DNA from: Deltaproteobacteria bacterium
GTDB lineage: Bacteria; Desulfobacterota; Desulfobulbia; Desulfobulbales; Desulfurivibrionaceae
DNA: 64,000 bases
Direction: 5' to 3'
NCBI GenBank assembly: GCA_021802645.1
Contig: JAJZRO010000001.1
Coordinates: forward strand, 62,001-126,000
Below the pieces are notes generated by a model. The model was not told the DNA's origin, did no database searches, and was given only the letters and a program-made list of their open reading frames with translations. How positions within the stretch are numbered: position 1 is the first letter of the stretch; every line of letters begins with the position of its first letter. The position numbers were made by a program, and so were the translations under genes. Below, piece by piece: positions 1 through 64,000 of this stretch.

Positions 1-2
1 TG

Positions 3-1403
3 CCGGCCCGGCAGTACCTCACCGACCCGGTCTACACCAATCTCAAACACACCAAGGTCTTCAACCTCTGCCGTTCGTACCGCTACCAAGCGGAGGGCTA
101 CTACGTCTCGCTGCTGGCCGAGGCGCGCGGCCACAAGCCGATTCCGCGGCTCTCCACCATCCAGGACATGAAGCTACAGACCATCGTCCGCTTCGTCTCC
201 GACGACCTCGACGAGCTGATCCAGAAGAGCCTCGGCACCATCCAGTCCGACCGCTTCACCCTGAGCATCTACTTCGGCCGCAACATGGCCAAGCGTTACG
301 ACCGGCTCGCCTCCCAGCTCTTCCGCACCTTCCACGCGCCGCTCCTGCGCGCCCAGTTCGTCTTCCAGAAGAAATGGCATCTGCAATCGATCCAGCCCAT
401 TGCCGGCAACGAGATTCCGGACCACCACCACCCCTTTGTCATCCAGGTGGCCAACGAGTTCTTCACCCGCCGCGAACCGCAGCCCAAGCGGATCAATGCC
501 CGCTACGACATCGCCATCCTGGTGAACCCGGAGGAAAAGGCGCCGCCCTCCAACGAACGGGCCTTGAAAAAATTCGTCAAGGCCGCCAACCATCTGCAAT
601 TGAGCGCCGAGCTCATCGCCAAGGACGACTTCTCCCGGCTCGCCGAGTTCGACGCCCTCTTCATCCGCGAGACCACCAGCGTCAACCACTACACCTACCG
701 CTTCGCCCGCAAGGCGGCGGCCGAGGGCCTGGTGGTGATCGACGACCCGGAGTCGATTTTGAAATGCACCAACAAGGTCTTCCTGGCGGAGCTCTTGCAG
801 CGCAACCACATCGCCTGCCCCAAGACCATGATCGCCCACAAGGAGAATCTGGAGGTCGTGCTCCACGAACTGGGGCTGCCTATCATCCTCAAGAAACCGG
901 ACAGCTCCTTCTCCCAAGGGGTGCTCAAGGCGAGCACCCTGGAGGAACTCGTGGAGTATAGCCACCAACTGCTCGACGACTCGGAACTCATCATTGCCCA
1001 GCAGTTCCTGCCCACGGACTACGACTGGCGGGTGGGGATACTCGACAACGAGCCGCTCTTTGTCTGCAAGTACTTCATGGCCAAGAACCACTGGCAGATC
1101 ATCGAACACCATGCGGACGGCACCAAGGCGGAGGGCGACGCCATCACCCTGCCGGTCAGCGAGGCGCCGGAGCGGGTGGTGAAGACCGCCCTCAAGGCAG
1201 CCAACCTCATCGGCAACGGCCTCTACGGCGTGGACCTCAAGGAGGTAGACCGCCACATCTACGTGATCGAGGTCAACGACAACCCCAACATCGACGCCGG
1301 GGGCGAGGATGCGGTGCTCAAGGACGAACTCTACCGCCGGATCATGCAATCCTTCCTGAACCGCATCGAACAGCGCACCCACCCCACCCCATGCCGGAAA
1401 TGA
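3..1403 (+). CDS. RimK-like ATP-grasp ligase with RLAN N-terminal domain (5' partial)
   Basis: The reading frame is open from the window edge, so the N-terminus lies outside; the ATG at 168 is internal because the upstream codons encode more of the RLAN (RimK-like ATP-grasp N-terminal) region. The C-terminal half is an ATP-grasp fold: a substrate-lid segment around KKPDSSFSQG, then GVDLKEVD and the metal-ligating EVNDNPNID near the end. Family knowledge: such enzymes form ATP-dependent amide bonds between a carboxylate and an amine (RimK adds glutamates). The substrate is unknown. The stop overlaps the start of the GCS2 gene by 13 bases, so the two are translationally coupled and probably act on one peptide-like product. 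Confidence 0.85.
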   Translation, partial: PARQYLTDPVYTNLKHTKVFNLCRSYRYQAEGYYVSLLAEARGHKPIPRLSTIQDMKLQTIVRFVSDDLDELIQKSLGTIQSDRFTLSIYFGRNMAKRYDRLASQLFRTFHAPLLRAQFVFQKKWHLQSIQPIAGNEIPDHHHPFVIQVANEFFTRREPQPKRINARYDIAILVNPEEKAPPSNERALKKFVKAANHLQLSAELIAKDDFSRLAEFDALFIRETTSVNHYTYRFARKAAAEGLVVIDDPESILKCTNKVFLAELLQRNHIACPKTMIAHKENLEVVLHELGLPIILKKPDSSFSQGVLKASTLEELVEYSHQLLDDSELIIAQQFLPTDYDWRVGILDNEPLFVCKYFMAKNHWQIIEHHADGTKAEGDAITLPVSEAPERVVKTALKAANLIGNGLYGVDLKEVDRHIYVIEVNDNPNIDAGGEDAVLKDELYRRIMQSFLNRIEQRTHPTPCRK

Positions 1404-2629
1404 AACCGCTCCACCTCTTCGATGCCATTGGCGTCGAACTCGAATACATGATCGTCGATGGCACCAGCCTCGATGTCAAGCCGATCAGCGACCAGCTCCT
1501 GCAGGCCGCAGCCGGCGAACTCACCAGCCATTACGACAAGCCAGGGATTTCCTGGTCCAACGAGCTGGTGCTCCACGTGATCGAACTGAAAACCACCGAG
1601 CCGGCCACCGATCTCGCCGCCATGGTGGCGCCCTTCCACGCGGATGTACAGCGGATCAACACCCTGCTCGCTGCCCACGATGCCCGCCTGATGCCCGGCG
1701 GCGCCCACCCGTGGATGGACCCCTTTAAAGAAATGCACCTCTGGCCCCACGGCGACCGGGAGATCTACGCCGCCTTCAACCGCATCTTCGACTGCCGGGG
1801 CCACGGTTGGGCCAACCTCCAGAGCTGCCACCTCAATCTCCCCTTCCAGGGCGATGAGGAATTCGGCCGGCTGCACGCGGCGATCCGCCTCATCCTGCCG
1901 CTGCTGCCGGCCCTGGCGGCCAGCACCCCCATTGTCGATGGCCAGGTGCAATCGTCGCTTGATTTTCGCCTGGAGACCTACAAGACCAACTCCGCCAAGC
2001 TCCCCCGCATCACCGGCCTGGTGGTGCCGGAGCCGGTATTCAGCGAGGCCGCCTACCGCGAACAGATTCTGGCGCCCATGTACGAGTCCATCGCGCCCTT
2101 TGACCCGGAGGGTACCTTGCAGGACGAATGGCTCAATGCCCGCGGCGCCATTGCCCGCTTCGACCGCGATGCCATCGAGATCCGGATCATCGACGTGCAG
2201 GAGTGCCCGCTGGCCGATCTGGCCATTGCCTCATTGATTGTCGAGACATTAAAGGCCTTGGTGGCTGAGACCTGGACAGGAGTAAAGAAACAGCAGGGGT
2301 GGCAAACCACGCCGTTGGCGGCGATTTTAAACGCGACGATCAAGGATGGTGAGGCCGCAGTGATCAGCGACCCGGCCTATTTGCAACTCTTCGGCATGGC
2401 GGCAGCGAGCGCCACCGCAGGGCAGGTGTGGCAGCACCTCTTTGCGTATCACCAGAAACAGGGTACCATTCCGACCATCTTCCATGCGCCGCTGGCCATC
2501 ATCCTCAGCCAGGGCTGCCTTGCCCGCCGCATGCTCCGCACTCTCGGCAATCCGGTGGATCGCCAAGGGTTGACCTCCCTGGCAAAAAAGCTCTGCCAGT
2601 GCCTGGCAGACGATACCCCTTTGCGGTAG
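1391..2629 (+). CDS. Glutamate-cysteine ligase family 2 (GCS2/YbdK-like) carboxylate-amine ligase
   Basis: The 412-residue protein has the GCS2 pattern: GVELEYMIVD at the N-terminus (the metal/glutamate-binding E-x-E strand), an ELKTTEP segment, SCHLNLPF in the middle and an IEIRIIDVQECP strand later. Family knowledge: GCS2 proteins join glutamate (or another carboxylate) to an amine with ATP. It starts inside the preceding ATP-grasp gene. Paired RLAN-ATP-grasp and GCS2 genes occur in several bacterial groups and are predicted to make small peptides or amide-linked metabolites. Whether it makes gamma-glutamylcysteine is not decidable here, since no glutathione synthetase of the normal type is adjacent. 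Confidence 0.8.
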   Translation: MPEMKPLHLFDAIGVELEYMIVDGTSLDVKPISDQLLQAAAGELTSHYDKPGISWSNELVLHVIELKTTEPATDLAAMVAPFHADVQRINTLLAAHDARLMPGGAHPWMDPFKEMHLWPHGDREIYAAFNRIFDCRGHGWANLQSCHLNLPFQGDEEFGRLHAAIRLILPLLPALAASTPIVDGQVQSSLDFRLETYKTNSAKLPRITGLVVPEPVFSEAAYREQILAPMYESIAPFDPEGTLQDEWLNARGAIARFDRDAIEIRIIDVQECPLADLAIASLIVETLKALVAETWTGVKKQQGWQTTPLAAILNATIKDGEAAVISDPAYLQLFGMAAASATAGQVWQHLFAYHQKQGTIPTIFHAPLAIILSQGCLARRMLRTLGNPVDRQGLTSLAKKLCQCLADDTPLR

Positions 2630-2634
2630 CCTGA

Positions 2635-2937
2635 CTAAAAGCCCTGCATGAGAAAATCGATGGCTGCGATGATCGTATCGTGCTGCGGCTGGAGGTTGGT
2701 GATGACTGGAGGGTGGAGCAACATTGACGGCACCGCGGCCATGAACTGCGTGGTCATGACGAGAGTCTCGCCTTCGATGGTGAAAGAAGGATTGAGCGGT
2801 GGGGCTGGTTGCGGCGCAATCGATGCCGGCAACAACGGCACGACCATCCGCGTGTTCAAATGGCTCAACAGATCGGCCTGCACATCGAGCAGACAGCCTG
2901 CGCCCTCGGGATTCTTGTACACGTCGAAACGCGCCAT
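2635..2937 (-). CDS. ccdB: CcdB-type toxin (DNA gyrase poison)
   Basis: 100 residues matching CcdB from end to end: it starts MARFDVYKNP, has the LLDVQADLLSHLNTRMVVPLLP core and ends IDFLMQGF, close to the classical C-terminal Trp-Gly-Ile region that contacts gyrase. Known role: poisons the GyrA-DNA complex unless neutralised by CcdA. Its ATG follows the ccdA TGA with no gap (TGAATG at 2940-2935), the usual coupled order with the antitoxin first. It converges on the GCS2 gene with only 5 bases between the stops. Confidence 0.92.
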   Translation of the reverse strand: MARFDVYKNPEGAGCLLDVQADLLSHLNTRMVVPLLPASIAPQPAPPLNPSFTIEGETLVMTTQFMAAVPSMLLHPPVITNLQPQHDTIIAAIDFLMQGF

Positions 2938-3192
2938 TCAAAAGCTCCGGTGGCGGGCCAGCGGCAGTCCGTGTTGTTCGACGTAGGCATTGGAACTTTC
3001 CAGCGCACCCTTGTTTTCCGCAAGCCAGACCTCCGCCTTGCGTTCGGCGACCATGCGCGCCAGCCCTTGCTCCGCTGCCCGCGAGATATTGATTTCAAGC
3101 CGCCGGGCCTCGGCCAACAACTCCGCGCTGATCGATACATTGGTGGCGCGACGCGGGCCGCCGCCAGGTGGGATGTGTTGTTGCGCTTCCAT
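2938..3192 (-). CDS. ccdA: CcdA-type antitoxin
   Basis: 84 residues: an N-terminal ribbon-helix-helix (ATNVSISAELLAEARRLEIN, about 16-35) for DNA binding and a C-terminal disordered toxin-wrapping tail (W-x-x-EN then SSNAYVEQHGLPL, about 56-78). The frame is open much further upstream, but the ATG at 3192 is chosen because GGAGGAGG lies 8-9 bases upstream and the homology begins there. Known role: binds CcdB and represses its own promoter. GC content matches the host chromosome, unlike the AT-rich cassettes beside it. Confidence 0.9.
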   Translation of the reverse strand: MEAQQHIPPGGGPRRATNVSISAELLAEARRLEINISRAAEQGLARMVAERKAEVWLAENKGALESSNAYVEQHGLPLARHRSF

Positions 3193-3479
3193 CGCTTCTT
3201 GCCTCCTCCGTTGGTTGATGATCGCCACACAGATTCCACACAAAGAATAACACATAAACCATGCATAAATCAATGCGCAAAAGAATGAAGCCCTTTTAAC
3301 CTTTCCGAGATTATTCCTACAGGAGAATGCTTTTCCGGTTTTCTCCGGATACGGTATAATCATTCCATTTCGGGGTGTTATCCGGAAAAACCAGGGCTGT
3401 TTAACGCTATCAAATTGACAGGGTTGCCGCTTTTGGGCTACAGAGAGGGCATAAAGCGGAAAGCCGTCTAATATTAATG
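3193..3479. other. Intergenic junction between ccdA and the cassette array
   Basis: About 290 bases without a gene. It must hold the divergent ccdA promoter (minus) and any promoter reading into the cassettes (plus). Plus-strand candidates are a perfect TATAAT at 3355-3360 with a poor -35, and TTGACA at 3415-3420 followed 18 bases later by a weak TACAGA. No integron integrase gene is seen. Whether an attI remnant lies here cannot be told from sequence alone. Confidence 0.4.
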
Positions 3480-4135
3480 TTCGGCATCTTTGAAATAACA
3501 GAAAAGGCAGGATATAAAGATTTAACAAATCATAAAATGGATGAATATAAAGGTGTAAATTATGCTAAGCAATTTAAAAGATATTGGAAAAATCGGAGTA
3601 ACGATCGCAAAGAGTGTAAAAAATATTGCATATACAGTGAGGAATGCGGAAACAATTTCAAAAGCAATTTCTAAACTTACAGGGAGTACAGACAAAGACG
3701 ATAAATTTGAATTAGCTATTTACAGATTATATGATGAAGCCCTTAAAATAGAACAAACAAAGTCTGCAAATGAAAAAATGGATATGAATGATTTTATGAT
3801 TGTAGAAGAATATCCTCGCAATAAATTACCAATTATTGTCTGTGAGCGCGACTTATCAGAAGACTTCCTAGGTTTATCAAAGAAGGTAGAGATTATCCTC
3901 CAAAATCAATATCTTAACAACACTCCAAGTATCCGTAGACGCTTTAGAATTTTGGGCGAAATTCTAGGCATTGATTATCGCAATCTATACGAAGAGGCAA
4001 AGGCGAAAGAAGAAAGTGAGCAATCTCAAGCTAAACGTAGCCTCGGAAAAGCTAAATAATGGCAGATTTTTTGCCGAACAAGGCGTTCAAGAAGGACGGC
4101 TAGGCTTGCGGCCTATCCGCCACTTAACTTGAACA
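3480..4135 (+). mobile_element. Integron gene cassette 1
   Basis: Boundaries come from attC geometry. The 5' edge is G|TTCGGC at 3479-3485, the exact reverse complement of the R'' box GCCGAAC (4073-4079) of the attC at the cassette's 3' end, as expected when a circular cassette is inserted between G and TT. The cassette carries one gene (3562-4059) in the same orientation as its attC. Base composition is much more AT-rich than the chromosome on either side, which supports transfer. No integrase is present, so this is part of an orphan array (CALIN type). Confidence 0.75.
3562..4059 (+). CDS. Cassette-borne protein of unknown function
   Basis: 165 residues, not recognised. It is Lys/Glu/Ile-rich, without a signal peptide or clear membrane segment; residues 1-45 may form an amphipathic helix and the C-terminus (EEAKAKEESEQSQAKRS) is charged and probably flexible. 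The ATG at 3562 is preceded by AAAGGTG at a plausible distance. The gene ends 13 bases before an attC site and fills most of a gene cassette, the typical one-gene arrangement. Cassette proteins often include toxins, antitoxins and defence factors, but nothing in the sequence points to one of these. Confidence 0.65.
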   Translation: MLSNLKDIGKIGVTIAKSVKNIAYTVRNAETISKAISKLTGSTDKDDKFELAIYRLYDEALKIEQTKSANEKMDMNDFMIVEEYPRNKLPIIVCERDLSEDFLGLSKKVEIILQNQYLNNTPSIRRRFRILGEILGIDYRNLYEEAKAKEESEQSQAKRSLGKAK

Positions 4136-4141
4136 TTAGAA
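4073..4141 (+). repeat. attC recombination site 1 (69 bp)
   Basis: R'' GCCGAAC (4073-4079), L'' GTTCAAG (4085-4091), L' CTTGAAC (4128-4134, a perfect 7-bp complement of L''), R' ATTAGAA (4135-4141). Between L'' and L' lies an imperfect stem, GGACGGCTAGGC against GGCCTATCCGCC, with a TTGC-type tip. This is the layout of short attC sites folded as single-strand hairpins by integron integrases. The first R' base is A instead of the usual G. Confidence 0.8.
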
Positions 4142-4798
4142 CTTAAAGAAAATAATGAGCAAATCTGAGAATCAGAAACTATTTGCAGAACGACGGAAAG
4201 AACTTGTTGATCGGCAACTATCGAATTCTGAAGCCTTAGACAAAGCAGTTTTAACGCTTTCGAGTAGTGGCCTAGCTATATCAATTTCTTTCATACGCTA
4301 TATTATTGACCTAGAGTCAGCAATCAAAACCAACTTACTATTCACATCTTGGGCGCTATTTGCCCTTGCAATAATTTGCACTATCACATCTTACCTTATT
4401 GGCCAAAAGGCGATAGAGAAATCAATTGATATATCTTACAAATATTACATTGAGGATGACGATAGATATGAAAATGTCATACCTTTATCTAGCCGAATAA
4501 ATGACAAAATAAATTTACTGTCATCAGTATTTTTTATCATGGCAGTAGTTTCAGTTGTGTCATTTGTTGCCATCAATTTAAACAAACAGGAGAATGCAAT
4601 GTCTAAAGAAAAATCAAACTCAACATTCACTGCTGATTCAGCTACTATCCCTAAAATGCAAAAAAAGTCAGCCGCAATACCAAAACAACAACCAAAAACT
4701 AAACCTAAAACAGAATCAACAGACAAGGAAAAATAGTTCTAACAATCCGCTCAAGCACGACGGTCTGGCCTCCGGCCAGCCACGTCTTAGCTTGGTCG
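4136..4798 (+). mobile_element. Integron gene cassette 2
   Basis: It starts TTAGAA at 4136-4141, complementary to TTCTAA of the R'' box (TTCTAAC, 4737-4743) of its own attC, and ends at the G of GTTAGCC (4798). This self-match of cassette start and attC R'' independently confirms the boundary. It carries a single membrane-protein gene (4155-4736) whose stop codon abuts the R'' box. AT-rich like cassette 1. No third cassette or further attC is visible downstream. Confidence 0.78.
4155..4736 (+). CDS. Cassette-borne integral membrane protein, unknown function
   Basis: 193 residues. A charged N-terminal stretch (ERRKELVDRQLSNSEALDKA, about 12-31) precedes a hydrophobic segment at 31-50, a clear membrane helix at 60-83 and another at 121-141. 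Between the last two is a soluble loop rich in Asp/Glu/Tyr, and the C-terminal 45 residues are Lys/Pro/Gln-rich and probably disordered. No catalytic motif is seen. Small helix-pair membrane proteins in cassettes and defence islands can be effectors, but that is only a possibility. It starts 14 bases after attC1 and its TAG is immediately followed by the attC2 R'' box. Confidence 0.7.
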   Translation: MSKSENQKLFAERRKELVDRQLSNSEALDKAVLTLSSSGLAISISFIRYIIDLESAIKTNLLFTSWALFALAIICTITSYLIGQKAIEKSIDISYKYYIEDDDRYENVIPLSSRINDKINLLSSVFFIMAVVSVVSFVAINLNKQENAMSKEKSNSTFTADSATIPKMQKKSAAIPKQQPKTKPKTESTDKEK

Positions 4799-4804
4799 TT
4801 AGCC
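4737..4804 (+). repeat. attC recombination site 2 (68 bp)
   Basis: R'' TTCTAAC (4737-4743) and R' GTTAGCC (4798-4804) bracket L'' GCTCAAG (4749-4755) and L' CTTGG (4791-4795). The central stem is strong: GACGGTCTGGCC pairs with GGCCAGCCACGTC around a TCC tip. Size, box spacing and position directly behind a gene stop are all typical of attC. Confidence 0.85.
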
Positions 4805-4883
4805 TGAGAATGCGCAGAAAAAGGGGACAGACCTATTTTTCGATTGCTCGCGAGGAGAATAGCCCGTTCCCTTGCTTTCCCAG

Positions 4884-4938
4884 AAACCGACATGTTCCGG
4901 AAACCGACATTGACAATCAGTAGCCACGTGGATACAAT
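4884..4938 (+). promoter_or_regulatory. Promoter and direct-repeat operator of the HigA-like gene
   Basis: TTGACA at 4910-4915 and TACAAT at 4933-4938 are separated by 17 bases, close to ideal for the housekeeping sigma factor. Two direct repeats AAACCGACAT (4884-4893 and 4901-4910, 17 bases apart) lie upstream of and touching the -35, a likely binding site for the helix-turn-helix protein encoded just downstream. The expected transcription start coincides with the ATG at 4945. Confidence 0.65.
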
Positions 4939-4944
4939 TGTGCC

Positions 4945-5244
4945 ATGCCCAAGACCAAAATCCCTCGCTACGATGTAGCGGAACATCTCCGGACCCCGGA
5001 GGAAATGGCCGCCTACCTGGAGGCCTCTTTGGAAGAGGCAGGAAACGACGCGGCGTTCATCGCCAAGGCATTGGGCGACATCGCCCGCGCCAAGGGCATG
5101 ACCCAGGTGGCGCGGGATGCCGGATTGTCCCGCGAAAGCCTGTACAAGGCGCTCTCCGGCGAACGCAGCCCGGACTTTGCCACCATCCTCAAGGTGGTCG
5201 GTGCGCTGGGGATCAAGCTGCACGCCGAGGCAATCCACGCCTGA
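4945..5244 (+). CDS. HigA-like addiction-module antidote protein (orphan)
   Basis: 99 residues of the COG3636 antidote family: N-terminal YDVAEHLRTPEEMAAYLEA, then a helix-turn-helix at about 54-95 (MTQVARDAGLSRESLYKALS, then PDFATILKVVGALGIKL). Family knowledge: these repress the operon of a RelE/HigB-like toxin normally encoded just upstream. No such toxin is present; the gene sits directly behind the cassette array. There is no Shine-Dalgarno sequence, and the promoter would start the mRNA at or next to the ATG, so translation is probably leaderless. The next gene starts 9 bases downstream, so this promoter may also drive it. Confidence 0.8.
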   Translation: MPKTKIPRYDVAEHLRTPEEMAAYLEASLEEAGNDAAFIAKALGDIARAKGMTQVARDAGLSRESLYKALSGERSPDFATILKVVGALGIKLHAEAIHA

Positions 5245-5253
5245 AGGAACGCC

Positions 5254-5706
5254 ATGATCCTCGACGTTCTTGAAAACGTCCACCGCTACACCGCCCTCCA
5301 TCCGCTCTTTGCCCAGGCCTTTCAATTCCTCGCCCGGCCGGACCTGAAAGAACTACCCCTCGGGAAATACGAGATCGAGGGCGACCGCCTCTTTGCTATC
5401 GTGGCCAAGGAGCCTGGCCGCACCAAGGAAGAGGCAGTGCTGGAGGCGCACCGGAAGTACATCGACATCCAGTTCCTGCTCGACGGCATCGACACCATGG
5501 GCTGGAAGGCCAAATCCCGCTGCCAGCAACCGACCAAGGAGTATGATCCCAAGGGTGATGAACAGTGTTTTAGCGACACCCCGGAGGCCTGGGTGGCCGT
5601 CCACCCCGGAGCCTTTGTCATCTTCTTCCCCGAAGACGCCCACGCCCCGCTGGTTTCGCCGGGGGTGCTCCACAAAGTCGTAGTCAAGGTGGCTGTCACC
5701 CCATAA
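5254..5706 (+). CDS. YhcH/YjgK/YiaL family (DUF386) protein
   Basis: 150 residues, a cupin-like family of full normal length. Typical segments are LPLGKYEIEGDRLFAIVAK, EAHRKYIDIQFLLDGID and a late FFPEDAHAPLV with the conserved metal-binding His. Members act as sugar anomerases or isomerases in sialic acid and plant sugar use (YhcH/NanQ, YiaL), but no such pathway is next to it. The ATG is 9 bases after the antitoxin stop and 15 bases before the YdcZ-like gene, suggesting co-transcription. Confidence 0.85.
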   Translation: MILDVLENVHRYTALHPLFAQAFQFLARPDLKELPLGKYEIEGDRLFAIVAKEPGRTKEEAVLEAHRKYIDIQFLLDGIDTMGWKAKSRCQQPTKEYDPKGDEQCFSDTPEAWVAVHPGAFVIFFPEDAHAPLVSPGVLHKVVVKVAVTP

Positions 5707-5721
5707 AGAGGAAACGCGCCC

Positions 5722-6171
5722 ATGACGCTGCCCAATCTCTTCCTGATGCTTCTCGCCCTCGTTGCGGGCATGAGCTTTGTGACCCAGCAGGCCGTGAACG
5801 CCAACCTGCGGGCCGAGATCGGCTCGGCTTGGTGGGCGGGATTTTTCAGCTACCTCGGCGGCACCGTGGTGATGCTGGCGATGATCCTCATCCAGAAAGA
5901 GCCGCTGCTGGCGCCCCAAGCCGCGATGCGCAGCAGTTGGTGGTCCTGGGGCGGCGGCCTCTTCGGCGCCATCTACATCGCGATCTCGATCCTCCTGGTG
6001 CCGCGCCTGGGCGTCTTTACGGTGGTGGCCCTGATCGTCATCGGCCAGCTCACGACCTCCCTTTTCTTCGACCACTTCGGCCTGCTCAACGTGCCGCTCC
6101 AGCCGGTGAACCTCACCCGGATTGTGGGCGCCCTTTTCCTCGTTGCCGGCGCGATCCTGATCCGCTGGTGA
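5722..6171 (+). CDS. YdcZ-family (DUF606) small DMT membrane protein
   Basis: 149 residues with about five hydrophobic helices (roughly 4-24, 35-55, 70-92, 95-115, 128-148), half the size of ordinary drug/metabolite transporters, as usual for DUF606. Conserved pieces are GMSFVTQQAVNANLR near the start, FFSYLGGT and ALIVIGQLTTSL. Members probably function as dimers; substrate unknown. GAGGAAACGCGCCC precedes the ATG. It is co-directional and closely spaced with the YhcH-like gene. Confidence 0.82.
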   Translation: MTLPNLFLMLLALVAGMSFVTQQAVNANLRAEIGSAWWAGFFSYLGGTVVMLAMILIQKEPLLAPQAAMRSSWWSWGGGLFGAIYIAISILLVPRLGVFTVVALIVIGQLTTSLFFDHFGLLNVPLQPVNLTRIVGALFLVAGAILIRW

Positions 6172-6401
6172 CGTGCTCTTGCCGGCCGCTTCCTCCGCCT
6201 CATATCACGCACGGATGACGACGCGCCAACGGCGGGGTAAATCGCACCGCCTGCCACCGGCACTGCGCTGAATCCTCCGCTCTTTTCGTATTGACATCCG
6301 ATGGCCTTTGGCCGCATCGTGAATGAATCAGGAGCGCATGGAACCGAAAATCATACAGGTGCCGCCCCATCCGCGTTACAATCCTTTCAGGAGGTTACGC
6401 A

Positions 6402-6869
6402 ATGAAAAAAAACGCTCTCTTTTCGCTCAGTTTTCTGGCCGTTATGCTACTGTTTGCCGTGGCCGCCCATGCCGCGGGAATGGCGGCCAAGTGCCCTCTG
6501 TGCGGCATGAATGCCGCGGGCAATGAAAACACCGCCTACGAAATCACCTTCAAGGACGGCAAGCGGGCAACCTACTGCTGTGCCCACTGCGGCCTCTATA
6601 TTCAGGCCACCGAGGCGGCCAAGATCAAGGCAGCCCGCACCCGCGACTTCATCAGCGGGGAGTGGATGAACCCGGCCGAGATGACCTTCCTCTACAAGAG
6701 CAGCGCCGTGCCGGCCTGCGCCCCGAGCTGGATCGCCTTCGGCAAGAAGGCTGAAGCGGAAAAGTTCCAGAAGGGCTTCGGCGGCACCATCTACACCTTC
6801 GACGAGGCCCTCAAGGAACGGGCCAAGATGTCCAAAGACATGGACATGCCAATGGGGATGCCCAAATAG
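6402..6869 (+). CDS. NosL-like metal-binding protein (copy 1)
   Basis: 155 residues with a Sec signal peptide (about 1-24, ending AAHAA). The mature protein has KCPLCGM (30-36), the NosL/MerB-like CxxCGM copper(I) site, a second CCAHCG pair at about 59-64 and a Met-rich C-terminus (MDMPMGMPK). Known role of NosL: periplasmic copper chaperone for nitrous oxide reductase. No nosZ or other nos gene is in the window, so a general copper or sensor role is possible. AGGAGG lies upstream of the ATG. A second paralogue follows. Confidence 0.8.
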   Translation: MKKNALFSLSFLAVMLLFAVAAHAAGMAAKCPLCGMNAAGNENTAYEITFKDGKRATYCCAHCGLYIQATEAAKIKAARTRDFISGEWMNPAEMTFLYKSSAVPACAPSWIAFGKKAEAEKFQKGFGGTIYTFDEALKERAKMSKDMDMPMGMPK

Positions 6870-6953
6870 GGAGTCCGCGGAAGACCGGAGGCCCAGGCGG
6901 CACCTGTGCAGCGCTCCGGTCGTGCCATGGCTTCCCGTGTCTGCGGAGCTACC

Positions 6954-7385
6954 ATGCGACGAACTCGCCGTTCTCTCTGGCTGTTCACCCTGATCCTCCT
7001 GTTGCTGGCGACTCCTGGCCACGGGGCAGCCAATTCCCGGCCGGAATGCCGGGTCTGCGGCATGTGGATCGATCAGTACCCGCAGACCCGCCACGTCTTG
7101 ACCGCCAAGGACGGCACCGTGGTCATGTTCTGCAGCCTGACGTGTACCGCCAAGTATCTGCGCAGCCACCCGCCGGAGGCGAGGGAACGGCTCCAGGTCG
7201 CCGATTACCTGACCACCAAGCTGGTCGACACCCGCCAGGCCGTTTATCTGGTCGGCAGCGATGCCCCGCCGGTGATGAGCAACACCAGCATCATCGCCTT
7301 TGCAAGCCGCAGGCAGGCGAAAAAATTCCAGCACCAACACGGCGGCCGCTTCCTGACCTTCCGCCAAGCCCTCGCCGTGGAGTAG
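6954..7385 (+). CDS. NosL-like metal-binding protein (copy 2)
   Basis: 143 residues from the ATG at 6954, chosen over an in-frame start at 6906 because CGGAG precedes it and the signal peptide (RRTRRSLWLFTLILLLLATPGHG) then begins properly. The mature part has CRVCGMWIDQYP, the CxxCGM metal site, followed by FCSLTC and a C-terminal FASRRQAKKFQ-x-x-HGG segment shared with copy 1. It is about 85 bases behind copy 1 and probably on the same transcript. Likely a second periplasmic copper-handling protein; the partner enzyme is not in view. Confidence 0.78.
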   Translation: MRRTRRSLWLFTLILLLLATPGHGAANSRPECRVCGMWIDQYPQTRHVLTAKDGTVVMFCSLTCTAKYLRSHPPEARERLQVADYLTTKLVDTRQAVYLVGSDAPPVMSNTSIIAFASRRQAKKFQHQHGGRFLTFRQALAVE

Positions 7386-7615
7386 CGGAGCCCAATCCAG
7401 CCCGCGACCCCCCACGGCGCAAGCCAGGGCCGCTCCTGTCTTTTCCACCCCTCGCCTTGCTTGCCGGTTGCCGCATTTTTCTCCGCGCGCGTCCCGTGAC
7501 GGGATCATTTTCCGGTTGCCACGCCAGCAATGGCTGGGTAAATGGAAGCCGGGAGCGCAGGGTTCGGGAATGATCGCAGGGCAAGGTTGCTTGCCGGCTT
7601 TGCAGGGGAAATACC

Positions 7616-8056
7616 ATGGAATTTTTCGAGATTGCCGAGGTGGCGACAAATCAGGAAGAGATCCGGGCCAAGGTCTCCATCGACACCCTGCCGCTCTACT
7701 GCGAGGCGATCGAGGCGGTGGACGAGGCCGAGGAACTGGGGCGGGTGATCTACTTCCTCCACTGGGGCCGCTTTCACGTCCGGCAGGAAACGGTGATGGG
7801 CGGGGTGCGCTTCTCCGTGCCCGACTGCCCCAACGCCCTGGCCTGGACCGTGACCACCGGCTATCCGCCCGCACCGAACAGGATCGTCATTCACGCCACC
7901 ATCAACCGCACCGAGCACGACGAGGAGTTCCTGGCCGCCACCAAGGACCTGCTGGCCACCTTCAAGGCCGGACTGGAAAGGAATTTCGCCGGCGAGGCAG
8001 CCACCACAGCCGACCCGCGCCCCTTCTCGCTGACCGACTTGCGGGGCAAGGGATAA
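7616..8056 (+). CDS. Conserved-looking cytoplasmic protein of unknown function
   Basis: 146 residues, not recognised. No signal peptide or membrane helix. The sequence alternates acidic helical stretches (YCEAIEAVDEAEELG) with beta-like segments (VIYFLHWGRFHV, RIVIHATINRTEHDEEF) and could be a small alpha/beta fold. CAGGGGAAATACC precedes the ATG. It stands alone, converging on the next gene. Codon usage fits the chromosome, so it is probably a real host gene. Confidence 0.7.
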   Translation: MEFFEIAEVATNQEEIRAKVSIDTLPLYCEAIEAVDEAEELGRVIYFLHWGRFHVRQETVMGGVRFSVPDCPNALAWTVTTGYPPAPNRIVIHATINRTEHDEEFLAATKDLLATFKAGLERNFAGEAATTADPRPFSLTDLRGKG

Positions 8057-8148
8057 GCGGCAGGATTAGACTGCGGCAAAGAAAACAGCTGGAATTACCC
8101 GCATGGGTGAGTCCAGCCGCCAGTGAAAAATCCGGAAAAGACGGACAC

Positions 8149-8175
8149 GGGCGCCACCAGTGGCTGGTGATGCCC
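8149..8175. other. Intergenic hairpin between convergent genes
   Basis: CACCAG/CTGGTG around TGG, extended by GGGC/GCCC, sits between the stops of the genes at 7616-8056 and 8180-8638. It lacks a T-tract, so it may be a weak bidirectional terminator or an mRNA 3'-end hairpin. Confidence 0.35.
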
Positions 8176-8179
8176 CAAA

Positions 8180-8638
8180 TCAATACACCCAGCGACCACC
8201 GGTGTACCGGAAAATCTCGGTGACCTGCAGCTCGCTGGTCGGCACCCCCTCCTGTTCCCGCATGTTCTGCGGGGTATCCCCTTCTTTTTCCATCATCCGC
8301 TGGGAATAGCGCAGAATCCCCACATAGGGCGTCTTTTTGGAGCCGGTGCCGCGCACCTCCCGGCTACAGTCGGGCCCATAACAGATATAGTGGCCGACCA
8401 CGCGGCCGTTGGCCGCCGCCTCCGGCTTCAGGGTCCGGCTGTTCTGCTGACTGACCTGGTCAAGGCGGGCCATCCAGCCCTTACTGAAATGCTCAAAGCT
8501 TGCGAGAATGGCGGGCGGCACCTCCGCTCCACCCGCCCGGGCTTGACCGCCAGAAACCGGGGAGCACAGCAGGGTGGCGAAAAAAAGGCCCCACCCCAAG
8601 AGCTGTTTTCCCGGCTTGGCGCAGGAGAACTGTTTCAT
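8180..8638 (-). CDS. Secreted protein of unknown function
   Basis: 152 residues with a signal peptide (about 1-36: basic start, hydrophobic GWGLFFATLLCSP, cleavage near ARAGG). The mature part has a helical segment (ASFEHFSKGWMARLDQVSQ), a pair of Cys in HYICYGPDCSREV and a C-terminal beta-like IFRYTGGRWVY. No family recognised. It lies 60 bases downstream of the OmpA-like lipoprotein gene on the same strand, so both may be one transcript. Confidence 0.65.
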   Translation of the reverse strand: MKQFSCAKPGKQLLGWGLFFATLLCSPVSGGQARAGGAEVPPAILASFEHFSKGWMARLDQVSQQNSRTLKPEAAANGRVVGHYICYGPDCSREVRGTGSKKTPYVGILRYSQRMMEKEGDTPQNMREQEGVPTSELQVTEIFRYTGGRWVY

Positions 8639-8698
8639 CCATCTTTCTCCCGAAGGGGCAGCCGGTAACCGCGCTGCCCCTCCTGGTATTCGACCTGA

Positions 8699-9775
8699 TT
8701 ATTCCATGACCTTGAACTCGACCCGCCGATTGAGGCGGCGGCCGCTTTCCGTCTTGTTGTCCGCGATGGGCTGCGCCTTGCCCCGACCCACCGCAGTGAG
8801 ATTGGCGGCGTTCACGCCGTGTTTCACGAGATAATCATAGACCGCTTTGGCCCGCCGCTCGGAGAGCTTCTGGTTATAAGCATCGGAGCCAAGACTACAG
8901 GTGTGGCCCTCGACCACCACCTTGAGGCCCGGCTGCTCCTTGAGAACCTCCACCGCGGTATCCAGCACCGGTATGAATTCCGGCTTGATGATGGCCTTGT
9001 TCAGATCGAAATTGATGCCGCGCAGGATGATGCGCCCTGTCGTCACCGGCGAAGCCGTGGCAACACCCCTTTCCAGGAAGACTTTCTCCAGGAAGCCGGC
9101 CAGTCCGCTGCCGGAAGCGAGGGCGTCGGCGGTGGTGGCAAAGCCGCAGCCACTCGCCTTGGCAATGCCCTCCATGGTGGCCTTGCCTTTCGGGTCGTTG
9201 CCAACCTGCACGGTGTAGATGCAGAGCCGATCGCCGTAGGCCTTTTTCAGTTCTGCCGCGGCCTTGACGGGATCGGCGGCGCTGGTCTCCAGGCCGTCGC
9301 TGACAATAATCATGGCGATACGGCCCGGGCTGTTTTTCAGGTTCGCGATGCTTTCGGTGAGAGGCTTCGCCAAGGGGGTAAGACCGCCTATCCGGACCGC
9401 CTTGGTCGCCTTGGCAAATTCCGCGGAATTATGGGGGGCAAGACCATACACCAGCTTGCTGTCCTGTTGGTTCGGCCCCATGACCGGGCCGATCACATGC
9501 AGGCCACTCTCCAGCTTCAGGTTGGCAATGGCGCTGTTCATGCGCAGTACCAGATTTTGTGCCGTGCGGAACTTCTGGACTCCATCGTAGTCGTCAAACA
9601 TGGTGGACGAGGCGTCCAACACCAACAGGGCGGTCTCCACCTTCTGCACGTAGCCCTGCCGGAGTTTGGCCGAGAGATCCCCCGCATCGTTGGTGGGCAG
9701 CGTCGCCTGCTTCGTGCCGCAAGCCACCAGGAGGCCGGCACACATCAAGTACAACAGCATGTTCCATTTCCGCAT
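8699..9775 (-). CDS. Lipoprotein with von Willebrand A and OmpA-like domains
   Basis: 358 residues from the ATG at 9775, which has GGAGAGGAC 4 bases upstream; an earlier in-frame start lacks this. Residues 1-18 are a lipoprotein signal ending in the lipobox LVAC. A VWA domain follows (LLVLDASSTMFDD with the D-x-S-x-S-like metal site; IVSDGLETS), then a C-terminal OmpA peptidoglycan-binding domain (INFDLNKAII, VEGHTCSLGS, LSERRAKAVYDYL, NRRVEF). Likely anchored in the outer membrane, holding the cell wall and perhaps binding a protein partner through VWA. Confidence 0.88.
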   Translation of the reverse strand: MRKWNMLLYLMCAGLLVACGTKQATLPTNDAGDLSAKLRQGYVQKVETALLVLDASSTMFDDYDGVQKFRTAQNLVLRMNSAIANLKLESGLHVIGPVMGPNQQDSKLVYGLAPHNSAEFAKATKAVRIGGLTPLAKPLTESIANLKNSPGRIAMIIVSDGLETSAADPVKAAAELKKAYGDRLCIYTVQVGNDPKGKATMEGIAKASGCGFATTADALASGSGLAGFLEKVFLERGVATASPVTTGRIILRGINFDLNKAIIKPEFIPVLDTAVEVLKEQPGLKVVVEGHTCSLGSDAYNQKLSERRAKAVYDYLVKHGVNAANLTAVGRGKAQPIADNKTESGRRLNRRVEFKVME

Positions 9776-9960
9776 CGTAGTCCTCTCCTTGTGTGTTGAG
9801 TTCGACAACAGCCTTTATTATCTGCCACTGGGATGTTGGAAATCAACTCTATTTCGCGGTCCCGGTCCTTCATCGGTTACCGCTGCCGATGCCGCCTTCT
9901 GAGGATTCTGTTGCCAGCCTCCCTACGGAACACCGTTCACTCGTTACGCCTGCGCCAGCA

Positions 9961-10494
9961 CAATAAATGGGGGAAGGTCGTCCTGTCACTGCCTCAGTTG
10001 TCAATAGTTATCCTGCCCTTTCACATGGGTTGGATCCTCGGTGAGCGCCTTTGCGCGATCGACGTTCGGCTCGTTGGGATCCTGCTGCACCCGTTGACAT
10101 GCCAGCTGTTCAAACGAGCTTGTCGGATCCTCGGCCTGCAACATCTCGCGGTTCGCGCACAGCGAGATCGCATCAATTTTTGTTTTCGTATACTCGTGAG
10201 GAAGCATGTAGTCGTCCTTGAAAAAAGGCACGTCCTCCCCGCGCAGCGCCTCGATAGTCAGGTATTTATCCTTTTGAAGCTGTTGCGATAGGAGACTGGC
10301 GGCGCCAGCCTCAGAGGCCAACCCTCCCAGACACAGAAAGGAAAGGCCGGCACATACCAACAGCTTGTTGGGAATAGTATGTGTTCTCATGGCAATCCCT
10401 CCTTCGGAAGTTAAGGGTTCATACGGAAGGGGTACGTCCAGCGTAATCCCCCTCCTTCATTGCCTGAAATCGCCTGACCTTCCCCCATTTATTG
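9961..10494. repeat. 19-bp perfect inverted repeat enclosing one gene
   Basis: CAATAAATGGGGGAAGGTC at 9961-9979 and its exact reverse complement at 10476-10494 bracket a 534-bp segment containing only the gene at 10001-10390. Both arms read the same inward, as terminal inverted repeats of a small mobile element would. The flanks share only CA, too short to call a target duplication, and no transposase is inside. Confidence 0.6.
10001..10390 (-). CDS. Small secreted protein of unknown function
   Basis: 129 residues with a signal peptide (basic MRTHTIPNK, hydrophobic LLVCAGLSFLCLGGLA, cleavage near EAGAA). The mature protein is rich in Asp/Glu/Lys/Gln, with two Cys in SLCANREM and QLACQRVQ that could pair. 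No family recognised. GAAGGAGGG precedes the ATG. The gene lies inside a 19-bp inverted repeat, which is the only hint about its origin. Confidence 0.65.
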   Translation of the reverse strand: MRTHTIPNKLLVCAGLSFLCLGGLASEAGAASLLSQQLQKDKYLTIEALRGEDVPFFKDDYMLPHEYTKTKIDAISLCANREMLQAEDPTSSFEQLACQRVQQDPNEPNVDRAKALTEDPTHVKGQDNY

Positions 10495-11076
10495 CACTAG
10501 TCCAAGGTGAGTGATTTCGGGCTATTGTCTCCGCTTGATACGTGTTGCCACGGCCTGCGCCGCACTGTCGCGATGTCTTGCGCGACACCATGCACATCGC
10601 TCGCTGCCCCCTCTACTCCAAAACGCGCCGGTGAGGTTCGCAACAATCGCCTTCGTAAGCAATAACTCTGGAAGAAAAGGGGGATGACGCGACAGCCCTG
10701 ACGTTGGCTCGGCCGCAACCGGCTTCCCGCAAACGCCATCTGCCGCAGCCATTAAATTTAACGCCTTCATGACACGCGGTTTCTCCAAAAGAGAAGCGTG
10801 TCCGAATTCTGTCCTTTGATTCGTCTGATTTTCAGGGGAAACTTTCATTATTATGATAGCACAAATTGGGGCTGAATGGATACAACATTTGCGCGACCCG
10901 ACAAGGGGAAAATCATGATCCATCACAGCGAGTTAGCGGACATCCCGCGCATTTCACCGACGAACCGCTTCAAAAAATCCGGCAACCGCCCTCGCCTTTC
11001 TGCAACCGCTCTTTTCCCCTGCCATCGTGCCAGATGCGCTATACTTCTTTAAGAAGCTGACGAGAAGGCGCAACGT
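10495..11076. other. Intergenic region without a convincing gene
   Basis: About 580 bases. An open frame on the minus strand (10522-10926) has no good ribosome site and no recognisable protein; it might be a decayed gene. The stretch is less GC-rich near 10840-10880. The promoter for the gene at 11077 should lie at its right end. No tRNA or known riboswitch fold was seen. Confidence 0.4.
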
Positions 11077-11919
11077 ATGCGATTCCCTGCCCGAATAGTA
11101 CTGACCGCCGGAATCTTCTACCTCGGCATGGCGTGGGGGGATGTTGTCCTGGCGAATGGGCCGGAGATCTGGCGACAGCAGAGCGTCCACCTGCCGCTCT
11201 TCGGCACCATCTCCATCGCGGACCTCTCCCTGCCCGCTCTCGCGGTGCTCCTGGGGCTGGCCGACGGCTTCAACCCCTGCGCCATGTGGGCTCTGGTCTA
11301 CCTGCTCTCTCTGCTGGTCACCCTCCAGGACCGCCGCAAGATCTGGCTGCTGGTCGGCTCCTTTGTCCTGGCCTCCGGTGTGCTCTACTTCCTCTTCATG
11401 ACCGCCTGGCTCAATGTCTTTCTCTTTCTCGGGTATTTGCGGCCGCTCACCATCGCTGTCGGCCTGGGTGCGGTGCTCATCGGCCTCCTCGACCTGCGCT
11501 CTTTTTGGCGCACCAAGGGCGCGCCGGTCTGCGCCTTGGGCAACAGCCACCTCAAACAGACCACCATGGGCCGCATGGAACGACTGGTGGCCGCCCCCCT
11601 GTCGCTCGCCTCCTTTGCCGGCGTGATCTGCCTCGCCTTTCTGGTGAACACCATCGAGTTCGCCTGCTCGGCAGCCCTGCCCGCCATCTTCACCCACGCC
11701 CTTGCCCTGCACCAACTGCCACGGCTCAGCTACTACGGCTACATCCTGCTCTACGACCTCTTTTTCATGCTCGACGACCTCATCATCTTCACCCTGGCGG
11801 CGATCACCCTCCAAACCACCATGGGCAGCGGCTACGCCAAATACGACAAGCTCCTCGGCGGCGTCGTGCTGGTGCTGCTCGGCCTCACCATGCTGCTGGC
11901 GCCGGAACGGCTGCGCTGA
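11077..11919 (+). CDS. DsbD/CcdA-like membrane protein
   Basis: 280 residues: N-terminal signal or first helix (1-25), then about six membrane helices. The marker is ADGFNPCAMWAL (about 63-74), the conserved N-P-C of the DsbD-beta/CcdA family near the start of the first core helix, and a second single Cys region at NTIEFACSAALP in the fourth helix. Known role: moves reducing equivalents across the membrane for cytochrome c maturation or periplasmic thiol repair. It would fit a cell with many c-type hemes, but its partner is not adjacent. Confidence 0.75.
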   Translation: MRFPARIVLTAGIFYLGMAWGDVVLANGPEIWRQQSVHLPLFGTISIADLSLPALAVLLGLADGFNPCAMWALVYLLSLLVTLQDRRKIWLLVGSFVLASGVLYFLFMTAWLNVFLFLGYLRPLTIAVGLGAVLIGLLDLRSFWRTKGAPVCALGNSHLKQTTMGRMERLVAAPLSLASFAGVICLAFLVNTIEFACSAALPAIFTHALALHQLPRLSYYGYILLYDLFFMLDDLIIFTLAAITLQTTMGSGYAKYDKLLGGVVLVLLGLTMLLAPERLR

Positions 11920-12032
11920 GCACCAAAAGGTTTATTGACAAAACCCTCCCTGGCGCAGCATAACGGGAGACAGAGGGCATGCCGGCATCGGCCTTGCCCG
12001 CGACCGCTTCTCAACCACCACAGGGGGACACC

Positions 12033-13217
12033 ATGGAAACCATCAAACAACTGCTCACGCCGATGCTTACCGCCTTGGGCAACTACCTGCCCAGCGTCTT
12101 CGGCGCGCTCCTCGTCTTCCTCATCGGCATCGGTGCCGCCACCCTCATCCGCAAGGCGGTGGTGGCCTTCTGCGAAAAGCTCAACGTCGATGAACGGCTG
12201 GCCGGCAAGGTAGGGGAGGAGGTGCACATCGCCAAATTCCTCGGCACCCTCGCCTACTATCTGGTGGCCCTGTGGGTGCTGCTCCTCACCCTCGACGTGC
12301 TGGGGGTCAAGGATGTCCTCGATCCGGTAATGCTGATGTTCAGCAACTTCCTCGGCATCTTCCCCAACCTGGTCGCCGCCCTGCTCATCGCCTTCACCGG
12401 CTACTTCATCGCCAAGATCCTCGGCAGCTCCATGGAGGTGTTGTCCCGCGGGCTGGACAAATTCTCGGCCCGCATCGGGCTCAGTGAACAGTTCCGCATC
12501 TCGCGGCTCATCGGCCAACTCATCTTCCTGGTGGTCTTCATTCCGGTGCTCATCTCCTCGCTCGATGCCCTGAAGATCGAGGCGATCTCCATCCCCTCCA
12601 CCCAGATGCTCGCCACCATCCTCTCGGCCATCCCGAAGATGCTGGCCGCCGCCCTGATCCTCGGCGTGGCCTTCATTGTCGGCCGTTTCCTCACCTCGGC
12701 CGCCACCGAGCTTTTACAGAACCTCGGCGCCGACCGCTTGCCGGAAAAGCTCGGCTTCAAGGTGGTCATGGGCGACAAGGCCTCCTTTGCCAAGGTGTGC
12801 GGCGGCATCCTCTTTTTCTTCATCATGCTGGCCGCCACGGTTTCGGCGGTGGATCAGCTCGCCATGCCGCAGCTCGCCGCGATCCTCGGTGATTTCCTGA
12901 TCTTCGCCGGCCAGATCGTGCTGGGGCTGGTCGTTCTCGCCATCGGCAATTTCATCGCCAATCTGGCCTACAATGCCCTCTCCCAGACCGCCGACAACCG
13001 CGGACTCGCCACCATCGCCCGGGTCGCCATCCTGGCCCTGGTCCTGGCCATGGGCCTCAGGGCCATGGGCATTGCCGACGATATCGTCAACCTCGCCTTC
13101 GGCCTTACCCTGGGCGCGGTGGCCGTGGCCTTTGCCCTGGCCTTCGGCCTCGGCGGCCGCGAGGCGGCGGGTAAACAGATGGAATACTGGCTGAAAAGCC
13201 TCCGCAAAGAGGAATGA
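12033..13217 (+). CDS. Mechanosensitive ion channel-type membrane protein (TM-helix repeats)
   Basis: 394 residues from the ATG at 12033 (AGGGGGA 4 bases upstream). At least ten hydrophobic helices arranged as repeats typical of the conserved TM helix family associated with MscS-like channels; recurring cores are LLVFLIGIGAATLIRKAV, LLIAFTGYFIAKIL and LGLVVLAIGNFIANL. The usual C-terminal cytoplasmic MscS beta domain is absent: the protein ends shortly after FALAFGLGGREAAGKQMEYW. It may be a channel-like protein with only the membrane part. Confidence 0.8.
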   Translation: METIKQLLTPMLTALGNYLPSVFGALLVFLIGIGAATLIRKAVVAFCEKLNVDERLAGKVGEEVHIAKFLGTLAYYLVALWVLLLTLDVLGVKDVLDPVMLMFSNFLGIFPNLVAALLIAFTGYFIAKILGSSMEVLSRGLDKFSARIGLSEQFRISRLIGQLIFLVVFIPVLISSLDALKIEAISIPSTQMLATILSAIPKMLAAALILGVAFIVGRFLTSAATELLQNLGADRLPEKLGFKVVMGDKASFAKVCGGILFFFIMLAATVSAVDQLAMPQLAAILGDFLIFAGQIVLGLVVLAIGNFIANLAYNALSQTADNRGLATIARVAILALVLAMGLRAMGIADDIVNLAFGLTLGAVAVAFALAFGLGGREAAGKQMEYWLKSLRKEE

Positions 13218-13314
13218 GATAAATCCCTGCCCGTTGCGGTTCCTCCGCTAGATAGCCGGCGGTCGCCCCACAGGCGTGGCCGCCGGCAGGCCACCACTCC
13301 GGAAGGATGGCATC

Positions 13315-14424
13315 ATGAACATCCCCAACCCGACCTCCGCGTTCCGGCTTCCCAAGACCTCGTCGCAGAAGGCCGGACTGCCGCCGGGCACGCCGGTCCA
13401 TATCGGCGAACAGAAGGCCACGGAGGTTACCGTCACCCTGGTGGACTACGACCAGGAACACTGCGAGATCACCACGCTGGCGCACCCCGACGCCTGCGCC
13501 CTCTACCAGAACAAGGCCACGGTCACCTGGGTCAACGTGGACGGCCTCCACCAGGTCGATCTCATCGAAAAGATCTGCCAGTGCTTCAAACTCCACCCCC
13601 TCACCATCGAGGACATCCTCAACACCACCCAGCGCCCGAAGCTCGACCTCTTTGACGACTACCTCTTTCTGGTCATCAAGACCCAGAGCTACAACGCCGC
13701 CACCCGCCTCATCGACACCGAGCAGATCAGCTTCGTCATGGGGCAGGGCTTTCTCGTCACCTTCCAGGAGCGGGCAGGCGACACCTTCGAGGCGGTACGC
13801 AACCGCATCCAAAGCAACCGCGGCCGCATCCGCAAACTGGGCATGGATTACCTCGCCTACTCGCTGCTCGACACGGTCATCGACAACTACTTCACCGTGC
13901 TCGAACAACTGGGGGAGGAGATCGAAGGGCTGGAGGAGGAACTGATCGCCAGCCCCGCCCAGCAGACGCTGCGCAAGATCCATCTGCTGAAACGGGAGAT
14001 GATCCTGCTGCGCAAATCGGTCTGGCCACTCCGCGAGGTGATCAACGGCCTGATGCGGGAGGAGGAGACCACCCTCATCAGCGAAACCGTCCATCCCTTC
14101 CTGAAGGACCTCTACGATCACACCATCCAGGTGATCGACACGGTGGAGACCTACCGGGATATCCTCGCCGGCATGCTGGACATCTACCTCTCCAGCATCA
14201 GCAACCGGATGAACGAGATCATGAAGGTGCTCACCATCTTCGCGGCGATCTTCATCCCCCTCACCTTCATCGCCGGTCTCTACGGCATGAACTTCAACAC
14301 CGCGGCGAGCCCCTGGAACATGCCGGAGCTGAACTGGGTCTTCGGTTATCCCTTTGCCTTGGGGCTGATGGCCTGTACTGCTGCCAGCATGCTCTACTAT
14401 TTCAAGCGCAAGAAGTGGTTCTGA
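13315..14424 (+). CDS. corA: CorA family magnesium/cobalt transporter
   Basis: 369 residues from the ATG at 13315 with GGAAGG just upstream. A large cytoplasmic N-terminal domain (about 1-300; HPLTIEDILNTTQRPK is a typical CorA segment) is followed by two membrane helices at the C-terminus. The signature YGMNF after the first helix is the GMN pore entrance. Known role: pentameric divalent cation channel, mainly Mg2+ uptake. About 100 bases behind the channel gene and 38 bases before the LapA-like gene. Confidence 0.93.
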   Translation: MNIPNPTSAFRLPKTSSQKAGLPPGTPVHIGEQKATEVTVTLVDYDQEHCEITTLAHPDACALYQNKATVTWVNVDGLHQVDLIEKICQCFKLHPLTIEDILNTTQRPKLDLFDDYLFLVIKTQSYNAATRLIDTEQISFVMGQGFLVTFQERAGDTFEAVRNRIQSNRGRIRKLGMDYLAYSLLDTVIDNYFTVLEQLGEEIEGLEEELIASPAQQTLRKIHLLKREMILLRKSVWPLREVINGLMREEETTLISETVHPFLKDLYDHTIQVIDTVETYRDILAGMLDIYLSSISNRMNEIMKVLTIFAAIFIPLTFIAGLYGMNFNTAASPWNMPELNWVFGYPFALGLMACTAASMLYYFKRKKWF

Positions 14425-14462
14425 GCCGCCAGCCGGCCGTGACCGCAAGAGAAGGAGGAAAG

Positions 14463-14723
14463 ATGAAGGTGCGGTTCATCCTGATCATGGCGCTGCTGCT
14501 CACCGTGGTCTTCTTTACGTTGCAGAATACCGAGTTGGTGGCGGTCCGTTTCCTCCTCTGGGAATTCCAACTCTCCCGGGCGCTCCTCATCTTCCTGGCC
14601 TTCACGGTAGGCGTCATCGTTGGCCTGTTCATGGGCAGCACCGCCAAACGCGGCAAGGAGAAACCGCCGACCATCATCCCACCGACACCCAAGGATGCTT
14701 ATGACCGAAACGCAAACCCATGA
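14463..14723 (+). CDS. LapA/YciS-like (DUF1049) small membrane protein
   Basis: 86 residues with two membrane helices (about 3-20 and 40-60) around the conserved LQNTELVAVRFLLWEFQLS loop, ending in a basic and Pro-rich tail. AAGGAGG precedes the ATG. Known family members assist lipopolysaccharide or membrane homeostasis. It overlaps the trxB start by 23 bases, so translation is coupled. Confidence 0.8.
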   Translation: MKVRFILIMALLLTVVFFTLQNTELVAVRFLLWEFQLSRALLIFLAFTVGVIVGLFMGSTAKRGKEKPPTIIPPTPKDAYDRNANP

Positions 14724-15642
14724 CCTCATCATCATCGGCGGCGGCCCCGGCGGGCTCACCGCCGGCATCTATGCCATGCGGGCGGCCCTGCATACCCTGC
14801 TCATCGAACAGGGGGTGGCCGGCGGCCAGCTCAACAATACCGACATCGTGGAGAACTGGCCCGGCACCGAGAAGATCACCGGCGCGGCCCTGGCCGAACA
14901 GATGGCGGCCCATGCCGCGCGCTACGGCCTGCCGACCCTGAACAAAAAAGTGGCGGAACTCGAACCGGGCCTCAATTACCACACGGTGCGGCTGGAAGAC
15001 GGCGAGGAGCTCCGGGCCCTGGCGGTGATCCTCGCCACCGGCGGCAGCCCTAAGAAACTCGGGGTGCCGGGCGAAAACGAATACTACGGCCGCGGCGTTT
15101 CCTACTGCGCGGTGTGCGACGGCTTCTTCTTCCGGGACAAGACGGTGGTGGTGGTAGGCGGCGGCGACTCGGCGCTGGAGGAGTCGCTCTATCTTGCGAA
15201 AATCACGAAGAAGGTGTACATCGTGCATCGACGCGATGCCTTCCGCGCCGGCATGATCCTGCAGAAACGGGCCCAGGCCGAGCCGCGGATCGAGATCGTC
15301 TGGAACACGGTGTTGACTGCGATCACCGCCGGGATCGAAGGCGTCAGCGGGGTGCGGCTCCGCAACACCCAAGACGGCAGCGAACGGGAACTGGCCACCG
15401 ACGGGGTCTTCGTCTTCATCGGCTTTGCCCCGAACAATGGGCTGGTGCCGGCCGGCACCAAGATGAACGCCGACGGCTTCGTGGTGACCGACCACAAGTG
15501 CGAAACCAACGTTCCCGGCCTCTTCGCCATCGGCGATCTCAGGGAAAAATACGTCAAGCAGATCGTCACCGCCGCGGCCGACGGTTGCATCGCCGCCCAG
15601 GCCGCCGCCCATTATGTGGAAAACAAGAAGAACAGCGGGTGA
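14701..15642 (+). CDS. trxB: Thioredoxin reductase
   Basis: 313 residues: N-terminal FAD site GGGPGGLTAGIYA, redox-active disulfide CAVC (about 138-141), NADPH site GGGDSALEE and C-terminal FAD-binding FAIGDLREKYVKQ. Known reaction: NADPH reduces thioredoxin through FAD and the Cys pair. Two in-frame ATGs exist (14695 and 14701); 14701 is preferred because AAGGA lies 5 bases upstream. A second, glutaredoxin-fused reductase is encoded at 27031-28677. The three genes downstream follow without gaps larger than 6 bases. Confidence 0.93.
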   Translation: MTETQTHDLIIIGGGPGGLTAGIYAMRAALHTLLIEQGVAGGQLNNTDIVENWPGTEKITGAALAEQMAAHAARYGLPTLNKKVAELEPGLNYHTVRLEDGEELRALAVILATGGSPKKLGVPGENEYYGRGVSYCAVCDGFFFRDKTVVVVGGGDSALEESLYLAKITKKVYIVHRRDAFRAGMILQKRAQAEPRIEIVWNTVLTAITAGIEGVSGVRLRNTQDGSERELATDGVFVFIGFAPNNGLVPAGTKMNADGFVVTDHKCETNVPGLFAIGDLREKYVKQIVTAAADGCIAAQAAAHYVENKKNSG

Positions 15643-15647
15643 TCGCC

Positions 15648-16055
15648 ATGAAGACCCTCCTCGCCATCCTCCTCTGCCTGCCGCTGACCGCCGCCACGGC
15701 CTGGGCCAAGACCGTCGTCCTTGAGCCAGGCCAGTCATACACCAGCGGTGAAACCAACATTGTCTGTATGCCGGGCAACGGCAGCGCCGCCCCCATCAGC
15801 CGCACCGAATGCCAGTACTGGGACAACTTCAACAAACAGTGCCTCTACCAGCGCAAGATCATCACGTATGGCCGTGCCGAGTGCGTGGAGGAATGCCAGC
15901 ACTGGGACGACTTCAACCACGAATGCCGGTTCGCCACGACCTGCGTCTTTTACGCCGGCCAACGGCGCTTTGTCAGGACGGTGTGCGACGAGTTCGACAC
16001 CTTCAACGCCACCTGCGTGCGCACCCGGCAGGAACTGATCGATACCCATCGGTAA
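15648..16055 (+). CDS. Cys-rich secreted protein with three tandem WDxFNxxC repeats
   Basis: 135 residues with a signal peptide (1-20, cleaved after AWA). The mature part holds three copies of a 12-residue unit: ECQYWDNFNKQC (54-65), ECQHWDDFNHEC (82-93) and VCDEFDTFNATC (112-123), spaced 28 and 30 residues apart, with extra Cys between them. The even spacing suggests stacked disulfide-bonded modules or metal sites. No family recognised. It starts 5 bases after trxB, so it may depend on cellular redox supply, but that is inference. Confidence 0.72.
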   Translation: MKTLLAILLCLPLTAATAWAKTVVLEPGQSYTSGETNIVCMPGNGSAAPISRTECQYWDNFNKQCLYQRKIITYGRAECVEECQHWDDFNHECRFATTCVFYAGQRRFVRTVCDEFDTFNATCVRTRQELIDTHR

Positions 16056-16060
16056 CGACG

Positions 16061-16411
16061 ATGCCTGATTTCAAACAGGAATGGGATCTGCCCATGGCGC
16101 TCGCGGTACTGGCCAACCCGGAGGTGGATAGCGCCACCTGGTCGGCGGCGGTGAAGTGGCTGCTCTTTTACGGGCCGCCGGAACTCCGCGAACTGATCGG
16201 CCAGGCCTCGCACTTCGCCACCAGCGAGCACTTCCCGCAGCTCAAGCCGGTCGGCTACGACGAGACGGGGGCGCCCTGCTACGACAAACAGGAACTCGCC
16301 ACGGTCTTCGGCCTCGGCAATGAGGAACTCACGCAGAAAATGACGGCATGGGAAAAGGAGTCGGGTCAGGCCGAGGTGGTCGCGCCGGCCAAGGTCCACC
16401 GCGTGCAGTGA
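16061..16411 (+). CDS. Small cytoplasmic protein of unknown function
   Basis: 116 residues starting 5 bases after the previous stop, so on the trxB transcript. Helical in appearance (MALAVLANPEVDSATWSAAVKWLLFYGPPELRELI is the most hydrophobic stretch, split here only for description), with no signal, Cys motif or known domain. The C-terminal third is polar. Unrecognised. Confidence 0.62.
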   Translation: MPDFKQEWDLPMALAVLANPEVDSATWSAAVKWLLFYGPPELRELIGQASHFATSEHFPQLKPVGYDETGAPCYDKQELATVFGLGNEELTQKMTAWEKESGQAEVVAPAKVHRVQ

Positions 16412-16470
16412 GTTGGCAGCCTCCTCGCCTGCTCGTCGCAGCCCCCGGCTTCGCCCCTCCTGACCAGCGG

Positions 16471-16941
16471 CTAGTAGAAGATCCTGGACTTGCGCCGGTC
16501 CTTGGCGTGAGAGAGCAGCCGGTCCAGCGACAGCATGCCGCCGCCCCGTACCACCAAGGCCAAGGCAATGCCGATCACCAACAGATGATACTCGTACCCC
16601 TCGCCGCGTTGGGTGCCCAACCAGTTCATGAAAAAGCCGTTCTGCACGTGGTTCAGCGCCATACAGATCGAGATGGAGATGCCGATCCCCAGCGCCCACA
16701 CCCTGGTCAGAAGCCCCAGGATCAGCAAGACGGAACCGATAAATTCGACGACCAGCAGCGCCACCGTGGCAGGGGCCGCAAAACCGAGGCCGGCAAAGAT
16801 CTGCATCGTCTTGGCGAGCCCTGGTCCGCCGAACCAGCCCAGCACCTTCTGGGCGCCATGCGGCCAGATCACCACCCCCAACGCCACCCGGATCAAGAGC
16901 TGGGCCGCACTGGTGTCCGTACGAATTACCTTGTCAAACAT
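16471..16941 (-). CDS. DoxX family membrane protein
   Basis: 156 residues from the ATG at 16941 (AGGGGGA upstream; the frame is open further but without a good start). Four membrane helices with the DoxX marks LLIRVALGVVIWPHGAQKVL and FGGPGLAKTM near the first helix and FIGSVLLILGLLTR in the third. Family members handle thiol or quinone redox and oxidative stress in varied contexts. Convergent with the gene before it and divergent from the lipoprotein after it. Confidence 0.87.
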   Translation of the reverse strand: MFDKVIRTDTSAAQLLIRVALGVVIWPHGAQKVLGWFGGPGLAKTMQIFAGLGFAAPATVALLVVEFIGSVLLILGLLTRVWALGIGISISICMALNHVQNGFFMNWLGTQRGEGYEYHLLVIGIALALVVRGGGMLSLDRLLSHAKDRRKSRIFY

Positions 16942-17198
16942 GCCTGTCCCCCTTGCGATACGCGGCCGCGCAGCCATCCTTTTCCCTGCGGGCCGTCGAT
17001 TGCCCACCAGCATAGCACACCGTTCGCGCAACATGCCAGCCCAAAAAAGACGGTAGACCGCAGAGAAAGGGAAATCCGCGACGTTGCTGCCCCGCAACGG
17101 CAAAAAAAATCTATTCTTCCATGACAAGCGACGGACTTTCAGGTAAAAAAAGGCATCTGTCGATGATTCGCGGCAAACGTTTTCAAGGGAGGCATCCT

Positions 17199-18167
17199 GT
17201 GCAGCATCCACGCATTCTTCCTATCCTGTTCCTCTTGGTGTTCCTGCCCCTGGCCGCCGGCTGCGGTCTCCTGCAAAAAGGCGCGGCCAAGCCCGAGCCT
17301 GGCAAAGTCAAGCTGTCCGGCGCCCAGATCGACGATCTGGTGCGCGGCAATACCCTGCTGATGGAAGAGTATGGCGTGCAGGCCAAGGTGGAACTCCACC
17401 CCGACGGCACCATCCGCGCCTTCAAGCAGGAAATAAACGACCAGACCACCGGCACCTGGGCCATCGAGGAGGACACGCTCTGCATGAAATTCAGGCGCTG
17501 GGGGAGTGGCGATGAACTCTGCTGCGCGGTCTACAAGGTCGGGGATGAGTATCAGCAGTATGACACCGCCAACGGCATGATGACCAGCCGCTTCACGGTG
17601 GTCAGCGGCGTGGGCGCTTTGCCGAGCGACGCCAAAACCAAAACGCGGCGGCCCCACCAAACCGAGGCGCCGGCCGCCGAAGCGGCAGCCTCTGCGGCGC
17701 CGGCTGCGAGCCCGGCAAAGAAGACGATCACCTCCACGGATCAGCCTGACGTGGTGGCGACGACGCCGGCACCGGAGCCGGCCATCCAGGAATCGGCGAG
17801 CAGGCCCGCCAACCCTGACCTGGCCCGTCGTGACCTCAACGCCATCTACCGCGACATGAGCCAAGACTGCCCAGGGTGCAACCTGGCCAACATCAACCTG
17901 CCCAAGGCCAACCTGATGCGGGCCAATCTCGCCGGAGCCAACCTGAGCGGCGCCAACCTCGCCGGCGCCAACCTCAAGTGGGCCAACCTCAAGGGCGCCA
18001 ACCTGGAACGGGCCGACCTTTCCGGCGCCAATCTCGCCGGGGCGGAACTGGCCGGGGCCAACCTGGATCGGGCCGACCTCACCGGGGCCAACCTGACCAA
18101 GACCAACCTGCGGGGGGCAAGTATCGGCGGCGCCATCGGCATCAACCTGAAAAACGCCATCCACTAG
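17199..18167 (+). CDS. Pentapeptide-repeat lipoprotein
   Basis: 322 residues if started at the GTG at 17199, which has AGGGAGG 6 bases upstream and gives a clean lipoprotein signal ([17 protein letters not shown]). A globular region follows (about 25-150; [18 protein letters not shown] resembles a lipocalin-like strand set), then an Ala/Pro linker, and about 20 A(N/D)LxxAN-type repeats to the end, predicting a right-handed quadrilateral beta helix. Function unknown; such helices often mediate protein contacts at the envelope. A Cys pair CPGC sits just before the repeats. Confidence 0.82.
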
Positions 18168-18216
18168 CCGGCCTGGGTGGCCGACGCGCTGATGCCCTGA
18201 GATGGTGGGCTATACC

Positions 18217-18624
18217 CTACTTGGAGCGGCGCGACTTCACCCGTTCGGGGGCGGCCAACCCAAAGAGCCAGCAAAAGCCGAAATAGAGCCACCGCCAGCG
18301 GCCATACCGCTCCACCACGCGGTCGGCGCAACGGCAGCAGTAACAGACATGCGCCGAATCACGCTCCTCGCCCAGAAATTTTGCCTGATGCATCAGGAAC
18401 ACATGGGAATTCTTACGGGTACACGCGGTGCAGAGCCAGCGGACCCTGCCATCAATCTCCCATTGCAGCACAGCACTCCCTCGTTTCGTCAGCGTGAATT
18501 CGCACGTGGCCAGGCCACAAGCCAGCGGCCACGACATCGCGGGCCTTGCGGCCCGGTCTCTCTCCCCTATCGGCATCGTGCCGATCTTCTTGAACATGGT
18601 AGCGGTCGAGCCGGCTCTTGGCAA
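18217..18624 (-). CDS. Cys-rich small protein of unknown function (TTG start)
   Basis: 135 residues. The chosen TTG at 18624 has GGAGGA exactly 6 bases upstream; the first ATG, at 18597, has no ribosome site. Two Cys clusters (CTAC about 69-72 and CYCCRC about 94-99) may form a zinc site, followed by an aromatic hydrophobic segment (RWRWLYFGFCWLFGLAA) and a basic tail. Possibly membrane-attached. No family recognised. It is divergent from the kinase-like gene at 18675. Confidence 0.58.
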   Translation of the reverse strand: MPRAGSTATMFKKIGTMPIGERDRAARPAMSWPLACGLATCEFTLTKRGSAVLQWEIDGRVRWLCTACTRKNSHVFLMHQAKFLGEERDSAHVCYCCRCADRVVERYGRWRWLYFGFCWLFGLAAPERVKSRRSK

Positions 18625-18674
18625 GCCCTCTCCTCCAACCCCCGCCGCCTTTCGTCACGCTGCCGCAGGAACCC

Positions 18675-19772
18675 ATGACCGAACTCACGCAGATTGCCGC
18701 CCTGTTCGCGCCTCAAGGGGAAATTGCCGCCATTGCCCCCTATGGCAACGGCAATGTCAACGATACCTATCTGGTGCGCCCCGCCCTGGGCCAGCCTTTC
18801 ATCCTCCAGCAGCTCAATGGCCGTGTTTTTCAGGACCCTGCGGCAATCATGCACAACCTGCGCCAGGTCAGCGGTCATCTGGCGGCCGCCCACCGCACCA
18901 GTCGGAGATCCTCCTCCTGCTGGCGGGTCATCGAACCGCTCGCCACCTGTACCGGCGCCGACTACCATACCGATACCCGCGGCGGCTGCTGGCGGGCTCT
19001 CTCCTACATCGATAACGCCGTGGCCTTCGATACTATTCAGAGCACGGCCCACGGCCGGGAAATCGGCTTTGCCCTCGGCCTCTTTCAACGCCAATTGGCC
19101 GACCTCGACCCAGCGCAGCTCCACGACACCCTGCCGGGCTTCCACATCACCCCCCGCTATCTTGCCGAATTCGAGGCCGCCTGGGCGTCCGCCTCCCCCA
19201 AAATGACGCCGGAAATCGCCTACGGCCGAACCTTCATCGACAACGCCGCCCCGCGGGCGACTGTGTTGGAGGCGGCGCGGGCCGAGGGCCGCATCCGGGA
19301 ACGGATCATCCATGGCGACCCCAAGGTGGCCAATATCCTGCTGGACCGCGCCAGCGGCCAGGCCGTGGCGTTGATCGATCTCGATACCGTCAAGCCTGGG
19401 CTGCCACACTACGACATCGGCGACTGCCTGCGTTCCGCCTGCAATCCCTTGGGCGAGGAGGCCGACGAGCCGACGGCGGTACGCTTCGACCTCGATCTCT
19501 GCCAGGCGATCCTTACCGGCTATCTGACCGAGGCCGGTGCCTTCTTGAACCCCGAGGAGATCGCCCTCTTTCCCGACGCCGCCTGGCTCATCGCCTTTGA
19601 GCTGGGACTGCGCTTCTTCACCGATCAGCTGCGCGGCAATATCTATTTCAAGGTCCAGTCGCCGGAGCAGAATCTCCACCGGGCCCTGGTGCAGTTTCAC
19701 TTGGCCGAATCCATCGCCAGCCAGCTGGCGCCGTTTCGTCGCCTGGTGGCAGGGCTTGCCGGCGACGCCTAG
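18675..19772 (+). CDS. Phosphotransferase (aminoglycoside/N-acetylhexosamine kinase-like)
   Basis: 365 residues of the APH/choline kinase fold. The catalytic loop is IHGDPKVANILLD and the metal-binding motif IDLDTVKPG; the N-terminal lobe has GNGNVNDTYLV. The arrangement resembles NahK-type N-acetylhexosamine 1-kinases more than drug-modifying enzymes, so a sugar is the likely substrate. Started at the ATG at 18675 with CAGGA upstream. No sugar pathway genes surround it. Confidence 0.78.
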   Translation: MTELTQIAALFAPQGEIAAIAPYGNGNVNDTYLVRPALGQPFILQQLNGRVFQDPAAIMHNLRQVSGHLAAAHRTSRRSSSCWRVIEPLATCTGADYHTDTRGGCWRALSYIDNAVAFDTIQSTAHGREIGFALGLFQRQLADLDPAQLHDTLPGFHITPRYLAEFEAAWASASPKMTPEIAYGRTFIDNAAPRATVLEAARAEGRIRERIIHGDPKVANILLDRASGQAVALIDLDTVKPGLPHYDIGDCLRSACNPLGEEADEPTAVRFDLDLCQAILTGYLTEAGAFLNPEEIALFPDAAWLIAFELGLRFFTDQLRGNIYFKVQSPEQNLHRALVQFHLAESIASQLAPFRRLVAGLAGDA

Positions 19773-19913
19773 TCGCAATCCCATCTTAGACGCCACTTGC
19801 GTCGTGCCACTCGCCGAGTGCCTTGTCTGGCGAGGGTTGATCCGACCATGGCCTTTGGCGAAAACTGTCTTATTTTATTGATAAAGGAAAGAAGTGCAAA
19901 GGAGGTGACTTCC

Positions 19914-20237
19914 ATGACAGCTCGAACCATACTGATGCAGGTGGCGGAAAACAACCTGCTCCATAGGGATCGGCTCGGCTCGCTGCGCTACTTTGGCGGG
20001 GCGATGGAACGTTCGCTTGAAAACCTGGATCGCGACGTGGGCGAGGTGAGTACCTTAGTCTGCGGCTGTAACGACGAATGGCGCCTGAGCGCCGAGCATG
20101 TCGCGGACAGCTTGGAGAATGCCCTCTACTCGGTCAGCGAACCGCGCTGGGGTACCAACGAACGCAGCCTGCGACTGAAGAATCTTCGGTGCCGGCTGCA
20201 CCGCTTCTATGACAACAAGAGCTGTTGCTGCCATTAA
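19914..20237 (+). CDS. Small Cys-tailed protein of unknown function
   Basis: 107 residues from an ATG preceded by AAAGGAGGTGA, a full-length Shine-Dalgarno match that suggests strong expression. A helical N-terminal half, then a CGC at about 50, a Trp/Arg-rich middle and a terminal NKSCCCH. No signal or known domain. A rho-independent terminator follows 27 bases after the stop, so this is a self-contained transcription unit. The Cys/His tail may bind a metal; no evidence for peptide maturation genes beside it. Confidence 0.6.
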   Translation: MTARTILMQVAENNLLHRDRLGSLRYFGGAMERSLENLDRDVGEVSTLVCGCNDEWRLSAEHVADSLENALYSVSEPRWGTNERSLRLKNLRCRLHRFYDNKSCCCH

Positions 20238-20263
20238 GCGACAGGGTTGATCCGATCCACACC

Positions 20264-20290
20264 AAGGCGGCTCAAAAGGCCGCCTTTTTT
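20264..20290 (+). terminator. Rho-independent terminator
   Basis: AAGGCGGC and GCCGCCTT form an 8-bp stem around a 7-base loop, followed by TTTTTT (20285-20290). It ends the transcript of the 107-residue gene upstream. Confidence 0.85.
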
Positions 20291-20312
20291 CGTGGTGCCG
20301 AATCCCGCGGGG

Positions 20313-23300
20313 CTACGCTTGTTCCGCCCCCGGAGCGTGCTGGTGGCGGCGCAGCATATAGTAGAGCACCGGCACCGCCATGCGGCTGATGAGCAGCGAG
20401 GCCACTTCACCGAACATGAGCGAGATGGCCAGCCCCTGGAAAATGGGATCGGCGAGGATGACCGAGGCGCCAACCACCACGGCCAAGGCGGTGAGCAGCA
20501 TGGGCCGGAAACGAATGGCCCCCGCCTCCACCACCGCCTCGGCCAGCGGCAGGCCATGGCTGATCCTGAGCTCGATGAAGTCCACCAGGATGATGGAATT
20601 GCGCACCACGATACCGGCCCCGGCCATGAAACCGATCATGGAGGTGGCGGTGAAAAAGGCGCCCAGGGCCCAGTGGGCCGGCAGGATGCCGATGAGCGAG
20701 AAGGGAATGGCGGCCATCACCACCAGCGGCACCAGGTAATCCTTGAACCAGCCCACCATCAGCATGTAGATGAGGATCATCACCGCGCAGAAGGCGAGGC
20801 CCAGGTCGCGGAAAACCTCCAGGGTGATGTGCCACTCGCCGTCCCACTTGATGGCCGGCTCCATCTCGGTGAAGGGCTGCTTGAGGTTGTAGATGGAAAT
20901 GGTGCGCTCTTTACCGCCGTACTGCCGGCCGTCGAAGGTGGCCAGCTCCTTGTTCATCGCCAGGATGGCGTAGACCGGGCTCTCCGCCGCCCCGGCCACG
21001 TCACCGGTGACGTAGATCACCGGCTTGAGGTTCTTCCGGTAGATGGGCTGGTCGCTGGGCACGTCGCTGACCTTGACCAGCTCGCGCAGGGGCACCAGCG
21101 CGCCGGCCGAGTTGGTGGCGGAGCGGAGCTGGAGGTTGAGGATGCCGTCCACCCGGGCGCGTTGCGCCTTGGGCAGCTCCAGCACGATGTTGATCTCTTC
21201 CTTGTCCCGCGGTTGGTGGAACAGATCGATGGCCGCGCCCTTCAGCGCCATATCGACGGTGTGGGTGATCTCGTCTTCGGAAATGCCGTTCAGGGCGGCC
21301 TTTTCCTTGTCCACGGTGATCACCGTCTTTAGCCGTTCCGCCTCGCGGTACCAGTCCACATCGACCACCCCCGGGGTGGCGGCAAAGAGTTGCTTGACCC
21401 GGGTGGCAAGCTTCAGCCGCTCCCCATCGTTGGGGCCGTATATCTCGGCCACCAGGGTCTGCAACACCGGCGGTCCCGGCGGCACCTCGGCCACCGCCAC
21501 GGTGGCGCCGTATTTCTTGGCAATCGCCGCCACCTCCGGTCGGATGCGCTTGGCGATCTCATGGCTTTGCGCCTTGCGGTCGCCCTTGGGCAGCAGGTTG
21601 ATCTGGATATCCGCCATGGAGGCGCTGCGGCGCAGATAGTAGTGGCGCACCAGGCCATTGAAATTGTAGGGCGAGGCAGTGCCGGCATAGACCTGATAGT
21701 TGACGACCTCGGGCTCCCGGCCCACCACCGCCGCCATCTCGCGCGCCACCTGCGCCGTCTGCTCCAGGGTGGAACCTTCGGGCATGTTGAGGATGACCTG
21801 GAACTCGCTCTTGTTGTCAAAGGGCAGCATCTTGACCTTGACCCCGCCGAAGTAGACCATGGAACAGGCGCCGAGCAACAGAATCACGATGCCGAGGAAA
21901 AAGGCACTCCGCCAGGCGGCATTGGCCAGGAGCGGCTCCATGATCCGATGGTAGAGGCGGGTGAAGAAGTCCGACGGCGCGTGGTCATGCGCCGCCACCG
22001 CCGCCACTTCCTCATCCTCCTCGATGATGGGGCACTCGGAGGGCGGGCACTCCTTTTTCAAGACCCGGATGGCGGCCCAAGGGGTGACCGTGAAGGCGAT
22101 AATCAGGGAGAAGATCATGGCCGCCGAGGCACCGATGGGAATCGGCCGCATATACGGCCCCATCAAGCCACCGACGAAGGCCATGGGCAGGATCGCGGCG
22201 ATCACCGCCCAGGTGGCGAGGATGGTGGGGTTGCCCACCTCGTTGACCGCCTCCACCGCAATCTTGATCAGCGACTTGTTCTTGTTGGCCGGCAACCGGA
22301 TATGCCGGACGATGTTCTCCACCACCACGATGGCGTCGTCGACCAGGATGCCGATGGAAAAGATGAGGGCGAAGAGGGTGATGCGGTTCAGGGTATAGCC
22401 ATAGAGATAGAAGAGCAGGAGGGTAAGCGCCAGGGTCGAAGGGATGGCGAGGATGACGATGATCGATTCGCGCCAGCCGAGGAAGAAGAGAATGAGCAGC
22501 GCCACGCCGAAGACGGCGATCCCCATGTGCAGCAGCAGCTCGTTGGATTTCTCCGCCGCGGTCTCCCCGTAGTCTCTGGTCACGCTCACCCGCACGTCGG
22601 CCGGAATAAGCGAGCCTTTGAGGGTATCGACCTTGGCCAGTACCGTATTCACCACCTGCACGGCGTTGGCGCCGGGCCGCTTGGCCACCGACAGGGTCAC
22701 TGCCGCCTCCTCGGGCTGCCCCTTGCCGTGGCCGAAGAGGACATAGTTGTCCGGCTCCTCCGGGCCATCGACAATGGTGGCGACGTCGGCGAGGTAGACC
22801 GGATGACCGCCGTAGACGCCCACCACGACACGGCCGACCTCCTTGGCCGAGCTCATGAACTGGCCGGTCTGCAGCAGAACCTCCCGGTTCAGGGAGCGCA
22901 GGGTGCCGGAGTAGGACTGGCGGTTGGCCTGCTGCAAGCGTCCGGCGATATCGGCGGCGGTCAGATGGCGGGCGGCCAGGGCCGTGGGATCGAAGAGCAC
23001 CCGCAGCTGGCGCCTGGTGCCGCCGATCAGCTTGGTTTCCGCCACCTCGTGGATGTTCTTGATGGCGTCATCCACCTGGGCCGCCAGTCGCCGCAGGGCA
23101 TAGTGGTCATAGCGGGGGCTGTGGAAGGTCAGCGCCAGCACCGGCACGTCGTCGATGGTATGGGGCTTGACCAGCGGCGGCGAGACGCCGTGGGGGATGC
23201 GATCGGCATTGGTGGCGAGCTTCTGGTTCAGGCGGACGATGGCGTCTTCCATCTTCTCGCCCACGTAGAAGCGGGCAATGAGCAGGCTCTGCCCCGGCAT

Positions 23301-23591
23301 GGAGGTGGAGTAGATGTACTCGATGCCCGGAATCTCGTAGAGCAGCTTCTCCATGGGGATGGAAACGCGCTCCTCCACCTCCTTCGGGCTGGCGCCGGGC
23401 ATGGCGACCATGACGTCGATCATCGGCACCTTGATCTGCGGCTCCTCTTCGCGCGGCAGCATGACCACCGCCATGATGCCGAGCAAAAGGGAGGCGACAA
23501 TGCCAATGGGCGTCAGCTTCGAATCGATGAAGAACGAGGCCAACCGGCCGGCAAAGCCATGCTGTTTGGGAGAGGTGGGCTGGGTCATCAC
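20313..23591 (-). CDS. RND family efflux transporter permease
   Basis: 1092 residues, full length for an inner-membrane RND pump: N-terminal helix, two large periplasmic porter regions, and two sets of membrane helices. The proton-relay aspartates are visible in [14 protein letters not shown], and early motifs [14 protein letters not shown] and [18 protein letters not shown] are typical of the HAE-1 (hydrophobe/amphiphile) group rather than heavy-metal CusA. It would export drugs, lipids or metabolites through the TolC-like protein in this operon. Start overlaps the adaptor stop by 4 bases. Confidence 0.93.
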
Positions 23592-24619
23592 GGCACGATC
23601 TGCAGCGGCTGTCCGTCAACGAGGTGTTCGTTGCCCTGGACCACCACCTGTTCGCCGGGGTTAAGCCCGGCCAGGATCTCCACCTGGTCGCCGTGACGGT
23701 CGCCGGTGCGCACCAGGCGCAGGCGAGCCTTGGCCTCCTGCACCACGAAGAGGCGCTCCATCTGCCCCAGCCGCATGACGGCCGTGGCCGGCACCAGCAG
23801 GGTCTCGGCGGCAACGGTGCCCGGCAGGATCACGCGGGCATACTGGCCGGAACGCAGGTTCGCCGCATCCGTGATGGCGAGTTTCACCAAGGCGCTGCGG
23901 CTGGCGGCATCGGAGGCCGAGGCGATTTCCGCCACCGTGCCCTTGCCCTCATAGCCGACGGCCGGGACCGAGACCGGCACGCTGTCGCCGATTTTGAGCT
24001 GCGGCACCAGGGTCTCCGGCACCGCCGCCACCACCTGCAAGCGACTATTGTTTTCCAGCACCAGCAGCGGCTGGCCCGGCGTGGCCAAGTCGCCGGCATT
24101 CACCATCTTCTGGGCGATTTTTCCGGCAAAGGGGGCGGTGAGGACGGTATAGCCGTACATGGTCCTTGCCTCGCGATATCCCGCCTCGGCCACCCGCAGG
24201 GCATCCTCCAGCGAGCGCACCGTCTCCGGGGTCGAGGCGTCCTTGGCCAACAGCCGCTTTTCCCGCTCCCAGTTCCGCTTTGCCTGCCCCAACTGGGCCT
24301 CGGCCTGGGACATCCTGGCATTGGTCTCGCCGGCCGCGATTCGCACCAGCAACGCGCCTTTGGGTACCGCCGCCCCAAGGGTCACCGGCAGCTCCTCAAT
24401 GACGCCGGTCACCTTGGCGGCAATGGTCGCCTGCTGCACCGCCTCCACCGTGCCGGTCACCTCCTCCTGCAACCGCGCCGGCTCCTTGGCCACGGCAAAG
24501 ACCCGTACCTGGGCCGGCGGCAACGACTGGGTGGTCGACGTCTGGGGCTGTTGCCTGCACCCGACCGCAATCAGCAGGGGGAGACAGATACCGGCGAGCA
24601 GGCGATAATGACGGCGCAT
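23588..24619 (-). CDS. RND efflux periplasmic adaptor (membrane fusion lipoprotein)
   Basis: 343 residues with a lipoprotein signal (lipobox LIAVGC, about 16-21). Order of parts: a beta-barrel/lipoyl half ([19 protein letters not shown]), a helical hairpin (about 90-150, [20 protein letters not shown]), the second lipoyl half ([16 protein letters not shown]) and the beta-barrel and membrane-proximal domain. It links the pump to the outer-membrane channel. 22 bases separate it from the TolC-like gene upstream in the operon. Confidence 0.92.
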
Positions 24620-24641
24620 AGCTCAAGTCCTCGCGCAAAAC

Positions 24642-26024
24642 TTAGTCAGTGGCATGATGGCCGGCCGGCGGCGGGGCCGACGATTCCTCGAACTGGGCCA
24701 GGCCGAGGGCCCGCCGCAAGTCGGCCAGGGCGACGCGTTCGGCGGTCTCGGCCACGGTGCGCCGCACCATGGCCTCGGTCAGCCGGCTCTCGACGGCGAT
24801 CAGATCCGCGGTCAACAGCACGCCTTCCTTGTAACGCAGGCGGTTGATCCGCGCACTTTCCTGGGCCTGCTCGACGCTTTTGGTGCTGACCCGCAAGCGC
24901 TCCTGGGCTTCCTGCAAGGCGAATTCGGCCTGTTTCACCTCCAGGCCAACCGCCAGCTCGGTTTTCCGTTTCCGTTCCTGGGCCTCAACCAAACCCGCCG
25001 AGGCCTTGGCGACCGCACCTTCCGTCTGGCGGCCGTTGAACAGATTGAACTTGAGCTGCACCCCCGCCTCCCACGAATTGCCGGAGCCGCCCTCCAACTC
25101 GTATCCCTTGTCGATGCCGTAGCCGGCATAGCCGTCGAGGGTGGGGTAATAGCCGGCCGAAGCCTGCCGTACCCTGGATTTGGCCGCCCGCACCAAGGCG
25201 TCCACCCCTTGCAGTTCCGGGCGTTTTTCGTAATCCCGGTTGGCCGGCACCTCCTGGCGGGCACCGCCGGCCGGATCCAGCACCACCTCTCCCTCCGGCA
25301 GGCCAAGCAGATTGAGGAAGATCTTGCGTCCCACCGCCAGGCCATGCTGGGCCTGGATCAGATTTTCCTGGGCCTTGGCCTGCTGCACCTCGAGGTCGAG
25401 GAGATCGGACTTCAGCAAGACCCCTTCGCCATAGCGGGCCTGAGCCACGGCCACGGCGGCACCGATGGCCTTGACCTCATCCTGATGCGCCCGCACCATC
25501 CCCTCCGCCTGCTGGATGAGATTGAAGGCCCGCACCACCTCAAAACCCAACTGGGCAGCCACGGCGTCGCGTTCCATCTGGGCGGCCATCTGCTGCGCCT
25601 GGGCGGCATTGAGCCCGGCCCAATCGCGGCCACCGCTAAAGAGACTGTAACTCAGCCGAACCCCAAGGTTGAGGTTGTCGGTCTGGCCTGGATGGTTGAA
25701 ATCGATGCCCGGGTGGAACACCCCCTGGTTGAGGATGTTGCCGAAGGAATACATGGGGTTGTTGGTCTGGCTGTACTGGGAATTCAGATCGAGCCGCGGG
25801 AAGAAGGCCGCCCGTTCCATGGTGATGGCGGCCTGCGCTGCGGCGATGCGGCTTTCGGCCATCTTGGCGTCCGGGCTGTTGGCGAGGGCGAAACGCACCG
25901 CCTCCTGGGCCGTCCATGCCGGGGGTGACGAAGGCGCCTGCGACGTGGTTGCGGCCAAGACGCCACCCGGAAGCAGCAGCAATACAAGGCTCAAAAGGAG
26001 GAGAGTGGTTTGCCGAGTCAACAT
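24642..26024 (-). CDS. TolC family outer-membrane efflux protein
   Basis: 460 residues from the ATG at 26024, which begins a proper signal peptide (LLLLSLVLLLLPGGVLA); the frame is open upstream but without a signal. Two internal repeats of the outer-membrane factor fold with long helices (for example AESRIAAAQAAITMERAAFFP and LKSDLLDLEVQQAKAQENL). First gene of the efflux operon: channel, adaptor, pump. The ribosome site is weak. The C-terminus is His-rich (GHHATD). Confidence 0.9.
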   Translation of the reverse strand: MLTRQTTLLLLSLVLLLLPGGVLAATTSQAPSSPPAWTAQEAVRFALANSPDAKMAESRIAAAQAAITMERAAFFPRLDLNSQYSQTNNPMYSFGNILNQGVFHPGIDFNHPGQTDNLNLGVRLSYSLFSGGRDWAGLNAAQAQQMAAQMERDAVAAQLGFEVVRAFNLIQQAEGMVRAHQDEVKAIGAAVAVAQARYGEGVLLKSDLLDLEVQQAKAQENLIQAQHGLAVGRKIFLNLLGLPEGEVVLDPAGGARQEVPANRDYEKRPELQGVDALVRAAKSRVRQASAGYYPTLDGYAGYGIDKGYELEGGSGNSWEAGVQLKFNLFNGRQTEGAVAKASAGLVEAQERKRKTELAVGLEVKQAEFALQEAQERLRVSTKSVEQAQESARINRLRYKEGVLLTADLIAVESRLTEAMVRRTVAETAERVALADLRRALGLAQFEESSAPPPAGHHATD

Positions 26025-26203
26025 AATCTTAGGATTTAATCTTTTAATTTTATGCTTAAATACCAAAACTCTTCCCCAATGGCAACAAAAAGTCGGCAGC
26101 TTCTTTACTCCCTTCAAAAAACCACCGCGGCTCTTCCCCAGAGAGGGCTGGCGTTCTCTGGCCATTGTGGTATGAGTAACGGAACGCATCCTTTGAGGCC
26201 CCC

Positions 26204-27049
26204 ATGACGAACGCCGCGAAAAACTCCATGCTTTGCCCCAACTGCCGCCGGCTGATCAGCCGGGACGAGGCCCGTTGCCCGTGGTGCGGCCTGCCGCATC
26301 CCGGCTCTCCCCTCAAGGCCCTCTTGGCCGGCCGCCTCTTCGAGCGGCCGGATCAGATCCTGCACCTTATCATCGGCGCCAATGTCGCTATGTATCTGCT
26401 GGCCCTGCTGCTCAACCCCGGCGGCACCGGCATGACCATGAGTCCCTTCTCCTTCCTCTCGCCGGATAACCGCAGCCTGCTCCTGCTCGGCGCTACCGGC
26501 ACCCTGCCGATCAACGCCCTGGGCCGCTGGTGGACGCTGGTTGCCGCCAACTACCTGCACGGCAGCCTGCTGCACATCCTGTTCAACATGCTGGCTCTGC
26601 GCCAGCTTCTCCCCTTGGTCGCCCAGGAGTTCGGCGCCCCTCGCATGTTCGTGATCTATACCATCGGCGGCATCGGCGGCTTTCTCCTCTCCTACCTGGC
26701 CGGCGTGCGCTTCACCATCGGCGCCTCGGCGGCCATCTGCGGCCTCATCGGCGCGCTGCTCTATTACGGCAAACACCGGGGCGGCAGCTACGGTCAGGAG
26801 CTGTTCAGTCAGGTGGGCGGCTGGGCGATCGGCATCTTCGCCTTCGGCCTCCTGGTGCCAGGGATCAACAACTGGGGCCACGGAGGCGGCATGGCCGCCG
26901 GCGCCCTCGTCGCCATGCTGCTCGGCTACCGGGAACGCCGCCGGGAAACCTTCCTCCACAAGGTCCTGGCCGCCACCCTGGCGCTCATCACCCTGGCCGT
27001 CCTCCTCTGGGCTGCCGGCACCGCCGTGCTCTACCGCTTCGACGGCTGA
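26204..27049 (+). CDS. Rhomboid family intramembrane serine protease with N-terminal zinc ribbon
   Basis: 281 residues. A CPNC/CPWC zinc-ribbon (11-28) precedes six or seven membrane helices. Catalytic Ser175 lies in GASAAICG and its partner His226 in NNWGHGGG; the helix-2 HxxxN equivalent is LHGSLLHILFNML (119-131). Known role: cleaves substrate proteins inside the membrane. The substrate is unknown. Convergent with the reductase gene, whose stop it overlaps by 19 bases. Confidence 0.88.
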   Translation: MTNAAKNSMLCPNCRRLISRDEARCPWCGLPHPGSPLKALLAGRLFERPDQILHLIIGANVAMYLLALLLNPGGTGMTMSPFSFLSPDNRSLLLLGATGTLPINALGRWWTLVAANYLHGSLLHILFNMLALRQLLPLVAQEFGAPRMFVIYTIGGIGGFLLSYLAGVRFTIGASAAICGLIGALLYYGKHRGGSYGQELFSQVGGWAIGIFAFGLLVPGINNWGHGGGMAAGALVAMLLGYRERRRETFLHKVLAATLALITLAVLLWAAGTAVLYRFDG

Positions 27050-28677
27050 TCGCGCCGCGTCTTCCAGTAGGGATTGACCAAATCCTCGAAGATGGAAAGC
27101 GCCGCCGCCGAGCCCTGGCCGGCCGCGGTGACGATCTGCTTGTAACCGCCCTCCACGTCGCCGGCGCAGTAGATGCCCGGCACACTGGTGCGGTGGTGTT
27201 CGTCCCGCTTGATGTAGCCGTCGTCGGTGAGTTCGAGACCGAGCTTCCGCGCGAGCTCTACGGCCGGCTCGTAGCCGACGGCGATGAAGACCCCGGCCAC
27301 CGGCAGGGTGGTGCTCTTGCCGGTGCGGTTGTTCTTGAGCGCCACCTCGCTCACCTTCTTCTCGCCGCGGATCTCCTCCACCTCCGTCTCCAGCAGCAGG
27401 GGAATAGCGGCCGCTTCCAGGCTCTTCACCAGTTGTTCCTGGGCCCGCAGGGTGTCGCGCCGATGCACCAGGGTGACCGCGCAGCCGATGTTGTGCAGGT
27501 GCAGGGCCTCGGTCACCGCGCTGTTGCCACCGCCCACCATGATCACCTTCTTGCCCTTGAACAACGGGCCGTCGCAGGTGCTGCAATAGCTCACCCCGCG
27601 GCCGGCCAGGCGTTCTTCGCCCGGGACGCCGAGCCGGCGGTTGACCGCACCGGTGGCCAGCAGCACCGCTTTGGTGGTGAAACGCCGGCGGCTGGTCCTG
27701 ACCACCATCGGCGCGCCAGGGGTGATCTCCAGCACCTCCTCGCCGGGAAAGATCTTCACATACTGGAGGGCGTGGCTCACCATGATATCGGAGAGGGTCT
27801 TGCCGCCCACCTGGGTGAAGCCGGGGTAGTTCTCCACCATCGGGGTGGTGGCCACCTGGCCGCCGAGCATCCCCTTTTCCACCACCACGGCGGCCAGTCC
27901 GCTGCGCGCCGCATAGATGCCGGCGGTAAGTCCCGCCGGCCCGCCGCCAACGATGACCAAATCGGCGGCAATCTCCTCGGCCTCGACATCCGGGATAAAG
28001 ATATTGACCTGTTCGAGCTTGTCGAGCGAGGCCATGAAGAGTTCCTCGGGCTGGGCGCCCTTGGCGATGAGCTTTTCGTTGGCATAGGTCTGCGGCACGC
28101 TGTAGGCGTCGTATTGATCCGCCAGATCGGGGTTGGCCTGGATGTCGATGATCTCCACCGAGACGAGATCGGGCCGCTCGATCACCGCCCGCAGGGCATT
28201 GACCGCCTGCTGCGGGCAATAGGGGCAGGTCGGGCTGACAAAGATCTTGATCTCGCGCGGCTCGCTGATCTTGTGCAGCACCTTGACGGCAGCGTCACTC
28301 AACCCCGAATCGCGGTAGCCCAGCAGGCTCAAGAGTTCCATCAGGGTCTGGGTTTCGTGGCCCAACGGCGCGCCGAGCCAGCGGATGCGATAGTCGTCCG
28401 GGGCAAAGAGCAGGGTAGGGGCGTGGGTGACCTGCCATTTCCTGGCCAACTCATGGTCCAGGCCATATTCCCGCAGGGTGATCTTGTCGGTGAGCTGCCG
28501 CACCGCCCGGATCACCTGGCGAGCCCCCTCGCTGTATGTTTCTCCCCGGCCCGGCGCAGCGAAAAGATAAAGAAGAATCGGATGGGGCATCGCCCGAAAA
28601 AAGGCAACGAGCTGGGCCTGGGCCGCCTCCGGCGTCATCGCGCCGGCGGACGGAGTCCCGCTTTGTTGAGCTGACAT
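27031..28677 (-). CDS. Thioredoxin reductase fused to a glutaredoxin-like (AhpF/PDO-type) domain
   Basis: 548 residues. The first 230 form two thioredoxin folds like AhpF or protein disulfide oxidoreductase, the second with CPYC (about 150-153). A full thioredoxin reductase follows: GGGPAGLTAGIYAAR, redox disulfide CSTC, GGGNSAVTEALHL and the FAD-binding YCAGDVEGGYKQ. Likely moves NADPH electrons to its own N-terminal disulfide and then to a peroxiredoxin or other thiol target. The Sec-peroxiredoxin at 33329 would be a candidate acceptor, which is inference. Confidence 0.9.
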   Translation of the reverse strand: MSAQQSGTPSAGAMTPEAAQAQLVAFFRAMPHPILLYLFAAPGRGETYSEGARQVIRAVRQLTDKITLREYGLDHELARKWQVTHAPTLLFAPDDYRIRWLGAPLGHETQTLMELLSLLGYRDSGLSDAAVKVLHKISEPREIKIFVSPTCPYCPQQAVNALRAVIERPDLVSVEIIDIQANPDLADQYDAYSVPQTYANEKLIAKGAQPEELFMASLDKLEQVNIFIPDVEAEEIAADLVIVGGGPAGLTAGIYAARSGLAAVVVEKGMLGGQVATTPMVENYPGFTQVGGKTLSDIMVSHALQYVKIFPGEEVLEITPGAPMVVRTSRRRFTTKAVLLATGAVNRRLGVPGEERLAGRGVSYCSTCDGPLFKGKKVIMVGGGNSAVTEALHLHNIGCAVTLVHRRDTLRAQEQLVKSLEAAAIPLLLETEVEEIRGEKKVSEVALKNNRTGKSTTLPVAGVFIAVGYEPAVELARKLGLELTDDGYIKRDEHHRTSVPGIYCAGDVEGGYKQIVTAAGQGSAAALSIFEDLVNPYWKTRRDQPSKR

Positions 28678-28832
28678 GACGACCCCCTCGCACAGAGTTT
28701 GCCCTCATTGTAGTGCCGGCCGGGCATCACTTGCAAGGACCAACATGGGCGGCCGTTGCTTTTTCGACCCGGTCGTCCTAGGATGGAGGTGTGGCGTTCG
28801 CGCAGGCAACCACGGCAGAAGGAGGAAGAACT

Positions 28833-29369
28833 ATGGAACTGCAAGGCAAAAAGGTGCTGCTGCTGGTGGAGGAGACCTACAACGACCGGGAATTCTGGTA
28901 CCCCTACTACCGCCTCCAGGAGGCCGGCGCCCGGGTGACGGTGGTCGGCCCGGTGGCGGGCATGCACTACAGCGGCGCCGCCGGAATCAAGGCCACCGCC
29001 GACAAGGGCAGCAAGGAGATCAAGGCCGCCGACTACGACGGATTGGTCATTCCCGGGGGCTATGCGCCGGATCGCATGCGCCGTCACCCGGAGATGGTCA
29101 GGCTGGTCAAGGAGATGGCCCAAAGCGGCAAGGTCGTTGCCGCCATCTGCCACGCCGGCTGGATGCTCGCCTCGGCCGAGGTAATCGCCGGCCGCACCGT
29201 CACCGGCTTTTTCGCCATCAAGGACGATCTCATTCATGCCGGCGCCAGGTACGTGGACCAGGAGGTAGTCGTAGACGGCAACCTCATCACCAGCCGCACC
29301 CCGGAGGACCTGCCCGCCTTCCTGCGGGCCATTATCACGCAACTGGCTGCCGCTCCCTCTGGGGCATGA
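28833..29369 (+). CDS. DJ-1/PfpI family protein
   Basis: 178 residues from the ATG with AAGGAGGAAGAACT upstream. Flavodoxin-like fold with the nucleophile elbow AAICHAGWM (Cys near 112 with the following His) and GLVIPGGYAPDRMR; an early Glu (VEETYND) completes the usual site. Members include deglycases, stress chaperones and proteases; the exact activity is not predictable. A stand-alone gene between divergent and convergent neighbours. Confidence 0.88.
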   Translation: MELQGKKVLLLVEETYNDREFWYPYYRLQEAGARVTVVGPVAGMHYSGAAGIKATADKGSKEIKAADYDGLVIPGGYAPDRMRRHPEMVRLVKEMAQSGKVVAAICHAGWMLASAEVIAGRTVTGFFAIKDDLIHAGARYVDQEVVVDGNLITSRTPEDLPAFLRAIITQLAAAPSGA

Positions 29370-29397
29370 GGCCTGATCCAACGGGATTCCACAACAG

Positions 29398-31544
<2,147 letters not shown>

Positions 31545-31563
<19 letters not shown>

Positions 31564-31880
31564 GCCGCACTGGGGGCAGGGCCAGGGCCAGCCTGTTTGA
31601 CTTCCGGATGCATGGGGCAGGTATAGAGCTGTTCGTGGCCCATGGGGTGGGAATCCTTACCCGCCGCGTGGTGATGCAGCGGTGCCGCGCCATACTGCCG
31701 GGGATTCTGCTCGAACTTCCGGCGGCAGCCGTCGCTGCAAAAATAATACTTCCTGCCGCCATATTCGAACTCCCCGGCCGCCTCGGCCGACGACACGGTC
31801 ATGCCACATACCGGATCGGTTTGGTGCGGCATCGCATGACCGGTTCCGTGCTGGTGGCCTTTTCCCTCCTGCATCTCCAT
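31545..31880 (-). pseudogene. N-terminal YHS and metal-binding part of the copper ATPase, frameshifted
   Basis: From the ATG at 31880 (GGGAGGAGCAG just upstream): a His-rich start, then a YHS domain (DPVCGMTVSS and YFCSDGCRRKF), a second His cluster and [16 protein letters not shown]. At that point the frame should continue [10 protein letters not shown] into the ATPase, but one base is missing in the GGCCCTGCCCCC run, so the frame reads out as [10 protein letters not shown] and stops. The next frame carries the rest of the pump. Together 29398-31880 would be one gene with YHS plus two CPMHPEV domains. Confidence 0.8.
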
Positions 31881-31922
31881 CTGCTCCTCCCTCTTCCGGG
31901 TTGCCGGCAGGGCACTTCATCC

Positions 31923-32993
31923 TCATGCCGGGTGCATGCCCATCGTAAAAGTCCTGACCAGGGCCGGATCGAAGTGGGTCCCCGCCTCCAGCTCCAGCTC
32001 TTCCAAGGCCGCGGGAAACGACAACGCCGTATGGTACGGGCGATCGGTGGTCAGGGCGTCGAAGGCATCAACAATGGCGATGACCCTGGCCGACAACGGG
32101 ATCCCCTCACCGGCCAGGCCATCGGGATAGCCGCTGCCGTCGAACCATTCATGATGATGCCGCACGCCCGGCACCACCTCGGCCATGCCGTCGGCCACGG
32201 CGAGAATGTGCGCGCCGATCACGGGGTGCCTCCGCATGCTGCGCTGTTCGTCATCGGTCAGGTCGCCGCCTTTTCGCAAGATCGCGTCGTCGATGCCGAT
32301 CTTGCCGATATCGTGCAGAATGGCGGCAAGCTGCAGGGCGTCGCGCTGCTGCCCCGACATGCCGAGGGCCGTGGCCATCCGCAACGCATAATCCCGAACC
32401 CGCTTCACATGGCCGCCGGTATACGGGTCCCTGCTGTTGACCGCCTCGGCAAGGGCGGCGGCGGTATGGTGGAAGGTGTCTTTCAGCCGCTGGTACAGAT
32501 TGGCGTTCTCGATGGCCAGCGCCGCCTGACTGGCGAGGGCACAAAAGATCTCCAGTTCGATTTCCGAAAAATCCTGCTGCCCGCCGGACACCCCCAGCAG
32601 GCCGTATGCCTTGCCTTTTATCTCCAGCGGGGCGAAGAACATCGTCGCCAGGGGCGGCACCGCGGCAACCGCTTTCTCGTAATCCTTTTCCGCCAAGAGT
32701 TCGGCAAAATGGATGACGGTTCCCTTGTGGACTATGCAATGGTCGAAGGAGCGGACCCCGACAAACCGCCGCAGGCGCAGTTCTCCCTCACGGAATCCAT
32801 ACGCGCGATAGACGAGGAGTTCGGCATTCGACGGAGCGAGCCGCAGGATAAGCACGCGTTGGGCGCGCATCAGCCTTGCCGTTCTTTCAAGAATCAGCCC
32901 CACCACCTCGTCGATATCGAGGGTGGAGTTGATGGCCTTGAGAAGATCGTGCAGACTCCGCAGCGATTCGACGACTTCCGTTTTCGTGTCCAT
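31923..32993 (-). CDS. GAF and HD-GYP cyclic-di-GMP phosphodiesterase
   Basis: 356 residues: an N-terminal GAF sensor (about 15-170; ERTARLMRAQRVLILRL) then an HD-GYP domain with H-D pair in ILHDIGKIGIDD, HHHEWFDGSGYPDGL (the GYP signature) and DAFDALTTDRPY. Known reaction: hydrolyses c-di-GMP to GMP using a bi- or trinuclear iron centre. It lies 42 bases downstream of... rather, upstream in transcription of the copper ATPase gene on the same strand. Cytosolic; the GAF ligand is unknown. Confidence 0.9.
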   Translation of the reverse strand: MDTKTEVVESLRSLHDLLKAINSTLDIDEVVGLILERTARLMRAQRVLILRLAPSNAELLVYRAYGFREGELRLRRFVGVRSFDHCIVHKGTVIHFAELLAEKDYEKAVAAVPPLATMFFAPLEIKGKAYGLLGVSGGQQDFSEIELEIFCALASQAALAIENANLYQRLKDTFHHTAAALAEAVNSRDPYTGGHVKRVRDYALRMATALGMSGQQRDALQLAAILHDIGKIGIDDAILRKGGDLTDDEQRSMRRHPVIGAHILAVADGMAEVVPGVRHHHEWFDGSGYPDGLAGEGIPLSARVIAIVDAFDALTTDRPYHTALSFPAALEELELEAGTHFDPALVRTFTMGMHPA

Positions 32994-33085
32994 CAGCCTC
33001 CGGCACCCCGCCCCAACCGACGGTCAAAGGGAAACCAATCGGCACCGGCCATCGTGCAACTCATGGTCGCTTTCATGGCCGCAGG

Positions 33086-33313
33086 CTACAGGATATCCTT
33101 TTTCATCTCCTCGAACTGTTCCCGGGTGATCTCCCCCCGCGCATAACGCTGCTTGAGGATCTCCAGGGCGGACTCCCTGCCGCGACACGGGGTTACCAAC
33201 CAGCGCACCACCGCGATTGTCCCGATCACGACCAGCCCGAAGAAGAGCAGCATGAACAAACCGCCCCCCCAGCCCATGCCACCTCCATCGTACATATGCC
33301 ATCCCATAGCCAT
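33086..33313 (-). CDS. SHOCT-domain small membrane protein
   Basis: 75 residues: Gly/Trp/Met-rich start (GWHMYDGGGMGWGG), one membrane helix (LFMLLFFGLVVIGTIAVV), and a C-terminal SHOCT motif (ALEILKQRYARGEITREQFEEMKKDI). The same three-part layout is common in metal-stress clusters of proteobacteria. Located between the peroxiredoxin and HD-GYP genes, same strand. Confidence 0.85.
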   Translation of the reverse strand: MAMGWHMYDGGGMGWGGGLFMLLFFGLVVIGTIAVVRWLVTPCRGRESALEILKQRYARGEITREQFEEMKKDIL

Positions 33314-33328
33314 CCTCCTGCTGTGTGA

Positions 33329-33862
33329 TTACCGCGTCGTCCGTTCCAGAATCCTCGCCACCGGCGGCCGATCCGCCGGACCTTCCCCTACGTGATGCAA
33401 GCGAACAATCCCCGCCGGGTCGATGAGCACGTCGCCGCCGCGCTGAGAGATGTCGCCGTGGGATGGCTGGAGATGCTGGCCGTGCAGCAGGGCCTTGCAG
33501 TAGGCCCACCAGCTCTTGGGGCCCCAGATGTCCCAGAACGAGGCGGTGAGCATGCCGTAGGCCCGATAGAGTTCACGTTGTTCGTCGATCAGGATCGGCC
33601 AGATCAGGCCGGTCTCGGCAACGTATTGCCGGGCAAGGAAGCCGGCCTCGAAGGTGACCACCGCGATGCGCACATTGCGGCGGGTGAATTCCTCTTCCTG
33701 CTCCCGCAACTGCGAGAGATGCTGCCGGCAGGGGAGTCACCCGAGGTGGCGGTGGAAGACCATGAGCAGCCAGTGGCCGCGGAACTCCTCCAGGGTATGC
33801 ACGGTGCCCGTGGCATCGGGCAGACGAAAGGGTGCGGCGGGCAACCCTGAACGAGCCGGCAT
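33329..33862 (-). CDS. Peroxiredoxin-like (AhpC/TSA-type) selenoprotein with UxxC site
   Basis: 177 residues if the in-frame TGA at 33739-33737 is read as selenocysteine 42. The two halves are in the same frame with no shift: the first ends VFHRHLG, then TGA, then LPCRQHLSQLREQEEEF. In this thioredoxin-fold family the position is normally Cys (HLGCxxCR), so the site becomes U-L-P-C. Downstream homology runs on without a break (IAVVTFEAG, GDVLIDPAGIVRLHHV). A SECIS-like hairpin starts 19 bases after the TGA. Start ATG 33862 has GAGGAGGAGCG. Likely reduces peroxides or disulfides. A nonsense mutation is the alternative, but selenocysteine fits better. Confidence 0.8.
33701..33718 (-). promoter_or_regulatory. 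Candidate bacterial SECIS hairpin of the Sec-peroxiredoxin
   Basis: On the mRNA, CUCUCGC pairs with GCGGGAG around an AGUU loop; the loop begins 26 bases after the UGA and has G at its second position. This meets the loose rules known for bacterial SECIS elements (small loop with an early G, 16-37 bases after UGA). Confidence 0.55.
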
Positions 33863-33931
33863 CACGCTCCTCCTCTCGGCAAAAGATTGGAGTGGGCGGC
33901 TGACGTGGCATCCCTGCCGCCCAGCAAAGAC

Positions 33932-33965
33932 GGGCAAGGCGGGGCATTGTCTGCCCGCCTTGCCC
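33932..33965 (-). terminator. Hairpin behind the Met-rich protein gene
   Basis: A 12-bp perfect inverted repeat (GGGCAAGGCGGG and CCCGCCTTGCCC) with a 10-base loop, between the stop at 33976 and the peroxiredoxin start. Reading on the minus strand it is followed by GTCTTTG, a poor T-tract, so termination may be partial. Confidence 0.5.
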
Positions 33966-33975
33966 TGTCGCTACG

Positions 33976-34509
33976 CTATTCCTTCATGAATTCCCACGCC
34001 TTTTCATGGATCTTCTGCTGGAGCTCCCACATCTCTTTGCGCTTCTTGAGAAGCTCCGCCTTGGTCGTCTTGGGGTTGCGGGCCGCCTCGCCGTATTCGA
34101 ACTGCTTGTCGTGCAGCTTCCTGCGCATGTCCTTGGTGGCATCCAGGAACTTCTGCTGCTCGTCCTGGGTCATGTTACCCATCATCCAACCCATCATGCC
34201 GTGGCCGTAACCGGAGCCACCCATCATGCCGCAGGCGCCCATGCCCATGCCGCCGCCCATCATCCCGCCTTGGCCACCCATCATACCCATCATGCCACCC
34301 TGGCCCATCATACCGGGGGCCATCATGCCGCCCTGGCCGCCCATCATACCGGGGGCCATCGTCCCGCCGCCCATCATGCCCTGCCCCATCTGGGAAGCCG
34401 TGGACTGATCCGTCGCTGCCGCCGCTCCATGGTGGGTGGTTTCTGCCGACACGGTGCCGGCGGCCAAAATCCCTGCCAGTGCGGTGACAAGCAAAAGTTT
34501 CTTTTTCAT
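33976..34509 (-). CDS. Met/Gly-rich periplasmic metal-resistance protein (Spy/CpxP/ZraP-like)
   Basis: 177 residues from the ATG at 34509 (AAGGAGGACACC upstream). Longer starts are excluded because they would run through a terminator hairpin at 34555-34589. Signal peptide 1-22 (ends VSAET). A repeat zone (about 40-100) is built from GGQGGMM/APGMM units with many Met, likely copper or silver binding. The C-terminal helix pair (TQDEQQKFLDATKDMRRKL, KKRKEMWELQQKIHEKAW) matches the metal-resistance (Metal_resist) fold. It fits the copper ATPase nearby. Confidence 0.85.
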   Translation of the reverse strand: MKKKLLLVTALAGILAAGTVSAETTHHGAAAATDQSTASQMGQGMMGGGTMAPGMMGGQGGMMAPGMMGQGGMMGMMGGQGGMMGGGMGMGACGMMGGSGYGHGMMGWMMGNMTQDEQQKFLDATKDMRRKLHDKQFEYGEAARNPKTTKAELLKKRKEMWELQQKIHEKAWEFMKE

Positions 34510-34554
34510 GGTGTCCTCCTTGTATAGGGTATGGTAGTTGGCTGCTCCCACGAC

Positions 34555-34589
34555 AAAAAAGGAACCGACAGCATACATCTGTCGGTTCC
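34555..34589 (-). terminator. Rho-independent terminator of the sbtA-like gene
   Basis: GGAACCGACAG and CTGTCGGTTCC (11-bp perfect stem, 7-base loop, 34561-34589) followed on the minus strand by TTTTTT (34560-34555). It ends the transcript of the selenopeptide gene about 30 bases after its stop and just after the last SECIS-like hairpin. Confidence 0.88.
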
Positions 34590-34595
34590 TTCCCA

Positions 34596-34616
34596 GCCGG
34601 TGCGCACGGCACCGGC
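34596..34616 (-). promoter_or_regulatory. SECIS-like hairpin for the third Sec codon (spans the 3' UTR)
   Basis: GCCGGUGC pairs perfectly with GCACCGGC (8 bp) around loop CGUGC, G second. The loop starts 21 bases after the UGA at 34631-34629. Because the reading frame ends only three codons after this UGA, the hairpin lies entirely beyond the TAA stop and is free of coding constraint, which makes it good evidence for a decoding role. Confidence 0.65.
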
Positions 34617-34619
34617 GAT

Positions 34620-34928
34620 TTATCCGCTTCAGCCGCTGGAGGCGGGTTTTTGCTTCGGTTTTTCCTGATCCGGCATGGTGGCCGGCGTTTTCCCTTTCTG
34701 TTTCTCGCCACCCGGCTTTTCCGGAGCGCTCCCGGCGCCCCCCATGCTCCCGCTTCAGCCGCTGCCTGCGGGCTTTTCCTGGGTTACGGCGCCGCCGGCG
34801 CCGCCACTCCCGGTTCAGCCGCTGCTTCCCGCCTTGTCCGCCGCCTGGGCCACGCCCAGGCCGGCGCCGGCAATCAGACCCGCCACCCCAAGGCCAGCCA
34901 GCACCTTTTTGAGTTCCCTGCTATCCAC
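34620..34928 (-). CDS. sbtA: SbtA-like selenopeptide precursor with three in-frame TGA (Sec) codons
   Basis: Reading from the GTG at 34928 (AAGGAGG 5 bases upstream) gives 102 residues if TGA is Sec: Sec38 (34817-34815), Sec58 (34757-34755), Sec100 (34631-34629), then Ser-Gly-TAA. All three sit in the same context, SSGU, GSGU and SSGU, followed by TGSGG, SGSMG and SG. The N-terminus DSRELKKVLAGLGVAGLIAGAGLGVAQA looks like a leader with a possible cleavage at AQA-A (shown here as two halves: DSRELKKVLAGL, then GVAGLIAGAGLGVAQA). Gly/Ser/Lys/Pro-rich core between. It has its own promoter and terminator. This matches my memory of the SbtA family, precursors whose Cys or Sec residues are modified by the radical SAM enzyme SbtM, encoded 0.9 kb upstream. 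Product structure and function unknown. Confidence 0.8.
34723..34741 (-). promoter_or_regulatory. SECIS-like hairpin for the second Sec codon
   Basis: GGGGCGC pairs with GCGCUCC (7 bp, one G-U) around loop CGGGA, which begins 21 bases after the UGA at 34757-34755 and has G second, the same distance and loop pattern as for the third Sec codon. Confidence 0.6.
34787..34803 (-). promoter_or_regulatory. SECIS-like hairpin for the first Sec codon
   Basis: A perfect 7-bp inverted repeat (CGGCGCC and GGCGCCG) around a 3-base loop GGC. The loop begins 19 bases after the UGA at 34817-34815. The region is GC-repetitive, so alternative pairings exist. Confidence 0.5.
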
Positions 34929-34997
34929 CTGCGCCTCCTTTGTCGGTAATCCGTGACGCCATGCGGCCGAACATTCCGGACCGCCTTCCCTTTTCAG

Positions 34998-35025
34998 GAT
35001 ATATGCCAGCCCTTTTCGCTGTCAA
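34998..35025 (-). promoter_or_regulatory. Promoter of the sbtA-like gene
   Basis: On the minus strand TTGACA (35025-35020) is followed after 16 bases by TATATC (35003-34998), about 70 bases before the GTG start. It gives the selenopeptide gene its own transcript, separate from the nuclease-like gene upstream. Confidence 0.6.
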
Positions 35026-35058
35026 AGGCAAAATAATTGCCAACAACATCAAAAAGTA

Positions 35059-35802
35059 TCATCGATCAGCAACAACGAGGTCCGCCACCACCGGCAGATG
35101 GTCACTGGCCACCCGCGAGGCCGTCAGTCGGCAGGGGTGGCGCTTGAGGGCCTGCAGCGGCCCCCGCAGGAAGATCTTGTCGAGCCCGGCGGTGGGCGAA
35201 AAGGAGGGGTAGGTGAGAAAGGCATTCTGGTACCCCCGCATCCGGTTGGTGGGACAGACAAAGCCGAGAATCTCGGTGAAGATCGGGGCCAGCCGGGTCA
35301 GCCAGTCGTTGAAGTCGCCGGCAACGATGCAGGCGTGCTCGGCCGTAAGCCCCGCAAACTCCGGGGAATTGACCATGATGCCCACCTGCTGCGGCCGCTC
35401 CCGAAAGGAAAGCCCCAGGTGGAGATTGAAGATGGCCAATGGCGACGCCGCGGTACCCAAATCCACCGCCGTGTAGAGACAGCCGCGCGCCTTGCGATCG
35501 GGCAGGGTGAGGTCGATGTTGCGTTCGGCCACGATGGGAAAATGGCTCAGGGTCGCATTGCCGTACCTGCCGTGCCGCAGCTGGACATTGAGCCCCATGG
35601 CCAGATAGGGATAGCCGCAGAGCCGCGCCAGTTCCTCGCCCAGATGGAGGCCGCGGGAACGGGGGACGCCCACATCGACCTCCTGGAGCAGCAGGAGATC
35701 CGGGCGGTGATGGCGGATGACCGCGGCGATGCGCTCCGGCCGGAACCGGCGGTCCACGCCGATGGCGCGGTGGATGTTGTAGGACATGAGACGGAATTGC
35801 AT
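35059..35802 (-). CDS. Endonuclease/exonuclease/phosphatase (EEP) family protein
   Basis: 247 residues with the EEP signatures in order: MSYNIHRAIG (metal-binding Asn), LLLLQEVD (catalytic Glu), NLHLGL, VAGDFNDW (Asp-x-Asn) and a final SDHLPVVAD (catalytic His). Cleaves phosphodiesters in nucleic acid, sugar phosphates or phospholipids; substrate not predictable. GGAGCGACC precedes the ATG. It sits between sbtM and sbtA on the same strand, 59 bases after sbtM; whether it belongs to the selenopeptide pathway is unknown. Confidence 0.88.
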   Translation of the reverse strand: MQFRLMSYNIHRAIGVDRRFRPERIAAVIRHHRPDLLLLQEVDVGVPRSRGLHLGEELARLCGYPYLAMGLNVQLRHGRYGNATLSHFPIVAERNIDLTLPDRKARGCLYTAVDLGTAASPLAIFNLHLGLSFRERPQQVGIMVNSPEFAGLTAEHACIVAGDFNDWLTRLAPIFTEILGFVCPTNRMRGYQNAFLTYPSFSPTAGLDKIFLRGPLQALKRHPCRLTASRVASDHLPVVADLVVADR

Positions 35803-35861
35803 GGTCGCTCCTGCCGGGGTGTCTTTTCATTATGGCAGGAACGCCGGGGAAAAAGCAAATC

Positions 35862-37433
35862 TCAACCGCCGGGCGGCAGAAAACAATAGGGGTCGCGCTG
35901 CGCCGTCACCTCAAGGCCGAAGCCGTAGGCCACGGCAAGACAGCCACCGCAGACCGGCCGGATCGCACACCCGCGGCAGGCCTGGCTGCCGGCCCGGTAT
36001 CGGCTGGCGGCCGCCGCATCGTAGAGGGTGGCCAGCCGCTCCTCGTGAAGGTTGCCGATGGGGGAGGGAAACTTGCGGCAGGCATGGGTCTCGCCGTCGG
36101 AGAGCACCGAGAGGAAGTTGAAGGCGGCACCGCAGCCGTAGCCGGTGCAACCGCCGAAAAGCGGCAGTCCCTCCTGGTGGCGCAGCAGATTGAACAGATT
36201 GTCCTTGAGGCCGAGGCTGGAATTCTGCGTTGCCGCGGCGAGATAGTCGGCGAGAAAATCCCGGTATTCCTCCGGCCGCACCGAAAGGAGCTGCGCCCCC
36301 TCCCCCACCATGGCCAGGCGATTGAAGGTAAAAAGATCGACCTTGCCGCGCAGCAGTTCGGCGAGCGGCAGCACCTGGCCGAGGTTGTCGCGGGTAAGGG
36401 TCAGCATCACCATGGTGTAGATGCCGAATTCCTTGAGCAGATCGAGGAAGGCGAGCACCCGCTCAAAGTGGCCGGCCCCGCGGATGAAGTCGTTGTGGGC
36501 CGGGAGCCCTTCGAGGCTGACCTGGAAAAAAACCGGCGGCTGGATGGCGACGAGCCTCTCGATCTCGTGGCGGCTCGCGGGATTGCCGAGGATGGCGGTG
36601 TTGCAACCCCGTTCCGTGGCGGCCCGGTAAAGAGCGAAAAAATCGGGATGCAGCAACGGATTGCCGCCGGAAAAGGAGACCTGGCCCAGCACCTGACGCA
36701 CAAGGCAGAAATCCCGCAGGTCGTCGAGGATTTTCAGCCCCTGGGCCAGGGAGACCGGCGGCCGGGAACTGCGGTCGTAGCAGTGCTTGCAGTGGAGATC
36801 GCAGGCCTGGGTGATGTGCCACTGCAGGGTGAAGACTTCGGCAACGAGAAATTCTTCCCCGACGCCGGCCAGCGGGAACATGGACTCATCCCGCCGGAGG
36901 CGGGAAGGCGGGGCCAGCAACAGGCCGCGCGCCACCGCCCGCCGCAGCGCCTGATCGACGGCGCCTACCGGCACGCCGCCTTCCGCCGCGGCGGCCTGCG
37001 GATCGATGCCCTCGACCACCAGCTTGAGCACCAGGAGATCCTCGTCGGTGGCCGGCCGGCAGCGTACCATCCCGTCGTTCGGCGCCCACCAGACCAGCAG
37101 CCGTTCGCCACCAGGTTGCGGCGCGGGGGACGCCGAATCGCGTCCGGTCAGGGCCGCCAGCCCCTGCCACCCGGACTCCACCAGTTGCAGGGTGGGGTTG
37201 AGCGCCAGACTGCGCACCGGGGCGACAACGGCCGCTGCCTCGCGGGCGGCGTGCCTCGCCCACTCCAGGACGGCGAGATCGGCAAGAAAGGGGGGAATTC
37301 CCGCCTCGGTGGCAGCGCGAAGCCGGGCAGGAAAGCGGGAGGGGTCGTCCGTCTCCTCGGTCAGCCGCTGCCAAAGGGCGGATGGAAGCCGCGGCTGGCA
37401 GGCCGGATAGATGGCTTTCCAGGGGTTGGTCAC
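35862..37433 (-). CDS. sbtM: Radical SAM/SPASM-like selenopeptide maturase (SbtM-like)
   Basis: 523 residues from a GTG at 37433. An N-terminal region of about 200 residues (Trp- and Ala-rich, no known fold) is followed by the radical SAM core with the 4Fe-4S ligands CDLHCKHC (211-218), the SAM-binding FSGGNPLLHP region and a C-terminal Cys cluster (CTGYGC, THACRKFPSPIGN, ACRGCAIRPVCGGC, PYC) typical of SPASM-type auxiliary clusters. The N-terminal extension plus the nearby Sec-containing precursor fit SbtM, predicted to make thio- or selenoether/oxazole-type links in SbtA. Directly follows the RNase H-like gene by one base. Alternatives: another SPASM maturase, but no other precursor is nearby. 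Confidence 0.8.
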   Translation of the reverse strand: MTNPWKAIYPACQPRLPSALWQRLTEETDDPSRFPARLRAATEAGIPPFLADLAVLEWARHAAREAAAVVAPVRSLALNPTLQLVESGWQGLAALTGRDSASPAPQPGGERLLVWWAPNDGMVRCRPATDEDLLVLKLVVEGIDPQAAAAEGGVPVGAVDQALRRAVARGLLLAPPSRLRRDESMFPLAGVGEEFLVAEVFTLQWHITQACDLHCKHCYDRSSRPPVSLAQGLKILDDLRDFCLVRQVLGQVSFSGGNPLLHPDFFALYRAATERGCNTAILGNPASRHEIERLVAIQPPVFFQVSLEGLPAHNDFIRGAGHFERVLAFLDLLKEFGIYTMVMLTLTRDNLGQVLPLAELLRGKVDLFTFNRLAMVGEGAQLLSVRPEEYRDFLADYLAAATQNSSLGLKDNLFNLLRHQEGLPLFGGCTGYGCGAAFNFLSVLSDGETHACRKFPSPIGNLHEERLATLYDAAAASRYRAGSQACRGCAIRPVCGGCLAVAYGFGLEVTAQRDPYCFLPPGG

Positions 37434-37434
37434 C

Positions 37435-38286
37435 CTAATCCCTCATCTGCCGCACCATGGCGAGCCGGGCGCGGAGGCGCCGGACCACCTCGGTATCGGG
37501 GCGGCAGGGACGCTGGGGCGGCGACGGCAGCGACAGACGATGGCGCTCCGCAAAGGGGGTGGCGGCGAGATACAGATTGTAGGCGTGGACCATCAAGGTT
37601 TCCAGGTTCACCGTATCCTCGATGTTGTAAGCCAGCAGCGTTTCGAGTACGCGACGGTCGCCGGTGCGCTCATACTCCTGCCAGAGCAGCACCGCGGCGT
37701 AGCCGTCCAACCCCGCAAGGTCGCCGCGGTCGAGGCCGAAATACTTCTCGCAGCCCTTGAGCCCGCCCTTGATACCGAGCCGGTGCAGGATGTAGCGCAG
37801 ATCGAGATGGAGGTGGCGCAACCGGAGGCCGAAGGCGCGCTCCAGCATCGGCACGTCGAAGGCGCGGCCGTTGTAGGTGACCAGCATATCGTAGCGGTCG
37901 ATCTCCTCGACGAAGCGATCAAGATTCTCGCCCTGCACATAGCTGTGCACCGTTTGGCCGTCGTAGAGGGCGATGGCGGTGATCATGGTCTGCGGGCCGA
38001 AATGGCCGGTGGTTTCGATGTCCAGGTAGGCGGTTTTCGCCCGAAACGCCGGGAAAAGCCGCCAACGCTCGCTGCCCGGCAACCGATGGGCAAACTCCAA
38101 CGGGGCCTCGGCCAACAGCCGTCGGCGCTCCGGCGCATGCCGGAGCAGCAACCGGGCCTTGGCGGTCGGCAGCGCCGCCGGGAGCGGCTCCCGCACATCG
38201 TCCCAGCTCAGGATGCCGTTCGCCCAGAGCAACTGCTCGGTGGTGGCGCCAATGCCGGGGATATGGATAAAGCTGTGTTGCAGCAT
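37435..38286 (-). CDS. YprB-like RNase H-fold (DEDDy exonuclease) protein
   Basis: 283 residues from the ATG at 38286. The DEDD nuclease motifs are YLDIETTG (Asp-x-Glu), VTYNGRAFDVPMLER (Asp) and LLAYNIEDTVNLE (Tyr and Asp near the end). Known relatives (YprB, RNase_H_2) are predicted 3'-5' exonucleases. The start of sbtM lies one base beyond its stop, so the two genes share an mRNA. Confidence 0.83.
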   Translation of the reverse strand: MLQHSFIHIPGIGATTEQLLWANGILSWDDVREPLPAALPTAKARLLLRHAPERRRLLAEAPLEFAHRLPGSERWRLFPAFRAKTAYLDIETTGHFGPQTMITAIALYDGQTVHSYVQGENLDRFVEEIDRYDMLVTYNGRAFDVPMLERAFGLRLRHLHLDLRYILHRLGIKGGLKGCEKYFGLDRGDLAGLDGYAAVLLWQEYERTGDRRVLETLLAYNIEDTVNLETLMVHAYNLYLAATPFAERHRLSLPSPPQRPCRPDTEVVRRLRARLAMVRQMRD

Positions 38287-38347
38287 GGATGACCTGCCCG
38301 ACAAAATCCTTGCCCAAGGGTCCGAGCGCCGGGTACACTCGCTTTTT

Positions 38348-38758
38348 ATGGAGAACTGGCTGCTCGCCGCGCTGATTTCCTTGGTTATTTACGGCTTCTG
38401 GGGCTTTTTTCCGAAGCTGGCGGTGAGCTACATCGACCCCCAGAGCGCCCTGGTTTACGAGGTCGCCGGCGCGGCCGCCGTGGGGTTAGTCGCCCTTGCC
38501 TTCATCCACTTCCAGCCGGAAACCCATCCCAAGGGCATCCTCTTTGCGGTGCTCACCGGCATCGCCGGCATGGCCGGCACCCTCTTCTACTTCGCCGCCG
38601 CAAGGAACGGCAAGATCACGGTGGTGGTCAGCATCACCGCCCTCTACCCGCTCTTCACCATCCTCTATGCCGCCCTCTTTCTGCGGGAGCCGGTGACCCT
38701 CAAGCAACTGGCCGGCATGGTGCTGGCGCTCATCGCCATCATCCTGTTAAGCGGCTGA
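38348..38758 (+). CDS. EamA-type half-size membrane transporter
   Basis: 136 residues with four to five membrane helices (MENWLLAALISLVIYGFWGF, then about 35-52, 62-82, 90-108, 115-135), one EamA domain rather than the usual two. LFLREPVTLKQLAGMVLALIAI is the typical end. Probably works as a dimer for small molecules; substrate unknown. Its ATG is preceded only by TTTTT-type sequence without a clear Shine-Dalgarno. Confidence 0.82.
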   Translation: MENWLLAALISLVIYGFWGFFPKLAVSYIDPQSALVYEVAGAAAVGLVALAFIHFQPETHPKGILFAVLTGIAGMAGTLFYFAAARNGKITVVVSITALYPLFTILYAALFLREPVTLKQLAGMVLALIAIILLSG

Positions 38759-38769
38759 TTGCACGAGCC

Positions 38770-40920
38770 TCAATCCGCGGCCACCGTTGCCCAAGCCACC
38801 GCCCGGTTGCGGCCCTGCTGCTTGGCACGATAGAGGGCTTGATCCGCCCGGCCGACCAGAGTCGCCTTCTCGGTGCCATCGGCCGGATAAACCGCCAGCC
38901 CTAGAGAAATGGTCACCTGCACCGACTCACGCTGGTGGTGCAGGGCGAGCAGCTCCACCTCCCGGCGGATGCGCTCGGCCATCTTGAGCCCGCCCTTGAA
39001 ATCGGAATCCTCCAATACCACGGCAAATTCCTCGCCGCCGTAGCGCGCGGCCAGATCGACGCTGCGGACCGTACCTTGCAGGAGTTCGCCGACCTTGCGC
39101 AATACCTGGTCGCCAAAGGGATGACCGTGGTTGTCGTTCAGTTGCTTGAAGTGGTCGATGTCGCAGAGGATCAAGCAGAGCGGACTGCCCCGGCGCTGGG
39201 CACGTTCCAGCATGACCTCGAAGCCGTGCTGGAAGGTGCGGTGGTTGGCCAGACCGGTCAAGCCGTCCACCGTGGCCATGCGGTTGATCTGTTCGTGGGC
39301 CTGACCGAGATCGACCTTCACCGCCACCTGGGTGGCGATCAACTCCAGAATATCCTGCCGGGTGCGGGTGAACAGACCAGCCGCCCGACCGGCGATGGTG
39401 AGCGCGCCCAGTGCCTCGCCCTTCTCCTTCAGCAGAGGAATCACCAGCAACGACTGATAACCGCTCAGTCGCTGGCCGCTGGAAAAAACCGGCATCGGGC
39501 CGTGGCACTCGGCCTTGGCCGGCAGAGAACGCCCGATCTTCATGGCCTGCCCAACCAGCCCCTCTTCCCGTGGGAAGGCCAGACCCTGCAACCGCCCGGC
39601 CTCTTCCCCTTCCACCATGGCAAGCCGATGCCCTTCGTCGCCCACCAGGCTGATGGCGACGAAATCGGCCGCCACCAGCAATTTCACCACCCGCACCGTG
39701 GCCTCCAGTACCTGCTCGAGGCCGAGGACCCCGTTCAACTCTCGCAACGCCACGCAGACCCGCTGGAAGGCGCCACGTTCATCCTCCATGGCCTGCAACC
39801 GACGGCCGATGGTCAGATCCTGCGCGAGCTGGCCGGCGACCAGTCGCAGCAGATCGCGCTCCTCCCCACTCCATTCCTCCGGCTTTGCCCGGTCGGCGCA
39901 GAGGATGGGGGTTACCCGCCGGTCCTCGAACCCCAGCCACCCCTCCCCTTCCGGGCAAGGAACCCGCAGGGCAAAGATGCTGCCCACCCCCTCCTGCCGC
40001 CGATAATAGGGAATCTGCGGCAAACTGCCCTGACTGCGGCAGGCCGCCACTTCCTGCTGGGCTCCGACCAAGGCACCGGTAATCCCCACCCCCACCGGAA
40101 AAGGGCCGGGCAGAACGTCATCCCGGGTCGAGGCATGGCCACGCACGCGCAGTTGGGCCTTATCCGCATCTGGCCACAGCAGGGCAACGGTGGTGCAATC
40201 CAGCCGCTGGCGTGCCAAGGCGAGCTGGCGGGCAAAGGACTCGGTAATAACCTCCAGGGCCGGACGACTGTAACGATCAGGATTCTCTGGCGCAGCTTCG
40301 AGCGGCAGGCTGGCCAGAACATCGGTGGGTTCCTCGAGCAGTCCGAAATCACGGGCGGAGGCCTCGTTGTCGGCATCCCGCCGCGCCCGGGTCAACACCT
40401 CCCGCATCCGTCGGCGGTGCGCCTCGCTGCTCGTAAAAAAGGCAAGGGCCAAGCTCAAGGCGCCGTAAGCCAACAGATTGGCGCCAAGCACTCCCGCGGT
40501 CTGGCGGCCAACCACCATCAACCCCATCTCCATGAACAGGATCACAAAGAGGGCGCCGCCCAGGGCCTGGATGGGATAGACGGTAAAAATCCACGCCACC
40601 ACCGCGGCGGGCAACAGAATAAACTGAAAGGAAAGCGGCAGGAGCATGCGGTAGGCCATCCAGGCCAGCACGCTCCACAACATCGGTCCGACCGCCTGGC
40701 CGCCAATGGCAAGGTTCTCCGCGCCGCGCCGCAGCCAGGCATACCAGAGGGCCATCCCCAGCAGCACCACGGCGCTACCACCCACCATCTCCGGCTGCGC
40801 CCGCCAGCCGTCGTCCAGACCGGCCGCCACCGTCACCGCGGCCAGCATCGCACCGGCAGCCATGAATGCCGGCGGCTGCCGCCAAATTCCCTGCTGCTCT
40901 CTCCGTGGCCGGACTGCCAT
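38770..40920 (-). CDS. Membrane GAF-GGDEF diguanylate cyclase
   Basis: 716 residues: six or seven membrane helices (about 18-160), two GAF-like sensor regions (about 215-350 and 375-520), and a C-terminal GGDEF domain with the active loop RYGGEEFAVV and metal-binding DIDHFKQLND. The product-inhibition I-site RSVD lies exactly five residues before GGEEF, so feedback control by c-di-GMP is likely. Known reaction: two GTP to c-di-GMP. It balances the HD-GYP protein at 31923. Confidence 0.92.
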   Translation of the reverse strand: MAVRPRREQQGIWRQPPAFMAAGAMLAAVTVAAGLDDGWRAQPEMVGGSAVVLLGMALWYAWLRRGAENLAIGGQAVGPMLWSVLAWMAYRMLLPLSFQFILLPAAVVAWIFTVYPIQALGGALFVILFMEMGLMVVGRQTAGVLGANLLAYGALSLALAFFTSSEAHRRRMREVLTRARRDADNEASARDFGLLEEPTDVLASLPLEAAPENPDRYSRPALEVITESFARQLALARQRLDCTTVALLWPDADKAQLRVRGHASTRDDVLPGPFPVGVGITGALVGAQQEVAACRSQGSLPQIPYYRRQEGVGSIFALRVPCPEGEGWLGFEDRRVTPILCADRAKPEEWSGEERDLLRLVAGQLAQDLTIGRRLQAMEDERGAFQRVCVALRELNGVLGLEQVLEATVRVVKLLVAADFVAISLVGDEGHRLAMVEGEEAGRLQGLAFPREEGLVGQAMKIGRSLPAKAECHGPMPVFSSGQRLSGYQSLLVIPLLKEKGEALGALTIAGRAAGLFTRTRQDILELIATQVAVKVDLGQAHEQINRMATVDGLTGLANHRTFQHGFEVMLERAQRRGSPLCLILCDIDHFKQLNDNHGHPFGDQVLRKVGELLQGTVRSVDLAARYGGEEFAVVLEDSDFKGGLKMAERIRREVELLALHHQRESVQVTISLGLAVYPADGTEKATLVGRADQALYRAKQQGRNRAVAWATVAAD

Positions 40921-40927
40921 GCCCCTC

Positions 40928-41761
40928 CTAGCTTCTTACGCCCGGGCGCCTTGGCCGCCTGGTCTGCCCAACCTTCCGGGTGAACTGCTTGATGGCCTGG
41001 AAGTAAAGCTTGCCGACGCAGGCGATGATGTTATTGTGGCCAGCCCCCGGCACCATCTGGAACTCCTTGCTGTGAGCCCCACATTCCACCTGGAGCAGCT
41101 CGGCGCTTACCACCGGGATGACCTCGTCGTGCTGGGCATGAAGAATGTAGGTCGGCTTTCTGAACAGCGCGATCTTCTGCACATTCTTGAAGCCGTCCGC
41201 CTCGCTCGCGATGCCGTACTCCGCCACCTCGATCCCGAGACCGAGCAGGAAGGGAATGGTATGGCCGATGCCGCTTTCGATGACCAGACCGTCGATGGCC
41301 GGTTCCGCTGACGCGGCCAGATCCAGGGCCGGCACGCTGCCGAGCGACCGGCCCATCACCACCAGGTGGCCGGTGTGCCCTGCCGCCTTCAATCGCTCGC
41401 GCACCGCGGCCAAAACGCGATGCGCATCGTTCACCAGGGCCGTCACCGTCGGCGTCCCACCGCTCTTGCCGTAACCGCGGTATTCGGCAACAATGAAGTG
41501 CAGCCCCACCTCGTTGAAGGCGGGGCCGATCTCGTCGTAGTCCGCCACCACCTCGCCGTTGCCGTGGAAAAAGAGCAGGGCGGGCTGATCCAGGGGGGCG
41601 CCGAGGAACAAACGGGCGGTCACCTCCACCCCAGGGGCGACGGGAATATTCTGGTCCACCGCGCCGGGCGGCGGCGGCGTCCAATCGGGCCGCGGGTGAA
41701 AAAGAACCCGGAGCAGGCCGGGCTGATCGAGCTTGTCGTAGGTCAGGGCAAGGGAGGGCAT
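40928..41761 (-). CDS. Alpha/beta hydrolase
   Basis: 277 residues from the ATG at 41761 (AAGGAAAA upstream). Signature parts: LLFFHGNGEVVADYD (oxyanion region), VMGRSLGSVPALDLA (nucleophile Ser in G-x-S-x-G), a later Asp in HAQHDEVIPV and catalytic His in PGAGHNNII. No signal peptide. Substrate unknown. It starts 6 bases upstream of the diguanylate cyclase start in reading direction and probably shares its mRNA. Confidence 0.88.
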   Translation of the reverse strand: MPSLALTYDKLDQPGLLRVLFHPRPDWTPPPPGAVDQNIPVAPGVEVTARLFLGAPLDQPALLFFHGNGEVVADYDEIGPAFNEVGLHFIVAEYRGYGKSGGTPTVTALVNDAHRVLAAVRERLKAAGHTGHLVVMGRSLGSVPALDLAASAEPAIDGLVIESGIGHTIPFLLGLGIEVAEYGIASEADGFKNVQKIALFRKPTYILHAQHDEVIPVVSAELLQVECGAHSKEFQMVPGAGHNNIIACVGKLYFQAIKQFTRKVGQTRRPRRPGVRS

Positions 41762-41919
41762 ATCGTTTTCCTTCGCAAAACGGAACACTGTCACTTCCGG
41801 CTCCACACCAGGGAGCGGAAACCGCGACGAGGGCGCACTCTTCCCTGGCACTTTCCCGCCGCTTCAAGTAGAGTAAATCGACTTCCCACGAATTGCAACG
41901 ACAGAGGTCGCTCATTCCC

Positions 41920-43434
41920 ATGTTCGGCAGCAACGGACATCTCGACTACATCGTTATCTATCATCTCTACGGCCTCTCCTTCTTCAGCATGGGGCTGGCC
42001 ATGGCCCTGGAGGCCGGCCGTTCGCCGCTCTTGGCCGAAGCCCGCATTCTGCGGCCGCTGGCCGTCTTCGGTATTCTCCACGGTTTCCACGAGTGGATCG
42101 AACTTTACATCCTCCAGGCCGGCTGGGAGGACATCGACCTCGGCAAGCCCCTCCAAATTTTTCGCCTCTGCATTCTGGCCATCTCCCTTGCTTCGCTCAT
42201 CGCTTACGGCGTCCAGGCTCTGCGCCCCAAAGACCGCCTGTTTTCACTGGATGTTTCCATCGGCGGGGGGATGATCGTTCTCTATATCCTGGCGATCCTC
42301 CTCAGCCACCTCCTGCCCTGGGAACGTCACCCCAACTGCCTGCGTTGCGCCGACGCCATGGCCCGCTACATGCTGGCCCTGCCTGGCGGTTTTCTTGCCG
42401 CCGTTGCCCTGCGCTACCAGAGCCGCGAAGCCAAACGCCAGGAAAAGGCGCCGGCACTGGCCATCTGTTTCACCTATGCGGCCTGGGGATTTGGCCTTTA
42501 CAGCCTTTCGCAGATTTTTGTTTCCCCCGCCGAACTCTGGCCAGCGCCCTGGCTCAACAGCCTCAACTTTCTCGACTGGACCGGGGTTCCCATCCAGGTG
42601 GTCCGCTCCGCCTTGGCGATTTTCATCACCTACCATCTCATCCGCGCCACCCAGATTGTCGACCGGGAACGCCAGCACCAGCTCCTCGCCGCCGAGCAGG
42701 AACGGCTCCTTGCCCTCGAAAAGGCCCAGGCCGAAACGGAAAAACGCCGCCAACTCCGCCGCCAGCTCCTGCGCCATGTGGTGCTGGCCCAGGAGGAGGA
42801 ACGCACCCGCATCTCCCGGGAACTGCACGATGAAACCGCCCAGATCCTTACGGCGGCAAGCCTCAACATGGGCGCCCTGCGCCAGATCCTCGGCAATTCC
42901 CCCCCGGCCCTGGAGCTCCTTGATAATTCCCAAGGCCTCTGCAAGGAGATGTCCCTGATCCTCCACCGCCTGGTCCATGACCTGCGGCCCGCCCAACTGG
43001 ACGGCCTCGGCTTGGTCCCTGCCATCTCGCATCTGCTCGATATCAACCGGCAGCAACACAACCTCTCGGTGCAGCTCACCGTAAGTGGCCGTGAACAGCG
43101 GCTTGATCCGCTGGTGGAAACCGTCCTCTACCGGGTGATCCAGGAGGCGCTCACCAACATCGTCCGCCATGCCCAGATCGACCATGCCACCATGGAGCTC
43201 CACTTCGCGTCCAGCCAGGTTACCCTGCAGATCCACGACACCGGCGTCGGCTTTGACCAAGACCTCCTGCCGGCGGACCGCGGCATGGGGCTGGCCGGCA
43301 TGCACGAACGGGTGGAGGCGGTCGGCGGCCAGATCCAGATCGACTCCACGCCAGGGAGCGGCACCTTCATCGACGTGACCATCCCCATCGCGAGAAGCAC
43401 CATCCCCTCTCCCCCAGAAGGACTCACGCCATGA
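41920..43434 (+). CDS. NarX/LiaS-type membrane sensor histidine kinase
   Basis: 504 residues from the ATG at 41920 (an in-frame TTG at 41893 has no better site). A seven-helix-like membrane sensor (about 10-245), a coiled coil (QLLAAEQERLLALEKAQAETEKRR), a HisKA_3 box with phosphorylated His in RISRELHDETAQ, and an ATPase domain (EALTNIVRHAQ, DTGVGFD, GMGLAGMHERV). Its stop overlaps the regulator start (ATGA). The sensed signal is unknown. Confidence 0.9.
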   Translation: MFGSNGHLDYIVIYHLYGLSFFSMGLAMALEAGRSPLLAEARILRPLAVFGILHGFHEWIELYILQAGWEDIDLGKPLQIFRLCILAISLASLIAYGVQALRPKDRLFSLDVSIGGGMIVLYILAILLSHLLPWERHPNCLRCADAMARYMLALPGGFLAAVALRYQSREAKRQEKAPALAICFTYAAWGFGLYSLSQIFVSPAELWPAPWLNSLNFLDWTGVPIQVVRSALAIFITYHLIRATQIVDRERQHQLLAAEQERLLALEKAQAETEKRRQLRRQLLRHVVLAQEEERTRISRELHDETAQILTAASLNMGALRQILGNSPPALELLDNSQGLCKEMSLILHRLVHDLRPAQLDGLGLVPAISHLLDINRQQHNLSVQLTVSGREQRLDPLVETVLYRVIQEALTNIVRHAQIDHATMELHFASSQVTLQIHDTGVGFDQDLLPADRGMGLAGMHERVEAVGGQIQIDSTPGSGTFIDVTIPIARSTIPSPPEGLTP

Positions 43435-44162
43435 CCCCCCTCAGAATTCTCGTGGTCGACGATCATATCGTCGTGCGCACCGGGCTCAAGGCCCTGCTCG
43501 CCACCCAAGCAGACATAAGCGTGGTGTCCGAGGCGGCCAACGGCCAGGAAGCCATCGACAAGGTCAAGGAACACCAGGCGGACGTGATCATCATGGACAT
43601 CTCCATGCCGGTCATGGACGGCATCGAGGCCACCCGCCGCATCATCGCCAACGACCCCAGCGCCAAGATCCTGGCCCTCACCGTCCATGAAGACAAGCAG
43701 TTTTTCTTCAGCATGCTGGCCGCCGGCGCGCGCGGTTACATCAGCAAGCAGGCGGCGCCCCAAGAGTTGGTGGCCGCGATCCAGCATGTGGCCAGCGGTG
43801 CCATCTTCCTGCAGCCCGACCAGGCCACCTGGTTGGTGGAGGAATACCGCCGGCTGGCTCACGAGGCCAGCAAGCCACGCCATGCCACGCCTACGATTCC
43901 GGCCGCCCTTGCGGCCACCGAGGCCAATCAGGCCGCGATGCTGAGCCACCGCGAAGTGCAGGTGGTGGAACTGGTGGCCGCCGGCCTCACGACCCCGGAG
44001 ATCGCCCAACAGCTCCACCTGAGTCCCAAAACCGTCTCCCGCCATCGGGAACGCATCATGCAAAAACTGAACGTCCGCTCCTCCGTCGAACTGGTCAAAT
44101 TCGCCCTCCGCAGCGGCATCGCCAACCTCGACATCTCCCCTCCCGCCCCAAACCAACGATAG
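43431..44162 (+). CDS. NarL/FixJ-type (LuxR) response regulator
   Basis: 243 residues: receiver domain (1-125) with the acidic pocket VVDDH, phospho-acceptor Asp in VIIMDISMPVMDG and the later Thr/Lys positions, and a LuxR-type DNA-binding domain (LSHREVQVVELVAAGLTTPEIAQQL, VSRHRERIMQKLNV; each quoted in part). Coupled to the kinase by a 4-base overlap. The cytochrome cluster begins 300 bases downstream on the same strand, so these genes are plausible targets. Confidence 0.92.
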   Translation: MTPLRILVVDDHIVVRTGLKALLATQADISVVSEAANGQEAIDKVKEHQADVIIMDISMPVMDGIEATRRIIANDPSAKILALTVHEDKQFFFSMLAAGARGYISKQAAPQELVAAIQHVASGAIFLQPDQATWLVEEYRRLAHEASKPRHATPTIPAALAATEANQAAMLSHREVQVVELVAAGLTTPEIAQQLHLSPKTVSRHRERIMQKLNVRSSVELVKFALRSGIANLDISPPAPNQR

Positions 44163-44226
44163 GCACAAACACCCACCACCCAGCCTCCCCTCCAGACGCA
44201 CCCCAACGATTAATCACCCACAACTA

Positions 44227-44273
44227 TTTGTAAAAATTATACAAAAAATATTACCGCGTTGTTAATGAACAAC
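44227..44273 (+). promoter_or_regulatory. Two inverted repeats upstream of cytochrome 1
   Basis: TTTGTA/TACAAA (44227-44245) and GTTGTT/AACAAC (44258-44273) lie in an AT-rich stretch about 190-230 bases before the first cytochrome gene. They may be binding sites for a regulator such as the NarL-like protein encoded just upstream. Nothing more specific can be said. Confidence 0.35.
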
Positions 44274-44373
44274 CATTCATGCTTTTTCGTTGCGCTTTGT
44301 GGGTGATATTGCGTAATCAGTGATATGGCATTTTAGGGGAGAACAAGAAAGGGTATACACCCCAACACATCAT

Positions 44374-44443
44374 AAGGAGGTGGGGCCTGGGAGGGGGAAC
44401 GATCTTTTTTCCGTTGCAAGAACTCTAGGGGAAGTTCAACAAC
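44374..44443 (+). promoter_or_regulatory. Conserved structured leader of cytochrome 1
   Basis: A stretch nearly identical to the leader of cytochrome 3 (47959-48032): GGAGGTG, GCCTGGGAGGGGGAACGATC, TTTTTT, GTTG..AAGA..CTCTAGGGGAAGTT..CAAC. The last part can fold with GTTG/CAAC closing an inner AACT/AGTT stem, and the pairing is kept in the other copy although some bases differ. Cytochrome 2 lacks it. Candidate cis-regulatory RNA; not a fold I recognise. Confidence 0.5.
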
Positions 44444-44459
44444 AGAGAGAGGGTATTTC

Positions 44460-45845
44460 ATGAAAAAGAGAATCGCAGTCAGTTGTTTGGCAGCCGCCAG
44501 CGCCATGCTCTTGGCCGGCGGCGCTGCCAATGCAGGGAAAAGCGGCCCAATAAGTTACAAAGTGGTCGCCACCAACGACTTGGGCATGCACTGCGTGTGC
44601 ATGGGCTTCGACACCTTTGTGCTGCTGCCGCCCTTCAACACCCTACGGGCGCAGGCCTGGCAGACAGGGGCCGCTGATCCCGTCATCCTCACCGACGCAA
44701 CCAAATACACGATCACCTACGATATCGTCCAGAACACCGAGGCCAGCCTGGCGGCCGACCCGTACTATCAGAGCTGGGTCACCAACGCACCCAAACTCTT
44801 TCCCGGCTTCAACCCCAAGGCGGCCAACGGCAACTATCAGGGCCTGACCGGCTCCCAGCTCAGGGGCAACATGACCGCCAACGCCACCCAGGGCATGTGG
44901 GAGGTGGTCGGCGTACCGGCTTATCCTGACATGAGCAGCAACTCCACCACCGCCCAGAAAATCATGACCGACCCGCTGGGTGGCCCGAACCGCAATCCCT
45001 ATCTCACCGCCAGCGTCAAGCTCTACGACAAGACCACCAACACCCTCCTGGCCTCGACCACCACGGTGGTCCCGGCGGCCTTCGGTGGCTGCTGTGGTTG
45101 TCATCTCAATGTGGCCAAGTCCTACGGCTACGCCAACCCGACGCCCCGCGACTCCTTCAACGTCATGGGCATGCTCCACGCCCAGAACTCGAGCCACATC
45201 AACATCGCCACCATCGATCCGGACGGCGACGGCATTGCCGGGCCGATCCGCTGCTCCCAGTGCCATCTCGACCCGGCCATGGGTGAGTCGGTTGCCCCGG
45301 GCTATCCCGGCTACCCGGTTTCACAGTATACCTTCTCCGACGTGCTCCACCGCTGGCACGCCCAGAACAGCGTGGTGCTGACCAACTATGACCCCAACAT
45401 CGCCAAGGATTGCTACCAGTGCCATCCGGGCAACAACGCCAACTGCTATCGCGGCGCCCACACCACCCATACCACTGGGACTCCCGCGCACAACATCTGG
45501 TGCACCGACTGCCACGGCGATCTGAACCAGCGCATCGCCCAAGGCCAGATGCTGCAGCCCTGGTCCGACACCACGTTGCCCAAGTGCGGCACCTGCCATA
45601 CCGCCACCGGCGAGGGCGGCGGCTATATCGGCGGCCTCTTCGGCAAATACCTCAACAGCCATGGCCACCGGAACGACAAGATCCTCTGCTCCACCTGCCA
45701 CGGTGAGCCGCACGCCCTGAACCCGTCGACCCTGGCGGCGGACAATGCAGAAAACATTGCCCTGCAGGGGCTGGCCAACCCCATCGGCGTCTGCGACACC
45801 TGCCATACCGGCAAATCCACCAGCTACGGCAAGCCGCCGCACTGA
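44460..45845 (+). CDS. Heptaheme c-type cytochrome (copy 1)
   Basis: 461 residues with a signal peptide (about 1-26). Seven CxxCH heme sites: CCGCH, CSQCH, CYQCH, CTDCH, CGTCH, CSTCH and CDTCH, all in the second half. A conserved first half carries NDLGMHCVCMGFDTFVLLPP and TVVPAAFGGCCGCH. Exported to the periplasm or beyond and probably used for extracellular or periplasmic electron transfer; the large heme-poor N-terminal part is unlike classical OmcE/OmcS. First of three tandem paralogues; shares a 140-bp identical block with copy 2 and a 122-bp one with copy 3. Confidence 0.9.
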   Translation: MKKRIAVSCLAAASAMLLAGGAANAGKSGPISYKVVATNDLGMHCVCMGFDTFVLLPPFNTLRAQAWQTGAADPVILTDATKYTITYDIVQNTEASLAADPYYQSWVTNAPKLFPGFNPKAANGNYQGLTGSQLRGNMTANATQGMWEVVGVPAYPDMSSNSTTAQKIMTDPLGGPNRNPYLTASVKLYDKTTNTLLASTTTVVPAAFGGCCGCHLNVAKSYGYANPTPRDSFNVMGMLHAQNSSHINIATIDPDGDGIAGPIRCSQCHLDPAMGESVAPGYPGYPVSQYTFSDVLHRWHAQNSVVLTNYDPNIAKDCYQCHPGNNANCYRGAHTTHTTGTPAHNIWCTDCHGDLNQRIAQGQMLQPWSDTTLPKCGTCHTATGEGGGYIGGLFGKYLNSHGHRNDKILCSTCHGEPHALNPSTLAADNAENIALQGLANPIGVCDTCHTGKSTSYGKPPH

Positions 45846-45868
45846 TCCGTACGGGGCACGCTGAAACC

Positions 45869-45900
45869 AAAAAGGAGGAGGGGCCCCCTCCTCCTTTTTT
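45869..45900 (+). terminator. Rho-independent terminator of cytochrome 1
   Basis: AAAAAGGAGGAGGGG pairs with CCCCTCCTCCTTTTTT, ending in a T-run at 45895-45900. The same GA-rich stem follows the other two cytochromes. Confidence 0.88.
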
Positions 45901-46239
45901 CAGGCTGCCGACCACCGTTGCATCTTTATACCCAACATCCCTTTCCCGCTTTGGCCAATCTTCCTCCTGAATGCTGCCAGCCATCCCCAACCAACGGAAT
46001 CCCCGTCAAACTTCCCAGCAGAGTGCGCCACGCAAAAAACATCGCTCGGACGCCAAGATCACGCAGGATGTTTTTTGGTTGTTTTTTTTCCGGTTTTGTT
46101 ACACAATGCGCTGAGCAATAATACCCAAGACCAAAACGGTCTTACATACCCAAACAGCAGGAGGAAACAGAACCACCGGTACCACAGCGCGTCACACCAC
46201 ATGAAACTCGAAAACCGCAACAACACGAAGGGGGTTCCC
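45901..46239 (+). other. Intergenic leader region of cytochrome 2
   Basis: About 340 bases without a gene. It contains AAAAAACATC (46034-46043) facing GATGTTTTTT (46067-46076), a 10-bp inverted repeat, and AAGACC/GGTCTT (46127-46143). The leader shared by copies 1 and 3 is absent, so copy 2 is probably regulated differently. Confidence 0.45.
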
Positions 46240-47646
46240 ATGAAAAAAAGAATTGCTATCAGTTGTCTTGCCTTGGTGGCGGGCAGCGCCACCCTGCTGG
46301 CCAGCGGGCCGGCCAAGGCGGAAGAACAGAGGAGCACGAGCAGTACCACCAGCACATCTTCAAACTACACGATCATCGCTACCAACGATCTCGGCATGCA
46401 CTGCGTCTGCATGGGCTTCGACACCTTTGTCCTGCTGCCGCCCTTCAACACCCTGCGGGCGCAGGTCATCCAGCGCGGCTCCGAGCCGAGGGTCATCACC
46501 GACTCCACCAATTTCAAGGTCACCTACGACGTCGTCCAGAACACCGAGGCCAGCCTCAAGGCCGACCCGTATTACCAGAGCTGGGTCACCAACGCGCCCA
46601 AGCTCTTCCCCGGCTTCAACCCCAAGGCGGCCAACGGCAACTACCAGGGCCTGACCGGTGCCCAACTACGGGGCAACATGACCGCCGACAGCACCAAGGG
46701 GATGTGGGAGGTGGTCGGCGTGCCGGCCTATCCTGACGTGAGCACCAACTCCACCACCGCCCAGAAGATCATGACCGACCCCCTGGGCGGCCCGAACCGC
46801 AACCCCTTCCTCACCGCCAACGTCAAGCTCTACAACAAATCCACCGGCGCCCTGCTGGCCTCGACCACCACGGTGGTTCCGGCGGCCTTCGGCGGCTGCT
46901 GCGGTTGTCATCTCAATGTGGCCAAGTCCTACGGCTACACCAACCCCACCCCCCGTGACTCCTTTACCGTCATGGGCATGCTCCACGCCAAAAACTCGAG
47001 CGGCATCGATATTTCCAAGATCGATCCGGACCACGACGGCGTGCCCGGCCCGATCCGCTGTTCCCAGTGCCATCTCGATCCGGCCATGGGTGAGTCGGTG
47101 GCGCCGGGCTATCCCGGCTACCCGGTTTCACAGTATACCTTCTCCGACGTGCTCCACCGCTGGCACGCCCAGAACAGCGTGGTGCTGACCAACTATGACC
47201 CCAACATCGCCAAGGATTGCTACCAGTGCCATCCGGGCAACAATGTCAACTGCTACCGCGGGGTCCACACCAGCAAGACCATCAACGGCCACAACATGTG
47301 GTGCACCGACTGCCACGGCGATCTGAACCAGCGCATCGCCCAAGGCCAGATGCTGCAACCCTGGTCCGACACCACGTTGCCCAAGTGCGGCACCTGCCAC
47401 AGCAACACCGGCGAGGGCGGCGGCTATCTCAACGGTCCCTTCGGCAAGTATCTGAACAGCCGTGGCCACGAGGATCATCAGATCCTCTGCTCCAGCTGCC
47501 ACGGCGAACCGCACGCCCTGAATCCGTCGGCCCTGGCGGCGGACAACGCGGAGAACATCGCCCTGCAGGGGTTGGCCAACCCGATTGGCAAGTGCAGCGT
47601 CTGCCATACCAACCAGGGCACCAGCTACGCCAGGCCACCGCATTAA
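46240..47646 (+). CDS. Heptaheme c-type cytochrome (copy 2)
   Basis: 468 residues from the ATG at 46240, which has AAGGGGGTTCCC before it; the open frame extends upstream but without a signal. Signal peptide about 1-25, then a Ser/Thr-rich linker (RSTSSTTSTSS) absent from copies 1 and 3. Seven CxxCH sites: CCGCH, CSQCH, CYQCH, CTDCH, CGTCH, CSSCH, CSVCH. Otherwise collinear with the neighbours. Likely an exported electron carrier; may replace or complement the other two under different conditions, given its different leader. Confidence 0.9.
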   Translation: MKKRIAISCLALVAGSATLLASGPAKAEEQRSTSSTTSTSSNYTIIATNDLGMHCVCMGFDTFVLLPPFNTLRAQVIQRGSEPRVITDSTNFKVTYDVVQNTEASLKADPYYQSWVTNAPKLFPGFNPKAANGNYQGLTGAQLRGNMTADSTKGMWEVVGVPAYPDVSTNSTTAQKIMTDPLGGPNRNPFLTANVKLYNKSTGALLASTTTVVPAAFGGCCGCHLNVAKSYGYTNPTPRDSFTVMGMLHAKNSSGIDISKIDPDHDGVPGPIRCSQCHLDPAMGESVAPGYPGYPVSQYTFSDVLHRWHAQNSVVLTNYDPNIAKDCYQCHPGNNVNCYRGVHTSKTINGHNMWCTDCHGDLNQRIAQGQMLQPWSDTTLPKCGTCHSNTGEGGGYLNGPFGKYLNSRGHEDHQILCSSCHGEPHALNPSALAADNAENIALQGLANPIGKCSVCHTNQGTSYARPPH

Positions 47647-47686
47647 TCACCGCGCCGGCATCCGCAAGAGACGGGCAGAAACAACG

Positions 47687-47720
47687 CCAAAGAGAGGAGG
47701 GATTTCCCTCCTCTCTTTGG
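47687..47720 (+). terminator. Rho-independent terminator of cytochrome 2
   Basis: CCAAAGAGAGGAGGG and CCCTCCTCTCTTTGG form a 15-bp stem around ATTT-type loop. Same GA-rich design as behind copies 1 and 3, but with TTTGG in place of a long T-run. Confidence 0.8.
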
Positions 47721-47958
47721 CCAATGCTCCGCAACTCTTTTCCCTCGGTCACTCAAAGAAAAGCCCTTATCTTCCGCTGCCTCACGAGGGCGACAGGCGT
47801 TCCACGCCCGTTTGCTTCCGGCTTTCCCGGCGTCCAAGGTTCACGGTTGAATAATGATTCATATTTTTAGGTTGCTTTTTTCGCTTGGGTCATCTTACCT
47901 ATGATATTCGTGTTCCGCGTATCCAAATGGGTAATAATTATCATCTCAAGACAAACTT

Positions 47959-48032
47959 AGAGGAGGTGACGCCTGGGAGGGGGAACGATCGATCTTTTTT
48001 CGTTGTAAGACTCTAGGGGAAGTTGCAACAAC
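47959..48032 (+). promoter_or_regulatory. Conserved structured leader of cytochrome 3
   Basis: Counterpart of 44374-44443: GGAGGTGACGCCTGGGAGGG, then GGGAACGATCGATC (a GATC duplicated relative to copy 1), TTTTTT, GTTGTAAGACTCTAGGGGAAG and TTGCAACAAC. The hairpin GTTG/CAAC with an inner GACT/AGTT stem is preserved. The rest of 47647-48053 shows no gene. Confidence 0.5.
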
Positions 48033-48053
48033 TAAAAAAAGAGAGGAGGATTC

Positions 48054-49421
48054 ATGAAGAAGAAGATTGCTGTCGGCTGCCTTGCCCTTGCGGCAACCGG
48101 TGCCACGCTGCTAACCAGCACCGCCCATGCCGACTACAAGGTCATCGCCACCAACGACCTCGGCATGCACTGCGTGTGCATGGGCTTCGACACCTTTGTC
48201 CTGCTGCCGCCCTTCAACACTCTGCGGGCCCAGCTTATCCAGCGCGGGTCCGATCCGGTGCCGGTCACCGACGGGAGCCGTTTCAAGGTCACCTACGACA
48301 TCGTCCAGAACACCGAGGCCAGCCTCAAGGCCGACCCGTACTACCAGAGCTGGGTCACCAACGCACCCAAGCTCTTCCCCGGCTTCAACCCGAAGGCGGC
48401 CAACGGCAACTATCAGGGCCTGACCGGCTCCCAGCTCAGGGGCGAAATGACGCCGGACAGCCAGGGAGCCATGTGGGAAGTGGTCGGCGTGCCGGCCTAT
48501 CCTGACATGAGCAGCAACTCCACCACCGCCCAGAAGATCATGACCGACCCGCTGGGTGGCCCGAACCGCAATCCCTATCTCACCGCCAGCGTCAAGGCAT
48601 ACGATAGGGCGACCGGCGCCCTGCTGGCCCAGACCACCACCGTGGTCCCGGCGGCCTTCGGTGGCTGCTGTGGTTGTCATCTCAATGTGGCCAAGTCCTA
48701 CGGCTACGCCAACCCGACGCCCCGCGACTCCTTCAACGTCATGGGCATGCTCCACGCCCAGAATTCGAGCCACATCAACATCGCCACTATCGATCCGGAC
48801 CACGACGGCGTGCCCGGGCCGATCCGCTGCTCGCAGTGCCATCTCGATCCGGCCATGGGCGAGTCGGTTGCCCCGGGCTATGCCGGCTATGCGGTCTCCA
48901 AGTATACCTTCTCCGACGTGCTCCACCGCTGGCACGCCCAGAACAGCGTGGTGCTGACCAACTACGACCCCAACATCGCCAAGGATTGCTACCAGTGCCA
49001 TCCGGGCAACAACGTCAATTGCTACCGCGGCGCCCACACCAGCGAGACTATCAACGGCCACAACGTCTGGTGCACCGACTGCCACGGCGATCTGAACCAG
49101 CGCATCGCCCAGGGCCAGATGCTCCAGCCCTGGTCCGATACCACCCTGCCCAAGTGCGCCACCTGCCACAGCAACACCGGCGAGGGCGGCGGCTACATGG
49201 AGAAACGCCTCTTCGGCAAGTACCTGAACAGCCATGGCCACTACAGCGAGAAGATCCTCTGCTCCAGCTGCCACGGCGAACCCCATGCCTTGAACCCGTC
49301 GGCCATGGCGGCGGACAACACGCAGAACATCGCCCTGCAGGGGCTGGCCAACCCCATCGGCAAGTGCAGCGTCTGCCATACCAATCAGGGCACCAGCTAC
49401 GGCAAGCCACCGCATAGCTGA
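48054..49421 (+). CDS. Heptaheme c-type cytochrome (copy 3)
   Basis: 455 residues, the shortest copy, with a signal peptide ending near AHA (about 24) and GAGAGGAGGATTC before the ATG. Seven CxxCH sites: CCGCH, CSQCH, CYQCH, CTDCH, CATCH, CSSCH, CSVCH. The heme region has an insertion MEKR before LFGKYLNSHG compared with the others. First half again with NDLGMHCVCMGFDTF. A third tandem exported cytochrome; DNA is identical to copy 1 over 122 bases around the first heme site. Confidence 0.9.
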   Translation: MKKKIAVGCLALAATGATLLTSTAHADYKVIATNDLGMHCVCMGFDTFVLLPPFNTLRAQLIQRGSDPVPVTDGSRFKVTYDIVQNTEASLKADPYYQSWVTNAPKLFPGFNPKAANGNYQGLTGSQLRGEMTPDSQGAMWEVVGVPAYPDMSSNSTTAQKIMTDPLGGPNRNPYLTASVKAYDRATGALLAQTTTVVPAAFGGCCGCHLNVAKSYGYANPTPRDSFNVMGMLHAQNSSHINIATIDPDHDGVPGPIRCSQCHLDPAMGESVAPGYAGYAVSKYTFSDVLHRWHAQNSVVLTNYDPNIAKDCYQCHPGNNVNCYRGAHTSETINGHNVWCTDCHGDLNQRIAQGQMLQPWSDTTLPKCATCHSNTGEGGGYMEKRLFGKYLNSHGHYSEKILCSSCHGEPHALNPSAMAADNTQNIALQGLANPIGKCSVCHTNQGTSYGKPPHS

Positions 49422-49448
49422 TAACCCGGCATGAAGTAAGACAACCAG

Positions 49449-49480
49449 AAAAAGAGGAGGGGTTTCCCCTCCTCTTTTTA
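49449..49480 (+). terminator. Rho-independent terminator of cytochrome 3
   Basis: AAAAAGAGGAGGGG pairs with CCCCTCCTCTTTTT around TTT; close relative of the terminators behind copies 1 and 2. Confidence 0.88.
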
Positions 49481-49574
49481 CTTCCTGGCAGCTATACTCT
49501 ATCAGTCTCTCCCGCGGGCGACACCACCACGGGACAACCGATTTCTAAGAATTAGGAAAGGGGAAAAAAACGAG

Positions 49575-50567
49575 ATGAAACGATTGACCGTAACGCTCTT
49601 GCTCCTCTGCGGCATGATGATTCCCGCGGCTCTTTGGGCGGCGGAAGAACAGCCCGCGGCACCGGCCAAAAGGATCGACCTGAAACTCACCAGCAAGTAC
49701 ATCGCCAGTGAGTGGACGAACCGGAAGGAATTCCCGGATTCGGTCACCTTTGCCTACTACAACGTCTATTGCCTGAAGGCCCTTGGCAAGGGGGTGTCGG
49801 CCGAGCAGAAAAAGAAAATCATCACCTTTCTGAAATCCTGCCAGCGGCAGGACGGCGGCTTTGCCCCTGACCCCGCCTATGCCCAGCGCTCCAACATCGT
49901 TTTCACCTTCTATGCCCTCAAGACCCTCTCCTTGCTCGATTCCCTCGATGCGATCGACAGGAACAAACTGGTCGCCCACCTGAAGCCCCTCGTCCAGGCC
50001 GACGGCGGCATCAAGGGGGTGAACCGGCCGGGGGAAAAGGCCGACCTCGCCACCACCTACTACGGGCTTGAGGCGCTCGACCTCCTGAAGGCCCCGGAGT
50101 TGCTGCACCGCGACAAAACCGTCGCCTTTGTCCAAAGCTACCGGGAGAAGGGCCAGGGTTTCGGCAGGATGCCCGGCAAGCCCTCCATGCCGCTGTCCAC
50201 CATGATGGGCGTCCGCTCCCTATTGCTGCTCAACGCCCTCAAGGAGACTGACCGCCAGGAGATCATTGCCCACATCAAGACCACCCGCTACTCCGGGTTG
50301 GTCAAGGACCGGAAGTACCCCGACCTCCCGACCGTGGAAGACATGGCCGCCACGCTGGAGACCATGACCGACCTCAGTGCCATGGGCATGCTGGACCTGC
50401 CGGCGATCCACACCTTTATCGAATCGCTCTACATTCCGGAAAACGGCGGTTTCGGTCCGCAACCGGGTTACGGCACCACCCCGCCCAGCACCTATTACGG
50501 CATTGTTTGCCTGGTCAAGCTCGGCCAGATCAAGGACCCGCTGTTGAAGACCAAGACCGTGCGGTAA
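49575..50567 (+). CDS. Secreted prenyltransferase/squalene-cyclase-like toroid protein
   Basis: 330 residues with a signal peptide (about 1-21, ending LWAAE). Repeats of the alpha/alpha-toroid type found in prenyltransferase beta subunits and terpene cyclases: CQRQDGGFAPDPAYAQRSNI, QADGGIKG, TTYYGLEALDLL, GQGFGRMPG, and NGGFGPQPGYGTTPPSTYYG. No catalytic Asp cluster or zinc ligands typical of the enzymes is clear, so it may be a binding or scaffold protein. It directly follows the cytochrome cluster (terminator 49480) and may help the exported cytochromes; inference. Confidence 0.82.
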   Translation: MKRLTVTLLLLCGMMIPAALWAAEEQPAAPAKRIDLKLTSKYIASEWTNRKEFPDSVTFAYYNVYCLKALGKGVSAEQKKKIITFLKSCQRQDGGFAPDPAYAQRSNIVFTFYALKTLSLLDSLDAIDRNKLVAHLKPLVQADGGIKGVNRPGEKADLATTYYGLEALDLLKAPELLHRDKTVAFVQSYREKGQGFGRMPGKPSMPLSTMMGVRSLLLLNALKETDRQEIIAHIKTTRYSGLVKDRKYPDLPTVEDMAATLETMTDLSAMGMLDLPAIHTFIESLYIPENGGFGPQPGYGTTPPSTYYGIVCLVKLGQIKDPLLKTKTVR

Positions 50568-51708
50568 TCGTTGCCGGCACCACCTCGATGAGGGTCACCT
50601 CGGGCGGCGACAACAGCCGCAGAGGTGGCCCCCAGGTGCCGCTCCCCCGGCTCACGTAAAGCAGGGCACCAGCCGCCGACTTGGTCAACCCGGTCGGCAC
50701 CGGATAGGCCAACCAGGTGAGCAGATTGAAAGGGGCAATCTGACCGCCATGCACATGGCCCGACAGCTGGAGATCGAAGACCCTGGCCGATGCCGGCGTC
50801 ACCTCCGGCCGATGCTTGAGCAGGATGGCAAAGCGGCTACGATCCTGCGCCGCCGCCACCCTTTGCTCTTCATCGGCAGCCGCACGTCCCATGGCGACTC
50901 CCACCGGATCATCGACCCCGGCGATGGCACCATGGTCACCCACCCTCACCGTCTGCCCCTGCAAGACGGTAAAGCCAGCCGCTTTGGCAAAGGCGAGCGA
51001 TTGGTCGATGCCCACATAATACTCATGGTTGCCGGTGACCGCATATTTGCCGTAGCGCGGGGCAATGGTCCTGAACCTGTCGGCGAGCATAACCAGGCCA
51101 TCGGCCTGCGCATCGACCAAGTCGCCGGTGACGACCAGGACATCCGGCCGCGCCGCGCGCACCTGGGCCAGCATGCGTTCAAGCCGCTGTCGTCCGACCA
51201 GCAACCCCAGGTGCAGATCGCTGAGTTGGACGATGCGCAAGGGCGCCGCCGACACCGGCAGCTTGGCGGAAGGGATCACCACCCGCGTGAGTTGCACATC
51301 CTTCGCCTCCTGCCAGCCATAGCCGCAAAGCAGGAGGGCCAACGGACAGGCAAGCCAGAAAGGCAGACCGCCCCAACGTGCCGGAAGGCCAACGGCAGGA
51401 CGCCTCGCCAGCCAACCCGCCAGCCGCCACCCACTCCGCACCAAATCAACCGCGCCGGCGATGACCACGAAGAGAAAGAGAAAGCCCATCCACAGATAGC
51501 CGAACCAGGCTATCGTCGCGGCAACAGTGACATACCCCGTACGCTCGGCCATCCGCACCAGTATCGGCGCCGAAGCCAGGAAAACCAAGGCGGCGACCAG
51601 CAACCGACGCGCCCTGTGATCCAAGGGGATGGCGGCCGAAATTTTGCGGTAGCCGTACCAATGCATCCCGCCATAGACCAGAAAAAAACTCGCCAAAAAC
51701 AACAGCAT
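50530..51708 (-). CDS. Membrane metallophosphoesterase (YkuE/YaeI-like)
   Basis: 392 residues: four membrane helices (about 1-130), then a calcineurin-like phosphoesterase with VQLSDLHLG (Asp-x-His), VVTGDLVDA (Gly-Asp), VTGNHEYY (Gly-Asn-His-Glu), a later HRPEV and QLSGHVHGGQ (Gly-His-x-His). Relatives hydrolyse UDP-diacylglucosamine or other phosphodiesters near the membrane. GGAGG precedes the ATG. Converges on and overlaps the toroid-protein gene by 38 bases. Confidence 0.9.
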   Translation of the reverse strand: MLLFLASFFLVYGGMHWYGYRKISAAIPLDHRARRLLVAALVFLASAPILVRMAERTGYVTVAATIAWFGYLWMGFLFLFVVIAGAVDLVRSGWRLAGWLARRPAVGLPARWGGLPFWLACPLALLLCGYGWQEAKDVQLTRVVIPSAKLPVSAAPLRIVQLSDLHLGLLVGRQRLERMLAQVRAARPDVLVVTGDLVDAQADGLVMLADRFRTIAPRYGKYAVTGNHEYYVGIDQSLAFAKAAGFTVLQGQTVRVGDHGAIAGVDDPVGVAMGRAAADEEQRVAAAQDRSRFAILLKHRPEVTPASARVFDLQLSGHVHGGQIAPFNLLTWLAYPVPTGLTKSAAGALLYVSRGSGTWGPPLRLLSPPEVTLIEVVPATITARSWSSTAGP

Positions 51709-51885
51709 GCCAAACCTCCACGTCGTCGGCCATCCGGCGGCCCCGCCCTGTCTATCCCTTGCAGGAAGAGGCTTTCCGCCTGACCATCTTTACGCTTGCC
51801 AAAACCAACCGAACCGACTACCGTACCCGAACGTTATTTTTCCCGGCTTCTTGGCTGTTGGACAATCTTAATCAGACGATAGGCA

Positions 51886-53064
51886 ATGTCACAAAGCCTT
51901 AAGCTCATCCGCAGCTTTCTGCTGTTGTCCTGTGTCGCCACCGCCGCCGTTGTGGTGGCAATCTTCGTCAACTTTCAATTCCGCACCGAACGCCTTACCG
52001 AGGATATCCTGCTTCAGCAGGCCCGCGCCCTCTTCACCGAGATGGTCCTCAACCGCCAGGGACTTCCCGCACCCGGCGCCGTCCACGCTGCTTCGCACAC
52101 GCCGAGAGAGCCCGCGTCCAGATTCCTTGCCGCCTCGACCAATAGCGGCCTGGCCGAAAAAAAGGACGGCCTCAAACTCCACCTCGCAACCCTGACGCCC
52201 GTGGCCAACCAGGCCAGCGCCCCGGACCCGTTCGAGCGCCAGGCGCTGCTCGCGTTTGCCAACGGGGCCAAAGAGGCGCACGTCATCGAGAACACCGCCA
52301 GTGGCGAGGTATACCGCTACATGGCCCCTCTCTGCTTGCGGCCGGACTGCCGGAACTGCCCCGACTCCCAAGGGTGTGAGAACAAAGATGTCCGTAGCGG
52401 CGTCAGTATCACCATTCCCATGGCCAGCCTCAGTGCGGGCCTGGCCGAGAACCGGCGCGTTGCTCTCCTGAACGCCCTGCTGGTGGTGGCCCTGCTCTCC
52501 GGCTTTCTCTTCTTCCAATCGACCCGCTGCATGAGGCGCATGGAGGCAGCGCAGGCCCACCTCACGACCATGGCCACGCTGGACAGCCTGACCGGTCTGC
52601 TCAACCGCCGCACGGTCTATGAACGACTGGAGGAGGAGATCGCCAAGCACCGTCGTTTCAAGACCCCCCTCTCCTGCCTGTTGCTCGATATCGATCACTT
52701 CAAGGAGGTCAACGATTCCTACGGCCATCTGGCCGGCGATGCGGTGCTGGTCGCACTGGCAGAAAACCTGAAAAGCCATTCGCGTCGATACGATATCATC
52801 AGCCGCTATGGCGGCGAAGAATTCCTCATCATCCTGCCAGTCACCGACCTGGCCGCCGCCGTCGCCGTCGCCGAAAAACTGCGGCAACAAATTGCCGACT
52901 TCCGCGTGTCCTTTGCCGACACGACTCTCCAGGTAACGGTGAGCATTGGCGTCGCCCAATTCCTGGCCGCGGAACAGGCCGACGACCTGGTCGGCCGGGC
53001 CGACACCGCTCTTTATCAGGCGAAGCGGGACAGCCGGAACCGGGTGGTCGCCTTCGCCGCCTGA
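51886..53064 (+). CDS. Diguanylate cyclase with periplasmic Tll0287/DUF3365-like sensor
   Basis: 392 residues: a membrane helix (about 8-28), a periplasmic sensor (30-185) with PDCRNCPDSQGCENKD, a second helix (190-210) and a GGDEF domain (LDIDHFKEVND, RYGGEEFLII, I-site RRYD five residues before GGEEF). In this sensor family a CxxCH heme site is common; here the pair CRNC is followed by Pro, so heme attachment is doubtful and a disulfide or metal site is possible. Makes c-di-GMP. Confidence 0.88.
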   Translation: MSQSLKLIRSFLLLSCVATAAVVVAIFVNFQFRTERLTEDILLQQARALFTEMVLNRQGLPAPGAVHAASHTPREPASRFLAASTNSGLAEKKDGLKLHLATLTPVANQASAPDPFERQALLAFANGAKEAHVIENTASGEVYRYMAPLCLRPDCRNCPDSQGCENKDVRSGVSITIPMASLSAGLAENRRVALLNALLVVALLSGFLFFQSTRCMRRMEAAQAHLTTMATLDSLTGLLNRRTVYERLEEEIAKHRRFKTPLSCLLLDIDHFKEVNDSYGHLAGDAVLVALAENLKSHSRRYDIISRYGGEEFLIILPVTDLAAAVAVAEKLRQQIADFRVSFADTTLQVTVSIGVAQFLAAEQADDLVGRADTALYQAKRDSRNRVVAFAA

Positions 53065-53100
53065 CCCTGTCCGCCTTCCGACATCACATCGGAGAAGATC

Positions 53101-53313
53101 ATGCCCAACGAATCCCAAGGCCATGCGCCGCCCCGCAAGACCAAGCCCGATCCGGAACGAATGGCGATCCTCCGCGCCCTGCCGGTCGAAATCAAGCAGC
53201 AGATCACCGGTGAGGAGGCCCAGGCCTTCCTCTACAACGAGCCGCTGCCCGAAAGCCTGCTCGCCAAGCTGAAGGACTATCTGGTCGAGGAGGGGGGCGG
53301 CGGGCAATCCTGA
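53101..53313 (+). CDS. Small protein of unknown function
   Basis: 70 residues, 36 bases behind the diguanylate cyclase and with GGAGAAGATC before the ATG. A Pro/Lys-rich start (HAPPRKTKPDPERM) then helix-like EIKQQITGEEAQAFLYNEP and a Gly-rich end. No known domain. Could interact with the cyclase, but only its position suggests so. Confidence 0.6.
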   Translation: MPNESQGHAPPRKTKPDPERMAILRALPVEIKQQITGEEAQAFLYNEPLPESLLAKLKDYLVEEGGGGQS

Positions 53314-53337
53314 GCCCGTCTGCCGCGCCCCGGCCGC

Positions 53338-55161
53338 TCACTCCCCCTTCGCCTGCTGCGCCCCGCCGCCGTTGTTGAACTGCAAGGCGTGGAGATGGGC
53401 GTAGAAGCCCTGCTGCGCCAACAGTTCCTGGTGCGTACCCTGCTCGACGATGCGGCCATGGTCGAGCACGACAATGCGATGCGCCCGCCGCACCGTGGAA
53501 AGCCGGTGGGCGATGACGATACAGGTGCGACCGGCCATGGTGGCGGCGATGGCCCGGTCGACCATGATCTCGGTCTCGGAATCGATGTTGGCGGTGGCCT
53601 CGTCGAGCACCAGAATGCACGGGTCGCGCGCCAGCACCCGGGCAAAGGCCAGCAATTGACGCTGGCCGGCGGCGAGCCCGACCCCGCCCTCCCCGATCCG
53701 GGCGTCGAGGCCGCCAGGCAGCTGCGCCACGAGCCCACCGAGTTGCGCCTCCTCCACCACCTCCGCCAGCCGCGCCGCTTCCACCTCGCGGCCAAGGAGG
53801 ATGTTGTCGCGCAGCGTGCCGGGCACCACGAAGACCTCCTGCATGATGAGGCCGATCTGCTCCCGGAGAGCCGTTGGCTCGAATTCCCTGAGGTCGATGC
53901 CGTCAAGCCGGACCGCGCCCACCTGCGGATCGTGGAAGCGTTCGAGCAGGTTGATCACCGTGCTCTTGCCGGCCCCGGTGGCGCCGACCAAGGCAACGGT
54001 TTCTCCCGGCGCCACCTCAAAGCTGATCTCCCGCAGCACCGGCTTTGCCGGGTCGTAGCCAAAGGTCACCCCCGCAAAGCTGATGGCACCGCGGACCGAC
54101 ACCACGGTCTTGGGCCGCGCCGCCAACGGCATGGCGGATTCGCGGTCGAGCAGCTCGAAAATCCGCTCACCCGAGGCCAGAGCCGATTGGATCACCGAGG
54201 ATTTCTGGGACAACTCGCGCAACGGCTGGAAAAAGAGGCGCAGGTACGAAAGAAAGGCGACCAGCACGCCAATGGTCATGCGGCCGGCCATGATCTCATG
54301 GCCGCCGAACCAGATGACCCCGGCAATGCCCAGGGAGTTGAGCAGGTCCACCGCCGGCATGAAGACCCCGAATATCCGGATCTGCCGCAGGGTGTCCGCC
54401 AGATACTCCTCGTTGACCGCGGCGAACTTGGCGCGGGCGTCCGCCTCGCGGCCAAAGAGCTGCAACACCGTCACCCCGGAGAGCGCTTCCTGCAGAAAGG
54501 CGTTGATGCGGGCCAGGCCGGTACGGATGGCGCGGAAGGCATCGCGGGCCAGACGGCTGAACCAGAAGGTATGGAGCAGCAGGAGTGGCAGCAGGCAGAG
54601 CATCAGCAGGGCCAGTCGCCAGTTGAGCCAGAAGAGCATGGCGAGGATGCCGACAAAGGTCAGGGCATCGTTGAAGACGGTGACGATCACCGAGGTGAAC
54701 ATCTCGTACAGATTCTGGATATCGTTGGTGACGCGGGTCACCAGCTTGCCGGTGGGCTGATCCTGGAAAAAGGCGAGGTCGAGCCGCAGCAGATGGCGGA
54801 AGAGGCGCTGGCGCACCTGCTGCATGATCGACTGGCCGGTGCGCTCGAGCACCTTGACCTGGAAAAAGTTGGCCCCGAAGCCGCCGAAGGCGACCACGGC
54901 AAAGAGCGCGGCCATCTGGAGCAGGCCGCCGAGGCGGTCGGCGATCGGCAAGGTGCGGTTGACGATATAATGGTCCACCGCCAGCCGCACCAGATAGGGG
55001 ATGGCCAGCGTGGCGCCGGTCACCGCGAAGGAGAGCAGCACCGCCACCAGCACCCACGGCCAGTACGGACCGGCGAAACCGATCAGCCGCCGCCACAACC
55101 GCAACTCGCGGCCGCCGGCCAGATGGCCCTCCTCGAAGTAGCCGAAGTCATGCGGCTGCAT
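53338..55161 (-). CDS. ABC exporter, second half (MdlB/YheH-like)
   Basis: 607 residues from the ATG at 55161 (GGGAGG upstream): six membrane helices (about 25-320) and an ATPase domain with Walker A GATGAGKST, a divergent signature LAAGQRQLLAFARVL instead of LSGGQ, Walker B ILVLDEATANID and H-loop IAHRLSTVRR. The degenerate signature with the normal Walker B is typical of one half of a heterodimeric exporter. It overlaps the partner gene by 14 bases. Substrate unknown. Confidence 0.9.
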   Translation of the reverse strand: MQPHDFGYFEEGHLAGGRELRLWRRLIGFAGPYWPWVLVAVLLSFAVTGATLAIPYLVRLAVDHYIVNRTLPIADRLGGLLQMAALFAVVAFGGFGANFFQVKVLERTGQSIMQQVRQRLFRHLLRLDLAFFQDQPTGKLVTRVTNDIQNLYEMFTSVIVTVFNDALTFVGILAMLFWLNWRLALLMLCLLPLLLLHTFWFSRLARDAFRAIRTGLARINAFLQEALSGVTVLQLFGREADARAKFAAVNEEYLADTLRQIRIFGVFMPAVDLLNSLGIAGVIWFGGHEIMAGRMTIGVLVAFLSYLRLFFQPLRELSQKSSVIQSALASGERIFELLDRESAMPLAARPKTVVSVRGAISFAGVTFGYDPAKPVLREISFEVAPGETVALVGATGAGKSTVINLLERFHDPQVGAVRLDGIDLREFEPTALREQIGLIMQEVFVVPGTLRDNILLGREVEAARLAEVVEEAQLGGLVAQLPGGLDARIGEGGVGLAAGQRQLLAFARVLARDPCILVLDEATANIDSETEIMVDRAIAATMAGRTCIVIAHRLSTVRRAHRIVVLDHGRIVEQGTHQELLAQQGFYAHLHALQFNNGGGAQQAKGE

Positions 55162-56971
55162 GGCCCGCCTCCCCGGTTGCCTCTTCCATGCGTTGGAAGG
55201 CATAAATGGTGGCGTAGAAACGATTCTGCGCCAACAGCTCGGCATGAGTGCCTGCCGCCACCAGCCGGCCGTTGTCGAAAACCAGGATGCGGTCGGCATA
55301 CTGGAGCGGCGCCAGCCGGTGCGAGACGATGAGGCAGGTGCGGCCAGCCAGATACTCCCGCAAGGCAAGGACAATGTGCTGCTCGGTTTCGAGATCCACT
55401 GCCGCCAGGCCGTCGTCGATGATGAGCACCGGTCGGTCGAGCAGCAGGGCCCGCGCCAGGGCCAGCCGCTGCCGCTGGCCGCCTGACAGCCTCACCCCTT
55501 TTTCGCCCACCCGCGTCTGGTAGCCTTGGGGCATGGCGAGAATCTCCTCATGGATCGCCGCGGTCCGCGCTACCCGCTCGATGGCCTCCTGGCTGGCCGC
55601 CGGATTGCCCAGAGCGATATTGGCGGCAATGGTGTCGGAGAAGACCGTCACCTCCTGGGGCACATAGGCGATCCGCTCGCGCAACGCCGCCACCGGCAGA
55701 GTGTTGGCATCACGGCCGCCCATCAAGAGCATGCCGTCCGCCACCGGATAGAGGCGGGCAATGAGCTGGCAAAGGGTCGATTTGCCGGCGCCGGTGCGGC
55801 CCACGATCCCGGTGATCCCCTGGCCGAACTCGACGCTCACCTCGCGCAGCGCCGGCTGTCCCTGGCCGGGATAGGTAAAGGTGAGGTTGCGCAAGATGAT
55901 GGCGCCGGCCAGGGATGCCGGGCCGGTGGCGACCGGTTCCGGCAGGGCGGGACGGGCCGCCAGCACCTCGTTGATCCGCTCCAGGGCAATGACCCCGCGC
56001 TGGAAGAGGTTGAAGACCCAGCCCAAAGCCATCATCGGCCAGGTCAGCATGAGCAGGTAGGAGAGAAAGGCGACGAAGTCGCCGGTGGAGATGGCGCCGG
56101 TCACCGTCAGCCGGCCGCCATAGACCACCACGATGAGCAGACTGAGGTTGCCCACCAGCCCGGAGGCCGGGAAAAGGATGCCCTGCACGGTGGCCAGCCG
56201 CAGGTTGTCCCGCACGTACTCCTCGCCCAGCTTGCCGAAACGCGCGCCCTGCGCCTCTTCCTGCGTGAAGGCCTTGTACAGCGGAATAAAGGCGAAGGTG
56301 GAGCGGGCGAATTCGGTCATGCGGGAAAACTGCTCCTGCACCTTGTGGAAACGCTGATGGACCCTGGCGGAGAGCACCTTGGTGGTAAGGGCCAGGAACG
56401 GCATCGGCGTCAGGGTCAGCAGGGCCAGCAGCGGATGGATGTAGAGCATGAAGCAAAAGGCGGCGATGGTCATCACCACCGCATCCACCGCCGCCACCAC
56501 CCCCATACCGGCGGCGAGCTGCACCGCGGCGAGATCGTTGGTGGCGAGCGCCATGGTGGCGCCCACCGGATGGCGACCGAAGAAGAGGCGGTCCAAGGTG
56601 AGGAGGTGGCCGAAGAGCCACTCGCGGATATCCCGTTCCACCAGCCGTGAAAAGCCGAGAATCAACGTCCGCCAGACAAAGCGGCAACCGGCGACGACAA
56701 GGGCCAGCGCGACCACCGCCCCGGCCAGCCGGGCCAACAACGGATTGGTGGCGGTCCCGGCGCTGAGGCTGTCCACCGCCCGCTTGATGAAGCGGGGCAC
56801 CAGCAGTTGCAGAAAATCGACCCCGATGAGGGCGGCGAGGCCGACCGTGAGCCGCCAGCGGTAGCGGCGCAGCAGCGGCCGCAGCAACCGCAAGGCCTGA
56901 AGCGCCCTGCCGCGCAACTGCCCCGGCGCCGAGGCAAAGCTGCCGGCAGGGCCTGCGTGGTGACCGCGCAT
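55148..56971 (-). CDS. ABC exporter, first half (MdlA-like, degenerate Walker B)
   Basis: 607 residues from the ATG at 56971, five bases after the stop of the DUF1566 gene. Six membrane helices (about 30-310), Walker A GRTGAGKST, intact signature RLSGGQRQRLALARAL, but Walker B reads LIIDDGLAAVD, with Asp in place of the catalytic Glu. This, with the altered signature of the partner, means one of the two ATP sites is non-hydrolytic, as in TM287/288-type exporters. The start has no strong ribosome site and could lie a little downstream. Confidence 0.88.
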   Translation of the reverse strand: MRGHHAGPAGSFASAPGQLRGRALQALRLLRPLLRRYRWRLTVGLAALIGVDFLQLLVPRFIKRAVDSLSAGTATNPLLARLAGAVVALALVVAGCRFVWRTLILGFSRLVERDIREWLFGHLLTLDRLFFGRHPVGATMALATNDLAAVQLAAGMGVVAAVDAVVMTIAAFCFMLYIHPLLALLTLTPMPFLALTTKVLSARVHQRFHKVQEQFSRMTEFARSTFAFIPLYKAFTQEEAQGARFGKLGEEYVRDNLRLATVQGILFPASGLVGNLSLLIVVVYGGRLTVTGAISTGDFVAFLSYLLMLTWPMMALGWVFNLFQRGVIALERINEVLAARPALPEPVATGPASLAGAIILRNLTFTYPGQGQPALREVSVEFGQGITGIVGRTGAGKSTLCQLIARLYPVADGMLLMGGRDANTLPVAALRERIAYVPQEVTVFSDTIAANIALGNPAASQEAIERVARTAAIHEEILAMPQGYQTRVGEKGVRLSGGQRQRLALARALLLDRPVLIIDDGLAAVDLETEQHIVLALREYLAGRTCLIVSHRLAPLQYADRILVFDNGRLVAAGTHAELLAQNRFYATIYAFQRMEEATGEAGHAAA

Positions 56972-56975
56972 CCGC

Positions 56976-57911
56976 CTATGCCGTCCGGCACAAGCGGCCA
57001 AAGCCGCCCGGAATAGTGCCCGAGGCCCAGAAGACGGAGCCCTGCTTGAAGTCGATGAACCAGTAGCCGCCGGGCTTGCGTTCGTCGGCCAGGAAGATGA
57101 AGGGTTGCTCCCGCGAGAAGCAGGGGTGGAGATGGAGCCCCTTGGCATTCTGTTGCGGCGTGAGCAGGGCCAGGGCCTCCTCCATGGTGGGCAACCGCCA
57201 GTCGGCATGGCCCGCGAATGCGGCGGCATTCTGCGCCTGCACATAGGCGGCCACATGGCGGTGGGTGGTGAGGTCGCAGCCGCCGCGCTGCCACATGACG
57301 CCGGAAACCCGCTCGGTCACGGTGAGGCCATCGTTGTTGTCGATGAGCGAGTGGGCAAAGGTGCCGGTGGGGTTGTGCTGGGTCTCGAAGAAGTTGTAGC
57401 TGCGGACGATGCCGGCCACCTCCTCCTCGCGGATAAAGGCAGGCGCATGGCGCAGGGCAATCGGCGTCACTGCCGGCAAAGCGGCATCCTTGCCCGGCAG
57501 GCCGGTGGCCAACTCCTCGGCCGGGATATTGCTCTCCACCGGCACCACCTTGCTGGCGTCGCCCGGCTCCAGCACCTCCTTGACGATCCACTCTTTCAAG
57601 GCCGCGTCCACGGCATAACTTTTGTCCAGAAGCGCCTTGCCCTGGCTGGCCACGCAGGCGTCGATCATGGCCTGGGGCGCGAGGACCTGGGCCAGCACCC
57701 GGGCGTACTTGATGCCGCGCTCCATGAGGAGCACCTTGGCCGGCGCCTCCCAGGCGTCGATGTAGAAGTAGTAGTAGCGCTCCCGCTTGTTGCGGACCCG
57801 CACCTTGCCGCCCCAGCTCTCGAAGATGCCGAAGGTGTCGGCCGGGGTGATGTCCCAGTCGATGATGAGCGCTGGCTGGCTGGCGAGTCCGAGCTGTTCA
57901 CACAATCCCAT
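56976..57911 (-). CDS. DUF1566 (Lcl-C) domain protein
   Basis: 311 residues from the ATG at 57911, chosen because AGAGG lies 8 bases upstream. The C-terminal half matches DUF1566, with WQRGGCDLTTH, ADWRLPTMEEALALL, the aromatic GYWFIDFKQG and FGRLCRTA. The N-terminal half (TPADTFGIFESWGGKVRVRNKRERYYYFYID) looks like a separate domain. No signal peptide. Heads the operon with the ABC exporter; role unknown. Confidence 0.75.
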   Translation of the reverse strand: MGLCEQLGLASQPALIIDWDITPADTFGIFESWGGKVRVRNKRERYYYFYIDAWEAPAKVLLMERGIKYARVLAQVLAPQAMIDACVASQGKALLDKSYAVDAALKEWIVKEVLEPGDASKVVPVESNIPAEELATGLPGKDAALPAVTPIALRHAPAFIREEEVAGIVRSYNFFETQHNPTGTFAHSLIDNNDGLTVTERVSGVMWQRGGCDLTTHRHVAAYVQAQNAAAFAGHADWRLPTMEEALALLTPQQNAKGLHLHPCFSREQPFIFLADERKPGGYWFIDFKQGSVFWASGTIPGGFGRLCRTA

Positions 57912-58148
57912 AGGGTGCACCTCTGCGGTTGTGGTTGGTCGATGCGACTCTCTTTCAGGGTACTCTATGCATCATCCCGAACAAGGCAAATTTTTTCATG
58001 GCGAAGCGGCCGCACACAAACCAACGATGGACTTTTGCCACGTTGCCTGTGTATGTTGCACCAACAGGGTGGGCGGATGATACGGTTCGGGTTTCTCCGT
58101 CTTTTGGATAAGCAAACCCATGGGAGCCACTGAGCCTTTTATCTAACG

Positions 58149-58874
58149 ATGGACAAAGATATTAGATTCGTCGCCCATATCGACATTCTCGGAATGTCGG
58201 CGATAGTGAGAAAAGATGCAGACCAAGCGTGGAGTATGCTGTCTGAGTTGGTGTCTGTTAAAGACGAAATCAGCAACTACGCGATCGAGTTTCTTCACTC
58301 TAGCGAAAGAGTAGCACTTTCTGCAGCAATCCATACAGCAACATTCTCGGACACGATTATTCTATTTACAGAAGGCTCGTCCGATACGGAGCTGCGCTGC
58401 ATGGTTATCGCGGTTACCGAGATTGTCCATAAAGCGATGTGTCGTTGCGTCCCTGTCCGGGCTGGGTTGGCCTTAGGTCGGTTCTTCTTCAACCTTGCCC
58501 GGTCAATGTACGCGGGGCCAGCACTGATAGAGGCTTATCGTGTTGGAGAGTCGGCGAAATGGCTCGGAATCACCTTGGGTCAGTCGGTCCAGGGAAGGGC
58601 CATAGCGCTCGGGATGAAAAGCCTGGGAAGTGATGTCATTATTGAGTGGCCCGTCCCCGTGAAGGCAGGCGTAGAACACCAGTTCGTAGTGAATTGGCCT
58701 GCGGTCGTGGCTCACGATTTCACTATCAAGCCACCGATATCGGTTTCGCAATTCTATGCCGGCTTTGAAAGCGCCTTCGGCCCCTTTGACACGCTAACGC
58801 CAGAAGTGAGGGCTAAGTACGAAAATACAGTTGAGTTCATAAATGCGCAGTTGCGGCGGTACGCACAGGTCTAA
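58149..58874 (+). CDS. Nucleotide-cyclase-like protein of accessory type
   Basis: 241 residues. The pattern VAHIDILGMSAIV near the start, FSDTIILFT in the middle and VPVRAGLALGRFF later recalls class III nucleotide cyclase homology domains (a metal-binding Asp in the first strand and a second Asp in the hairpin), but the fold is only suggested and activity is not shown. Base composition is noticeably less GC-rich than the surrounding genes, and codon usage differs, so the gene is probably acquired. It stands alone before a toxin-antitoxin pair. A defence or signalling role is possible. Confidence 0.55.
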   Translation: MDKDIRFVAHIDILGMSAIVRKDADQAWSMLSELVSVKDEISNYAIEFLHSSERVALSAAIHTATFSDTIILFTEGSSDTELRCMVIAVTEIVHKAMCRCVPVRAGLALGRFFFNLARSMYAGPALIEAYRVGESAKWLGITLGQSVQGRAIALGMKSLGSDVIIEWPVPVKAGVEHQFVVNWPAVVAHDFTIKPPISVSQFYAGFESAFGPFDTLTPEVRAKYENTVEFINAQLRRYAQV

Positions 58875-58911
58875 CAACAAACGCTTAAAGAGCGGCCTAA
58901 AGCAGAGCATA

Positions 58912-59055
58912 CTATCGATACACCGCATCATGGCTGCCGACATCGAGCAGGATGATCTCCTTGTTTGCAATCAGGGTGGTGAGGGTCAGGCGATAGCTGG
59001 AGATGATGCTGATGGCCTGCATACCTTCGAGTTTGCCGCTCAAGGATGCAACAAA
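58912..59055 (-). pseudogene. Remnant of a RelE/StbE-type toxin
   Basis: The translated piece ends SGKLEGMQ, SSYRLTLTTLIANKEII and LLDVGSHDAVYR, the typical C-terminal half of RelE/StbE toxins (GKLEG, YRL and LLDVGSHDEVYR). The N-terminal half is missing and no start or ribosome site exists. It lies directly behind the intact RelE-like toxin at 59075, so an older module was probably eroded here. Confidence 0.6.
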
Positions 59056-59074
59056 GCTACGCAAGGGACCACTC

Positions 59075-59386
59075 CTACCGCTTCTTCTGCAACAGCCGCC
59101 GGGCCACGTCGGCATAGACCTCGAAATCCTCCCGTTTGCCGATGCCGACGACCTCCACTACCACCTCGTCCTCCACAATCCGGTAGACAATGCGGATCGA
59201 CTTCTTGAGCGCATAGAGCTTGTAATAGCCGGTCAGGTCAAAGCCGCGCATGTTCCCGAGCGGCAGGCCGAGATGGGGTGATTCCTCAATCTTCTTGAGC
59301 TGCTTGGCAACCAGCTTCTTGACCGCGCCGTCTAGAGCCCGGAAATCATCGGCCGCCGCCGCGGTGAGCAGCACCTTATAGCGCAA
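59075..59386 (-). CDS. RelE/ParE-type toxin
   Basis: 103 residues from a TTG at 59386 that has AAGGAGGAAGGCC upstream and overlaps the antitoxin stop by 11 bases. Sequence LTAAAADDFRALDGAVKKLVAKQLKKIEE, then GLPLGNMRGFDLTGYYKLYALKKSIRIVYRIV fits the RelE superfamily fold (quoted in part), with basic residues in the strands that contact the ribosome or gyrase. Likely an mRNA interferase or gyrase poison held by the Phd-like partner. Confidence 0.85.
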   Translation of the reverse strand: MRYKVLLTAAAADDFRALDGAVKKLVAKQLKKIEESPHLGLPLGNMRGFDLTGYYKLYALKKSIRIVYRIVEDEVVVEVVGIGKREDFEVYADVARRLLQKKR

Positions 59387-59666
59387 GGCCTTCCTCCTTG
59401 AGGAGGGTGTCCAGCGCAACCCGCTTGCCGGAAGCCTTTTTCCGCTTGGTCACCAGGTCGTAGATTTCAAGATGCTCCACGAACTCGACGATGTCTGCCA
59501 TGTATTCGTATTCCCCCACCGGCAGGATGACCGCAGTGACCTCGTTGTTCCGGACCACGGCAGTCTTCTCCTTCCGGTGCTCGGCAAGGTCGGCCACTAC
59601 CTTGCCGAAGTTTTTTGCCGCCGCAGTGGCGCTGATCATCTCATCCCGCGTAAAGCTTGCCCGCAT
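59376..59666 (-). CDS. Phd/YefM-type antitoxin
   Basis: 96 residues from the ATG at 59666 (AGGAGG 8 bases upstream). N-terminal DNA-binding part ISATAAAKNFGKVVADLAE, then NNEVTAVILPVGEYEYM, and a C-terminal toxin-binding tail (DLVTKRKKASGKRVALDTLL). Known role: represses its operon together with the toxin. It heads the pair, with a palindromic operator 20 bases upstream. Confidence 0.88.
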   Translation of the reverse strand: MRASFTRDEMISATAAAKNFGKVVADLAEHRKEKTAVVRNNEVTAVILPVGEYEYMADIVEFVEHLEIYDLVTKRKKASGKRVALDTLLKEEGLAL

Positions 59667-59687
59667 CGCATTGCCCTCCTGATATTA

Positions 59688-59713
59688 CGTATTATGTTAC
59701 GCAACATAATACG
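59688..59713 (-). promoter_or_regulatory. Palindromic operator of the toxin-antitoxin pair
   Basis: CGTATTATGTT and AACATAATACG are perfect 11-bp arms around ACGC, located 22 bases upstream of the antitoxin start. Such symmetry is expected for Phd-family autoregulation. Confidence 0.75.
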
Positions 59714-59839
59714 CCCAACAGTCACCACTGTCAACCCTGGTTTGCGAAATACTCTGTGTTCTTCTCGGAGATGGACTTTTTCCCTCGTCGCACGGTATGC
59801 TGATGCCAGCAGCCAACCACCACGGCGAGGAGCAGCGGA

Positions 59840-61957
<2,118 letters not shown>

Positions 61958-61960
61958 CGC

Positions 61961-62497
61961 ATGCCAGTTCCCATGACCGCGCCAGCGCTCATTTTCCTGG
62001 GGGATTCACTGATCGAGTTTTACGACTGGCAGGCATGCTTTCCCAATCACGCCGTCGTCAATCTCGGCCAGGCCGGGGAGACGGTGCAGGAACTGCGGCA
62101 GCGGCTCGAGCGCCTGAGCGGCCGCCTCGCGAATCCGATCTGGTTCCTGTTGATGATCGGCACCAACAACGTGGCGATGGAGGATTATGGCTTCCTCGCG
62201 CCCTATCGCGCCGTCGTCGCCACCCTGCGCCAGCGCTACCCGAACGCGGCAGTCCAAGTCACCAGCCTGCTGCCGATGCGGCTGCCGTGGCTCGCCCCGG
62301 ACACCATCCCCCGCCTCAATGAGCGACTCCGCGCGCTGGCCCTGGAACTGGGCGCCGGCTATATCGATGTCCATGGCGCCTTCATGGCGAGCGGACTCGG
62401 CCCGGCCCTCTTCCTTGAAGACGGCGTCCACCTCAGCGAGGCCGGCTATCGGGTCTGGGTCCAAACCCTGCGACCGTTCCTGCCCCCCGTCTCCTAG
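61961..62497 (+). CDS. SGNH/GDSL-type hydrolase
   Basis: 178 residues with the four blocks of the family: FLGDSLIEFYDW (Ser), NLGQAGETVQ (Gly), LLMIGTNNVAM (Asn) and FLEDGVHLSEAGY (Asp and His). No signal peptide; probably an esterase or acyl hydrolase of the platelet-activating-factor type. It begins 3 bases after glgX, so it is co-transcribed. Confidence 0.88.
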   Translation: MPVPMTAPALIFLGDSLIEFYDWQACFPNHAVVNLGQAGETVQELRQRLERLSGRLANPIWFLLMIGTNNVAMEDYGFLAPYRAVVATLRQRYPNAAVQVTSLLPMRLPWLAPDTIPRLNERLRALALELGAGYIDVHGAFMASGLGPALFLEDGVHLSEAGYRVWVQTLRPFLPPVS

Positions 62498-62595
62498 CCG
62501 CCGCGCCGATTCCCCTCGCCGCTGTATATTTTTCGTGCACCGTGAGACAAATTTGTTATAGTAGCCCTCGGACACCATGAGGGAGTTTTACCAAA

Positions 62596-64000
<1,405 letters not shown>

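Follow-up and report, generated by a model that had tools for sequence, protein, structure and literature searches.

The maturase of the SbtA selenopeptides, SbtM, has been reported to act on cysteine- and selenocysteine-containing peptides to give a thio(seleno)oxazole (via PMC11002830), and the modified peptide shows a band at 305 nm, the same as that of thiooxazole peptides (PMC12668002). The published accounts of SbtA selenopeptides that were consulted give their chemistry or their name, and no role was found in them. The captophorins (bufferins, oxazolin and fontiphorin) are made by an MNIO enzyme together with HvfC/BufC (PME-type 1). According to the accounts of bufferins and oxazolin, a Sec signal peptide doubles as the leader, a DUF2063-RRE protein serves as the partner, cysteine is converted into 5-thiooxazole, the products bind copper and about 16% of the Buf2 peptides have predicted lipoprotein signals (PMC12452194, PMC12668002, PMC13419390); oxygen is activated in MNIO chemistry (PMC13419390). 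In pearlin biosynthesis, the partner of the MNIO TglH, TglI (8hi7), is described as a separate protein, and the system has other chemistry and a precursor devoid of a signal peptide (PMC12452194). SbtA/SbtM and the captophorins are alike in the thiooxazole formed from Cys and in having several modified residues per chain; in addition, SbtM carries a putative recognition domain that resembles HvfC, and the SbtA leaders look like signal peptides, some of lipoprotein type. Nonetheless, the captophorins employ an MNIO enzyme and Cys residues, whereas SbtM is a radical SAM/SPASM enzyme to which the HvfC-like domain is fused, unlike TglI, and the residues of SbtA are mostly selenocysteines.

The window analysed here, i.e., the whole stretch of 64,000 nucleotides, contains on its minus strand a gene, sbtA (34620..34928), of this SbtA/SbtM system (TIGR04081/TIGR04082), with the same leader, the SG-U core motif and a nearby SbtM. 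Its frame runs from a GTG at 34928 to a TAA at 34622-34620 and is open once TGA is read through, giving the 102 residues with three S-G-TGA contexts that the original prediction had described. The in-frame TGAs (34817-34815, 34757-34755 and 34631-34629) correspond to selenocysteines 38, 58 and 100, and all three fall in the SG-Sec/Cys core motif of TIGR04081 precursors. TIGR04081 covers the whole leader (residues 1-26; 34851..34928, minus strand) and scores 44.7 bits against a cut-off of 30.5, so that, with SbtM nearby, the proposed SbtA-like identity is borne out and 34620-34928(-) is, as judged from its sequence, a sound member of the SbtA family of RiPP precursors. The leader match is present in one copy in the whole 2.55-Mb genome, and the NCBIfam scan of the precursor returned TIGR04081 and a sub-cut-off match to MAP_0585, with no HvfA or Buf family. 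A Shine-Dalgarno sequence (AAAGGAGG, 34941-34934) and a sigma-70-like promoter (34996..35025, minus strand; TTGACA from 35025, an 18-nt spacer and TATCCT to 34996) were located where they had been placed originally, the latter being recovered by a promoter scan with 10/12 consensus matches (0.2 such sites expected). The proposed terminator (about 34555..34590, minus strand) is plain by eye, with a 12-bp stem and a T run at the place indicated, and was absent from the output of a simple scan. Normal gene-calling software skips sbtA because of the three "stop" codons inside it. We infer that the host is a member of the Desulfurivibrio/Desulfobulbales group and not a Geobacter.

The machinery for selenocysteine insertion, suggested beforehand as a check (selA, selB, selC and selD), is complete in this genome: a tRNA-Sec with anticodon UCA was found, together with selA (636 bits), selB (346 bits) and selD (379 bits) in profile searches. 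Its selD (L048) contains one in-frame TGA, which makes the selenophosphate synthetase a likely selenoprotein as well. In the bSECIS model given in a 2026 review, a G stands among the first two loop positions and the loop lies 16-37 nt from the UGA (PMC13188914), and both features occur at all three sites of the window. A covariance model of the Sec-insertion hairpin (R1), built with the window excluded from 80 sites of relatives chosen for their perfect stem, placed the three sbtA TGAs as its top three matches on both strands of the 64-kb window, always with the UGA at model position 1. The first (34787..34817, minus strand) has a hairpin at 34803-34787 with a 6-bp stem, loop CGGCG, strict geometry and a spacer of 11; the second (34724..34757, minus strand) has its 6-bp hairpin at 34740-34724 with loop CGGGA; the third (34598..34631, minus strand) carries a 6-bp hairpin at 34614-34598 with loop CGUGC, past the TAA stop and hence in the untranslated tail. 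The respective R1 scores are 22.3 bits (E 0.0045), 30.1 bits (E 9.5e-5) and 32.4 bits (E 3e-5), and the fourth-best match in the window reached 12.5 bits (E 0.61), all these E-values being rough. Together with the single leader match over cut-off, this ranking upholds the claims that the frame is not a product of chance and that it encodes three selenocysteines. R1 gave no match in the own genome among the 150 of 1827 candidates that were scored, whereas direct search of the window does match; an Rfam search of the window gave no match. Single-sequence folds of the three SECIS regions were no more stable than shuffled sequences (z -0.50, 0.59 and -1.58), and because such folding is uninformative here, the case for SECIS elements rests on comparison across relatives.

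Of the 128 genomes of the class in which SbtM exceeds its cut-off, 100 supplied SbtM regions for this comparison, making 101 loci with the window. A leader HMM run over the fetched regions found an SbtA leader in 74/100, the other 26 loci having none in the fetched stretch, and 72 of these 74 precursors carry an in-frame TGA counted as selenocysteine. A TGA within three codons after a selenocysteine and with no later motif was taken as a stop (14 cases), and two TGAs after EGC were also dropped as stops; the precursor of L056 escaped this rule and probably has two selenocysteines, not four. By this rule, the 75 precursors (window included) contain 194 selenocysteine sites, and 155 of 196 TGA sites follow SG. 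The hairpin 3' of the TGAs, with 6 bp and a 5-nt loop, passes a strict test (a G among the first two bases of the loop) at 151/194 sites, against 0.84% of shuffles; the loop G is the second base in 151/151 of the passing sites, the stem occurs as 43 sequence types across sites, and the failures number 43 under the strict and 25 under the loose test. As strict-test counts select for pairing, each of the 144 internal sites that do not belong to the window was taken at fixed spacers as an unselected control: paired cells made up 79.9% at spacer 14 and 53.1% at spacer 11, against a background of 20-42% at 16 other spacers (6 to 23) and 30.6% in shuffles. A total of 95 cells changed on both sides of the stem in the 80 perfect-stem sites, compared with 25 in shuffles. 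The three TGAs of the window are thus predicted to be read as selenocysteine.

Every site passes in 17/35 (strict) or 21/35 (loose) of the precursors with three or more selenocysteines. The residues encoded by the hairpin are the recurring SAGS/SAVS after internal selenocysteines, and the hairpin explains this peptide sequence. Among terminal sites, to which the third of the window belongs, 33/48 pass the strict test, and the hairpin follows the stop in 33/33 of them. On the other hand, where a TGA at most three codons after a selenocysteine was judged a true stop (14 precursors), a hairpin stands behind 1/14. L058, L060, L062, L066, L133 and L144 are among those judged to have a TGA for selenocysteine and a TGA for stop no more than three codons apart in one gene. 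The hairpin would let the cell tell apart two TGAs a few bases from each other.

Three selenocysteines in one precursor, and its position in this genome, had appeared to be new; this remark was not upheld. The 75 precursors include two without selenocysteine, four with one, 34 with two, 22 with three, ten with four, two with five and one with six, so that 35/75 (34 if the doubtful L056 is counted as two) have three or more, and three as a novelty was rejected. The SbtA/SbtM example of the review has two, against three in the window (PMC13188914). The same source gives one selenocysteine for most families and two or three for a small subset (PMC13188914), while SbtA precursors often appear to hold three to five within 100-130 residues. 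L148 and L149 are natural Cys versions, with Cys-only precursors; L150 has six in-frame TGAs in 124 residues, two of the six passing the SECIS test and the first two being four codons apart. SbtM over cut-off is present in 128 of the 257 genomes of the class, many of them incomplete: SbtA and SbtM occur together in 123, SbtM alone in five, SbtA alone in ten and neither in 119. An SbtA leader is thus found somewhere in 123/128 SbtM-positive genomes. The only genome of the same genus that was compared has no SbtA and no SbtM over cut-off. Both genes are on the same strand in all 75 pairs examined; sbtA of the window lies downstream of sbtM, as in 8/75 loci (itself included), in contrast to the usual upstream placement (67/75).

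The gene sbtM (35862..37433, minus strand) lies 0.9 kb upstream of sbtA on the same strand. Its product has Radical_SAM and SPASM domains and is by family a thio(seleno)oxazole-forming maturase (TIGR04082, 712.9 bits; cut-off 350). Fold, bridging proteins and profile support the homology of its N-terminal 196 residues (36846..37433, minus strand), a predicted recognition domain, with HvfC/BufC, which serves MNIO enzymes as their DUF2063-RRE partner. The DUF2063 motif first drew attention to the likeness, which was then tested. Three bridging proteins of about 250 aa (P0016, P0020 and P0021) are midway from HvfC to the SbtM N-domain. They stay below the curated cut-off of either family, and the N-domain itself stays below that of HvfC. 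Profile comparison left HvfC undetected in 36 of 47 SbtM N-domains, that of the window included, and Pfam assigned to these 47 domains sigma-70 region 4 (in four), HTH_29 (in four), NGO1945_C (in three, best 8.3e-4) and DUF2063 (in three, best 0.023). Foldseek gave no match at E <= 0.001 for the N-domain, and 3dee was not among its best 50; neither was 3dee reached by sequence searches of the PDB, which returned weak matches, chiefly to O-GlcNAc transferase. Of the 7995 candidates scored in a homologue search with the N-domain, at least 18 proteins had E <= 10, and DUF2063 was present in one. In the open-access literature searched, no tie between SbtM and DUF2063/HvfC was found, and other papers may state one. 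The genome of the window encodes no free-standing DUF2063 protein and no MNIO (PF05114). Over the class, MNIO exceeded its cut-off in 1/257 genomes and DUF2063 was found in 1/193 relatives, both in the same genome (G244, locus L262); an HvfA/HvfB/HvfC-like cluster is present there, its MNIO frame being partly masked.

The HvfC/BufC-like domain of SbtM is the unexpected result; the gene sbtA itself joins a known family, in which three selenocysteines are common. By this homology, a single recognition module seems to have been joined to two oxidative enzymes that are unrelated, of which one needs oxygen and the other does not, for the same kind of ligand. It turns the question of function into a testable one, in terms of signal-peptide recognition, export and metal binding, and it is the point worth following, as it bears on the function of the whole SbtA family. 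In the SbtA leaders, K/R is found within residues 2-9 in 75/75 and residues 10-26 are uncharged in 71/75, and the leader appears to read like a Sec signal peptide. A lipobox occurs in 11/75, and a strict AxA in 41/68 against a shuffled mean of 31, a modest excess; AxA alone is a weak sign of a signal peptide. The leader of the window has a charged start and a hydrophobic core, then AQA, and reads GVAQA-ADKAGSSGU.

The explanation we consider probable is that sbtA encodes an SbtA precursor whose three TGAs, each with a covarying SECIS hairpin, are read as selenocysteine, that SbtM converts these into selenooxazoles, and that the peptide, likely exported, is a predicted metal binder. Each UGA with its downstream hairpin would direct insertion of selenocysteine, at residues 38, 58 and 100, and SbtM, going by its published chemistry, would turn it into a selenooxazole. 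The leader, to judge from its features, may be both the handle for the HvfC-like domain of SbtM and a signal peptide, in which case no dedicated transporter or protease would be needed. In the least certain step, the exported peptide might act in the cell envelope to sequester copper or some other soft metal, metal binding being proposed only by analogy with bufferins/captophorins. The hosts are probably anaerobes, as sulfur-cycling Desulfobulbales are. More tentatively, SbtA/SbtM may be the oxygen-independent, selenium counterpart of the copper-buffering bufferins/captophorins, with the same heterocycle, a signal-peptide-led precursor, an HvfC-type domain, a radical SAM enzyme replacing MNIO and several selenooxazole ligands exported, in half of an anaerobe class; we raise this possibility because MNIO needs oxygen and is rare here, and SbtM is common.

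Other explanations fit parts of these data. A redox or selenium-storage peptide, with selenocysteines kept as selenols or as a selenide store and SbtM acting on some sites only, would account for several selenocysteines per chain and for the SelL-related redoxin with an in-frame TGA encoded downstream in the window, homologues of which lie directly 3' of SbtA in L058 and L060; we hold it to be unlikely, since the redoxin recurs in 2/100 loci, SbtA and SbtM are nearly always found together, and the action of SbtM on peptides with Cys and Sec has been published (via PMC11002830). TIGR04081 is named Selenobacteriocin in a table of the 2026 review, with no activity test given there (PMC13188914), and a secreted selenium antibiotic would take the place of a metal-binding or envelope peptide. 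This appears improbable to us, as none of the families prominent near the pair was one of transporters, proteases or immunity proteins. Neighbours were grouped by single linkage, with no family annotation, from a crude ORF caller that also reports antisense frames in GC-rich DNA; apart from SbtM and SbtA, the largest cluster reached 24/101 loci within about 5 kb on both strands, and no conserved third gene was found. That the TGAs are true stops, in a decayed or chance frame, would agree with the non-significant folding z-scores and with the lack of SbtA in the same-genus genome. Nonetheless, the SECIS model ranking and the unselected pairing control, the conserved leader, the promoter and the Sec machinery of the genome, as well as the in-frame TGAs of nearly all fetched precursors, make it extremely improbable.

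With respect to the neighbouring genes, an Exo_endo_phos family gene (PF03372; 35059..35802, minus strand) lies between sbtM and sbtA; homologues occur in 11/100 loci, ten of them from the same family, and it is probably outside the SbtA/SbtM system. Beside SbtM, no conserved metal-handling gene was found, the P-type ATPase of the window recurring in 2/100 loci and its Met-rich protein in 0/100. The latter (33976-34509, minus strand), between sbtA and the redoxin, is very Met/Gly-rich (MMGG), has a signal-peptide-like start and gave no family match in our scans. The redoxin (33329-33862, minus strand; NF040769, 194 bits) has its TGA at 33739-33737 (HLG-U-LPC); gene callers would break up this second gene for a selenoprotein. 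Further downstream, a heavy-metal P-type ATPase frame was recognized by eye (29398-31880, minus strand), overlapped upstream by a second frame (31545-31880) that also looks metal-binding by eye; a gene that has been split or has undergone a frameshift may lie here.
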